41,097 nt of DNA from a virus, in IMG/VR virus record IMGVR_UViG_3300042695_000108, positions 1 to 41,097 of that record. One strand, given 5' to 3'. Position numbers and translations under genes: made by a program. Position 1 is the first letter of the stretch; each line of letters starts with the position of its first letter. The notes below the pieces were generated by a model. It had not been told where the DNA came from. It saw only the letters and a program-made list of their open reading frames with translations, and did not search any database. Positions 1 through 41,097 of this stretch are shown here, piece by piece.

Positions 1-127
1 ATCAGTACTCGAAAGTTAGGATTCCTACATACCTGCCACGTCACATAGTCCACAGTGATCGTGATGGATTTGGCGTGGTTGGGAGGAATGTTAATCAAAA
101 TACGGTTGGCCGCAAGGCCAGGTTCAA
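1..127. repeat. Terminal direct repeat, left copy
   Basis: Bases 1-127 are identical to 40971-41097. An exact 127-base overlap is what an assembler using k=127 leaves at the ends of a circular contig, so it most likely marks circularity (a circular or circularly permuted molecule) and is not a biological terminal repeat. The terminase reading frame passes through it without a break. A true short terminal repeat of the same length cannot be excluded from sequence alone. Confidence 0.95.
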
Positions 128-455
128 ACTTCATAGAAGGGTGTAGCCACCCTGGTTCCCTACCTTCGATCACATCTACGATGTTCTGTTGGTGGGGGAA
201 GGTACGGCTATGGAGAAACTTCTGGCGGAACTCGGCGAAGGTAAGATCGTGGACATCGCTGGAGGCAAACTGCTTATCCTTTAACCCTAGACGGGTTCGG
301 TCAATCTTATCTGCAAAGACCTTGTCTGTGCGCCGGTAATACTCATATGTCTTGATGGACTTGCCAGCTGAGCCGCAAGCGGCGTCAATGGTCATACCTT
401 CTGAGACACAGCCCAGGATGATTCTCTTTGCTATATCAGCCGAGTTGTCAGCCAT
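1..455 (-). CDS. terL: Terminase large subunit, N-terminal part (continues at 39566-40970)
   Basis: This is the start of the terminase gene; the rest lies at the other end of the window. The ATG at 453-455 follows an AGGAG site. Joined across the circle the gene is 1,860 nt (619 residues) in one open frame. Residues about 10-60 resemble a helix-turn-helix of the kind found in small terminases (EGMTIDAACGSAGKSIKTYE), a likely DNA-recognition module fused to the large subunit. The ATPase core starts near residue 119 with INIPPNHAKS, a Walker A-like motif. It follows the small basic gene at 472-759 by 16 nt. No separate small terminase gene was recognised, so the fusion may supply that role. Confidence 0.93.
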   Translation of the reverse strand, partial: MADNSADIAKRIILGCVSEGMTIDAACGSAGKSIKTYEYYRRTDKVFADKIDRTRLGLKDKQFASSDVHDLTFAEFRQKFLHSRTFPHQQNIVDVIEGREPGWLHPSMKFEPGLAANRILINIPPNHAKSITITVDYVTWQVCRNPNFRVL

Positions 456-471
456 TAGACTCCTAGTTTAA

Positions 472-759
472 TTAAATAGCTCTATTGTTTGTGCGACGTG
501 TGACACGTCGAGTAGCAGTAGTTCTGGCTGGTTTGACTTGGGTATAGTCAACTGTTGTACCTGAGGAGTAGGTAATCTTCTTGCCAATATTAGAGTTACC
601 GCCAGCGGCTTTGTTGGCTGCTGCCTTAGCTGGGGTAAGGACCGTCTTGTATTTACGAGGGCCGGTATTGGAAACTTTAATCTTGGTAGTATCACCCTTA
701 GGTAGCTTGACAGCCTTCTGAGCTTGTGAACGATCTACTGGGGCTGTCTTCTTAGCCAT
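472..759 (-). CDS. Small basic protein upstream of terminase
   Basis: A 95-residue, Lys/Arg/Thr-rich protein with no recognised domain. It has no membrane segment or Cys pairs; the C-terminus is strongly basic (ATRRVTRRTNNR), suggesting nucleic-acid or virion-DNA contact. It is the first gene of the leftward late unit, beginning at 759 after an AAGGAACC ribosome site, with terminase starting 16 nt beyond its stop. Its position could suggest a small terminase, but I see no helix-turn-helix and that name is not supported. Other Lys-rich small proteins (202, 87, 54 residues) occur in the same late unit. Confidence 0.75.
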   Translation of the reverse strand: MAKKTAPVDRSQAQKAVKLPKGDTTKIKVSNTGPRKYKTVLTPAKAAANKAAGGNSNIGKKITYSSGTTVDYTQVKPARTTATRRVTRRTNNRAI

Positions 760-798
760 AATGGTTCCTTAATTTTGACGGGCCGGAATTGGTTTCTC

Positions 799-812
799 AA
801 TGGTGGGTTAAA
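799..812 (-). promoter_or_regulatory. 14-base motif shared with the 12.7 kb control region
   Basis: AATGGTGGGTTAAA occurs here and again at 12743-12756, both upstream of leftward genes. Here it lies about 40 bases before the ATG at 759. It could be a binding site for a phage regulator. The role is unknown. Confidence 0.4.
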
Positions 813-874
813 GCGATTCGATTAATAGTGGGCTATTGATAGAGCTGTCCCAACTAAAAGGTGCCGTCCAGCAG

Positions 875-889
875 CGGGCTTGACGCCCG
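875..889. other. Short GC hairpin in control region
   Basis: CGGGC-TTGAC-GCCCG is a perfect 5-bp stem. It lies in the untranslated stretch before the gene at 759 and may be part of a larger RNA structure. There is no T-run beside it to make it a terminator. Confidence 0.35.
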
Positions 890-1019
890 AGCGAAGCCAC
901 AGCGAGTGAGGGGTAAGTTGGTACTCGGCCTAGGGGCCTCGCCAGAGGACCGCGTAGGGGCTATCCTCACTACCGCCCCTACTATATATAAGGCAGGAAA
1001 AATAGACCATTTCCCGTTT

Positions 1020-1050
1020 ACGCCGTGTGAAGTGTATCACACACGGTAAA
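1020..1050 (-). promoter_or_regulatory. Leftward extended -10 promoter within an inverted repeat
   Basis: On the minus strand TGATACACT (1031-1039) is an extended -10 like the TGATATACT before the proteasome-like gene at 12706. It sits between the arms of an imperfect dyad, with an exact stem CCGTGTG (1023-1029) and CACACGG (1040-1046). The 11-mer ACGCCGTGTGA (1020-1030) recurs on the opposite strand at 12719-12729. It would drive the unit starting at 759. Promoter and operator are inferred. Confidence 0.45.
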
Positions 1051-1140
1051 AGTCCTGTTCAGCTTCACTTTAGCGTAGATTTTTTTGTAGGGAGTACAGT
1101 AACGGTCACGGCCAGAACTTAAAACGGGGGGTGTGTTTTC

Positions 1141-1197
1141 CTGCGGTCTGCGGTCTAGCCCTGCGGTCTAGTCTGTCGGTCTAGTCTGCGAGTCTGG
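1141..1197. repeat. Five imperfect tandem repeats (iteron-like)
   Basis: Units of about 7-13 bases based on TGCGGTCTAGTC run head to tail at 1142, 1149, 1162, 1174 and 1187. Short direct repeats beside an A/T-rich stretch are typical of initiator-binding iterons, but no initiator protein was recognised here. Confidence 0.6.
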
Positions 1198-1226
1198 TTA
1201 AAAGAATTACAGGGGCGCACTACCCA

Positions 1227-1310
1227 ATCGGCACCGGATCGCCTATCCATTAACCCCTAATAAATAAATAACCGGCAAGCGATCCCGCTAACCCTTGCAC
1301 CGGTGCCGAT
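1227..1310. repeat. 11-bp inverted repeat flanking an A/T-rich stretch
   Basis: ATCGGCACCGG at 1227-1237 is the exact reverse complement of 1300-1310. Between them lies TAATAAATAAATAA, a candidate unwinding element. The embedded GCACCGG heptamer recurs at about 1297, 1432 and 2302. Confidence 0.55.
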
Positions 1311-1388
1311 AGATCCGGCTCTTATCCCTACCGGCAAGCCCTAACAGGGCAGACACCACCGGCCTATCTGTCTACCGTGTTACCTATC

Positions 1389-1410
1389 TAATCGTTACCT
1401 AATCGTTACC
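1389..1410. repeat. Tandem 11-base repeat
   Basis: TAATCGTTACC is repeated exactly twice, back to back, 20 bases upstream of the -35 box of the rightward promoter. It is a candidate regulator site. Confidence 0.5.
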
Positions 1411-1429
1411 AAATAAACCGGTCTAAGTG

Positions 1430-1457
1430 TTGCACCGGCATCACTATACGGTATAGT
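1430..1457 (+). promoter_or_regulatory. Rightward early promoter
   Basis: TTGCAC (1430-1435) and TATAGT (1452-1457) are separated by 16 bases, close to a sigma-70/SigA consensus. The first gene of the early operon begins 50 bases after the -10. The -10 lies within TACGGTATAGTAAGG, which recurs at 2823. Confidence 0.65.
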
Positions 1458-1506
1458 AAGGCATAAGTAATCAAGCGATTACCACTACCGATAGGAGAAT
1501 AAGACT

Positions 1507-1944
1507 ATGACTACCGATAAGGCTCTCACCGTTTACCCTTGCAGCTGCAATGGCTGCCGTAATTACCCTACACGCCCCGCCGAAATCTGGCACGAGAGCC
1601 AGATTGCAAGCAAGGCGCAGGGGTACTACTTTACCCGCGACACTATGAGATTTTTTAATAGTCGCATTGCAGATTTTAAGGCGGTAAGTATTACCGCCCG
1701 CGCAGATAGCTTGCTCGTGATCGTATCAAGCAAGCGCGACGATCTGCCCCGTGAGTACGAGATCGTAACCCTATGCCCTTATGGTGAATTAGGCCGTGAG
1801 TGGCTCAAGGATAGCGACGGCTCACCTATTGCACACTATCCGACTCTAAAAGCTGCCCGTAATTCTGCGCGATGGAATTGCACTATCGCCCCGCAGATAT
1901 GCGACTGTCACGGCTGCGCCCTAGATCGTGAGGGCAGAATATGA
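1507..1944 (+). CDS. Early Cys-rich protein, first gene of rightward operon
   Basis: 145 residues, no recognised family. Two small Cys clusters, near the N-terminus (PCSCNGC, residues 11-17) and the C-terminus (CDCHGC), suggest metal binding. The middle is a mixed alpha/beta region. The ATG at 1507 follows GGAG, and the next gene overlaps the stop by ATGA. It is the promoter-proximal gene of the early unit, a usual place for host-takeover proteins, but its function is unknown. Confidence 0.75.
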   Translation: MTTDKALTVYPCSCNGCRNYPTRPAEIWHESQIASKAQGYYFTRDTMRFFNSRIADFKAVSITARADSLLVIVSSKRDDLPREYEIVTLCPYGELGREWLKDSDGSPIAHYPTLKAARNSARWNCTIAPQICDCHGCALDREGRI

Positions 1945-2147
1945 GCGCGGTGGCGTTTAAGTGTTACGGGTGCGGGGCTAGCTGCCTTATGCCCGCAGGG
2001 TTTACCCCCGTTCACTTTACGGGCAGACTAGCTCACTTATCGCGGGGCTATTGCACGGTATCGTGTGCCCGTGTAGAGCTTAACCGCTTAATAGTGGAGC
2101 GCACTAGAGAGTGGAATTTTCATAAAGAATTGGGGGAATTATCGTGA
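1941..2147 (+). CDS. Small zinc-binding-like protein
   Basis: 68 residues, coupled to the previous gene by an ATGA overlap. CYGCGASC and a later YCTVSC form a four-Cys pattern like a treble-clef or zinc ribbon. The C-terminus is helical and charged. No specific family was recognised. Confidence 0.7.
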   Translation: MSAVAFKCYGCGASCLMPAGFTPVHFTGRLAHLSRGYCTVSCARVELNRLIVERTREWNFHKELGELS

Positions 2148-2287
2148 AACTTAACCGGCGCGGGCGTATTGTGAGGGCGATCCTTATTATTCTGGCCTTA
2201 GCCCTGGCACTATGGGGCGCGGGCAATCTATGGTGGACGGGCGGGGGATGGTGTATCGGATCTATGAGTGAGTGCGTAGGTATCTAG
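2144..2287 (+). CDS. Small single-span membrane protein
   Basis: 47 residues from a GTG that overlaps the preceding stop (GTGA). A basic N-terminus (MKLNRRGR) is followed by one hydrophobic segment rich in Ile, Leu and Ala, then a Trp/Gly-rich tail with two Cys. The topology suggests an inner-membrane protein with a short outside tail. No function can be assigned; the overlap and coding pattern support it. Confidence 0.6.
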   Translation: MKLNRRGRIVRAILIILALALALWGAGNLWWTGGGWCIGSMSECVGI

Positions 2288-2293
2288 TGGCGT

Positions 2294-2327
2294 ACTATCT
2301 CGCACCGGCTTACCGGTGCGGGGTAGT
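2294..2327 (+). other. Strong RNA hairpin between early genes
   Basis: A 15-bp stem (2294-2308 with 2313-2327; two G-U pairs on the + strand transcript) closes a CTTA loop; the inner 8 bp (CGCACCGG/CCGGTGCG) are perfect. No T-run follows, so it is more likely a processing, stability or partial attenuation element than a full terminator. Confidence 0.6.
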
Positions 2328-2368
2328 CTGCTCCTAATAGGTAGGGCAGAATAGAGAGAGGCAAGACT

Positions 2369-2503
2369 ATGAAAGAGTGCAAGAGCTGCAAGAGTACGGA
2401 ACTAGTCTATAGCGGGGTGGACGCCTTCATTCTAGGCGTACCTACTGAGACCTATTGCTATCCCTGCGCTAATCGTCAAGCGCGAGAGGGTGCGGTGGCG
2501 TAA
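2369..2503 (+). CDS. Small four-Cys zinc-ribbon-like protein
   Basis: 44 residues with CKSC near the N-terminus and CYPC near residues 30-33, the spacing of a minimal zinc ribbon. The ATG follows a GAGAGAGGCAAG ribosome site. The next gene starts within the stop (TAATG). Confidence 0.65.
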   Translation: MKECKSCKSTELVYSGVDAFILGVPTETYCYPCANRQAREGAVA

Positions 2504-2649
2504 TGAGTGCTAAGGCTAAGCGTTACACGATAATCAAGGACACCCACACCGGCGAGATCTTAGCGGTGGCAGACCTAAGCGAGGCGAGGGCGAGGGCAAT
2601 CGTTAAGGCGTACCTTAAGGCCGGCCTATTCGTTGAGGCGGTGGCCTAG
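2503..2649 (+). CDS. Small early protein, unknown
   Basis: 48 residues, TAATG-coupled to the previous gene. It looks like a compact alpha/beta fold (a strand pair, then a charged helix rich in Ala, Arg and Lys). No metal site or membrane segment, and no family recognised. Confidence 0.6.
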   Translation: MSAKAKRYTIIKDTHTGEILAVADLSEARARAIVKAYLKAGLFVEAVA

Positions 2650-2819
2650 TGATAATCGAAAGAGTACGCCCTAGCGGGGCGATAGTAGTAAGCGCACTAG
2701 TCTACTGGCAAGGCGTAAAGTGGCTAGAGAGTAGTACCTATTACGGCTATAGCGTGCGGGATGCTAAGCGTAGTTACCGCGAGAGCTGCGCCCGATTAGG
2801 TTATGAGATAATAAAGTAA
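2649..2819 (+). CDS. Small early protein, unknown
   Basis: 56 residues from a GTG overlapping the previous TAG by one base. Basic, with several Tyr and Trp (YWQGVKWLE). No family recognised. Its stop is followed by a 114-base gap with a second promoter-like site. Confidence 0.55.
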   Translation: MIIERVRPSGAIVVSALVYWQGVKWLESSTYYGYSVRDAKRSYRESCARLGYEIIK

Positions 2820-2933
2820 GAGTACGGTATAGTAAGGTAAGGCTATAGGTTATCTATCGCTCTCTCTTATCGGTAGTGAGAGAGGGCGGTAGAGGGCAAG
2901 TAGCCCTAGATTAAAGAGAGAGAGGGCAAGATT
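2820..2933 (+). promoter_or_regulatory. Internal control gap with second TACGGTATAGTAAGG site and hairpin
   Basis: TACGGTATAGTAAGG at 2823-2837 repeats the -10 region of the 1452 promoter, although no good -35 is seen here. An inverted repeat CTCTCTC/GAGAGAG follows near 2860-2885. The gap ends in the purine-rich ribosome site of the next gene. Confidence 0.45.
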
Positions 2934-3080
2934 ATGCTAAGTGATAAAGAGAGAGGTACCGTCATATTTGCACTAGAGGAATATGCGAAAGTGTTAGAAA
3001 TCGAGAATGATTATGACGCTAAGAATAGTGTACTGGAACTAATCTGGAAACTAGATATGAGTGAGAGAGAGGGCAAATAA
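2934..3080 (+). CDS. Small acidic helical early protein
   Basis: 48 residues, mostly helical and acidic. It begins after GAGAGAGAGGGCAAG and ends in the tail SEREGK, encoded by another copy of that purine-rich site, which then serves the next gene (TAATG junction). Unknown function. Confidence 0.6.
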   Translation: MLSDKERGTVIFALEEYAKVLEIENDYDAKNSVLELIWKLDMSEREGK

Positions 3081-3346
3081 TGCAGCTACAAGAGATAGAT
3101 ACGATCCAGGATCTCAAGGTATGGGTTGAGGAGAATATGCCAGGGGCAAGGCTGACCCAGGATAGTGCGGGCGATATCGTCATCCATACCGGTCTAGTCT
3201 CCACTATGGGAGGATATCTGCACCCAATGGAGGGAGAGTGCGATAAGTGCGGTGACTCTTATGAACTATCGAGTAGGGATGGCAGGTGCGGTGATTGCGG
3301 GAATTGTGGCGATTGCTGCACCCATAAGGCAGGGGAGGGCAAGTAA
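3080..3346 (+). CDS. Cys-rich small protein
   Basis: 88 residues. An N-terminal alpha/beta part is followed by a Cys-rich C-terminal half (CDKCGDSYEL, then CGDCGNCGDCC) that probably binds one or two zinc ions. It ends in AGEGK at the same stop/start junction as its neighbours. The start overlaps the previous stop (TAATG). Confidence 0.65.
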   Translation: MQLQEIDTIQDLKVWVEENMPGARLTQDSAGDIVIHTGLVSTMGGYLHPMEGECDKCGDSYELSSRDGRCGDCGNCGDCCTHKAGEGK

Positions 3347-3522
3347 TGGCATACATCTACACGCTAGGAGAGGTGGCAAATATGACGCCTCAAGAACAAT
3401 TAGAAGGGCTGAAGGCTAGGCTATTCCCGCCTAAGTTTATTGTAGGCACCGGTTATATTGACGCCAGGCAGGTAGCTATCGAATACTTGCAAGAACTTAT
3501 AGCGGAGGAGGGCAAAGAGTGA
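3346..3522 (+). CDS. Small early protein, unknown
   Basis: 58 residues, TAATG-coupled. Hydrophobic and charged residues alternate as in a small soluble alpha/beta protein. The C-terminal AEEGKE is written by the ribosome-site sequence of the next gene. No family recognised. Confidence 0.6.
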   Translation: MAYIYTLGEVANMTPQEQLEGLKARLFPPKFIVGTGYIDARQVAIEYLQELIAEEGKE

Positions 3523-3680
3523 GCGATTACTATTACGCTGCCGACCCTGCCTTTTATGATAACTCAGAATGGATCAAGTGTGATACGTGTAAGAGAGAGT
3601 ATGACCGCAAAGAATATAATTCTGACACTTGTGTAGAGTGTGAGAATAAGCTAACTATCAAAGAGAGAGAGGGCAAGTAA
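3519..3680 (+). CDS. Small four-Cys zinc-ribbon-like protein
   Basis: 53 residues from a GTG overlapping the previous stop. CDTCKREY and CVEC form a CxxC...CxxC ribbon. The tail is KEREGK. It resembles in outline the zinc proteins at 2369 and 8730, but I do not claim homology. Confidence 0.65.
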   Translation: MSDYYYAADPAFYDNSEWIKCDTCKREYDRKEYNSDTCVECENKLTIKEREGK

Positions 3681-3823
3681 TGAATACACCAACGATTACG
3701 GAAGAGATGGAATGGTGCGAGATCGAACTAGCCAACATCAAGGCCGGTTTATTTTCTATGTACACGCAAGAATATATCGAGGGTGCAATATCTGCACTTA
3801 GACTAGCGAAAGAGGGCGAGTAA
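3680..3823 (+). CDS. Small helical early protein
   Basis: 47 residues, TAATG-coupled, predicted largely helical with acidic patches and one Cys. The tail KEGE belongs to the repeated stop/start junction. Unknown function. Confidence 0.58.
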   Translation: MNTPTITEEMEWCEIELANIKAGLFSMYTQEYIEGAISALRLAKEGE

Positions 3824-3981
3824 TGAAGCTATGGGATGAATGGCAATTTAAGACTGGCGATATTGAGTACGATAAAGATGGTAATGAAGTGGTCAAGATT
3901 GACCTCACCCTTACTATCGCTGCAAGTCGAAGTGATGTAGTCAATGCGCTGACCGATTTTCTAGAGAGAGGGTTAAAGTAA
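3823..3981 (+). CDS. Small early protein, unknown
   Basis: 52 residues, TAATG-coupled. It reads as a beta hairpin (FKTGDIEYDKDG) followed by a helix. No family recognised. It ends in ERGLK at a degenerate copy of the junction. Confidence 0.58.
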   Translation: MKLWDEWQFKTGDIEYDKDGNEVVKIDLTLTIAASRSDVVNALTDFLERGLK

Positions 3982-4151
3982 TGAACAAAGAGTATCTAAT
4001 TGCTAAGGCTAATCTATGTCAGGAACTGGCGGTGGAGCAGCTAACTAATGGAGAGAATGAGGAGGGCGTCAAGAATCTCAAGCGTATGATTCGTGCGCTA
4101 GAGGAGATAAATATGATTAACTACCTAGAGGAGAGGAAGAGAATCGTATGA
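3981..4151 (+). CDS. Small helical early protein
   Basis: 56 residues, almost wholly helical and charged. Its start overlaps the previous stop (TAATG) and its stop overlaps the next start (ATGA). Unknown function. Confidence 0.6.
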   Translation: MNKEYLIAKANLCQELAVEQLTNGENEEGVKNLKRMIRALEEINMINYLEERKRIV

Positions 4152-4387
4152 GTAACTTTTATTCGACTAACCCCGATCTTGTCTATCTCTATGAGGTGAC
4201 CGACCCGCAAGGTATAGCCCTATGGGGAGGAGAGAGAATCCAGGATATGTTTGACTGGCACCGGCGAACGCCGGACTCTCGTATCTTTATCTCCACTTGG
4301 GAGAGTGATGAGGAGGATGCTCAGCTAGTGGGCAGACCTATCGAGATCACCTCAATCGTGGCCAGCAAGGTGGGTGAGGGCAAGTGA
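4148..4387 (+). CDS. Small early protein, unknown
   Basis: 79 residues, ATGA-coupled to the previous gene. Aromatic- and acid-rich, probably alpha/beta. It ends in VGEGK, the recurrent tail. No recognised domain. Confidence 0.65.
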   Translation: MSNFYSTNPDLVYLYEVTDPQGIALWGGERIQDMFDWHRRTPDSRIFISTWESDEEDAQLVGRPIEITSIVASKVGEGK

Positions 4388-4473
4388 GCTTTGCTATTGG
4401 GATCATCATAGTATTACTGATAACCTATGCACTTATTATTACGGAGGAGAAGTTTAATGACGGAGATCGCTAG
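4384..4473 (+). CDS. Tiny membrane protein
   Basis: 29 residues from a GTG overlapping the previous stop: one hydrophobic segment from residue 3 to about 19, then a charged tail. It overlaps the next start by 17 nt. Its size makes it uncertain, but coupling and composition support translation. Confidence 0.5.
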   Translation: MSFAIGIIIVLLITYALIITEEKFNDGDR

Positions 4474-4756
4474 AAGGATAGAGTCTGCCAAGCGTAGCGC
4501 GGTAATCTATCGAAACTATAGGCGGGCGAGGGAGAGGGCATTAACACGCCTATCCAATGCTTACCCTGAGACATACAAAGAACTGCTCGAACAGGAGAAA
4601 ATTGTAGATGAACAGATGGGTAAGAAATGGCTTGATCTTGACGGTAATACTAGTGAGTCTATGGATATTGACACCGATACACCACCTTCGAGTGGAAGAG
4701 AGCGCGAGCAAGCCAGCACCGGTACAGACCAAGGCAACGATGGAGGAGAAGCGTGA
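4457..4756 (+). CDS. Small basic/acidic protein before the muralytic gene
   Basis: 99 residues if translation starts at the ATG at 4457, which follows GGAGAAG; an in-frame start at 4427 adds ten unlikely residues. The N-terminal two thirds are helical and Arg-rich (RARERALTRLSNAYPETYKE), the tail acidic and Ser/Thr-rich. The last 149 nt overlap the start of the muralytic gene in another frame, and its stop overlaps the GTG at 4753. Confidence 0.65.
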   Translation: MTEIARRIESAKRSAVIYRNYRRARERALTRLSNAYPETYKELLEQEKIVDEQMGKKWLDLDGNTSESMDIDTDTPPSSGREREQASTGTDQGNDGGEA

Positions 4757-5030
4757 GAACAAGCGAATCGCCAAGCAATATAGTCGAGCTCTCGGATATA
4801 CGCACAAGCAAACAGCGTGCCTTATCACCTTATGGACCCGTGAGAGTAGGTTTGACCACCTCGCTAAGAACCGACAAGGATCCTCAGCTTTCGGAATTGC
4901 TCAACTCCTTAGAGAGCGCAGTCGAGAGCCTTCAATTCAAATCCTTCACGGTATACGATACATTGGTCATCGCTATCGAGGAGATGCGTGCCTTGCTCTC
5001 CAACATTCTAACCGAAGAGGGTGGTACTGA
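4608..5030 (+). CDS. Membrane-anchored SLT-type transglycosylase
   Basis: 140 residues. Residues 8-22 form an N-terminal hydrophobic anchor or uncleaved signal; the rest matches the short SLT-like muralytic domain common in actinobacteria and their phages: catalytic Glu at 79 in LWTRESRF, the turn GSSAFGIAQL, the GIRYI helix and a closing GWY. It should cleave glycan strands of peptidoglycan on the outer face of the membrane. It starts inside the gene at 4457 (GGAG ten bases upstream) and its stop overlaps the methyltransferase ATG (TGATG). It lies in the early unit, so it may serve entry, superinfection exclusion or lysis. A further ORF overlaps its 3' two thirds. Confidence 0.75.
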   Translation: MNRWVRNGLILTVILVSLWILTPIHHLRVEESASKPAPVQTKATMEEKRENKRIAKQYSRALGYTHKQTACLITLWTRESRFDHLAKNRQGSSAFGIAQLLRERSREPSIQILHGIRYIGHRYRGDACLALQHSNRRGWY

Positions 5031-5046
5031 TGCTGACTGGAGTTAG
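4753..5046 (+). CDS. Overlapping ORF inside the muralytic gene
   Basis: 97 residues in a third frame, overlapping the SLT gene for 278 nt. It has a textbook ribosome site (GGAGGAGAA) just before its GTG and is coupled to the previous stop. The C-terminal half (residues 45-85) would be amphipathic and helical. Either it is a genuine overprinted gene or a fortuitous frame of the SLT gene; the strong ribosome site favours translation. No family recognised. Confidence 0.45.
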   Translation: MRTSESPSNIVELSDIRTSKQRALSPYGPVRVGLTTSLRTDKDPQLSELLNSLESAVESLQFKSFTVYDTLVIAIEEMRALLSNILTEEGGTDADWS

Positions 5047-5647
5047 TTTATTCGCAGGAGTCGGGGGCTTTGACCTGGCTATGCAGCGACAAGGAGTAAA
5101 AGTCGTTGCCTCGGTAGAGATAGATGCCAAGTGCAACGAGGTGCTAGCTAAGCACTTCCCAGAAGCAACACAATTTACAGATGTAACTACAGTCAAGGGA
5201 GAGGATTTAATAAATGCAGGATTTACACCAAGCACAGGAATTATTACAGGAGGATTTCCCTGCCAAGACCTCAGCGTCGCTGGCAAGAGGGCTGGTCTTG
5301 CTGGCGAAAGAAGCGGGTTATTCTGGGAAATTGCAAGACTTGTGGAAGAAACGCAAACAGAATACTTCGTCATCGAAAACGTCCCTGGTCTGCTATCCAG
5401 TAACAAAGGAAAAGATTTTGGAGTCGTCGTCGGAACGATGGCCGACCTCGGGTATTCTCTTGGATGGAGGGTGCTTGATGCTCAACACTTCGGAGTACCC
5501 CAGCGACGGCGTCGTGTCTTCATCGTTGGCCGACGTTCTATTGACTCAACAAGTCCTGCCGAAATACTATTTAAGTCCAACGGCTTGCGAAGGGATCCTT
5601 CGACGAGCCAACCGACGGGGCAAAGAATTACCGGAAGTACTAACTAA
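5030..5647 (+). CDS. C5-cytosine DNA methyltransferase, N-terminal ORF
   Basis: 205 residues from the ATG at 5030, which overlaps the SLT stop. It carries the catalytic half of a Dcm-type enzyme: motif I FAGVGG (8-13), motif IV GGFPCQDLS with nucleophile Cys78, motif VI ENV (116-118) and motif VIII QRRRRVFIVG (158-167). It lacks the target-recognition region and motifs IX-X, which are in the next ORF (5647-6228) in another frame, joined by TAATG. Together they would form a complete enzyme, as in two-chain methyltransferases such as M.AquI. It may protect phage DNA from restriction. A frameshift mutation or assembly error is the alternative. Confidence 0.9.
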   Translation: MLTGVSLFAGVGGFDLAMQRQGVKVVASVEIDAKCNEVLAKHFPEATQFTDVTTVKGEDLINAGFTPSTGIITGGFPCQDLSVAGKRAGLAGERSGLFWEIARLVEETQTEYFVIENVPGLLSSNKGKDFGVVVGTMADLGYSLGWRVLDAQHFGVPQRRRRVFIVGRRSIDSTSPAEILFKSNGLRRDPSTSQPTGQRITGSTN

Positions 5648-5684
5648 TGCTTTGGTACACCAAATCAAGACGAGCACAGAATAG
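5214..5684 (+). CDS. ORF embedded in the methyltransferase gene
   Basis: 156 residues in the third frame, spanning the junction of the two methyltransferase ORFs. A GGAGAGG site lies nine bases before its ATG. Its sequence reads like a real protein: an Arg-rich C-terminal helix (RRANRRGKELPEVLTNAL) and a preceding segment with STS/Trp and LSPTAC resemble a conserved phage protein that I recall being encoded over dcm-like genes in other phages. Its function is unknown; a role in DNA modification or in the methyltransferase complex is only inferred from position. Confidence 0.6.
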   Translation: MQDLHQAQELLQEDFPAKTSASLARGLVLLAKEAGYSGKLQDLWKKRKQNTSSSKTSLVCYPVTKEKILESSSERWPTSGILLDGGCLMLNTSEYPSDGVVSSSLADVLLTQQVLPKYYLSPTACEGILRRANRRGKELPEVLTNALVHQIKTSTE

Positions 5685-6228
5685 TGAGGACTACGAAACG
5701 TGGGTGGATGGTGGCGTTATGCCCACACTAAATGCTTTTGACAATGGAGATATAAGAACAACAGTCATTATCTTTCACCCTCACTACCACGACGGAGCTA
5801 GAGTACAAGGAGATACTATGAACACTCTTACATCACGTATGGGTACAGGTGGTAACAACGTATCTTGCGTTGCCACTGTGACCACGACGGCAGATGTGGT
5901 TGGATCATTACAAGCAAGAGACTATAAGGGAGTAGGTAATCAGTACGTGGCAGAGAACAAATTAGTAGTTTCATTTGATACGCAGTTTGGATCTAATGCC
6001 ACAACCTTTGAGGATATGTCTCCGACTCTTAAAGCTAGCCAGCAACCACCATCAGTGACTGGTAGTTCAGTACGCCGCCTTACCCCAGTCGAGTGTGAAA
6101 GATTGCAAGGTTTTCCTGATGGTTGGACAGAAGGACAGTCAGACTCTCAACGCTATAAGCAGATGGGAAACGCCGTAGCAGTTCCAGTAGTTGAATGGAT
6201 CATACAAGGTATCTGTGATACTATTTGA
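5647..6228 (+). CDS. C5-cytosine DNA methyltransferase, C-terminal ORF
   Basis: 193 residues; the ATG overlaps the stop of the N-terminal ORF (TAATG). Residues about 20-135 correspond to the variable target-recognition region, with motifs such as TLNAFDNGD and TLTSRMGTGG seen in phage Dcm enzymes. Residues about 142-185 hold motif IX (RRLTPVECERLQGFP) and motif X (QMGNAVAVPVV). Alone it has no catalytic Cys, so it must act with the preceding chain or be fused to it by frameshifting. It is the last gene of the rightward unit. Confidence 0.88.
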   Translation: MLWYTKSRRAQNSEDYETWVDGGVMPTLNAFDNGDIRTTVIIFHPHYHDGARVQGDTMNTLTSRMGTGGNNVSCVATVTTTADVVGSLQARDYKGVGNQYVAENKLVVSFDTQFGSNATTFEDMSPTLKASQQPPSVTGSSVRRLTPVECERLQGFPDGWTEGQSDSQRYKQMGNAVAVPVVEWIIQGICDTI

Positions 6229-6246
6229 TCGCCTCCTTTCGGAAGT

Positions 6247-6285
6247 ACTAGCCCTCACCGTTACCTCTTTCCGGTGGGGGTTAGT
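6247..6285. terminator. Bidirectional hairpin between convergent operons
   Basis: A 14-bp stem with G-U pairs (6247-6260 with 6272-6285) closes an 11-base loop and is followed by GCTTT on the + strand. It separates the end of the methyltransferase from the convergent FmdB-like gene, as expected of a shared terminator. Confidence 0.7.
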
Positions 6286-6288
6286 GCT

Positions 6289-6462
6289 TTAACCACCGTT
6301 ACTGTAGAACCCTGGACCCTTGAAAGTGATGCCAGGAGATGACCAGACACGAGACATAGACTGACTACAACTGGTGCAGATAGGTGCAATTACCTCTTCG
6401 TGTATCGAGCGTTCAATAGAGTAAGTGGTACCACACGCATCGCACTTGTAATCATATGTCAT
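6289..6462 (-). CDS. FmdB-family zinc ribbon protein
   Basis: 57 residues. CDAC at 7-10 and CTSC at 29-32 form a zinc ribbon, and the C-terminal ITFKGPGFYSNG is the signature of the FmdB/Zn-ribbon_8 family. The start overlaps the previous stop (ATGA). FmdB proteins are widespread, poorly understood and often called regulators; phage copies are common. It is the last gene of the leftward replication unit. Confidence 0.85.
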   Translation of the reverse strand: MTYDYKCDACGTTYSIERSIHEEVIAPICTSCSQSMSRVWSSPGITFKGPGFYSNGG

Positions 6463-6842
6463 AGCTTCACCGCTTCCTCGATGTCTAAGTACCCTACTAT
6501 CTTATCAACCTTGTCATTACGATCAAACTCTGTGGTCGCTGGCATCGGATGAGTAAACCACTCTGGCTCTGGCATATCAGTCAAGTCAAAGGAGTAGATC
6601 CCAAGTGGAGTGGAGTTAATATAAAAGGGTAGCAAGTCTCGGTGGTAGGCTTGAGAGATCAGCTTCTGGTACTTCATCTGCTCTATAAGTAGCGTAGAAT
6701 AATGGGTTTGGCGACACTTCAGTTCGATAAAGTGTGCAGCCTTGGGACTAATACAATCGAAGGCATCATAGATTCCTGGTGCTCGCTGAAGATCCGGATA
6801 GAGACTGAGCTTCAGGAAGTCAAAGAGAATTGCTTCGTTCAT
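6459..6842 (-). CDS. PD-(D/E)XK nuclease-like protein
   Basis: 127 residues. The pattern IYDAFD (24-29), then FIELK (38-42) and Gln55 fits the PD-(D/E)XK nuclease core: acidic residue, E-x-K and a following helix Gln. The fold would be a small endonuclease or resolvase. It overlaps the sigma-like gene upstream by four bases. Two other proteins in the same unit (8879 and 10998) carry PD-(D/E)XK motifs, so nucleic-acid processing is a theme. Specific substrate unknown. Confidence 0.65.
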   Translation of the reverse strand: MNEAILFDFLKLSLYPDLQRAPGIYDAFDCISPKAAHFIELKCRQTHYSTLLIEQMKYQKLISQAYHRDLLPFYINSTPLGIYSFDLTDMPEPEWFTHPMPATTEFDRNDKVDKIVGYLDIEEAVKL

Positions 6843-7471
6843 CGCCAGGGACTAATCCCACCAAGGAGATCTTGTAGTTTACGCATCGAGTTACTTACCC
6901 TACGATCTGCTGTAGAGACAGCGCACTCTAATACTTGTGCTACTTGTGCAAGGGTATAGTTATCGTAGTAGCGATAGGTTAGTAACTTCTTATCGTACTC
7001 TTCCAAAAGAATGAAACACTTCTTAATATCAAGCAGTGCAGCAAGGAGGTTGCCACCTTCTGATGGACTAGATGAACCCTTAGGTTGCCCATCTCGGATC
7101 ATCTCTTGTGCTTGCTCAAGTACTGTGCCATCTACTACTGATGCAATCACGAAAGGTAACAGTTGACCCAAGGTAGCAGACTCATAGTAGGCTTCATCGG
7201 TGGTGTTATAGCCAGACTTAGTAGCCTTCTCTTTACGACAGTAACGCTCAGCATTGCGTAGCATCTGCCACGCAACACGCTTCTCATTATGTATACGTTG
7301 CTTAGTATCTTCAACGTCAAGTTCATTCTTGATCCAACCAGTACGAGAGATGGCCCACGAGTAGCACTCTTGCAGTACATCCTCACGCTCTACCCACTGG
7401 GAGAATCTTTTATGTACAACACTAGCAACCGAAGGTGCTATGTCATAGATAGATGGATGTATCTCACTCAT
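6839..7471 (-). CDS. Sigma-70-like transcription factor
   Basis: 210 residues from the ATG at 7471, which overlaps the preceding stop by 8 nt; a longer frame from 7498 lies inside the previous gene and is less likely. An N-terminal helix (HKRFSQWVEREDVLQECY) resembles sigma region 2, and residues about 165-205 (LLTYRYYDNYTLAQVAQVLE then STADRRV) are a region 4-type helix-turn-helix. It would redirect host RNA polymerase to phage promoters. A WhiB protein is in the same operon, and WhiB proteins are known to contact region 4 of the primary sigma factor. The linker of about 80 residues is unusual for an ECF factor. Confidence 0.7.
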   Translation of the reverse strand: MSEIHPSIYDIAPSVASVVHKRFSQWVEREDVLQECYSWAISRTGWIKNELDVEDTKQRIHNEKRVAWQMLRNAERYCRKEKATKSGYNTTDEAYYESATLGQLLPFVIASVVDGTVLEQAQEMIRDGQPKGSSSPSEGGNLLAALLDIKKCFILLEEYDKKLLTYRYYDNYTLAQVAQVLECAVSTADRRVSNSMRKLQDLLGGISPWR

Positions 7472-7859
7472 TCTCCGGTACCTCTGGCCACTTACCATCG
7501 AGTACCATCATTGCAATAGCACTGTAGTTAAGTAGATCAAGGAAACTATCGCGTAGTGATTCGTTAGAAGGTTGCACATCTGAGTCAATGAGGTTGTTGA
7601 TGCGAGCTATCTTGTCCCACATACGTACACGCAGACCATTAAGTGGTCCACCTGGTGAGTGAGCAATGTTCTTTGGGCCGTAGTCGTGATGCTTACGCAC
7701 CAGTAGATTGCCAGCTGCATCCATAATACGCCATACATCTGTGATGAACTCTGGATCTATCTTGTCTCGATAGGTCGTATCAAGATAGTCTCTGTTGCCA
7801 TATCCACTTCGAGGATCTGGAAGCCCATATGCTGCAAAGTCTGTATCATCTGTAGCCAT
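7464..7859 (-). CDS. Nucleotide modification associated domain 1 protein (DUF1599)
   Basis: 131 residues. Residues about 52-122 match the Nmad1/DUF1599 pattern: KHHDYGPKNI, LRVRMWDKIARINNL and NESLRDSFLDLLNYSAIA. The family is an all-alpha fold related to MazG-like NTP pyrophosphohydrolases, recurrent in phages and linked by gene context to base modification. Here it may adjust a nucleotide pool or assist DNA modification. Its metal-binding acids appear present (the Glu and Asp residues of NESLRDSFLD). Confidence 0.8.
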   Translation of the reverse strand: MATDDTDFAAYGLPDPRSGYGNRDYLDTTYRDKIDPEFITDVWRIMDAAGNLLVRKHHDYGPKNIAHSPGGPLNGLRVRMWDKIARINNLIDSDVQPSNESLRDSFLDLLNYSAIAMMVLDGKWPEVPENE

Positions 7860-7865
7860 TCGTCT

Positions 7866-8516
7866 CTACTCACCCTTCTCACCAACCAGCAAAGCTCTGG
7901 TTGCATCCGCACCGAATTTTAAGTAATGGTCATTTATGTCCATACCAGGTGGTAGTGTAACAATAACCGAGTTTAATATCTCACTGGCGACACGCTTGGA
8001 GAACTCAGCTCCAGGGTTAGTGCCATCTTCTTTGATGTCATTATCACCTACGATAAAGACTGTGTCATAGCCTGTAAATAACTTAGCAAAGTGTGGCTTC
8101 CACGCCTGCACTCCTGGTACTCCGACTGCTGGGATACCAAGGACTCCGCTAGTAATGACTGTATCTAACTCTCCTTCGCAGACCACAATGTATGGTGACA
8201 TAGACAAGGTATCTTTGACGTTATAGAGGTGAGCCTTCTGCCCTACTGGGCTACCATACTTAGGCTTACCATCGTCTAACCTACGAAACTTGTAGCCTAC
8301 GCACATATCAAGTGCTGTGATGTAGGGAATAGAGATCCATTCCTCATACATCTCGTGACCATTCATAGGATCAGTCACTGTGCCTAGTTGGAACTTGGCT
8401 GCTACCTCTTTAGATATCCCACGTTCTGCTAGCACGACGAGAGCTTCCGGACTTATTGCCAGTGCGTATCTCTGCGCCGCTTCCTTGAGCGATTTCGACT
8501 GCACGTTTGAGGCCAT
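7866..8516 (-). CDS. DNA primase, TOPRIM ORF
   Basis: 216 residues from the ATG at 8516, which lies inside the CHC2 ORF after a GGAG site; an in-frame start at 8567 is also possible. The TOPRIM core is clear: IVVCEGELD (110-118) with Glu114, then VFIVGDND (153-160). The N-terminal helices (about 1-60) match the zone between zinc and TOPRIM domains in phage primases. It should make RNA primers with the CHC2 protein and the DnaB-like ATPase. Whether the two ORFs act as separate chains or are joined by a +1 frameshift is unresolved. Confidence 0.85.
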   Translation of the reverse strand: MASNVQSKSLKEAAQRYALAISPEALVVLAERGISKEVAAKFQLGTVTDPMNGHEMYEEWISIPYITALDMCVGYKFRRLDDGKPKYGSPVGQKAHLYNVKDTLSMSPYIVVCEGELDTVITSGVLGIPAVGVPGVQAWKPHFAKLFTGYDTVFIVGDNDIKEDGTNPGAEFSKRVASEILNSVIVTLPPGMDINDHYLKFGADATRALLVGEKGE

Positions 8517-8787
8517 CCTTAAACTCCAAGTTCTCTTGTATGCAGACAATGCTGACTGCGTTGCCACCCTTACCGCAGGTGTGGCAGAAATATAAATTAT
8601 CTATTGTGTTGATTACAGCAGACCTACGTGAGTCAGAGTGTAGAGCGCACCGTACTGATACTGCTCTACCTTCTCTGACCTCACCTCCATAGTGGGCAAT
8701 GATTGCTCCTATGGGTACAGCTGTAGCGTCTAGGTCGCCTTTGTAACGCTTGTTCTTACGAACCCTGGCCCAATCTTGTGCTGACAT
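8410..8787 (-). CDS. DNA primase, CHC2 zinc-finger ORF
   Basis: 125 residues. Cys47, His50, Cys68 and Cys71 (CALH...CHTC) and the following GGNAVSI form a DnaG-type CHC2 zinc domain that binds template DNA. The natural-looking helix GLKRAVEIAQGSG runs to about residue 104; after that the frame reads as low-quality sequence to the stop, while the overlapping frame looks like primase. This suggests that the functional sequence passes from this frame to the TOPRIM frame near 8475-8516, or that a short tail was tolerated over an internal start. Confidence 0.82.
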   Translation of the reverse strand: MSAQDWARVRKNKRYKGDLDATAVPIGAIIAHYGGEVREGRAVSVRCALHSDSRRSAVINTIDNLYFCHTCGKGGNAVSIVCIQENLEFKDGLKRAVEIAQGSGAEIRTGNKSGSSRRASRTWDI

Positions 8788-8882
8788 TCACATCCTCCAC
8801 ACTTCTCGTGCCAGTGTGTGGCACGTTTCAGATGGTTCAGTGAGTTCTCCTCACCTGCCTTGGTACAGTAATCGCAGATCAT
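8730..8882 (-). CDS. Small zinc-binding protein
   Basis: 50 residues. CDYC (3-6), a His-rich middle (NHLKRATHWHEKC) and CGGCEC give six Cys/His ligands, a compact zinc module. It starts within the stop of the nuclease gene (ATGA) and overlaps the primase start by 58 nt in another frame. Similar tiny zinc proteins next to primases occur in actinophages as I recall; function unknown. Confidence 0.65.
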   Translation of the reverse strand: MICDYCTKAGEENSLNHLKRATHWHEKCGGCECQHKIGPGFVRTSVTKAT

Positions 8883-9385
8883 ACTTTCTTTGCTCTCTTC
8901 TTAGGTGCAGGCTTTTCAGCAACGTACTCTTCTGTTGCTACTTCAGCATCAGCTGCCTTGATTGCTTCTTCGATCTTAGGTGCTGATGGATCTACTGGGC
9001 CTGTTGTTGTACTGATAATTCCTTGTGGTACTGGCATATCCTTCTCCTTAATCCATTGTGCTAGGTCCTGGATGACCCAAGCCTTATCTATACCGGAGTT
9101 GCGACGCTTAACCACAACATAATGCAGTGGCACTTCCCCTATACCACGTGCCTTAGCGTAGTTAAGCGCCTCAACTTCGGCTTCAGCCCAGAACTCTGGT
9201 AAGTTCACGGACTTTCTATTCTTGAGTTCTAGTATGTAAGTCTTTCCCGCGACTATGCACACCAGATCTCCTTCATCCTTAGCGCCTGCCTTCGTTAGCC
9301 TTTCAGCTAGTAATCCAACAGAGCGTAAGAATTTCATTACATCAGTCTCGAACTGAGCACCTTTGCGTCCATTAGGATTAGCCAT
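8879..9385 (-). CDS. PD-(D/E)XK nuclease, Holliday-junction-resolvase-like
   Basis: 168 residues from the ATG at 9385, which overlaps the previous stop; a longer frame reaches 9421. The N-terminal domain carries Glu13, Asp40 (DEGDLV) and E-L-K at 53-55 (YILELKNRK), the order and spacing of Hjc/RecB-type resolvases and nucleases. The C-terminal 60 residues are Ala/Pro/Lys-rich and likely disordered. It could resolve branched replication intermediates before packaging. Confidence 0.75.
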   Translation of the reverse strand: MANPNGRKGAQFETDVMKFLRSVGLLAERLTKAGAKDEGDLVCIVAGKTYILELKNRKSVNLPEFWAEAEVEALNYAKARGIGEVPLHYVVVKRRNSGIDKAWVIQDLAQWIKEKDMPVPQGIISTTTGPVDPSAPKIEEAIKAADAEVATEEYVAEKPAPKKRAKKV

Positions 9386-9539
9386 TGGAGCCTGTATCGT
9401 AGACTGCTTTACCTTCTGCATCGGTAGTTACCTTAAGAATCTTCAGATCTATCAGTACCAGAATAAGGTTACGCATATCGTTACGCAACTGATTGATCTC
9501 ATTCTTCAAGTACTGGATCTCAGTTTGCTGCTTCGACAT
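9378..9539 (-). CDS. Small coiled-coil protein
   Basis: 53 residues from the ATG at 9539, which follows a strong AGGAGG; the upstream ATG at 9560 has no ribosome site. Residues 3-37 form one long amphipathic helix (TEIQYLKNEINQLRNDMRN). It probably oligomerises or serves as an accessory to the neighbouring helicase or nuclease. No family recognised. Confidence 0.65.
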   Translation of the reverse strand: MSKQQTEIQYLKNEINQLRNDMRNLILVLIDLKILKVTTDAEGKAVYDTGSNG

Positions 9540-10380
9540 TGTATCCTCCTGAATACCCATACTGTTGATCTTTCCTAAACATATTACCCCAGACAGGATC
9601 GTCTGTTATCTGACACGCTGCGTAGTTGACGTACAGAGTTGCATAGTCTGATGCGTCAGCAGTGTGTGGTCCAAATCTATTCTTGACCGCAGCAACCTTG
9701 AGGGTTGCCTGGTTGGGATCATAGCCCAGCGTTAGGATCAACGCCGGTAGTTGACTTACCTTACCGTGAATTGCACGTCGTGCTGATGGGTTAGTAGGGT
9801 TGCCATACTCACTTTGCTCGGACACGTGATGTAGCACAAGTACACAAGCCTCAGTCTTACGAGCCATATCGTGAAGCTCCATCATAATCGCACGTAACCC
9901 AGCCCATTCGTTATCAGTCTCAGCTGCAACGTTCATCAGGTTATCTATCACAATTAACTCTGGTGCTATTCCATACAGTTCTATGTAAGCCTTGATCTCT
10001 AACTCAATATCATCTAGCGATGGTGATGAGTCGAAGACCCACTTGATGTGCTTTAACTTATCAAAGTGTTTATCGTAGTGATGAGTGTTCTTGGAAAGAT
10101 TGCCTTCTACTGACAACTGTGTATGACCAGATGTGTGAGCAGCAGCTCTCATCATCACAGTTGTTGTGTCAGTATCGGCTGAAAAGAATAAGGTTGGAAC
10201 TTCTGACTTGATCGCATAGATCAGAGCAAACATAGACTTGCCTGCATTCGGTGCTGCTGCCACCATACATACTTGTCCACGTCTGAATCTGATCTGCTTA
10301 ACCCCTAGAGGTTTCCACACGTCAGGTAGTGGTGTTGCCTTGGTAAGCACACCACCCCAAGCGCGGGATAGATCAAGCAA
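9520..10380 (-). CDS. DnaB-like RecA-fold ATPase (replicative helicase candidate)
   Basis: 286 residues. Walker A AAPNAGKS at 42-49 and Walker B LIVID at 142-146 belong to a RecA/DnaB-type ATPase; LVLHHVSEQ near 200 and the following conserved basic segment fit the AAA_25/DnaB family. It lacks the N-terminal domain of bacterial DnaB, as several phage helicases do. The start is a TTG supported by AAGGAGG six bases upstream and overlaps the WhiB stop. It would unwind the fork with the two-ORF primase. A RecA-like recombinase is less likely. Confidence 0.8.
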   Translation of the reverse strand: MLDLSRAWGGVLTKATPLPDVWKPLGVKQIRFRRGQVCMVAAAPNAGKSMFALIYAIKSEVPTLFFSADTDTTTVMMRAAAHTSGHTQLSVEGNLSKNTHHYDKHFDKLKHIKWVFDSSPSLDDIELEIKAYIELYGIAPELIVIDNLMNVAAETDNEWAGLRAIMMELHDMARKTEACVLVLHHVSEQSEYGNPTNPSARRAIHGKVSQLPALILTLGYDPNQATLKVAAVKNRFGPHTADASDYATLYVNYAACQITDDPVWGNMFRKDQQYGYSGGYNVEAAN

Positions 10381-10639
10381 TTCGTTCCTCCTTAACTGTT
10401 ATCTTTCGTTGACGTCGAATGAACCTGCGTTCACCCTCAGTGATGCCTCCCCAAATGCCGTGACTTTCATTCTGTATTCCCCACTCAGCACACTCTGCCT
10501 TGTGTGGACATCTACCACAGATAGATTTAGCCATTAACATTTCGGTACTATTAGAACTTCCAGCTTCCTTCTCAGGAAACCAGAAATCCCCACCTACACT
10601 TGCACATAACGGAGCCTCGTACTTTGCTGGCTCCCGCAT
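10373..10639 (-). CDS. WhiB-family transcriptional regulator
   Basis: 88 residues from the ATG at 10639, just after the previous stop; a longer frame (to 10735) overlaps the upstream gene. Cys12, Cys41, Cys44 and Cys50 are the iron-sulphur ligands, followed by the hallmark GIWGG (61-65) and a basic tail RRFIRRQRK for DNA contact. WhiB proteins are restricted to actinobacteria and their phages and act by binding the primary sigma factor. Mycobacteriophage WhiB proteins such as TM4 WhiBTM4 repress host whiB2. It is the main evidence for the host group. Confidence 0.95.
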   Translation of the reverse strand: MREPAKYEAPLCASVGGDFWFPEKEAGSSNSTEMLMAKSICGRCPHKAECAEWGIQNESHGIWGGITEGERRFIRRQRKITVKEERIA

Positions 10640-10640
10640 T

Positions 10641-10997
10641 TTATCGGATAAAGATAGGGTCGCACTTGTCCATAGCACCCTTTGGTGCTGAACACATATG
10701 AGCCTTCCAAGGTCCTCGTGCTGATGTTCCTTCACGGTAGTTCATTGCACCGTGACGGCAGGTTGGTGTATCACCGGATACTGGTGTTGCATTAAATGCC
10801 TGGGCAACTGATGCCACTGTTGGTGCTGGTGCAGATCCAACACCTAGTTCGACTGCTGTTGCCTTGATGTTAGCTGCGTTCATTGCGATATCTGCTAGTC
10901 CTGATTCTAGTTCAGCAACTGTTGCAGCATAGAGATTGATAAGTGTTCCATCAGACAACTTGTAGTTGATCTGGAACTTTGTTCCTTCTGTAGCCAT
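10641..10997 (-). CDS. Conserved-looking phage protein with C-terminal zinc site
   Basis: 118 residues. An N-terminal alpha/beta domain (residues 1-60) is joined by an Ala/Pro/Val linker to a C-terminal Cys/His module (CRHG near 79, then HMCSAPKG and a final CDP). The C-terminal pattern is one I associate with actinophage proteins of unknown role near replication genes. It sits between the nuclease and WhiB. DNA binding is plausible but not shown. Confidence 0.7.
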   Translation of the reverse strand: MATEGTKFQINYKLSDGTLINLYAATVAELESGLADIAMNAANIKATAVELGVGSAPAPTVASVAQAFNATPVSGDTPTCRHGAMNYREGTSARGPWKAHMCSAPKGAMDKCDPIFIR

Positions 10998-11954
10998 TTA
11001 GTTTCCTCCACTTGGTTTGATATTGAGTCTTGCTGTTTCCTGTCCAACACTTACTGGGACATAACCAATAAGTTCTTTAACCTTTTCTTTGTCAACTGTC
11101 TCACGACCTTTAACCTTTGTCCAACTGATTTCAATACCACTGGCTGTAACACCAATGGTTCCTTCGAAAGAAGTCTTGATTGAATCTCTTTCAATTTCTA
11201 ACTCTTTAATCTTTGCATCTAATTGTAGAAAGTGCAGTGCATTCTTGTCAACTTCTTCGTCCTCAATAACTACTTCACTAAGGACGATACGTTCTTTTTT
11301 TAAGCCAACACAACCCATCATTCCTGATGCGTCATAGTATTGACAGTAGCTCTTACAGAATGTTGCATCCTTCTCTGGCTCTGGAGCAGTCTCCATTGCC
11401 TTGACTTCAGTTAACCACTCCAAAGCCTCTAGTGCAATATCTTCATCGTAGGGTTCTGAGTGAACCTTGACATCCTTCTCAGCACCATCACGAGCTATAG
11501 CAACCAGATTAACTGTGTTAACTGTGTGGCCATTCTGCGCTAGTAGATATCCATAGATCTGTACCTGCCAACGCTGTTGCTTTGATGGGAAGTAAGAAAG
11601 GTTCTTGACCTTGCTAGTCTTCCAGTCAATGACAGCACCGGTGCTAGGTATAAACAAGTCCACGTGTGCTTTCATATCACCGTGTGATACCTCAGTCTCG
11701 ACAAGGTAATCCTTGCCATCTGGATCTAGGTGTCCGATTGCTTCCTCGATTGCAGCGTGGATAGCAGTACCCATAATCGCTGCAAGTTTAGATTGATCTT
11801 CGTTGGTATGAGGTTGTCCATTCAATCGGTACCAGACCTTACGACGGCAACCACCAATTTCTGATGGACCTACCTGTGTCTGTGTACTGCGATCACGAGT
11901 GGCATCCTTGGCGTGGAGCACTGTTAATAGCAGTTCTTTTGGATCAGTTATCAT
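10998..11954 (-). CDS. Cas4/RecB-type exonuclease with iron-sulphur cysteines
   Basis: 318 residues. The PD-(D/E)XK_1 core is visible: GTAIHAAIEE (His66), HVDLF (Asp99), VIDWKTSK (Asp110, Lys112) and the QVQIYGYLL helix. Four Cys at 36, 200, 204 and 215 match the 4Fe-4S cluster layout of Cas4 and AddB-type nucleases. The C-terminal 90 residues are an extra helical domain. It probably resects or processes DNA ends in replication or recombination. The start overlaps the small gene upstream. No CRISPR array is present, so a Cas4-like role in spacer acquisition is not suggested. Confidence 0.82.
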   Translation of the reverse strand: MITDPKELLLTVLHAKDATRDRSTQTQVGPSEIGGCRRKVWYRLNGQPHTNEDQSKLAAIMGTAIHAAIEEAIGHLDPDGKDYLVETEVSHGDMKAHVDLFIPSTGAVIDWKTSKVKNLSYFPSKQQRWQVQIYGYLLAQNGHTVNTVNLVAIARDGAEKDVKVHSEPYDEDIALEALEWLTEVKAMETAPEPEKDATFCKSYCQYYDASGMMGCVGLKKERIVLSEVVIEDEEVDKNALHFLQLDAKIKELEIERDSIKTSFEGTIGVTASGIEISWTKVKGRETVDKEKVKELIGYVPVSVGQETARLNIKPSGGN

Positions 11955-12060
11955 CTGACTTCTCCATCATCATCTCTAAACGTGCAGCCATATATCCTTG
12001 TTTAAGATAATAGTTAGCTGCATATTCATCAGTCATTGCGATCTTCTTAATCTCTTCCAT
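11944..12060 (-). CDS. Tiny helical protein
   Basis: 38 residues, coupled at both ends: its ATG overlaps the previous stop (TAATG) and its stop overlaps the nuclease start by 11 nt. Helical, with many Met and Glu. Too short for the family to be recognised. Confidence 0.5.
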   Translation of the reverse strand: MEEIKKIAMTDEYAANYYLKQGYMAARLEMMMEKSDDN

Positions 12061-12146
12061 TACTTCTGGTCCCTACGTGTTAGCCAATAATCAAAAGCAT
12101 ACGCTGCTACGAAACCAAGCAGTAATCCAAATGCGAACTTCAACAT
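12060..12146 (-). CDS. Tiny membrane protein
   Basis: 28 residues: one hydrophobic segment (FAFGLLLGFVAAYAF) then a basic tail (LTRRDQK). It starts shortly after the proteasome-like stop, with GAAGAAG upstream. Unknown function. Confidence 0.5.
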   Translation of the reverse strand: MLKFAFGLLLGFVAAYAFDYWLTRRDQK

Positions 12147-12151
12147 CTTCT

Positions 12152-12706
12152 TCACCCTTTCTCCTGAGTAACTAATTGAATCGGAGGACAGGTGTTCACG
12201 TCAAGTACCGACGCGATCTTTACTGCCCTTTCTGCTACCACCTTAGCCATCAGCAAAGACTTGCACGTTCCAGGCTTGAGCGAGTAGAGATAACCCAGAG
12301 CATAATCTCCACCACTACCGGCTGTAAAGAGTCCACGTTCACTGGCGTTAAATGATAGATCTGATCCGATAGAAAACAACATCCCATCAAATGCTAGAAG
12401 GTAGGCAAAGCTGGCTTCCTTGTCAGATGGATCGTAACCATTATCTTTGAATGCAGCAAAGATACTAGGCAGTATCTTCTTACCCATCCACTCGACAGGA
12501 TCGTAGTTCTTATACGTTGGTGGTTTCCAGTTGTAGGCAAGGATATCTCCTGGCCGTGAGTCACCAGTAATACCTAGTAGGTAGTTGCCGATGTGAATAA
12601 TCTTGGGCGTCTGGGTAGATATGATGCGCTGATCGTTGTCGGTGATCTGTGAGTCAGCTGCCATCACAACGAAGTCAGGTCCTTGGATACCAACGAGAGT
12701 TGTCAT
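12152..12706 (-). CDS. Proteasome beta/HslV-like Ntn hydrolase
   Basis: 184 residues. After Met removal Thr2 would be the N-terminal nucleophile (TTLVGI as in proteasome beta subunits). Asp18 matches Asp17, Lys35 matches Lys33 with a one-residue insertion, AGSGGDYALG holds the Gly-Ser-Gly element, and LDVNT near 171-175 matches the Asp-x-x-Ser/Thr site. The fold and active site point to a threonine peptidase; no processed propeptide is seen. It is the first gene of the replication unit and appears leaderless. Its role is unknown: it could mimic, join or interfere with host proteasome-type proteolysis. Confidence 0.82.
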   Translation of the reverse strand: MTTLVGIQGPDFVVMAADSQITDNDQRIISTQTPKIIHIGNYLLGITGDSRPGDILAYNWKPPTYKNYDPVEWMGKKILPSIFAAFKDNGYDPSDKEASFAYLLAFDGMLFSIGSDLSFNASERGLFTAGSGGDYALGYLYSLKPGTCKSLLMAKVVAERAVKIASVLDVNTCPPIQLVTQEKG

Positions 12707-12712
12707 TGGTGG

Positions 12713-12731
12713 AGTATATCACACGGCGTGT
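12713..12731 (-). promoter_or_regulatory. Leaderless promoter with palindromic operator for replication operon
   Basis: On the minus strand TGATATACT (12713-12721) is an extended -10 ending six bases before the ATG at 12706, with no ribosome site, so the transcript probably begins at the start codon. The palindrome ACACGGCGTGT (12721-12731) lies just upstream of and touching it, and the 11-mer ACGCCGTGTGA is shared with the promoter at 1020-1050. Confidence 0.65.
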
Positions 12732-12742
12732 CTTGCATTCTT

Positions 12743-12858
12743 AATGGTGGGTTAAATGTACAATATGAGCGTAAGCGAATAACGGTAAGCGGCCCCTATG
12801 CGGGGCCGAGGCTGAAAGCCGAGAGGCGACTGACCACAGGAAGGAGCCGTGCCGGACA
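12743..12858 (+). ncRNA. Possible structured leader RNA
   Basis: This stretch begins with the 14-base motif shared with 799-812, has a TACAAT -10-like hexamer at 12759, then a strong hairpin CGGCCCC-TATGC-GGGGCCG (12790-12808) and a second, GGCT-GAA-AGCC (12810-12820), before AAGGAG and the following gene. Compact hairpins with small loops suggest a structured RNA leader. No known RNA class was recognised. Confidence 0.35.
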
Positions 12859-13128
12859 ATGCTGCTCCGTCTACTCCACCTGCAAAAATTCTTAGCCAAG
12901 CGTAAGTTCTACGATGGCCTTCCTGAGCCTTTTGGAGCCGATCTGAGGGCCTTAGGCCCGATCCACGCCTGTACTTGTGGCTGCACTATGTTCAACATTA
13001 TGGCAGCCTTTGAAGATTATGACATAGTTTGGTGGCACTTGGACGGGACCTGTGCCAACTGTGGAAATCTAGTCACCATCCCTTGTCCTGTGGATAACCC
13101 TGATGGACCACAAGCTAACGGATATTAA
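12859..13128 (+). CDS. Small zinc-binding protein, start uncertain
   Basis: 89 residues as called. From residue 14 it reads naturally (KRKFYDGLPEPFGADLRALG, then CTCGC and CANC zinc ligands). The first residues look unnatural and the ATG is poorly placed relative to AAGGAG. A GTG at 12849 opens another frame that would join this one if the A5 run at 12885 had four A bases, giving a better N-terminus. So there may be a +1 slip, an indel or an assembly error. It overlaps the HNH gene by 26 nt. Confidence 0.6.
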   Translation: MLLRLLHLQKFLAKRKFYDGLPEPFGADLRALGPIHACTCGCTMFNIMAAFEDYDIVWWHLDGTCANCGNLVTIPCPVDNPDGPQANGY

Positions 13129-13453
13129 TGAAGAAGCCAGGACTGCGATATGCTCAGTCTGTGGTCACACCAAGATTAAACTCAGAGACAAGAACAATCC
13201 CATCTCCAGCAGGTACCGGTGCAAGACAGTCTATAAACGTAACATTGACAAGTCACAGTACCCATACAAGATACACAGAAAAGAATCCTGCGAGAAGTGT
13301 GGCTTCATCCCAGTCCACATCAGCCAGCTCGACGTTGACCACATTGACGGGGATCGCTGGAACAACAACCCGTCTAACCTACAGACACTCTGTGCTAACT
13401 GTCACCGTCTCAAGACTCACCTAAACGGTGACTCAAACTCTGGCATATTTTAG
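13103..13453 (+). CDS. HNH endonuclease
   Basis: 116 residues. CEKC at 63-66, DVDHIDGD with Asp79 and His80, Asn92 in NNNPSNL and CANCHRLKTH at 97-104 make a complete zinc-bound HNH nuclease. An additional CSVC (17-20) and Cys40 precede it. Such small proteins act as homing or packaging-associated endonucleases; the standalone position facing the late operon favours a mobile homing type. The ATG at 13103 lies inside the previous gene. Confidence 0.88.
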   Translation: MDHKLTDINEEARTAICSVCGHTKIKLRDKNNPISSRYRCKTVYKRNIDKSQYPYKIHRKESCEKCGFIPVHISQLDVDHIDGDRWNNNPSNLQTLCANCHRLKTHLNGDSNSGIF

Positions 13454-13457
13454 GCAT

Positions 13458-13500
13458 AAAAAAATAGGCCCCCACCCAGGATTTCTCCTGAGCAGGGGCC
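13458..13500 (-). terminator. Terminator of the late operon
   Basis: Outer stem GGCCCC/GGGGCC and inner stem CAGGA-TTTC-TCCTG (13467-13500) are followed on the minus strand by TATTTTTTT (A-run 13458-13464 on the + strand). It ends the late leftward unit after 13524 and may also stop rightward transcription of the HNH gene. Confidence 0.88.
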
Positions 13501-13523
13501 GTTGCCTCGCGCTTATGGGCTAA

Positions 13524-13712
13524 TTACTTAGCACCACGACCAAACTCTGTTGCCTTTGGGTCTAGTGCCTTGAGCAATGGACCTGCAATAGCAGCAATAC
13601 CTGCTGTTGCTAGGGCTTTTGGATCGGTTACTCCTGCAAGGTATAGAGCAAGTACTGCTGCTACTCCTGCACGAAGATATGTTGCGAGCATTGATTTCAT
13701 CTTTGCGTTCAT
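13524..13712 (-). CDS. Putative holin
   Basis: 62 residues with a hydrophobic stretch (residues 14-27) and a second Ala/Ile-rich segment (35-48) around a short turn (TDPKALA). Small size, membrane character and position directly after the endolysin at the end of the late unit fit a holin, but sequence alone cannot prove it. ATGA overlap with the endolysin gene. Confidence 0.6.
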   Translation of the reverse strand: MNAKMKSMLATYLRAGVAAVLALYLAGVTDPKALATAGIAAIAGPLLKALDPKATEFGRGAK

Positions 13713-14161
13713 TTCTTCTCCTTCTTCTTAGGTAAAGGCTTAACTGCTGCCTTCACTTTGTTGATGGCCTTTGGCTGGGGCAGCCAAGGGAACCAAGGCG
13801 AGGTGTCGTTGCCGCACTCTTCCTTGATCGAAATATGGAGGTGCTTGTTGTGAGGATTGCTACCTGTGTAGATGTGCTCACCCTTACTCTTTGACCAGAT
13901 CTTGCCCTTGAAGATGAGGTACTTTACACGTGGATCTTTCTGTAGCTCTGAGTAGATCACCTGGCAGTAGACACCCTTCTCTGGATCGTGTGTCAGGTCT
14001 ACTGCAAAGCCTGAGTTGTGATCTGAGTTAGGGTTCTGATGCACGTGTGCCTTCGATGGTAGTAACCCATCTGATGCCTTATTGCGCTTAGGCCAGTGTG
14101 CTGTTGCTTGACGCAAGACTGCGATAGCAGCAGGGGTTGCCTTCTTTGCTAATGGAATCAT
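13709..14161 (-). CDS. Endolysin, M15-type peptidase
   Basis: 150 residues. SDHNSGFAVDLTHD supplies zinc ligands His48 and Asp55 and HLHIS supplies His109, the order found in M15 D-Ala-D-Ala or L-Ala-D-Glu peptidases used as phage endolysins. The tail is Lys/Pro-rich and may bind the wall. No signal peptide is seen, so release would depend on a holin. It is flanked by two small membrane proteins. Confidence 0.82.
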   Translation of the reverse strand: MIPLAKKATPAAIAVLRQATAHWPKRNKASDGLLPSKAHVHQNPNSDHNSGFAVDLTHDPEKGVYCQVIYSELQKDPRVKYLIFKGKIWSKSKGEHIYTGSNPHNKHLHISIKEECGNDTSPWFPWLPQPKAINKVKAAVKPLPKKKEKK

Positions 14162-14361
14162 AGTTCCTTCTTTTGAATTAGGATCTGGTAGAGGATCTCT
14201 ACCTTCTCTTCTAACCTCACAACTGAATCCTTGAGACTAGACCCAGAGTTTGGTTTTAACTCTGCTAGATAATGTTTGACTAGCCAGCGTACTGCTGTGG
14301 CAAATCCACCAATTAAGGTCATTACGGCTACAGCGATAGCTGCATAGTCTTGTGCGATCAC
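14158..14361 (-). CDS. Small membrane protein with coiled coil, lysis candidate
   Basis: 67 residues: one membrane span (residues 7-24), then a basic turn and a coiled-coil tail (VRLEEKVEILYQILIQ). It precedes the endolysin with an ATGA overlap. It could be a holin, antiholin or spanin-like helper; the single span plus coiled coil is seen in many actinophage lysis cassettes. Confidence 0.6.
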   Translation of the reverse strand: MIAQDYAAIAVAVMTLIGGFATAVRWLVKHYLAELKPNSGSSLKDSVVRLEEKVEILYQILIQKKEL

Positions 14362-16562
14362 GTTACGCTCCGGATAGTTATGAGTAGGACACCACCAAAT
14401 CCGCTAAAGCGAGTTGATGGTGGGGTACGGTTGATGAAATCCATCTCTTCGATAAGTCCAATGTAAGACTCACCTGTACGGAAATCCTCAATTCTGATTG
14501 TGTCTCCAACGTTTTCAACAGCTTCGATCTGAGACATACGATCATAGGCTGCTCCATCTGAGCCTACTTCGTTACCAAACCTGTCCATCTCGTGGTCGTA
14601 GCACATCAACGGATACTGAATCAAGCGCTGACGTGGGATAGCAGGTAGTGACTTGATCTGGTAGCCAGTAAACAGTGGCCCCTTGGTGCTATCTGTAGTT
14701 GAACGAGTAAGCAAAAACCTAAAGCCAAGATACTCTTGTGAGGTATTTGGATAGGCAATGTTGACTTCAGGTACTTCATCACCTTGAGCAAAGGTACCGA
14801 TGTTGAACTCATCTCCTGTCGAGGTGATTGAGTACAGGTTCATAGCACCATTGGTAGTATCTACACGAGCCTGGAGCTGTTTGAAGATCTTCTTCTCAAG
14901 TGTGTTGTAACGGATAAAGCCTGTCTGTAAAGATCCACTAGGTAGCAGTGTGGACTCTGACTCTATGTAGATAGCACCATCTGATCCATTGCCAGCGTTG
15001 ACATAGGCAAGGCGGTTGGTATCTCCCATAAAGGCACAGGTAGTTGTGTAGTGACCTAACGTGTCATCTGGATCGTAGAGATCCCAGGCATAAGGAAATG
15101 TTAGCGTGCCTAGGTCTTGACCTAAATTAATACGTGTGACACCAGCCTGTCCATCTACTCCACTTGATGCCCAGGCATATTTATTGCGAAAGGCAAAGTC
15201 ATAGACTGGTTGTGGTGATTCAAAGAGTAGTGGTCCGTATTTAATAGAACCATCTATTTCTGGCTCTGCTACACGCATACCAAGGCTAGTACCGATGAGC
15301 ATATATCCCAAGTAGTACGAGATCTTGTACGTTCTCTCACCTACTGGTAGTTCAGCTGCTGTGATAGCACTAGTCAATGTAGGCATTACACCTGATGTAT
15401 TGAGTGTGAACTTGTAGATGTTGGACTGAATACCGGCATAGCCTGCTACGTAGATTGCAGCACCTGATGAGGTGATGCTGGTAAAGACGTGGTCAGGATC
15501 GTTATGGGTATAGACAGCTGTAGGCATTGCACTAGCTGATGAAGCAAACTCATAGATCTTGTCGTTGACGCACATAATGATACGCTCTTTGGTGTATTCC
15601 ATTACAGCGTTTTCTACAGTAATGCCATTGTCGCTAAACATTAAAGTAGGTGATACAGAACCATCATCAGATAGTAATTTCTTGTAGACTCTCAGTCTAG
15701 GAGTTCCGCTAGCAAGTACGTTAGTTACCCAGTAGGCATAGACTCCATCATCGCAGATTGCGTGTACTGGATAATCAGTGCCAGAGTTATAGTCCACAAA
15801 GTGGATAACTTCTGCTGTACCTGTACCTGCTGGTGAAACTACCGCAGAAGGTACATCGGCTGCTGTCTTAGCATAGGTAAAGGTTGTTGCTGTAGGTATG
15901 GTAGTGATTCGATACTCGCCATTGAAGGTAGCATCTACCCCAGTAATGGTGATCTGCATACCTATAGATAGGCCGTGTGCAGCTGATGTAGTCAGCGTTG
16001 CTACGTTAGATGTCAGCGCCTTGTTGGTAATAGATACAGTGATGCGTGGGAATACCTTGTCCACATCAAACTCATCTACCAATAGAATACCGTTATAGAG
16101 ATTGCTACTCGTAGTCCACTGGATAGATCGAGCGATCTGCCAAGGACGACCATCAGTTCTAATGCCACCAGTTACTGTGTGTACGTTATCGCTATCTTTA
16201 AGTAGGGTTGCTTGACCCTTCTCCCAGACGTTGACTCCCTTGGACTCTGTGTACTGGAAGCGTAGCGACTCATCCTGGATAGGCTCAAAGAACTTGATGC
16301 CTTGGCCATAGTGGAATGATGACTGTGAACGTAGCCACCAACCGGTAAGTGTCTGCTCACCTGGTTCACGTGACTGGTCAATCTGTTGCTTACGATACTG
16401 TGCCGTGACACGACGATATGGTTGATCGTCTAGTGGTGAGATGAAGAATGGTAGACCTGCGATGGCTACATCATAGGCATAACCACTAGGAGTGTATGTA
16501 GCACCTGCTGGATTGGAAAGGGTTAATGGTAAACCCTCCGAGATATCATCTCCATACGGCAT
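14358..16562 (-). CDS. Large tail protein, candidate tail nozzle
   Basis: 734 residues, rich in beta strands with repeated short blade-like segments, e.g. around residues 260-520, suggesting a beta-propeller or stacked beta domain. Residues about 180-250 form a separate small Ig-like module (TSNVATLTTSAAHGLSIGMQ). Its place after the fibres and before the lysis genes, and the absence of a tail tube, suggest the nozzle or hub of a short tail. A minor tail protein of another kind is possible. AAGGAG precedes the ATG. Confidence 0.55.
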   Translation of the reverse strand: MPYGDDISEGLPLTLSNPAGATYTPSGYAYDVAIAGLPFFISPLDDQPYRRVTAQYRKQQIDQSREPGEQTLTGWWLRSQSSFHYGQGIKFFEPIQDESLRFQYTESKGVNVWEKGQATLLKDSDNVHTVTGGIRTDGRPWQIARSIQWTTSSNLYNGILLVDEFDVDKVFPRITVSITNKALTSNVATLTTSAAHGLSIGMQITITGVDATFNGEYRITTIPTATTFTYAKTAADVPSAVVSPAGTGTAEVIHFVDYNSGTDYPVHAICDDGVYAYWVTNVLASGTPRLRVYKKLLSDDGSVSPTLMFSDNGITVENAVMEYTKERIIMCVNDKIYEFASSASAMPTAVYTHNDPDHVFTSITSSGAAIYVAGYAGIQSNIYKFTLNTSGVMPTLTSAITAAELPVGERTYKISYYLGYMLIGTSLGMRVAEPEIDGSIKYGPLLFESPQPVYDFAFRNKYAWASSGVDGQAGVTRINLGQDLGTLTFPYAWDLYDPDDTLGHYTTTCAFMGDTNRLAYVNAGNGSDGAIYIESESTLLPSGSLQTGFIRYNTLEKKIFKQLQARVDTTNGAMNLYSITSTGDEFNIGTFAQGDEVPEVNIAYPNTSQEYLGFRFLLTRSTTDSTKGPLFTGYQIKSLPAIPRQRLIQYPLMCYDHEMDRFGNEVGSDGAAYDRMSQIEAVENVGDTIRIEDFRTGESYIGLIEEMDFINRTPPSTRFSGFGGVLLITIRSVT

Positions 16563-16572
16563 TGTTGACTCC

Positions 16573-16803
16573 TTAGTTGTTTGTTATTGCTGCGATCTCT
16601 TCACCTGTTAGACCAAGTGCCTGTAACTTTGCCTGAGCTGCTAGCTTGGCATCAGCCTTAGCCTGCTCTGCCGCTTCACGCTCTGCCTTCTCAATCGCAG
16701 CAGCCTGTGCATCTACTGCACGCTGTTCGATCTCTTCAGGGGTTAGGTCCACATATGAGTGTGTTCCCTTTGCTACATCTACAATAAGTTTCTTATCAGC
16801 CAT
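16573..16803 (-). CDS. Small Ala/Glu-rich coiled-coil protein
   Basis: 76 residues. After a short beta start (LIVDVAKGTHSYVDLTPEEI) it is one long helix rich in Ala, Glu, Lys and Gln. Proteins of this style lie among fibre genes in many phages. It may be a chaperone or structural linker. No specific family. Confidence 0.65.
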   Translation of the reverse strand: MADKKLIVDVAKGTHSYVDLTPEEIEQRAVDAQAAAIEKAEREAAEQAKADAKLAAQAKLQALGLTGEEIAAITNN

Positions 16804-17104
16804 TGTTTTCCTCCATTATGATTACGTGTGTGGCATCTGGACAAGACCAAGTGCAAGTCTGCTCGTCGAATGTCACCTTATCTGGGTGGCACTCTGGCTT
16901 TGGTGCAATGAAAGCATCGCGGGTTGCATCGTATGAGTAACCGATACCTGCGTAGTTCTTGCGGATGTTCCCGTTGTAACTGGTCTTAACCCAGGTACCA
17001 CCGAGTGAGTTCATAAAGGCTTCGCCTTCATCTGGCTCGCTGTTATCGCCTACGAGTACACGTAGTACGATGTTGTTCTCATCTATTTCTGCCCAATGAC
17101 TCAT
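16796..17104 (-). CDS. Conserved phage structural-region protein
   Basis: 102 residues. The opening MSHWAEIDENNIVLRVLVGD and YNGNIRKNYAGIGYSYD match a conserved small protein seen beside tail-fibre genes in many environmental phages. Function unknown; probably virion-associated. Two Cys pairs in the C-terminal tail (CHPDKVTFDEQTCTWSC) are unusual. Confidence 0.7.
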   Translation of the reverse strand: MSHWAEIDENNIVLRVLVGDNSEPDEGEAFMNSLGGTWVKTSYNGNIRKNYAGIGYSYDATRDAFIAPKPECHPDKVTFDEQTCTWSCPDATHVIIMEENNG

Positions 17105-17119
17105 TCTTTTTTCTCCCTA

Positions 17120-18460
17120 TTAACTTGCTATTGGATAACGAATAATTACAATACCTGAACCGCCTCGGTTGGATGTATAAGGTGAACCTGGTCCATTAGA
17201 GGCACCACCGCCACCGCCGCCTGTGTTTGCAGTTCCAGCAGTTGGTGCAAGATAGGTACCGCCGCCATTGTTGTAGCCACCATTTCCGCCACCGCCTGAT
17301 CCGCCTGATGCGGATGTCGTTGTTGGATAACTAGCACCACCACCACCGCCTGCGTAGTAACCACTGACTCCAGTGCTAGTAGCACTTGCCCAAGTTGAGT
17401 GTGCATTAGAGCCTGCGCCACCAGCGCCGCCAACAGTGCTGCCACCAGCGGTACCAACTGCAGATGCTCCACCACCACCACCGCCACCAAATCCTGAACT
17501 TCCACCTGCTGCGCCACCATTGTTGCCTTGTGATGGTGATGTGCTTGGAGTATTACCTGCGCCGCCAGATGCTGAATCGCGTGTTCCACCGCCGCCAGAT
17601 CCACCAGATCCACCTGCGCCATAGGGTGTGCCACCGCCGCCTGTTGAAGTAATTGTAGAAAATACTGAATCAATACCTTTTGCTTTGACCGCACCACCCG
17701 CACCAACAGTTACATTGTAAGATGTAGCAGTAAGTGACAAACCAGTAGCGCTTCTATATCCACCAGCACCACCGCCACCACCAAGATCATCATAGCCGCC
17801 ACCGCCACCTGCAATAACAAGGCAGTCTGCTGTAAGTCCTTGTAGTGGGACGAATGTTCCACTTGAGGTAAAGGTGTGGTACCAGTAGGTTCCATCGTTA
17901 TCAATACGGTTGCCACCGATAGCCTTTGGCGCAATGACAGGTGTAGTGCCAAATGCTGCTATGCCATAGAGCGAGAAGGTTGAGCCTGCTGCAAATGAAC
18001 CACCTGAAAGATCAATTAGGATTGTGTTGATTGCTGCTGTGTTATTCCACAATGTTGCTTGCATTTGATTATAGGAGAGTGTTGCATTGTTTTCAGACAC
18101 TGAATCAGATGAAAATGACTTAGCAGTTGAACCTAGGTAGTTTGGAATGTAAACTTCACCATTGCCAAAAGTATTGGCAGTGAAGTCTGCACCTGGCATA
18201 ACGCAAGATCCACCACGAGAAGTGTTTCCAGAAGAAAATGATGCAGCAGAAGAACCATTACCAGACAAAATTCTATCTGAATAACCTGATGTGGTTGAGT
18301 TAAATGTTAGGTTCATATTCTGACCACCGTTGGCAGTAGAACGTGCAGATACAACAATCTTCAGATCGGTATAACCCGATTGTGGGATGTTGTTAAATGT
18401 AATACTTGCAGTTGTTGCGTTAAGTTCGATTCTTTCGAGTAGGATATAATTCTCGGCCAT
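17120..18460 (-). CDS. Glycine-rich tail adhesin (paralogue 1)
   Basis: 446 residues. Residues 1-165 form a beta domain ending GSTFSLYGIAAF, shared with the two neighbouring proteins. From about 188 (YWYHTFTSSGTFVPLQGL) it becomes a glycine-rich domain with many GGGG runs and ends in GIVIIRYP. Polyglycine sandwiches of this kind form receptor-binding tips, as in T-even gp38 adhesins. It is likely a distal host-recognition protein. Reverse-strand Pro-rich ORFs here are shadows. Confidence 0.75.
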   Translation of the reverse strand: MAENYILLERIELNATTASITFNNIPQSGYTDLKIVVSARSTANGGQNMNLTFNSTTSGYSDRILSGNGSSAASFSSGNTSRGGSCVMPGADFTANTFGNGEVYIPNYLGSTAKSFSSDSVSENNATLSYNQMQATLWNNTAAINTILIDLSGGSFAAGSTFSLYGIAAFGTTPVIAPKAIGGNRIDNDGTYWYHTFTSSGTFVPLQGLTADCLVIAGGGGGYDDLGGGGGAGGYRSATGLSLTATSYNVTVGAGGAVKAKGIDSVFSTITSTGGGGTPYGAGGSGGSGGGGTRDSASGGAGNTPSTSPSQGNNGGAAGGSSGFGGGGGGGASAVGTAGGSTVGGAGGAGSNAHSTWASATSTGVSGYYAGGGGGASYPTTTSASGGSGGGGNGGYNNGGGTYLAPTAGTANTGGGGGGASNGPGSPYTSNRGGSGIVIIRYPIAS

Positions 18461-18476
18461 TATCTAATCTCCCTTA

Positions 18477-19805
18477 TCACTTTGCATACCTGACTATGAC
18501 TACGCCTGAGCCGCCTGTGCCACCTGTTGTTGTGCCGTAGTAGTATGAGTCTCCTCCACCACCTCCACCGCCTCCAACGTTTGCAACGCCATTGTCTCCA
18601 TTGCTTCCACCAGCGCCACCATTCTGACCGCCACCACCATCTCCACCTGGTCTGCGAGTAGTACCGCCACCACCTGAACCGCCACCTGCAAAGAATCCAT
18701 TAAGGCCAGTGCTTGTTGGAATTATCCAAGATGAGTAAGCGTTTGTTCCATCTCCACCAGTTGCGCTACCGTCAGTGTTACCTGCTTCGCCAGCACCTCC
18801 ACCACCGCCTGCTAACTCATAATTAAATCCAGCACCACCGTTAAATCCTTGACCAGATGTATTAGAGCCAGCAGTACCGCCAGTGCCAGTACCAAAGCCA
18901 CCACCACCACCAGAACCACCTGTTCCACCAGTGCGTCCTGTACCGCTGACACCTAGCACACCAAATCCGCCACCTTTAACAAGGGTAAGTGAACCAAGTT
19001 GTGAGTCATTACCAACGGTTCCATTTGCGCCTGAGCCACCAGCGCCACCTGATCCAACTGTTACGTTATGTGAAGTAGCTGCTAAAGATTGAGAAGTAAG
19101 CAAGAGCACACCACCTGCGCCACCGCCTGAACCTCCACCATTTCCGCTTGCACCACCACCGCCACCGCCACCGCCTGCGACAACTAGCACGTCACAAGTA
19201 AGTGATTGCTTAGGGATAAAGGCAGATGATGCAGCAAAGGTGTGATACCAATACTGTGAATCTTCTGTGATGATACCGCCAGTTGCTTTGGCAGCTCCTT
19301 GGTCAGCGTTGGCAATTCCATATAGTGAGAATGTGGAACCGACTGGGTAAGTATTGGAACCACCATTATAGTCAATAAAATTAATTGAAGTAATTGCTGA
19401 CGTAGAACGATATAGAATTACATTAGCCCCTACTTCGTTATTTGTTGCTGAATTGGAACGAGAAAGTATTGTTTTGAATGTATTTGTATTTGCATAGTTT
19501 TGGATGTGCAAAATAAAATTACTATTTGCACCTAAACCAGAAACTAGCCCACCAGTAATACCGTAAGATTTATTACTTTCACGATACGAAGCAGCACCAC
19601 CAGCAGAACCAACCAATAAAGTTGTTGAATAATTTGTTGCCGTGTCACTATTAAATCTAACTGCTGTTGTTACCGCTCCACTTGATGGCATTGTTGCAAC
19701 TACTATCAAATCTGTATAACCACTAATTCCTGTCAGATCAAGGGTTACTGATGAAGTGGCAGTACCAACGGTTGTCTTGCGTAATTCTGTATATGTATTT
19801 GGCAT
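18477..19805 (-). CDS. Glycine-rich tail adhesin (paralogue 2)
   Basis: 442 residues with the same plan as its neighbour: beta domain (1-170) ending GSTFSLYGIANA, bridge YWYHTFAASSAFIPKQSL, glycine-rich body and the closing GVVIVRYAK. Similarity is high in the framework and low in the loops between Gly runs, as expected of adhesins under changing receptor pressure. Confidence 0.75.
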   Translation of the reverse strand: MPNTYTELRKTTVGTATSSVTLDLTGISGYTDLIVVATMPSSGAVTTAVRFNSDTATNYSTTLLVGSAGGAASYRESNKSYGITGGLVSGLGANSNFILHIQNYANTNTFKTILSRSNSATNNEVGANVILYRSTSAITSINFIDYNGGSNTYPVGSTFSLYGIANADQGAAKATGGIITEDSQYWYHTFAASSAFIPKQSLTCDVLVVAGGGGGGGGASGNGGGSGGGAGGVLLLTSQSLAATSHNVTVGSGGAGGSGANGTVGNDSQLGSLTLVKGGGFGVLGVSGTGRTGGTGGSGGGGGFGTGTGGTAGSNTSGQGFNGGAGFNYELAGGGGGAGEAGNTDGSATGGDGTNAYSSWIIPTSTGLNGFFAGGGSGGGGTTRRPGGDGGGGQNGGAGGSNGDNGVANVGGGGGGGGDSYYYGTTTGGTGGSGVVIVRYAK

Positions 19806-19806
19806 A

Positions 19807-20385
19807 TTACTTTACCCCGTATAGTGAGAATTGGCTGTACTCTTGAAAGTTGGCAGCATTAGAACTTGTAAAGGATATTGAATTTATAGCTTCTGTAGTT
19901 CCATAGTTCATTCCAGAGTGAAGTGCAACTGTCCCACCAAAACCAGCAATAGTTCCGTTGATATCAACGCCACCAAGGTTTCTAACTGTTTTGTATTTTG
20001 TAGTATTTGCATAATCTAAAATGTCTATAATGTTTGCACCGTAAGCGCTTGAAACATTTGTTCCAGTCCACCCAATTAATATCTGGGAATTGCTTCCACC
20101 ACCTGATGCAGAAGCAGATGATCCATCGCCAAGCAAGTAATGTTGTGCGTAGTTACTTGATAGACCATTAACTTTCAAATATAAACCATCATTGCCATAA
20201 GTGGATCTATTAGTTTTTGCTGAGACACGCACTTGCAAATGCTTGTAGGTATTTGGAATACCTGCAAAGGTGATTGTGGCTAGACCACCTGAAGGTACAG
20301 TGACAGTTGCCAAGGCATCATAGGCACCATCAGGTCCGGCAGCACTACGAAACGATGAAGCAATAATTCCTAGGATTGGAGTCAT
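19807..20385 (-). CDS. Fibre protein with the shared beta domain only (paralogue 3)
   Basis: 192 residues corresponding to the N-terminal domain of the two Gly-rich adhesins (ends YSQFSLYGVK) but with no glycine-rich tip. The first 20 residues are hydrophobic/Ser-rich. It may be the fibre base, an adaptor or a tipless variant. The stop overlaps the spacing of the next gene by two bases. Confidence 0.68.
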   Translation of the reverse strand: MTPILGIIASSFRSAAGPDGAYDALATVTVPSGGLATITFAGIPNTYKHLQVRVSAKTNRSTYGNDGLYLKVNGLSSNYAQHYLLGDGSSASASGGGSNSQILIGWTGTNVSSAYGANIIDILDYANTTKYKTVRNLGGVDINGTIAGFGGTVALHSGMNYGTTEAINSISFTSSNAANFQEYSQFSLYGVK

Positions 20386-21176
20386 TAACTAAGATCTCCT
20401 ACCACTGTGAATGTGTTAGTTCCTGTGCAGATGATTGTGGCTGCTGAGTACTGAGCACGTAGCTTGGTGCCAGTGCCTGTAAAGGATGTAGTTCCATCAT
20501 TGGCTACAGTTACCTGTCCAGTACCGATCTGCTGAATGTTAATCTCTTGACCTGTAGTAAAGACTCCGTTAGGAATTGTCAGGGTGATACCTGAAGCATT
20601 AGATAGGGTGACGAGTTTGTTGACATCGCCTGCTACCAAAGAATATGTTGTTCCAGTCTGAGCGTTAATTGTCAAGGCTGGTGTAGAAGGTGTAGCCCAC
20701 TTGAGTCCAGTTGCTGTTGTCGAGTCAACTGTAAGGACTTGATTGTTGGTACCAGCACCAAGGCGTGCAGGTGTGGCACTTGCTGTTGCAGCGATGATAT
20801 CGCCCTTAGTTGTGACCAAAGACTTAGGGATAGCGCCATCTGCTGTTGCAACTCCTGCTGTAAAGAAGGTTGCATCATCACCGGTAAAGACGTGCTTGAC
20901 GCTAGCACCGGCTGTATGAGCAATGGCAGAAGATCCAGCACGAGCACGGACTACTGTAAGAGTATCGCCAGAGATGCCAGTGACTGCTACGATCTCTTCG
21001 TTGTTAGTATCTACATCGAGTGCTACAAGGAACTGATCTACGTTACCTGCTGCAAGTGTGACACCACCCATTAGGGATGAGCCAGTGCCTGCTGCCACTG
21101 TTACTGTTGTAGCAGAGTTTGAGATAGTAGCGGCAAGTTGTGTCGCAACCGAGGTTGTGGAGTATTTGCGGGTCAA
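20385..21176 (-). CDS. Tail fibre protein with repeat-rich N-terminus
   Basis: 263 residues, Thr/Ala/Gly-rich. Residues 1-110 form a beta domain typical of fibre attachment modules. The last 90 residues (TYSLVAGDVNKLVTLSNASG onward to FTVVGDLS) match the C-terminus of the collagen-like fibre at 23573 ([20 protein letters not shown] to FLIVGDIA), so the two share a tip or trimerisation domain. Confidence 0.7.
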   Translation of the reverse strand: MTRKYSTTSVATQLAATISNSATTVTVAAGTGSSLMGGVTLAAGNVDQFLVALDVDTNNEEIVAVTGISGDTLTVVRARAGSSAIAHTAGASVKHVFTGDDATFFTAGVATADGAIPKSLVTTKGDIIAATASATPARLGAGTNNQVLTVDSTTATGLKWATPSTPALTINAQTGTTYSLVAGDVNKLVTLSNASGITLTIPNGVFTTGQEINIQQIGTGQVTVANDGTTSFTGTGTKLRAQYSAATIICTGTNTFTVVGDLS

Positions 21177-21607
21177 GGTTTCACCTCATTGTTCATAGAG
21201 TTATATTTGTTAAGATACATAATTGCCTTCTCCAGTACCTCAGTACTATCTTTAAGCAATCCTAGTCCTGTGTTGCATTTGTGACACAAAATTCCGCGCT
21301 TCTGTCCAGTATCGTGGTTATGGTCTGTGTGCCAATTTGTTGCTCCAGGGTTATCGGTTTCACATATTGCACATCTGTAATCTTGTTCGGCTAGCCTTGT
21401 TTCGTAATCCTCTACAGTAAAACCAGAAAGTTTTTTTCTATTCCAATTTCTAGTTCTTTCATTGTACCGTTCTCTTTGCTCCAAAGAAGGTTTCCATAGT
21501 TTTCTACATTCTTGGCATTGATTGCTATACCCAGTTTTTGTAGATTTATTTTTATAGAATAACTCTGGTGCTTTATGTTCCTTGCAAGAACTACATCTTA
21601 ATTCCAT
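21173..21607 (-). CDS. Recombination endonuclease VII-type HNH nuclease
   Basis: 144 residues. Cys5, Cys8, Cys31 and Cys34 form one zinc site; CAICETD (79-85), WHTDHNHDTG (92-101) and CHKCN (108-112) are the endonuclease VII core. T4-type endonuclease VII resolves branched DNA before packaging, but inserted copies in structural units often behave as homing enzymes. It sits between adaptor and fibre genes. TATAGT lies seven bases before its ATG. Confidence 0.88.
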   Translation of the reverse strand: MELRCSSCKEHKAPELFYKNKSTKTGYSNQCQECRKLWKPSLEQRERYNERTRNWNRKKLSGFTVEDYETRLAEQDYRCAICETDNPGATNWHTDHNHDTGQKRGILCHKCNTGLGLLKDSTEVLEKAIMYLNKYNSMNNEVKP

Positions 21608-21608
21608 A

Positions 21609-22505
21609 TTAACGACTATAGTGGATTCTTATCGGATACTTGTCGGAAAGTTTGAGGGATTCATCCTGTAGACGCTGCTGGTATAGAGCGTAGATATAAC
21701 GAGATGAGTTAGCACCAGCTGCTCCTGGAACCTTGCTATCTGCAAGGTCAGCCTCAGCTGAGGTGAGGTTGATACGACCTGGATCAATGTAGGAAAGTAG
21801 TCGGTAGGCAGCACCGAGAGTAATAACATCTCGACAAGACTCAGGTAGACCAGTGACATCTACAAAGTCATCACTGTTGCTATCCATTGTGTTAGGTGTT
21901 GCTGAGTACCAGACCTGCACTGTACGTCCAGGTTGAATGTTAGAGTAGATGCTTACTGTCTTTTGTGTATTAAATGCTGCTTGGTTAGCCATTAGATCTT
22001 GGCGCCACTTGTTGATAGGCAACCACTCAAGGCTAGATCCTGTTGTCTGCCAAGACATAAAGAGGACATTCTGGACATCATCTGGCAAGGCATATGTTGT
22101 CTGGCTTGCGTTGAAGGTAAAGGTAGTCGAGTAGATAGACCACAACTTAGGATAGACAGAGTTGATCGTGTCGTTGATTGCTTGCTTAATTCTCTGACGA
22201 GGAAATGTAGGAGTAAGAACTACCTGTGCATATTGGCTATGTGGTGATGGTGCTGTTCCTTGGAAGCCACGTCCAAAGCCAGGAGCTGCATTAAGAGTGT
22301 TAGTTGACTTAGCAAAGTTATCAATCCAGATCAACTCATCGTCAATCTCTACGATACCTTTAGCAAGGTTATCTGCCGATCCCACCTGAATAGCAAGATC
22401 AGTAGTTGTAATAGCATTATCAAGATAAGTGATTCGATCTTGCTTGAGCGTGTAGCCAGCAAGGGATGATCTTACTTCATCCACCATCTCGTTAAACGTT
22501 GCCAT
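21609..22505 (-). CDS. Head-to-tail adaptor-like protein
   Basis: 298 residues. The N-terminal half mixes helices and a beta insertion (AIQVGSADNLAKGIVEIDDE), then helical segments such as QRIKQAINDTINSVYPKLW and a C-terminal helix (YIYALYQQRLQDE). The pattern fits adaptor/tail-tube A proteins below the portal in short-tailed phages. Position between the glycosyltransferase and the fibres supports this, but no single diagnostic motif exists. Start overlaps the glycosyltransferase stop by 14 nt. Confidence 0.55.
   Translation of the reverse strand: MATFNEMVDEVRSSLAGYTLKQDRITYLDNAITTTDLAIQVGSADNLAKGIVEIDDELIWIDNFAKSTNTLNAAPGFGRGFQGTAPSPHSQYAQVVLTPTFPRQRIKQAINDTINSVYPKLWSIYSTTFTFNASQTTYALPDDVQNVLFMSWQTTGSSLEWLPINKWRQDLMANQAAFNTQKTVSIYSNIQPGRTVQVWYSATPNTMDSNSDDFVDVTGLPESCRDVITLGAAYRLLSYIDPGRINLTSAEADLADSKVPGAAGANSSRYIYALYQQRLQDESLKLSDKYPIRIHYSR
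21615..21620 (-). promoter_or_regulatory. Possible leaderless -10 of the endonuclease VII gene
   Basis: TATAGT ends seven bases before the ATG at 21607. It overlaps the last codons of the adaptor gene, so chance is possible. Confidence 0.3.
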
Positions 22506-23553
22506 CTTTTACCTTTTCCTCATAGAAACGAAGGTTGCTTATCAACCGTTCTTCGTTTGGACTGATCTCTACTGCTTTCCTACCGTGCTCTACTGCTGTC
22601 TTAAAGTCATTTAATTGCCACGCAGATACTGCTACTAGGTCGTGTGCCATATGGCTCCACGCCCAATTCTCTGCTAGAAAGCCCATAGGCTTCTCTGTAT
22701 ATTCCAAAGCCTTCTTAGCCACTAACAGACACTCATCCCACTGTCTTGTCAGGTAGTAATGCTGTGCTAACGCCAAGATAGATTCTCTGCTGGGATACTC
22801 TTCAGTTCCCTTGATGAACCACTCTTCAGTATTCTTAGGATCTACCTTGCCTAGTATTCGACAAGCTGCGCTACGCTCTTGTGGAAAGATAGATAACTCT
22901 AAATACTTCTTAAGAGTCTGCGTAGCCTTCTCGTTCTGCCCGTGATAGGACTGTTCTCTACCAAGGTAGTACAAGTTTCTAGCATCAGGATTTTCTTCTA
23001 CTGCCATCTCTAGTAGCGGTAGGTACTGAGCACGTGATGTCTCTTTATTCTGATGATGGTGGATCTCAAATCCATCTATGCGAGCTTTGCTCTCTACCTC
23101 TTTGCCATACCACTGAGGCACTTCGTGGATCGGATACATCCACCGGACATTGTGCCTGCGGTGTACCTTGAACCCATCAAACTCTGTAAGTGGTTCACCC
23201 TTTTCATCAAAGGATTCTATGCGTCGGTATGATGGTCTATCTATACCTAACTCGTGTGCCTTCTCCAGATACCAGCGCCAACCTGGGCTTAGTACCTCAT
23301 CTACATCTAGTGCGATGCAGTAGTCTACGTCAGCAGGTATTACTGCTAGCGAGGCATTCCTAGCATCGTCGAATCTAAATGGCGAAATATGGATCGGCAC
23401 AACCGTAATGCCAAGATCTCGTGCAATCTCAACGGTTCGATCTGTTGATCCTGTATCAGCAAGGATGTGGTAGTCGGCCTCTTTACTGGACTCATACCAA
23501 CGTTCAACGCATTTCTCCTCGTTCTTGCTAATTGTATAAACTGCTATTTTCAT
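22492..23553 (-). CDS. Family 2-like glycosyltransferase with TPR-like repeats
   Basis: 353 residues. The N-terminal 190 residues are a GT-A glycosyltransferase: MKIAVYTISKNEEKCVERWY, ADTGSTDRT and the DxD motif ALDVDEVL (Asp83, Asp85). The C-terminal part (200-345) is helical in TPR-like pairs (NLYYLGREQSYHGQNEKA). It may modify host wall or teichoic/arabinogalactan-type polymers, or glycosylate virion proteins such as the Ser/Thr-rich fibres beside it. Own -10 just upstream and no ribosome site: probably leaderless. Confidence 0.85.
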   Translation of the reverse strand: MKIAVYTISKNEEKCVERWYESSKEADYHILADTGSTDRTVEIARDLGITVVPIHISPFRFDDARNASLAVIPADVDYCIALDVDEVLSPGWRWYLEKAHELGIDRPSYRRIESFDEKGEPLTEFDGFKVHRRHNVRWMYPIHEVPQWYGKEVESKARIDGFEIHHHQNKETSRAQYLPLLEMAVEENPDARNLYYLGREQSYHGQNEKATQTLKKYLELSIFPQERSAACRILGKVDPKNTEEWFIKGTEEYPSRESILALAQHYYLTRQWDECLLVAKKALEYTEKPMGFLAENWAWSHMAHDLVAVSAWQLNDFKTAVEHGRKAVEISPNEERLISNLRFYEEKVKDGNV

Positions 23554-23559
23554 CTTGAC

Positions 23560-23565
23560 AGTATA
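23560..23565 (-). promoter_or_regulatory. Leaderless -10 element of the glycosyltransferase
   Basis: TATACT ends six bases before the ATG at 23553, in the gap after the collagen-like gene, with no purine-rich ribosome site. Same arrangement as at 12706. Confidence 0.55.
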
Positions 23566-23572
23566 GCCTAAA

Positions 23573-24959
<1,387 letters not shown>

Positions 24960-24963
<4 letters not shown>

Positions 24964-25250
24964 GATTCGAGTCCTTGGAGAGCAGCGTTAGCAGTGAGGC
25001 CAGTAGTCCCAGCGATACGATTGCATACACCGCTGTAATCAAGATGGGTGTTCGCATTCCCCGAAATACCCGCGATATCATTGAGAACTCCTACTGTATC
25101 TGTGTGCTTTGTTGTTACGCCACGAGCTGCTGCCCAACGACGAGCAGCAAGTGCCTCATCTACATACTGACTAATAGGTGGATAGGTGCCACCATTGGCA
25201 AGACGATTAAGTTCTGCTACTAGGGTTGAACCTGGATTTCCTGTTGGCAC
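24960..25250 (-). CDS. Small structural-region protein
   Basis: 96 residues, helical, with VDEALAARRWAAARG and NRLANGG-like segments and short repeated turns (GISGNANTHLD, IAGTTGLTAN). Unknown function; position suggests a virion or assembly role. Overlaps the next gene by four bases. Confidence 0.6.
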
Positions 25251-25258
25251 CTTCTACC

Positions 25259-25423
25259 TCACTTCTTCTTTTTGGCTACTGCTGCGTTATCTACCAAATT
25301 TGGATATGGACGACCATTTTCTTTGGCTCTTGCTTTAGCAGCAGCCTTTTGTGCTGGTGTTAACGCAGTTGATTTCTTCTTTGGATTTTTCTTATCCCAA
25401 AATGCTACGGGTTTCTTTTTCAT
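25259..25423 (-). CDS. Small Lys/Ala-rich protein
   Basis: 54 residues, starting within the stop of the preceding gene (TAATG). Lys-rich ends surround LTPAQKAAAKARAKENGRPY and YPNLVDN, a pattern found in small phage proteins near capsid genes. Possibly DNA or capsid-interior binding. Unknown. Confidence 0.6.
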   Translation of the reverse strand: MKKKPVAFWDKKNPKKKSTALTPAQKAAAKARAKENGRPYPNLVDNAAVAKKKK

Positions 25424-25686
25424 TAACAGTCCCAAGCCCTTCGCGCTTTGTTTAATCTGCTGTTAGGATCTTTGGCAGCCTTTGGAAACATCTTCGCCTG
25501 ACCTGCTGATCGAGCGCAATATGATTTGCGACGGGCAGCAGACTTAGGCGACTTAGCCGCTTCTGCCTTTTTAACAGGTGGTTTTAGATTGCTTCCTTGT
25601 GCTTTAGCACTAGCGCGACCTTTAGCGTTAAGACCACCTTTAGGGTTCTGTCCTTCTTTACGCTGCCACGCTGGAGTCTTAGGCAT
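25423..25686 (-). CDS. DUF6321-like small basic protein
   Basis: 87 residues. TPAWQRKEGQNPKGGLNAKG, then NLKPPVKKAE, AARRKSYCAR and the closing Trp-Asp-Cys match a conserved phage protein (DUF6321-like) known from marine podoviruses. Basic and Cys-containing. Function unknown; possibly virion DNA-associated. Confidence 0.72.
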   Translation of the reverse strand: MPKTPAWQRKEGQNPKGGLNAKGRASAKAQGSNLKPPVKKAEAAKSPKSAARRKSYCARSAGQAKMFPKAAKDPNSRLNKARRAWDC

Positions 25687-25757
25687 TACTTACACTTACA
25701 CATCTTCTTGGACTTGCCACACTTCTTGCACATTCCTGCCATTGGCTTCTTCTTCAT
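25686..25757 (-). CDS. Tiny Cys/Lys-rich peptide
   Basis: 23 residues with CKKC and CKCK between TAATG overlaps on both sides. It could bind one zinc. The perfect coupling in the row of small genes supports translation. Confidence 0.5.
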   Translation of the reverse strand: MKKKPMAGMCKKCGKSKKMCKCK

Positions 25758-25903
25758 TATTTCTTACCTCCGACGCCGGTTGAGATTGCTTCGTATGACA
25801 TAAACTTTGCTACTGATGGGTACTGCTTATCTGATGCTGGGTATGCTGGAGCCTCTTCAACATTCTTAACGAGGTCAACATCGCCTTTCATTTCTTTATC
25901 CAT
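25757..25903 (-). CDS. Small structural-region protein
   Basis: 48 residues starting at 25903 two bases after the previous stop, with AGGAG upstream. Acidic N-terminus, then YPSVAKFMSYEAI. Unknown. Confidence 0.6.
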   Translation of the reverse strand: MDKEMKGDVDLVKNVEEAPAYPASDKQYPSVAKFMSYEAISTGVGGKK

Positions 25904-25905
25904 TA

Positions 25906-26172
25906 TTACTCCTTGTATTTTAGGTTAATTCCGTCAAAGGCTTTGCCACCTTCTTGGGAGATCTTCATAGCCGCATCAATATCAGGCTGTCTTGTAGAAC
26001 GGGGTTCTACTCCTTGACGGATTGCGTCGTAGTAACTACCTAATTCTTTATCGTGAGCTTTAGCAGTCTGGATACCACGACTACTTGCTGCCCCTGTGCT
26101 CATCTGTAGGCCCATAGCCTTGCAGCCAAAGCACCCATCTATTGTCTCTGGATGTACTTCCCAATGTTTCAT
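25906..26172 (-). CDS. Small protein with CxxC motif
   Basis: 88 residues. CFGCKAMGLQMSTG near the N-terminus followed by a charged helical region resembles a conserved small protein found by the capsid genes of actinophages. It overlaps the previous stop. Function unknown. Confidence 0.65.
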   Translation of the reverse strand: MKHWEVHPETIDGCFGCKAMGLQMSTGAASSRGIQTAKAHDKELGSYYDAIRQGVEPRSTRQPDIDAAMKISQEGGKAFDGINLKYKE

Positions 26173-26492
26173 TATGCCACCGGTGTTAGGTAATCGCTGT
26201 AACCAGCGTCAATAAGGATCTGTGCTTCTGCATCAGTAAGTGTATATGCGTGTCCACCAAGATAGTAGGTGTCAGCATTTGCCAAGTCATCTTGGCTAGG
26301 AGTTCTGTTCTCTGTCACAGTTGTACCGTTAATCAGTAGCGATACTCCACGTGGGATATCTGTCAGAGATACTGGAATTGTGCCATCATAAGTTCCACCT
26401 GTGATACGACGTCCTGCCAAGCGAGCATAAGGTGTGTAGTAGTTATCTACCCACGTCTCGTTGTTCCAAGGTGTTACTAGTTTGTATGGCAT
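26172..26492 (-). CDS. Small beta protein after the capsid gene
   Basis: 106 residues, beta-rich in the first two thirds (GRRITGGTYDGTIPVSLTDI) and with a short helix (LTDAEAQILIDAGY) at the end. Position just after the capsid gene could fit a head decoration or completion protein, but nothing diagnostic is seen. AGGAG before ATG. Confidence 0.6.
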   Translation of the reverse strand: MPYKLVTPWNNETWVDNYYTPYARLAGRRITGGTYDGTIPVSLTDIPRGVSLLINGTTVTENRTPSQDDLANADTYYLGGHAYTLTDAEAQILIDAGYSDYLTPVA

Positions 26493-26510
26493 ATTTCTCC
26501 TTTAAGTGAT

Positions 26511-26534
26511 GGAGGCAGGTTTGACCCTGCCCCC
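26511..26534 (-). other. Hairpin after the major capsid gene
   Basis: On the minus-strand RNA, GGGGGCAGG pairs with CCTGCCTCC (one G-U) around a six-base loop. No T-run follows. It may stabilise or partly terminate the capsid transcript, raising capsid output relative to genes after it. Confidence 0.6.
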
Positions 26535-26545
26535 ACCGTGCTCAA

Positions 26546-27475
26546 TTAGTTGATTGAAGAAGCTGTCTCAATACGGTAGAGAGCTGCTTCACGGAGGCGA
26601 GCAAAGCCACCCATATAGTACCAACCGATGGTACGGAAGCGACGGAGCGCATCAATCTCTGGACCGATAACGGTTGAGATGTCTTGTGCCTGTGCTTCTG
26701 CAAGTGCTTCACGACCAGCGATAACTGCCTTGTAGACGTTAACTGTTCCTGAGTTCGCAGCGAATGGGACACGTGGTGTCTCAACTACGAATGCACCTTC
26801 GATTACGCCGACTGCACCAGCCACGAATGGTGTGCGATCTACGTACTGTGTCAATGCCTGGAATCCGCCGGTGCCTGATTCAGCACGGAGGTCAGCTGCC
26901 TGACGTGGGTGTAGGTATGCTGCGTACAAATCATTGATACGTGGCACAGCCTTGTTTGTGCGGAGCTGTGTGACAGCCTCGCGGATATCTGCAACGGACA
27001 TAACCATTGAAGATGTGATTGTGTTTGTTGTTGTTGCTGTTCCTGCGTAGATGACGTTTGAGCCACCTGTGAGGGTTGTTGCAACTACAGAGTCAATCGA
27101 ATCTGCTGCGTTGTAAGCGATGATGTCAGCAAGTGCTGAGTCAACATCGTTGAACGAAGTAAGGTTCAACTTCTTTGTTGTTGTTACGGCTGATCCGTAC
27201 TCGTTAAGAGTTACAGTTACCTGGTTAGGGTTGCCGAGTGCGATTGATGAAACATCTGACTCTTCTGTGAGAGTTGATGTTGCCTGTGCTAGATCAGAGT
27301 AGATTGAGAATACTACTGATGCACCTGGCATTGCTTGCTGTACTGGCTTAACATCTGCAAGACCGCGCATAACAGGGATGCTACGAAGAGCCATACGAAC
27401 ATATTGATCGTATGCTGTCTGTACGAGTGCAGTAATGTCAGCTGTACCAGTGATTGTACCGCCTGGTAGTGCCAT
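26546..27475 (-). CDS. Major capsid protein, N4-gp56-like
   Basis: 309 residues. The arrangement PVMRGLADVKPVQQ (near 34-47), YAAYLHPRQAADLRAE (near 185-200) and RTIGWYYMGGFARLREAALY near the C-terminus matches the N4-gp56 family of HK97-fold capsid proteins. It follows a scaffold-like gene and is followed by a hairpin. It would form the icosahedral shell. Confidence 0.85.
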   Translation of the reverse strand: MALPGGTITGTADITALVQTAYDQYVRMALRSIPVMRGLADVKPVQQAMPGASVVFSIYSDLAQATSTLTEESDVSSIALGNPNQVTVTLNEYGSAVTTTKKLNLTSFNDVDSALADIIAYNAADSIDSVVATTLTGGSNVIYAGTATTTNTITSSMVMSVADIREAVTQLRTNKAVPRINDLYAAYLHPRQAADLRAESGTGGFQALTQYVDRTPFVAGAVGVIEGAFVVETPRVPFAANSGTVNVYKAVIAGREALAEAQAQDISTVIGPEIDALRRFRTIGWYYMGGFARLREAALYRIETASSIN

Positions 27476-27502
27476 TATTTTTGCCTTTCGTTAGTGGTTA
27501 AA

Positions 27503-27973
27503 TTACATTCCAGACTCAGCAATGATGGCGTCCAGTTCTTCCTTTGAGTTGGCATTCATCAAGCGACTCATAATGTCTTGTCCACGTTCAGGTGATATAC
27601 CTGCGTTAGACGCTGCACTTAGTCGCTTGTATGCCGCTGCATCGGCTGGATCTACATTTGCTGTTGCCTGGTTTTGCTCAAGTTCAATACCGAAAACATC
27701 GGCATATTCTGTGAGCCATTTAGACACAGACTCCTCTGAAGGGTCTATATCCTGTGGGATAAAAGAAGCGATCTTCTGATTTACCCCGCGAGCTGCGAGG
27801 GCGTCCTTGATTGCTCGTTCACGTTGGCCTTTAGTTAAGGTTTCAAACTGGGAACGTAGTTCCTGAAGTTCTTTATCCTTTTGCTTAGCAGCCTTGCGTA
27901 GTTGCTTTACAAGGTCATTCGACGAATCATTTGTGTAGTCATCGTCTTCATCCTCGTACTCATAATTGGACAT
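27503..27973 (-). CDS. Capsid scaffolding protein
   Basis: 156 residues. Very acidic N-terminus (YEYEDEDDDYTNDS), a coiled-coil middle (residues 20-55) and a C-terminal helical part rich in Ser, Ala and Glu. Size, composition and position immediately before the capsid gene fit a scaffold. It acts inside the procapsid and is then lost. Confidence 0.8.
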   Translation of the reverse strand: MSNYEYEDEDDDYTNDSSNDLVKQLRKAAKQKDKELQELRSQFETLTKGQRERAIKDALAARGVNQKIASFIPQDIDPSEESVSKWLTEYADVFGIELEQNQATANVDPADAAAYKRLSAASNAGISPERGQDIMSRLMNANSKEELDAIIAESGM

Positions 27974-28092
27974 AGTCCACTCCCTATCATTAGTTGATTG
28001 ACGTGGGCCTCATAGTCTGTTGGGGTACAGGTATGGCTCCCACTACTGGTTTTATTGTCGCTCCACTAGACCAGTCGTTCTAGTGGCAGGCT
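27974..28092 (-). other. Intergenic segment with hairpin
   Basis: An 8-bp perfect inverted repeat CCACTAGA/TCTAGTGG (28063-28086) lies just after the stop at 28093, with no T-run. The rest has short open frames without good starts. It may separate expression of the ejection-type genes from scaffold and capsid; an internal late promoter is possible but I see no clear one. Confidence 0.45.
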
Positions 28093-29277
28093 TTATATTC
28101 CTCCGGCTCGTTCGCGGTCTATTGCACCACGACCAGATTGACCAGAGAATGCAGCAGTTTCAAGTGCTGTAAGTTTCTTGGTCTGTCTGATTGCTGCTGC
28201 CGAGTTGCCGGTATTGAGTACAGCGTTTTCTGCTGTCTGTTGTGTGTAAGGATCTTCTTTATAGATTGAAGCAAGTTGACCACCACGAATTGACGCTTCA
28301 GAGATGGTAGGCGCAGCAGCCTTGTACTGCTCTCCTGTGACCCCACCCTTTACAAGTTCTTCTGCTCGTCCAACTGATACAGGCTCTAAGCCTTGGATCG
28401 AAGCAAAGCCACCAATCTCAGCGGCAGTTACCTTGCGCTTAATGTCATTAATAGCATTCTTAGGATCAAGTGTATATGCCAAGATATCACCATTGGTAAT
28501 TTCTGGATAATACTTCTTAAGCGTATCTATGATCTCAGGTGCTCCCTTGAGAACACGTTCCTGAGCAGTCATCAAACGATCTTCTAGTTCAACAGCTGAT
28601 ACGTCATTGGCAATAAGTTGTTCAAACCCAGTCTGACGACCTGTTGCATCTTTAGTCCAGTAAGTTGCTGGTAGACCGTATTCACGCATCAAGTTCTGGT
28701 AGGCGTCTTCTTTGGCAAGGTATGCTGCCTCATCAAGTGCCGTAAGACCCTTGGCAATACGTTGTGTATTAGCAGCAAAGCGCTTCTTGTATGGCTCTGA
28801 TTCACGTAGTCTAATTGTAAATTCAGAAGGTGAAGCACCTGATGTAATAAGGTTCTTGAGTGGCTCGACTAGATCAGCAAGACCATACTGCTTGAACTGC
28901 TCCAACAATAGATCGTAGGCTGATTGGCGCTGAGCCTGTGCAGCCTGATTTGCTAGTGCTGCCTCCTGTTGCCCTGCAAGTTTGCTTGCGGCAGCATCAT
29001 TAAGCGACGCTTGGTAGGTAGCATAAGCAGCCTGATCGGTGAATACAGTTCCGTCTGTGGCTTTGTACTGACGAACTCCAGTTGTGGCACCTGATGTTTT
29101 TCTTGCTGCTACAACTTCACGTAAACCTTGTGCAACTTCTTTATTAGCTGCTGCTTCTTCACGACCAAGTTCAACAGATTCTTTTGAGGTTTGTGCAGCC
29201 TTAGCAGCGGTACCAAGACCAGCACTTGTTTTAGCAAGTTCTGCTTGAAGTTTCTTTAGTTGTGCCTTAGTAGCCAT
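28093..29277 (-). CDS. Structural-region protein, likely internal virion protein
   Basis: 394 residues, helical, Ala/Lys/Glu-rich N-terminus (coiled-coil to about residue 120), then alpha-helical repeats such as YGLPATYWTKD and FEQLIANDVSAVELEDRLM. It belongs to the block of large helical proteins between portal and scaffold. A role as internal or ejection protein is inferred from position and composition. Confidence 0.6.
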   Translation of the reverse strand: MATKAQLKKLQAELAKTSAGLGTAAKAAQTSKESVELGREEAAANKEVAQGLREVVAARKTSGATTGVRQYKATDGTVFTDQAAYATYQASLNDAAASKLAGQQEAALANQAAQAQRQSAYDLLLEQFKQYGLADLVEPLKNLITSGASPSEFTIRLRESEPYKKRFAANTQRIAKGLTALDEAAYLAKEDAYQNLMREYGLPATYWTKDATGRQTGFEQLIANDVSAVELEDRLMTAQERVLKGAPEIIDTLKKYYPEITNGDILAYTLDPKNAINDIKRKVTAAEIGGFASIQGLEPVSVGRAEELVKGGVTGEQYKAAAPTISEASIRGGQLASIYKEDPYTQQTAENAVLNTGNSAAAIRQTKKLTALETAAFSGQSGRGAIDRERAGGI

Positions 29278-29279
29278 TA

Positions 29280-30926
29280 TTACCCCTGGAATCCAAAGTC
29301 ACGAAGTACCTTAAATGCTGCATCTGATACTTCTTGCTTAGCGTTTTCTGTGTATTGCCAACGCTTGTCTTGCTTAAGTGCTCTCTTGAAATCGTAGATG
29401 TTCATATCACCCTTATCGGTAATAGCATTACGAAGCATAGGATCGTTGATGTCTACCTGATCTGCGTTTATTTCTAGCAGGTTAGCCATTGTCTGGCGAT
29501 ATGGAGCGTAGATCTGATCCAAGTTATATCCCTGACCTAATAGATCACGGACATACTCTGGCTGACCTTGTGCTGCTAGTTTACGTGCATCTTGTGCTAG
29601 ACGGTTTGGATCAATAATTCCCTTTGCAATACCTTGCAATACTTGCTGCTCTGATTGTCCACCAGGAACGATATCCTTGACAGAGAATCCGTTAGCACGA
29701 GCAAGTTCTTGAATTGCTTGGTAGTCCTTCAGAGCCTGACCGGAGTAACCCTGTGTTCCTTTGCCAGCAATGGTAGATCCGATTGGTCGAATAGCGGCAG
29801 CAATAAAGTCTGTCGTCATTGCATCATCAATACCTACATTTGTAATGTACATATTCTCAGCAGCCTTACGTAGCGCTGCTGGATCTGATGCGATACCAGA
29901 ACCCATTTGACGAGCCTTGTCAGCAATCTGACGCTCAAGAGTTGAGATCTGCTTTTCGTAGTCAGTAGATCCGTCTGCCTGACCCGTTGCTACCAAATCA
30001 CGGTAGTTGTAAAGTTGAACATAGCGAGCCTTGATCTCTGCTGAGTTCTTACGGAACCAGACATCATCACGGATTGCCTTACGGAGTTTATCCGGAGTCC
30101 AATCTTCTTTTACGTAGCGATCAAGAATAGCCTTGAGACTAGGTACGTTATTAAAGATTGTTTCAGGTAGGGCAAAATCTTCACCTGCTGCAACGTCTAG
30201 TGCTTCATCACGCTGTTGTGCATCTGTTGCTACAGGAGTCTTTGGAGTTGTTTCCTTGCCACCCTTGCCACCTTTAGGTGTGGTATCAGTAGTGGTAGTA
30301 GGAGTTGATGGCGTTGTGCCAGTCTTTTGTGTGCCAACGTTGCGATACCCTGATGGCTGACCAGCCATACCTACATTCTCTTTACCTACAACTGGAGCAA
30401 TAGGCTTAGTATTGGTGATTCTTTCTAATTCTTTTTCAGCTGCTGCAACATCACCATTTGTATCTTTAGCAATCTGAAGTGCTTCTTTAGCATCAGCAAC
30501 TGCTTCTTCATAAGCAGACTTTTCTTTCTGAAAAGTTTTTGTTTCCTTCTTTTCAGTTTCAACCTTTTTAACTACATCAAGACGTGATTGTAGACCCTTG
30601 AGTTCTGTCTTATCTCTCTTAATAGCAGCAGCAGTTTCCTCATAATCAGGAGTTCCTGGCTCGTACCTGAACAAAGCATTTTCATTTTGCTCAATGCGAA
30701 CCTTTGCCATTGTAATCTTGAAGTTAAGGTCTTTGGCAGTGTCTTTTCTTTCCTCTTTGACCTTTGGCTTTTCTTTAGGTGGCTTAATACCGGCAGCCTT
30801 GTAGACATCGCCCCAAGTCTTATAGGTAGCTATAAGGTAAGGTGCTTTGAGTTTATCAAAGTTACTGATCTTATCCTTTGGATCGTGGACCTCGGAGGCT
30901 GCCCACTCTTCAAACGTTTTTGCCAT
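29280..30926 (-). CDS. Structural-region protein, likely internal virion protein
   Basis: 548 residues. The N-terminal part (about 60-170) is coiled coil; a Thr/Pro/Gly/Lys linker (about 205-240) follows; the C-terminal 300 residues are helical with segments such as PSLKAILDRYVKEDW and DDVWFRKNSAEIKARY. Such segments also occur in the 394-residue neighbour in a different form. Probably ejected or internal; unproven. Confidence 0.6.
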   Translation of the reverse strand: MAKTFEEWAASEVHDPKDKISNFDKLKAPYLIATYKTWGDVYKAAGIKPPKEKPKVKEERKDTAKDLNFKITMAKVRIEQNENALFRYEPGTPDYEETAAAIKRDKTELKGLQSRLDVVKKVETEKKETKTFQKEKSAYEEAVADAKEALQIAKDTNGDVAAAEKELERITNTKPIAPVVGKENVGMAGQPSGYRNVGTQKTGTTPSTPTTTTDTTPKGGKGGKETTPKTPVATDAQQRDEALDVAAGEDFALPETIFNNVPSLKAILDRYVKEDWTPDKLRKAIRDDVWFRKNSAEIKARYVQLYNYRDLVATGQADGSTDYEKQISTLERQIADKARQMGSGIASDPAALRKAAENMYITNVGIDDAMTTDFIAAAIRPIGSTIAGKGTQGYSGQALKDYQAIQELARANGFSVKDIVPGGQSEQQVLQGIAKGIIDPNRLAQDARKLAAQGQPEYVRDLLGQGYNLDQIYAPYRQTMANLLEINADQVDINDPMLRNAITDKGDMNIYDFKRALKQDKRWQYTENAKQEVSDAAFKVLRDFGFQG

Positions 30927-31525
30927 TAGCGTAGGCCTCCAAGTTCTTGCATCATAACTGCATAGGCATCAGTTGCTCGATTGGTCTTAGCCTCAGCTGT
31001 AGCACCGATCTGCTCTGTAATAAACTGTGTCTCATCTATACCACCACGAGTGCTTGAGAAACCTTTTCCAGACGTAGTTACTGATGGCTGCTTCTTCTGC
31101 TGGGCGTTGATAAGTTGTGTGTACTTATTCTTTTCAGCCTTGGTCAACTTGCGACCTAGTAGATCTTGAGCAACCGTATCGAGTAACTTGGCTGTCTGTG
31201 ACGGGCTAGTTACATAGGTCTGGGTTGTGGTTTTAGGTGCTCCATCAGCGCCTGTATCCGCACCTTCCATACCAATCTGCTGAATATAATCAATAGGGTT
31301 TGCAGCAGTTGTGCCAAACTTCTTAGCAAAAGCAGCCTCGCCTTTATACCCAACGCTGGCTGCTACTAAAGCATTATAGAGCTTAACATCAAACTTATCG
31401 CTTACCTTGCCTTTGTAAAGTCCAGCATCCTTGAGTTGCTGTGCAATCTTTAGACGAGTCTCTGGGCTGGACTTACTAAGTCCGTTAATAAAGTCCTCAA
31501 AAGTGGTATCTGTTTTTTCAGCCAT
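30926..31525 (-). CDS. Structural-region protein, possibly small ejection protein
   Basis: 199 residues, helical, with TYVTSPSQTAKLLDTVAQDL and DLLGRKLTKAEKNKYTQLI, a pattern found in short proteins beside long ejection proteins of podovirus-like actinophages. It overlaps the end of the 1,615-residue gene by 8 nt. Confidence 0.6.
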   Translation of the reverse strand: MAEKTDTTFEDFINGLSKSSPETRLKIAQQLKDAGLYKGKVSDKFDVKLYNALVAASVGYKGEAAFAKKFGTTAANPIDYIQQIGMEGADTGADGAPKTTTQTYVTSPSQTAKLLDTVAQDLLGRKLTKAEKNKYTQLINAQQKKQPSVTTSGKGFSSTRGGIDETQFITEQIGATAEAKTNRATDAYAVMMQELGGLR

Positions 31526-34500
31526 CTGTATCTCCCAATAGTGAGGCGAATAGCGTGTTGTATGCGCTCATAGTATTTTCGTTTGATCGTGCAAGTTCAC
31601 GCATTCTAACGATAGTTTCATCCTTTAAGAATGTTGTGATCTTAGTTCCACCAGGAAGTTCAGAGAAGATATCTTTGTCAGCCTTGTATGAATCATATAG
31701 ATCTAACATTTCTTTAAGCTGCTTCTGAAGTGGTCCACGTGCAGTGACCTTTGGATCTTGGATCATTAAGCGTAAGTCGTTGATGGCACGAACACGTGCA
31801 ACAGCCTTCTTGCCACCTTCTGCAAGTTCTTCCTGGACCAATGGGCGACCAGCCTTAAATACTGCTGCCCAATCCTGGAACTCTTTACGAGCAATACTGC
31901 GCTCAACATCTGTGACAGATTCTTCTAGTTTGACTTCATACTCGTTCTTCTTTGAGTAATAAGCCTGTAGATCTGCTGCTGTTTGTACTTCTTTTAGGAA
32001 GTCATCCACGCGCTTGTTGTACTTTAGACCCATATCCTTCATAGTCTTGTAAGCATCCCAAGAGAAGCCTGACTTATGAGGGATCAAGAAGGCTGCGCCT
32101 TGTGGATACTTCTCAAAAAGGTCAGCATTCTTTTCTACCCAAGCACCAGATTCTTCTGCGTACTTGATAATAGCAACTGTTTTCTTCTCAGATTCAGGTA
32201 CTGTAAATGGGATTTGATTAGGAAATAACTCTACCCATTTAGCCATAGCTGCGTCATAATCGCCAGGATACTTGTCTAGCAAGTTGTTCCAAGCCTGCTT
32301 AAAGTTAGCATTTCCATTATCGCTAATCCATCCAGCCATCTCAGCCTTGAGTTGAACCTGTGGTGTAGCTGGAGCAAAGAAACCATAGACAAAACGTGTA
32401 CCTAGAATTGCAAGCGTTGTGCTCTTAATACGCTGACGGTACTCTTCTTGCTCTTGAATGCTAGGAGGAATAACGTTTCCGAACTCATCCTCTGTGGTCT
32501 TTAATCCGTGACCTGCTGCCTCAAGATATGTGACTGCTTTACGCCAAGCACTGGCATATTGTGAGTCACGATCATCTGTGCTCATTGTTTCGTAAAGACG
32601 ATTGACGTGAGCAGGTAGGAATGCTGACAAGAATGAACGATCTACAGCGTACTTACCCATTGTGTACTGGGTAATGGTATCTGCTGCTCCTGGAGCACCA
32701 AATACATCTACCAAGTTTGTAAGAACTTTGACAGATACACCGGCTAATGGACCGTTAAATGTAGGAATAATAGAATCTTGGTTTAGAGATGGTGTGAGCA
32801 TCTTAACCTGAGCACCAAATTGGACCGGAAGTGGAGTCTTAAACTCTGGCTTAATGCCTAATCCTGCCATTGCAGTTTGGACTGCACGGTAGACTGGCTC
32901 TAAACCTGGGTAGACGAAGTACTTCTCGCCTTGGTCATCCTCTTGAATCCAACCATTGTGGCTAATTCCATCATAAGTAAGTGCTGCTTTGCGAATAGAA
33001 GCTGGGTTGTATCGAACCATACGATATGCACGGCGATAGAAGTCTTCAGTTGCACGATAGAAGCGTGAGAAGTTACGCACTCCAAATGCCAACTGTGTAC
33101 GTACTAGTGGGTTATCTACATACTGTAGGACCTGAAGTACTGCACGTTCTTCGATAAGTTCAGCAAACTGGCGCTTAGCGCGTTCTGTAGCAGCGGCAAC
33201 GGCAGCAGGATCGCTCTGATCTACCTTGCTTACTACAGACTGAATGTAGGCATCTTCCATACCTGACTTCTTCATTGACTTACGCATAGTAATAATCTCG
33301 TTAAAGACCATAGGCTCACGTGACATACGGGCGTTAGACATACCTAACCACTTCCAGCCTGCTGTCATTAGCGAGGCTGTGTAGTTTCCGGCGTCTGCAA
33401 CTGGAACTAGGTTAGGTCCAATAGCATACTCAGGCACATCATCAAATGTCTTTGGTAGATCATCAAGTGTTAATTGACCTGAGATACCGTATTTGGTCTT
33501 TCCTGTTGCCTGGTCAACGTACTGATATCTAATCTTATCAAGAAGTTCTGTGTTGATCTCTTTAAGACCATCTTTGTCAATACGCTTAGTCTCAAAGATC
33601 TCTCGTGCGCGAGTGTAGATAATCTCAGCGTGTTCTGCATCTGTTACGCCCCTGGCTTCTAATTGGGCTAATCTGCGGAACTCTTCGTTCTTTCCCATAT
33701 ATTCGATAAGTTCTTCGATTGCTCGACCCTTATCATCAAGGTTTGCTACAGCAATAGATCCTACTTCATCATTGGCGTAGTAACTAATACGCATAAGCCA
33801 GGTGAGCATTGATGCTTCATTCTCTGGCCCAATAGGGACTTTGTCATAACCACGTGATCCTGCTTCTTTTGAAGCAGATATGCGTGCTCTTCTGTATGCC
33901 TTAGCCTTTGGATCATTAGTAATGAGCTTCTCGCTACGTACACCGTGAGATCTGGTGAACAATTCAGCGGTTGTAATGTAGTCAGCACCACTTGATGCGA
34001 AGTTAAATCCACCTTCTGAGATAAGAGCTACAGAGTTATCTAAGTTTCCGTAGACTAGGTGCTCAGCAAGGATGGCTGCTTCGTCTTCAAACATAGGACC
34101 CATACCGAGATACTCTCGATAGCGGTTAACACGTCCTGATGTTAGGGCTGTTGCCATAATTCTGCGTGTTTCTTCTACAACATTGCGTCCAGATACTGTA
34201 CGTAACTCTTCGATCTCGCTTTGAAGCCTTAGTTTTGTAGCATCATCTGTGGCTGTTTGAAGTTCTTTAGTCTTAGCGCTCATTGCATTACGCGCTTCTA
34301 CGATATCTGCATCAATCTTAGCGATTTGTGCTTCGTATTTGACTGCTTCCTTCTTATTAAGAAAACGCATCATAAGACCTAGTGGGTTATCTGAGATTCC
34401 ACCAGACTTACGTGCTGCTTCAAAAGCAGTATTAACACGAGTTGAAAGATAACGGCTCTTTGCCAGACCCCAAGGAGATCCACCGATTGCAAGATGGACC

Positions 34501-36365
34501 ATAAGGTCTTCTGTTGCATTACGGATAGCATAACGTGGACCAGCAAGGGTAAAGAATGACCAATATCCGGTCATCTTATCTACCCACTCTTTGTTAGCTA
34601 GGCCAAGAGCGTGGTTAATAAACCCAGAACGTACTGCTGCACGGTCAATATCTACGATATTAGGAGCAGATACGCTTGTGTTGAAGTCAGACATAATGGC
34701 ACCAACGCCTTCGTCCTTATCTCCAACACGAGATACTGCAAACTTAGCGTCACCCTTACCTGTAAGGCGGCGAACAATGATCTGTCCTGCTTCTGTGGTG
34801 TTAAGTCCACGAATCTCGGCAATGTTAGACCATAGGCCGTAGAACATTTCCTTACGCTTACCGATATCAGGGATAGCCTCAAATGTCTCAGAGATCATCT
34901 TTGCATCATTCTTGGTAAATACAAGACGTGCCAAACGATACATCTGTAGCGGAGCATCTTTTGCTTCTAAATCAAATGAATCATTCTTAAACATTGGGGC
35001 AATACTAAACTTCGCCTTGAATCTATCAATGCGAGCACCGATTGATGCGCTAGATAGACGTAGGGTTCCCTTACCACCGGTGCCTTTTACAAGGCTAACG
35101 ATCTCTTCTTTGCCATCAATAAGCGCCTTAGATACGCCATCAGTTGTTGGAAGATCTCCAAACATACTTGAAATAAAACTAGGAGCAATTCTATCTACGT
35201 TAAATACACGGTCTGCTCCGGTCATTGCTGCGATACGCAACTGACGACCAGTATCAAGACGTGGGATAATGACACGCTTGCGACCAGCAGATCCTGCTAA
35301 TACTGCTACTGCTTCTTCTGTGTTTTCAAAGAATGCTCGTGCTGATGTAGCATTGGTAATCTGGTTCTTCTGGAAAGCACGGATAACTTCTGGACCATAT
35401 TCAGGAGCCAAGATCTCTAGTTCACGTTTAATTGCCGCTGCTTCTTTAGGAGAGCGAGCTTGTGCCTTGGTGTAGCGATCTAGCGTTGCACCATATGTAT
35501 CCCAGAATGCTGCCACCTTTGGGTTAGCAAAAGTCTCTGCTACCTTCTTGCCACCGGTGACTGCCTCAAGTGAGTACTTACCAACCACATAAAGACTACG
35601 TATTTTAGAAGCTACTACTAGTGGATCTACAAAGAATCGAAATGCTGTATCTACTACACCTGATGTAAGGCCATAGACTAGGCCATTCTTCTCAAGTGAT
35701 TCTGGAAGGATAGCGTTAGCAAGTTGACGACCTGGTGAGAACTTAGCACGATCTACGACCCCAAGGGTTTCGTTGAATAATGCACGTTCTGTCTCTACAT
35801 CTGCTACCCCAGGAATAACTTTATTCTGAGGATCTGCAAGCATAATGTACTTCATCTGCTCAGGTGTAGCAGTTGCTGCGATATCTGCAAGGCTCTCACG
35901 AGACTTAATACGCATAGCAATATCTACTGCATCTTGACCGTAGAGGCTCTTAGCCTTTTCAATACGACCTTCGTTGTAAACCTTGTCGCCTTTATCATTT
36001 GCTTTATCCCAAGCAAACCCAAGTTCACCTTGTGATAGCGGAATAGCAACAGCACGGTATGCACGAGTAGTTGCATCAGCAACTTCGATAAGACCCTTAA
36101 AGGCTAGCGTTAAAGGATTGTAGTGGAATGCCGTTGACATCCAACCTTTACCTGGTTTTTCAATAGGATCTTCTTGGCCAAATGTCTTGACCATATCTTC
36201 TTGCTGATCTACTGGCATACGCTGAGCTGCCTTTTGTGCAACATCAGAAGGTAGGCTAAGGAGTTCCTTGTGCTTGTTTACCTTCTTGGAAAGAAGATCA
36301 ATCTCACGCTTTTGTTCTGGCGTTAAACCAGCAGCGTATGCGGCTGCTTTTAGATTATCAGCCAT
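31518..36365 (-). CDS. Very large internal/ejection protein
   Basis: 1,615 residues, about 12% of the genome. Mostly helical with amphipathic and weakly hydrophobic stretches (for example YWSFFTLAGPRYAIRNATED near 620 and AFHYNPLTLAFKGLIEVADA near 80) and no recognised enzymatic motif; no SLT motif is visible. Size, position below the portal and flanking helical genes suggest a T7 gp16-like ejection or internal core protein rather than a tape measure, as no tail-tube gene is present. A minor capsid protein is an alternative. Confidence 0.6.
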   Translation of the reverse strand: MADNLKAAAYAAGLTPEQKREIDLLSKKVNKHKELLSLPSDVAQKAAQRMPVDQQEDMVKTFGQEDPIEKPGKGWMSTAFHYNPLTLAFKGLIEVADATTRAYRAVAIPLSQGELGFAWDKANDKGDKVYNEGRIEKAKSLYGQDAVDIAMRIKSRESLADIAATATPEQMKYIMLADPQNKVIPGVADVETERALFNETLGVVDRAKFSPGRQLANAILPESLEKNGLVYGLTSGVVDTAFRFFVDPLVVASKIRSLYVVGKYSLEAVTGGKKVAETFANPKVAAFWDTYGATLDRYTKAQARSPKEAAAIKRELEILAPEYGPEVIRAFQKNQITNATSARAFFENTEEAVAVLAGSAGRKRVIIPRLDTGRQLRIAAMTGADRVFNVDRIAPSFISSMFGDLPTTDGVSKALIDGKEEIVSLVKGTGGKGTLRLSSASIGARIDRFKAKFSIAPMFKNDSFDLEAKDAPLQMYRLARLVFTKNDAKMISETFEAIPDIGKRKEMFYGLWSNIAEIRGLNTTEAGQIIVRRLTGKGDAKFAVSRVGDKDEGVGAIMSDFNTSVSAPNIVDIDRAAVRSGFINHALGLANKEWVDKMTGYWSFFTLAGPRYAIRNATEDLMVHLAIGGSPWGLAKSRYLSTRVNTAFEAARKSGGISDNPLGLMMRFLNKKEAVKYEAQIAKIDADIVEARNAMSAKTKELQTATDDATKLRLQSEIEELRTVSGRNVVEETRRIMATALTSGRVNRYREYLGMGPMFEDEAAILAEHLVYGNLDNSVALISEGGFNFASSGADYITTAELFTRSHGVRSEKLITNDPKAKAYRRARISASKEAGSRGYDKVPIGPENEASMLTWLMRISYYANDEVGSIAVANLDDKGRAIEELIEYMGKNEEFRRLAQLEARGVTDAEHAEIIYTRAREIFETKRIDKDGLKEINTELLDKIRYQYVDQATGKTKYGISGQLTLDDLPKTFDDVPEYAIGPNLVPVADAGNYTASLMTAGWKWLGMSNARMSREPMVFNEIITMRKSMKKSGMEDAYIQSVVSKVDQSDPAAVAAATERAKRQFAELIEERAVLQVLQYVDNPLVRTQLAFGVRNFSRFYRATEDFYRRAYRMVRYNPASIRKAALTYDGISHNGWIQEDDQGEKYFVYPGLEPVYRAVQTAMAGLGIKPEFKTPLPVQFGAQVKMLTPSLNQDSIIPTFNGPLAGVSVKVLTNLVDVFGAPGAADTITQYTMGKYAVDRSFLSAFLPAHVNRLYETMSTDDRDSQYASAWRKAVTYLEAAGHGLKTTEDEFGNVIPPSIQEQEEYRQRIKSTTLAILGTRFVYGFFAPATPQVQLKAEMAGWISDNGNANFKQAWNNLLDKYPGDYDAAMAKWVELFPNQIPFTVPESEKKTVAIIKYAEESGAWVEKNADLFEKYPQGAAFLIPHKSGFSWDAYKTMKDMGLKYNKRVDDFLKEVQTAADLQAYYSKKNEYEVKLEESVTDVERSIARKEFQDWAAVFKAGRPLVQEELAEGGKKAVARVRAINDLRLMIQDPKVTARGPLQKQLKEMLDLYDSYKADKDIFSELPGGTKITTFLKDETIVRMRELARSNENTMSAYNTLFASLLGDTDG

Positions 36366-36772
36366 TAGTTACCCCGCGATAGTGCTTCTTGGTATAGAAC
36401 AGCGATTTCTCCTGTAGTATCAAATGGAAGCATTGCCGCTAAAGTATCTGAAAGTTTATTTGTAGCCTTGTTCATACGTAGAGCAGATGATCCAGCTCCA
36501 GCGCCCATATCAATACCTGAAGTAACAGGCTCGTTTGGACGTTCTGTTTCTGCAAACAATCCTGTTACCGGTGCTTGCTCTTTACGTAATCTATCTGATG
36601 GTTCTGAGACTGCATCAGGAGTCTTTGAAAGTGGAGCACCAGATTTAATATCCTGCGTCTCGACACCTTCTCCGTAAGCGATAGAACCCATCTTCATCTC
36701 TGGGGTTCCAACATCTGTACGCTTTGCATATGGTCCAGGACCTGAAACGCCAGCCATAGGATTCTCAGCCAT
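36365..36772 (-). CDS. Small structural-region protein, unknown
   Basis: 135 residues, with a disordered Pro/Gly/Ser-rich N-terminal two thirds and a C-terminal helix (LSDTLAAMLPFDTTGEIAVL). It shares one base with the next gene and overlaps its upstream neighbour. Unknown. Confidence 0.6.
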   Translation of the reverse strand: MAENPMAGVSGPGPYAKRTDVGTPEMKMGSIAYGEGVETQDIKSGAPLSKTPDAVSEPSDRLRKEQAPVTGLFAETERPNEPVTSGIDMGAGAGSSALRMNKATNKLSDTLAAMLPFDTTGEIAVLYQEALSRGN

Positions 36773-36995
36773 CTGTTCCCTCCTGTAAATTTTCTAAGTC
36801 GGCGGTCATATCTTCCCACGCCTGCATTGTTTTAGTTTGTTGTTTAGAATGGTAAATACTTAAATCATATAGTTCTGAAAAGAACGCTTCTACTACTTGC
36901 GCTAGATTGTATATAGCACCTGTAAATATCACTAAGAAATCTGTCCAGCGTACAGGGCGGGGAACCTTGTCGTAGTCATTCATCGCCCTGCACAC
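36765..36995 (-). CDS. Small membrane-associated-like protein
   Basis: 76 residues. A hydrophobic helix (WTDFLVIFTGAIYNLAQVVE) followed by a charged amphipathic helix. It may be a membrane-contacting ejection component or an assembly factor. Unknown. Confidence 0.6.
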   Translation of the reverse strand: MCRAMNDYDKVPRPVRWTDFLVIFTGAIYNLAQVVEAFFSELYDLSIYHSKQQTKTMQAWEDMTADLENLQEGTDG

Positions 36996-37007
36996 CTTCC
37001 AGTTAAA

Positions 37008-37136
37008 TTAAGCGTTCTTGCCTTTACGAGCAGCTGGAGCGTATCCAAATTTAACGTCTCCACCCTTGACTGAACCAGCCTTTGTATCAACCTTTACAGG
37101 TTGTACTGGAGCTTTAGCGTGTGATCCTTTGTTCAT
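37008..37136 (-). CDS. Tiny basic protein next to portal
   Basis: 42 residues, Lys/Gly/Ala-rich (GSHAKAPVQPVKVDTKAGSV), preceded by AGGAGG seven bases before its ATG. The strong ribosome site supports translation. Unknown; may contact DNA or the portal. Confidence 0.6.
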   Translation of the reverse strand: MNKGSHAKAPVQPVKVDTKAGSVKGGDVKFGYAPAARKGKNA

Positions 37137-37153
37137 AGTGCGCCTCCTTTCCT

Positions 37154-38917
37154 TTATGCTGCGCCAGTGATACCGGCTAGTAGTTGTGCTATATCGGGAC
37201 GTTGACCAGCAGCAGGGGCCTGACCAGCTTGTTCTTGTGGAGGTTGCTGCGAGGCAGGAGCTAGGGCCTCACCTGCTGCTGGAACTTGAGGTGCCATTCC
37301 TGGCATACCCATCTCTGGGGCCATTGGCGCTGGTGGAGGTGGTTCTGGTGCGAACGCTTTCTCCACGATTGACTCTAACGATAATCCCTTTTGACGTCCC
37401 GCAATGACTTCAGCAATGCGAGTAACAGCCAAGGAAGGATCCTGACCTTGCGATGCCAACGCAGGGATGGTTTGAGCGTACTGAGCAACAGCGATACGTA
37501 GAGAGTCGCGTAACTCTTCGATATCAACTCGTTGCTCTTCTTGGGTAACATTAATCTCCACCGGTAATTCACGGCGTACATAGTCGCGGGATACAAGTTT
37601 ATCTGAACGCATTTGTAGTAATGCGATAACTGCACGGTTAGGGTCCATACCGGACATAATTCCGTAGCGTACATCTACTCCGTACTCACCCTTGATGTCG
37701 CGTGATGGGATGTACTTGAGTGTGTAAGGTGTACCGTCATCGGTTCCCTTAATTGTCTTCTGAATAGATCCAAAGATCTTCTCATCTACTTCAAAGCAAA
37801 GACCGATAAGATCTTCAAAGAGGCGTGCAAACTGTGCCTGTGCTGCCTTGATCTGTGTATCAAAACCAGCCTGTAGTGCCTGAACACCACGTCCTGTAAC
37901 GATTGATGCGTTGATCTCACCTGAACGTGACTCTGGGTAACGAGCACCAAGGCGTAGTTCACGCTCTAGCACACCTGATTCAGTAAAGATTCCAGGTGGT
38001 AGTTCTAGTCCAACACGGCGAATAGATTGTGGATTAGCAGAACGCATAATAGCGTCAGGTCCCAAAGCAAGTTCTTGCACATCTTGTGGAATAGCAATAG
38101 GTGCTTGGATTGACTTCTCAGCTGCTTGGATCTGCAAGATAGCAAATCGAGCACGTGCAAGCTGTACTGCTAGTACATCATCGAACTGACCACGTGCCTG
38201 CTCATCTAGTGATGGACGGATATAGACACGTGCTAAGCACTTACCTACTGGGTTTGGTACACGTGATAGGACAAGATTGTTACGCTGTGGCAGATAGATT
38301 AGATCTTGCTCTGCATCGTGGTAACGCACGATAGTCATATAAGGAGATCCTGGTTGGAAGTTATTCTTCTTGAGGATCGCTTCTGCAAACTCTGGGTATT
38401 GTGCTGCGATTGTGTCAGCGTCAGATACGATCAACTGTGATAGCGAAAGTGTGCGACCAAAGCGATCCATCTCTGGGTAGCAACCGGTTGGATCAAGTAG
38501 GCGCATACGAGGGTTGTTATCCTCATAGTCCATCTCCACCATACCGATAGTCATACCGTAGGTGTTGTACCAGTCGGCATTCTTGTAGTTCTGTAGTGAA
38601 AGGTTAGAATATGAAACGTAGTAGTTAGCGATTCGAGTGCGGGTGTCAGCTGCCTTACGCTGTGCATCAGAAACCATATTGTTTGCTGAGCAGTTAAACG
38701 AAGGTAGCGGAGCACCCGCCTCGGCCAAGTCACGTGCTGCTACATCAATGAAGTTAGCAACGAGTGGCTTTGGGTAATCCTCGGAGAACATTGATGGGAA
38801 AACTTTAGACAAGTCTCCCTGACGTACAGAAAGAACGTCGCGCATACGTTGGTCGCGTGGAGCGTACTTGGTACGCAAACGCGCTAGTTTCGCGTCAATC
38901 TCTTTAACTGATAACAA
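37154..38917 (-). CDS. Portal protein
   Basis: 587 residues. The fold of phage portals is suggested by the long helical core (for example VQLARARFAILQIQAAEKSI), a region with TGRGVQALQAGFDTQIKAAQ before a helix of LFEDLIGLCFEVDEKI, and the Pro/Gln/Ala-rich C-terminal tail. It lies directly after terminase and a basic protein, as expected. Dodecameric ring at one capsid vertex. The start is a TTG after AGGAG (38917). Confidence 0.88.
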   Translation of the reverse strand: MLSVKEIDAKLARLRTKYAPRDQRMRDVLSVRQGDLSKVFPSMFSEDYPKPLVANFIDVAARDLAEAGAPLPSFNCSANNMVSDAQRKAADTRTRIANYYVSYSNLSLQNYKNADWYNTYGMTIGMVEMDYEDNNPRMRLLDPTGCYPEMDRFGRTLSLSQLIVSDADTIAAQYPEFAEAILKKNNFQPGSPYMTIVRYHDAEQDLIYLPQRNNLVLSRVPNPVGKCLARVYIRPSLDEQARGQFDDVLAVQLARARFAILQIQAAEKSIQAPIAIPQDVQELALGPDAIMRSANPQSIRRVGLELPPGIFTESGVLERELRLGARYPESRSGEINASIVTGRGVQALQAGFDTQIKAAQAQFARLFEDLIGLCFEVDEKIFGSIQKTIKGTDDGTPYTLKYIPSRDIKGEYGVDVRYGIMSGMDPNRAVIALLQMRSDKLVSRDYVRRELPVEINVTQEEQRVDIEELRDSLRIAVAQYAQTIPALASQGQDPSLAVTRIAEVIAGRQKGLSLESIVEKAFAPEPPPPAPMAPEMGMPGMAPQVPAAGEALAPASQQPPQEQAGQAPAAGQRPDIAQLLAGITGAA

Positions 38918-38944
38918 TGGAACTCCTAATAACGGGGGATAAAA

Positions 38945-39553
38945 CTACTTGCGCTTTGTGCCTGACTTGTAAGCTCCTGGCTTGTTGTACATATCAGAAG
39001 ATGTACCCTTCTTGCCTGACTTAATAGCAGATCCAACTTCTTTGATTTGCTTCTTTAAATTTCCGCCAACGTTCTTCTTTGTTGGTCCTACACCCATAGC
39101 GGCTCTACGAACGTTCTGCTCTTGGTCACGAAGTGATGTTCCAAGCGCTGTCTTAACGTCGCGTACTTCACGCGCTACTGTCTTTGCACGCTTTGCAACT
39201 GATCCTGCTACGCCGCCAACCTTAGAGGCTAATGACTTTGACTTTGTCTTTGCTCCTGTTGCCTTACCAGCAGCGGCAGTCTTCTTCTTAGCAGCAGCAC
39301 TCATAGGCTTTGGTGAGTATGCTGTTGATGTTTTGCTGCCAGCTACAGAAGTATTCTTTATGCGCTTGTCAGCGTTACGAATTACATTAGCGCGACGAGC
39401 AGCTTCTCCTGCTGGAATTACTCTAGGGGTTTCAGGTCCTGACAATCCTAGCCCAGCACGTGCTGCTGATTTAGTAACTTTTGCATATGATGATAATTGC
39501 TTAGGACGTTCTCCCGCTGGGAATTTTGCTGTCTTCTTTGGCTTTGGTGCCAT
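38945..39553 (-). CDS. Highly basic Lys/Ala/Ser-rich protein
   Basis: 202 residues, strongly basic along its length with long low-complexity stretches (AAAKKKTAAAGKATGAKTKS). It resembles histone H1-like tails in composition and may bind DNA in the head or at packaging. It sits between terminase and portal. AAGGAG upstream of ATG. No family recognised. Confidence 0.75.
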   Translation of the reverse strand: MAPKPKKTAKFPAGERPKQLSSYAKVTKSAARAGLGLSGPETPRVIPAGEAARRANVIRNADKRIKNTSVAGSKTSTAYSPKPMSAAAKKKTAAAGKATGAKTKSKSLASKVGGVAGSVAKRAKTVAREVRDVKTALGTSLRDQEQNVRRAAMGVGPTKKNVGGNLKKQIKEVGSAIKSGKKGTSSDMYNKPGAYKSGTKRK

Positions 39554-39565
39554 TTTCTATTCTCC

Positions 39566-41097
39566 TTAGATGAATGTTTTATTTTGTTCTGCGAATAGTT
39601 CATCTAAGTTGACGACTATTCTTTTGCCTAGTTCTTTCCTAGACAAAAACGGATTCTTCATATGATGGGTAGCGTACTGCCCGTAGTTGAGCATCTCACG
39701 TGCTCGGATCTCACAGAACCATAGAGCCATCACTAAGTCCGTCTTGCCTTTAGTGGTGGGGGTCCACGTAATTAACTGCTCGATCAGTGCCTTGACATTT
39801 TCAGTCTGGTCACTAGGTAGATGAATAAGATTGTCGCGGTGGTGCTTACCATCGGATTGCTTAGTACCAAAGAGCGTAGCCATAGAAGCTACACCAAAGC
39901 CTGCATCCCACTTGTTAGAACCAGTGTGGTGTTCTTTAAGTAGAACGCCTCGTGAGGCAAGGTGCTGCCGGATTCCTTCATCTTGGGTAAGGAAGGCTTG
40001 GAAAGCATTCTTCTCTACGATCCATTCTGACGGTCCGTAAAGGGAAGTCCAACTAAATATCAGTTCTCGGATCTGCGCCGGAGATGGACCAGTGATCTTG
40101 ATAGCATCAACAATGTAACGTTTAGAGGTACTTCGATCAATAGCATAGCAGATCGCAGCAGTATCACCGACCATAGCAGGATCAAGACCACAGATAATAC
40201 TAAAGCCCGAAAGATCTTTTGGATGACCTGGATAACCTGGTTCAAGACGACCTGCTTTTCTCATACCGTCAATAGAACCTTTAACACATACTGGGTCAAA
40301 GGCAGCGTTTTCAGATATGTCTTGTTGTTGATAAACTAGCGCCCAGGTGGATGAGTCCATCGCTTGGCGTTCGTTGTAAAGGTTGCGTCCTGACCAACGT
40401 GGGTAGAGGCCGTCTTCGTTCTTATCAGATTCTTCTTGTCCATCAAATGGAGCATCAGAGGCTGGCCATAAGGTAACCCATTTATCTGGGTCCTCATCTA
40501 TCTCCAGCAGAGCTGGCATAGCCAAATACTTCCAAGGAACTAGCCCACCTGGGTAGCGATCTTCAGAACGTAGCTCGCGGTAGAGATCTACCGAGGCTAC
40601 ACGTGTTCCAATAACGATCAACTTACCTGTAGGGTTCAAACGAGATCGCACGTCCTGGGTCAACCAGCGGATCTGCTTTTCAAACTCGTTGGCATTCTTT
40701 AAAGTAACCGCGTCGTCTACAATAATCATATCTGCACGCTTACCGTAGATCTGACCACCGATACCGACGGCTTCGATGTTCGGGTCCTTTTCAGATGACT
40801 CACGGAGTTCATCACCAAAAGTGACACGGGTTGCCTGCCACGAAGCAGTCTTAGAGTTAAACCCTACGCCAGCAGCATACGCAGTCTGTAACTCTTGATA
40901 CATTGGGTGCGTCAGACGTTGCTTGATGGCGTAGAGAAAGTCGGCAGCTAACTGCTGCGTTTGGGATACGATCAGTACTCGAAAGTTAGGATTCCTACAT
41001 ACCTGCCACGTCACATAGTCCACAGTGATCGTGATGGATTTGGCGTGGTTGGGAGGAATGTTAATCAAAATACGGTTGGCCGCAAGGCCAGGTTCAA
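39566..41097 (-). CDS. terL: Terminase large subunit, main part (begins at 1-455)
   Basis: The remaining part of terminase, read from the end repeat leftward; 40971-41097 duplicates 1-127. Numbered in the joined 619-residue protein: Walker A-like INIPPNHAKS near 121-130, Walker B MIIVDDA near 233-239, coupling motif GTR near 273-275, and the RNase H-like nuclease starting at ICGLDPA (Asp about 415). It cuts and packages concatemeric DNA. Packaging strategy (cos, pac or terminal repeat) cannot be told from here. Confidence 0.95.
   Translation of the reverse strand, partial: EPGLAANRILINIPPNHAKSITITVDYVTWQVCRNPNFRVLIVSQTQQLAADFLYAIKQRLTHPMYQELQTAYAAGVGFNSKTASWQATRVTFGDELRESSEKDPNIEAVGIGGQIYGKRADMIIVDDAVTLKNANEFEKQIRWLTQDVRSRLNPTGKLIVIGTRVASVDLYRELRSEDRYPGGLVPWKYLAMPALLEIDEDPDKWVTLWPASDAPFDGQEESDKNEDGLYPRWSGRNLYNERQAMDSSTWALVYQQQDISENAAFDPVCVKGSIDGMRKAGRLEPGYPGHPKDLSGFSIICGLDPAMVGDTAAICYAIDRSTSKRYIVDAIKITGPSPAQIRELIFSWTSLYGPSEWIVEKNAFQAFLTQDEGIRQHLASRGVLLKEHHTGSNKWDAGFGVASMATLFGTKQSDGKHHRDNLIHLPSDQTENVKALIEQLITWTPTTKGKTDLVMALWFCEIRAREMLNYGQYATHHMKNPFLSRKELGKRIVVNLDELFAEQNKTFI
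40971..41097. repeat. Terminal direct repeat, right copy
   Basis: Identical to 1-127; see the left copy. Remove one copy to obtain the circular sequence of about 40,970 bases. Confidence 0.95.

Follow-up and report, generated by a model that had tools for sequence, protein, structure and literature searches.

The closest described relative of the protein studied here, by profile and by fold, is BPH, the beta-proteobacterial proteasome homolog (5ovs/5ovu). BPH is propeptide-free with an exposed active-site Thr, forms a double heptamer ring (tetradecamer) and has no known unfoldase (PMC5777263; PMC8665760), and it showed no activity on peptides or casein (PMC5777263). In 2021 Fuchs et al. listed PPH and AAH homologs from phages, without a function, and no AAH was reported from any Actinobacteria-specific phage (PMC8665760). 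Phage E7 and its sister F5 (OX376640, OX376641) are in culture and infect 'Ca. Planktophila' of the order 'Ca. Nanopelagicales', and the paper describing them mentions phage genes for host-protein degradation in general terms only (PMC10202952). The literature searched contained no experimental work on group I homologs from phages.

We analysed a stretch of viral DNA of 41,097 nucleotides (IMG/VR record IMGVR_UViG_3300042695_000108), referred to here as the window. Because it ends in an exact 127-bp terminal repeat, the window of about 41 kb appears from its sequence to be a complete genome. The features discussed are as follows.

1..127 = 40971..41097, no strand: exact direct repeat of 127 bp, terminal redundancy
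9520..10380, minus strand: DnaB-like helicase of the replication unit, a RecA-type ATPase and not an unfoldase
10373..10735, minus strand: WhiB-like regulator, an actinophage marker
10998..11954, minus strand: PD-(D/E)XK/Cas4-like exonuclease, the next large gene of the replication unit and the synteny anchor
11944..12060, minus strand: small ORF of 38 aa between microprotein and exonuclease, variable in relatives
12060..12146, minus strand: predicted single-span membrane microprotein of 28 aa, MLKFAFGLLLGFVAAYAFDYWLTRRDQK
12152..12706, minus strand: Ntn (threonine) hydrolase of 184 aa, proteasome-like group I by Pfam, PHROGs, profile and AlphaFold2 (AF2) model; Thr codon at 12701-12703
12713..12718, minus strand: -10 element TATACT of the probable leaderless promoter, 6 nt before the ATG, following the family pattern
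12722..12732, minus strand: conserved GACACGCCGTG, partly palindromic ACACGCCGTGT, just 5' of the -10 element, a possible operator
37154..38917, minus strand: portal; followed directly by the Ntn gene in E7-type relatives but not in the window

More than 20 proteins are common to the window genome and phage E7, and the WhiB, sigma factor and glycosyltransferase genes are as in E7/F5. The window portal also resembles the portals of Streptomyces Beephvirinae phages. Judged from this kinship, the portal resemblance and the three shared genes, the host is very probably an actinobacterium of the Nanopelagicales.

The ORF at 12152-12706 is real. It lies on the minus strand, which the preliminary description had not given, starts with ATG and encodes 184 aa beginning MTTLVGIQGPDFVVMAADSQ. 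The product matched Pfam PF00227 (Proteasome) with an E value of 1.1e-7 and 32.1 bits against a cut-off of 22.4, and matched PHROG_1040, 'peptidase HslV family', over its full length with an E value of 7.5e-23. A profile of 62 sequences (relatives) searched against solved structures found BPH (5ovu, E 5e-13) and HslV (E 8e-12). AlphaFold2 modelled the protein with a pLDDT of 91 and a pTM of 0.87, and a Foldseek search with this model again returned BPH at the top (5ovs, E 1e-11, TM 0.74-0.75), followed among solved folds by HslV and 20S beta subunits, while phage proteins in BFVD fit the model better than solved structures do. The model has the alpha-beta-beta-alpha fold of the proteasome-like (Ntn) superfamily with N-terminal Thr, Asp17, Lys33 and Gly47. 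It is compact, with four helices and a last strand at 176-182, without insertions and without the C-terminal S12/H5 elements, and lies nearer to HslV/BPH than to Anbu, as in group I of Fuchs et al. (HslV/BPH/AAH/CPH/PPH). Defence-system libraries gave zero matches to the protein.

After Met removal the catalytic positions are in place at T1, D17, K34, G47, S130, D168 and T171 (proteasome numbers 33 for K34, 129 for S130, 166 for D168 and S169 for T171). T1, D17 and K34 did not vary in 184 distinct relatives and the window protein, and G47 was kept in 98% of the 184 distinct sequences. The median dN/dS was about 0.10, that is, synonymous changes were tenfold over others, indicating purifying selection. 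By its residues the active site is catalytically intact. Pfam, PHROG, profile search, predicted structure, invariant residues and dN/dS agree far beyond chance and confirm, at the level of sequence and model, that the product is an Ntn hydrolase of the proteasome-like family. The fold and main catalytic positions had been proposed in the preliminary description, which named a structure without an Ntn fold as grounds for dropping the idea; the predicted structure bore the proposal out.

The protein is like BPH in its Thr1/Asp17/Lys33 set and in lacking a propeptide, and probably in having no dedicated unfoldase, none being seen among the PHROG results and 25 of the 40 Pfam families of the window ORFs. 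BPH differs in being cellular and about 20% identical, the phage protein being known here from sequence and model, and in the tree the two did not group closely, BPH being a long branch. HslV has the same fold and active-site layout and short pieces of the phage protein match HslV models, but the score against TIGR03692 was 26.2 bits compared to a cut-off of 157.75. The 20S beta model TIGR03690 (PrcB) gave no match at E<=1, there is no propeptide, and Mycobacterium PrcB was absent from the best 60 solved chains in the profile search. With its 184 aa and four helices the phage protein falls outside PPH, whose members have about 140 aa and no helix H2. Neither the H5 coiled coil nor a connectase-type helical insertion was found in the AF2 model, which sets it apart from Anbu and connectase. 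The PHROG_1040 phage HslV-like proteins, which include AAH and PPH, are matched full-length, come from tailed phages and have no AAA+ partner. AAH-like proteins of rhizobia, Bacillus and phages mostly start with MTC and lack the D166/S169-like pair, whereas the window protein starts with MTT and keeps a D..T pair.

Relatives were found in hundreds of viral contigs and in 29 GenBank phage records. Some are annotated in GenBank as 'protease' or 'ATP-dependent protease subunit' in actinobacterial phages (DSL-LC01, Pumpernickel, Pitbull), and others come from phages that infect Vibrio, Aeromonas and Bacillus relatives. The enzyme belongs to a known, biochemically unstudied family of which PHROG_1040, PPH and AAH have already been described, so that calling it the most unusual enzyme in the window, as had been done, was an overstatement given these numbers and the 2021 catalogue (PMC8665760). 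In the phylogenetic tree the window and E7 forms were sisters (83/92) within an actinophage-rich clade starting MTT, apart from an MTC clade of rhizobial, Streptomyces and Bacillus plasmid homologs (100/98); the rhizobial and Streptomyces plasmid homologs are presumed AAH, a label that is our own assignment. The root of the tree is unsure because HslV and BPH form long branches. The separation from the rhizobial AAH-like proteins is new, and the clade holds hundreds of viral loci where the 2021 survey had no example from an Actinobacteria-specific phage. An AAH-like homolog is common on rhizobial symbiotic-type plasmids, and on Sinorhizobium fredii plasmid pSfreGR64b (L390) it is part of a nitrogen-fixation cluster, with nifQ on one side and iron-sulfur assembly/nifS genes on the other.

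The position of the gene was assessed across relatives; some contigs enter the locus counts twice, so that not every locus is independent. In the window group and the sister group the exonuclease was within 4 ORFs downstream of the Ntn gene at 184/184 readable loci and the portal was never upstream (0/198). The Ntn gene was first in the replication unit in every readable relative of both groups, as had been described for the window. The E7/F5 protein is 33% identical and comes from the same genome type, with more than 20 homologous genes and a single copy, but its gene belongs to the late module and does not open the replication unit: at 79 of 81 readable E7-group loci the Ntn gene directly followed the portal, and it was never beside the exonuclease. 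Exactly one Ntn copy was present in 21/21 long records. As these had been picked via the Ntn gene and were a biased sample, the family was resampled through the portal, and one copy was found in 10 of 15 records, including all 8 over 31 kb. The five records without it also lacked the neighbouring exonuclease and so end before the locus. Every informative record of the phage family therefore has exactly one copy of the gene, in one or the other of two fixed places, and a terminally redundant E7/F5-related genome with this arrangement is new.

In the window, TATACT ends 6 nt 5' of the ATG and a Shine-Dalgarno sequence is absent. A -10 element ending 6-8 nt 5' of the start was present in 86 of 89 distinct window-type upstreams compared to about 10% of shuffles. 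Because the -10 element sits at this distance and Shine-Dalgarno sequences are mostly missing from window-type upstreams, the window-type mRNA is very likely leaderless, in agreement with the preliminary description. The -10 element pins the start of the gene and leaves no propeptide. E7-type Ntn genes are operon-internal and half have a recognisable Shine-Dalgarno sequence. The GACACGCCG element 5' of the -10 is conserved. As a genome-wide promoter motif the GACACGCCGTG palindrome was rejected, since it has a single copy in the genome. In three related haplotypes (L008/L085, L049/L122, L108/L109/L111) an HNH endonuclease ORF is inserted exactly at the Ntn start codon and captures both the ATG and the leaderless promoter, leaving the Ntn frame to open with ATC or ATA, as putative starts, after a new GGAG-type Shine-Dalgarno sequence. 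A group I intron had been a candidate for this insert and was rejected, the insert being an HNH ORF.

From homology, predicted fold, catalytic invariance, purifying selection, single copy, promoter architecture and operon, we infer Met removal, a ring, proteolysis, its timing and its substrates as follows, and give a probability of about 0.6 to a propeptide-free BPH/HslV-type peptidase ring that works without its own unfoldase inside the infected cell. A leaderless mRNA would yield a protein with Met directly before Thr, and since Met directly precedes Thr, host methionine aminopeptidase could expose the Thr1 nucleophile with no propeptide needed, as had been suggested. The subunits would then most likely build a single or double homo-oligomeric ring with inner Thr residues; the proposal that the subunit makes a ring of its own is plausible, given its homology to BPH and HslV. 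The inner Thr residues would cut unfolded or short polypeptides. Action without a dedicated AAA+ unfoldase is proposed because none was found in the phage genome: HslU, ClpX and Mpa models were not seen for other window ORFs among the PHROG results and 25 of the 40 Pfam families matched by window ORFs. In the infected cell the enzyme might recycle amino acids from host protein or remove particular host or phage proteins, possibly with the membrane microprotein as partner or regulator. As BPH is inert on peptides and casein, the natural substrate may, by analogy, be special or the reaction other than proteolysis.

That last point leads to a reading in which the protein is a specific amidohydrolase, acylase or protein ligase, with connectase-like chemistry or a small-molecule target, and not a peptidase. 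The versatility of Ntn folds, the ligase connectase and the inertness of BPH on peptides (PMC8665760, PMC5777263) speak for it, but the compact four-helix group I architecture has no connectase insertion and the group I members with known activity are ring proteases, and we regard this chemistry as improbable. We also think it unlikely that the enzyme is the virion maturation protease of the phage family, processing prohead or internal proteins. The E7-type gene order would suit such a task, as the place after the portal is the usual one for a prohead protease, and could point to a structural role there; the gene is single-copy throughout the informative family records, and the head genes that were scanned gave no other recognisable prohead protease. 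Heading the replication unit from its own leaderless promoter, as the gene does in the window group, argues against virion maturation, and so do the distant relatives that sit among nucleotide-metabolism genes in unrelated phages. Streptomyces phage WRightOn, which has a homologous portal, gave no Ntn match with a model whose positive matches, in 21/21 other records, came from separate scans; this also speaks against it.

The preliminary description had raised the idea that the subunit poisons the host proteasome by mixing into its assembly, and a proteasome-like subunit in a phage very likely infecting an actinobacterium makes co-assembly with a host 20S proteasome an obvious thought. The protein scores with BPH/HslV while the PrcB model gives nothing, and the invariant active site counts against a decoy because a pure inhibitor needs no catalysis. 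Relatives are also carried by phages infecting Vibrio, Aeromonas and Bacillus relatives, hosts that to our knowledge have no 20S proteasome. Together these leave poisoning highly improbable. The literature searches returned nothing on the proteasome content of Nanopelagicales, and a scan of genome contigs gave one match, a betaproteobacterial BPH. For the peptidase ring favoured here, and for any other role of a viral proteasome homolog, the question is directly testable because E7 and F5 are cultured with a cultured host; the order infected by these cultured relatives, 'Ca. Nanopelagicales', is abundant in freshwater. The position switch and the conserved microprotein are concrete leads.

The microprotein follows the Ntn gene in 118 of 119 window-group loci (46 distinct sequences), a new observation. 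It is hydrophobic, 28-32 aa long and predicted to span the membrane once, with the consensus MLxFLFGLLxGFVxAYAxDYxLTxRDxx. It comes directly after the Ntn stop codon (-13 to +5 nt) in the window group, and in the window an alternative GTG start at 12155 overlaps that stop codon. In the sister group an unrelated hydrophobic protein of 59-66 aa was found in 77 of 80 loci (37 distinct sequences). In the E7 group 76 of 78 loci matched neither hydrophobic-protein pattern and two matched loosely; the next gene in E7/F5 differs, encoding an 84-aa acidic protein and not a membrane microprotein. The microprotein after the Ntn gene hints at a membrane link. A more elaborate version of the peptidase ring would be a two-gene cassette, in which a co-translated microprotein recruits the ring to the membrane or controls it there, for unfoldase-free degradation needed family-wide. 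This version takes in both the 28-31 aa microprotein of the window group and the unrelated 59-66 aa protein of the sister group, and we hold it to be quite unlikely.

Several smaller observations were made. In two Vibrio phages (L074, L078) a polypeptide deformylase gene lies 1-2 genes upstream of the Ntn hydrolase and could help expose Thr1. The divergent zinc-ribbon/HNH genes have a conserved structured leader (window 12759-12858, plus strand) with two hairpins (GCC/GGC and GGCCC/GGGCC) that show paired changes and, in some lineages, loss of one pair; no Rfam family reached its gathering score anywhere in the window, and the matches in this leader were at chance level. A C5-cytosine methyltransferase is split over two adjacent ORFs (window 5021-6228, plus strand), and the same split occurs in relatives L105, L112, L121, L139 and L261.
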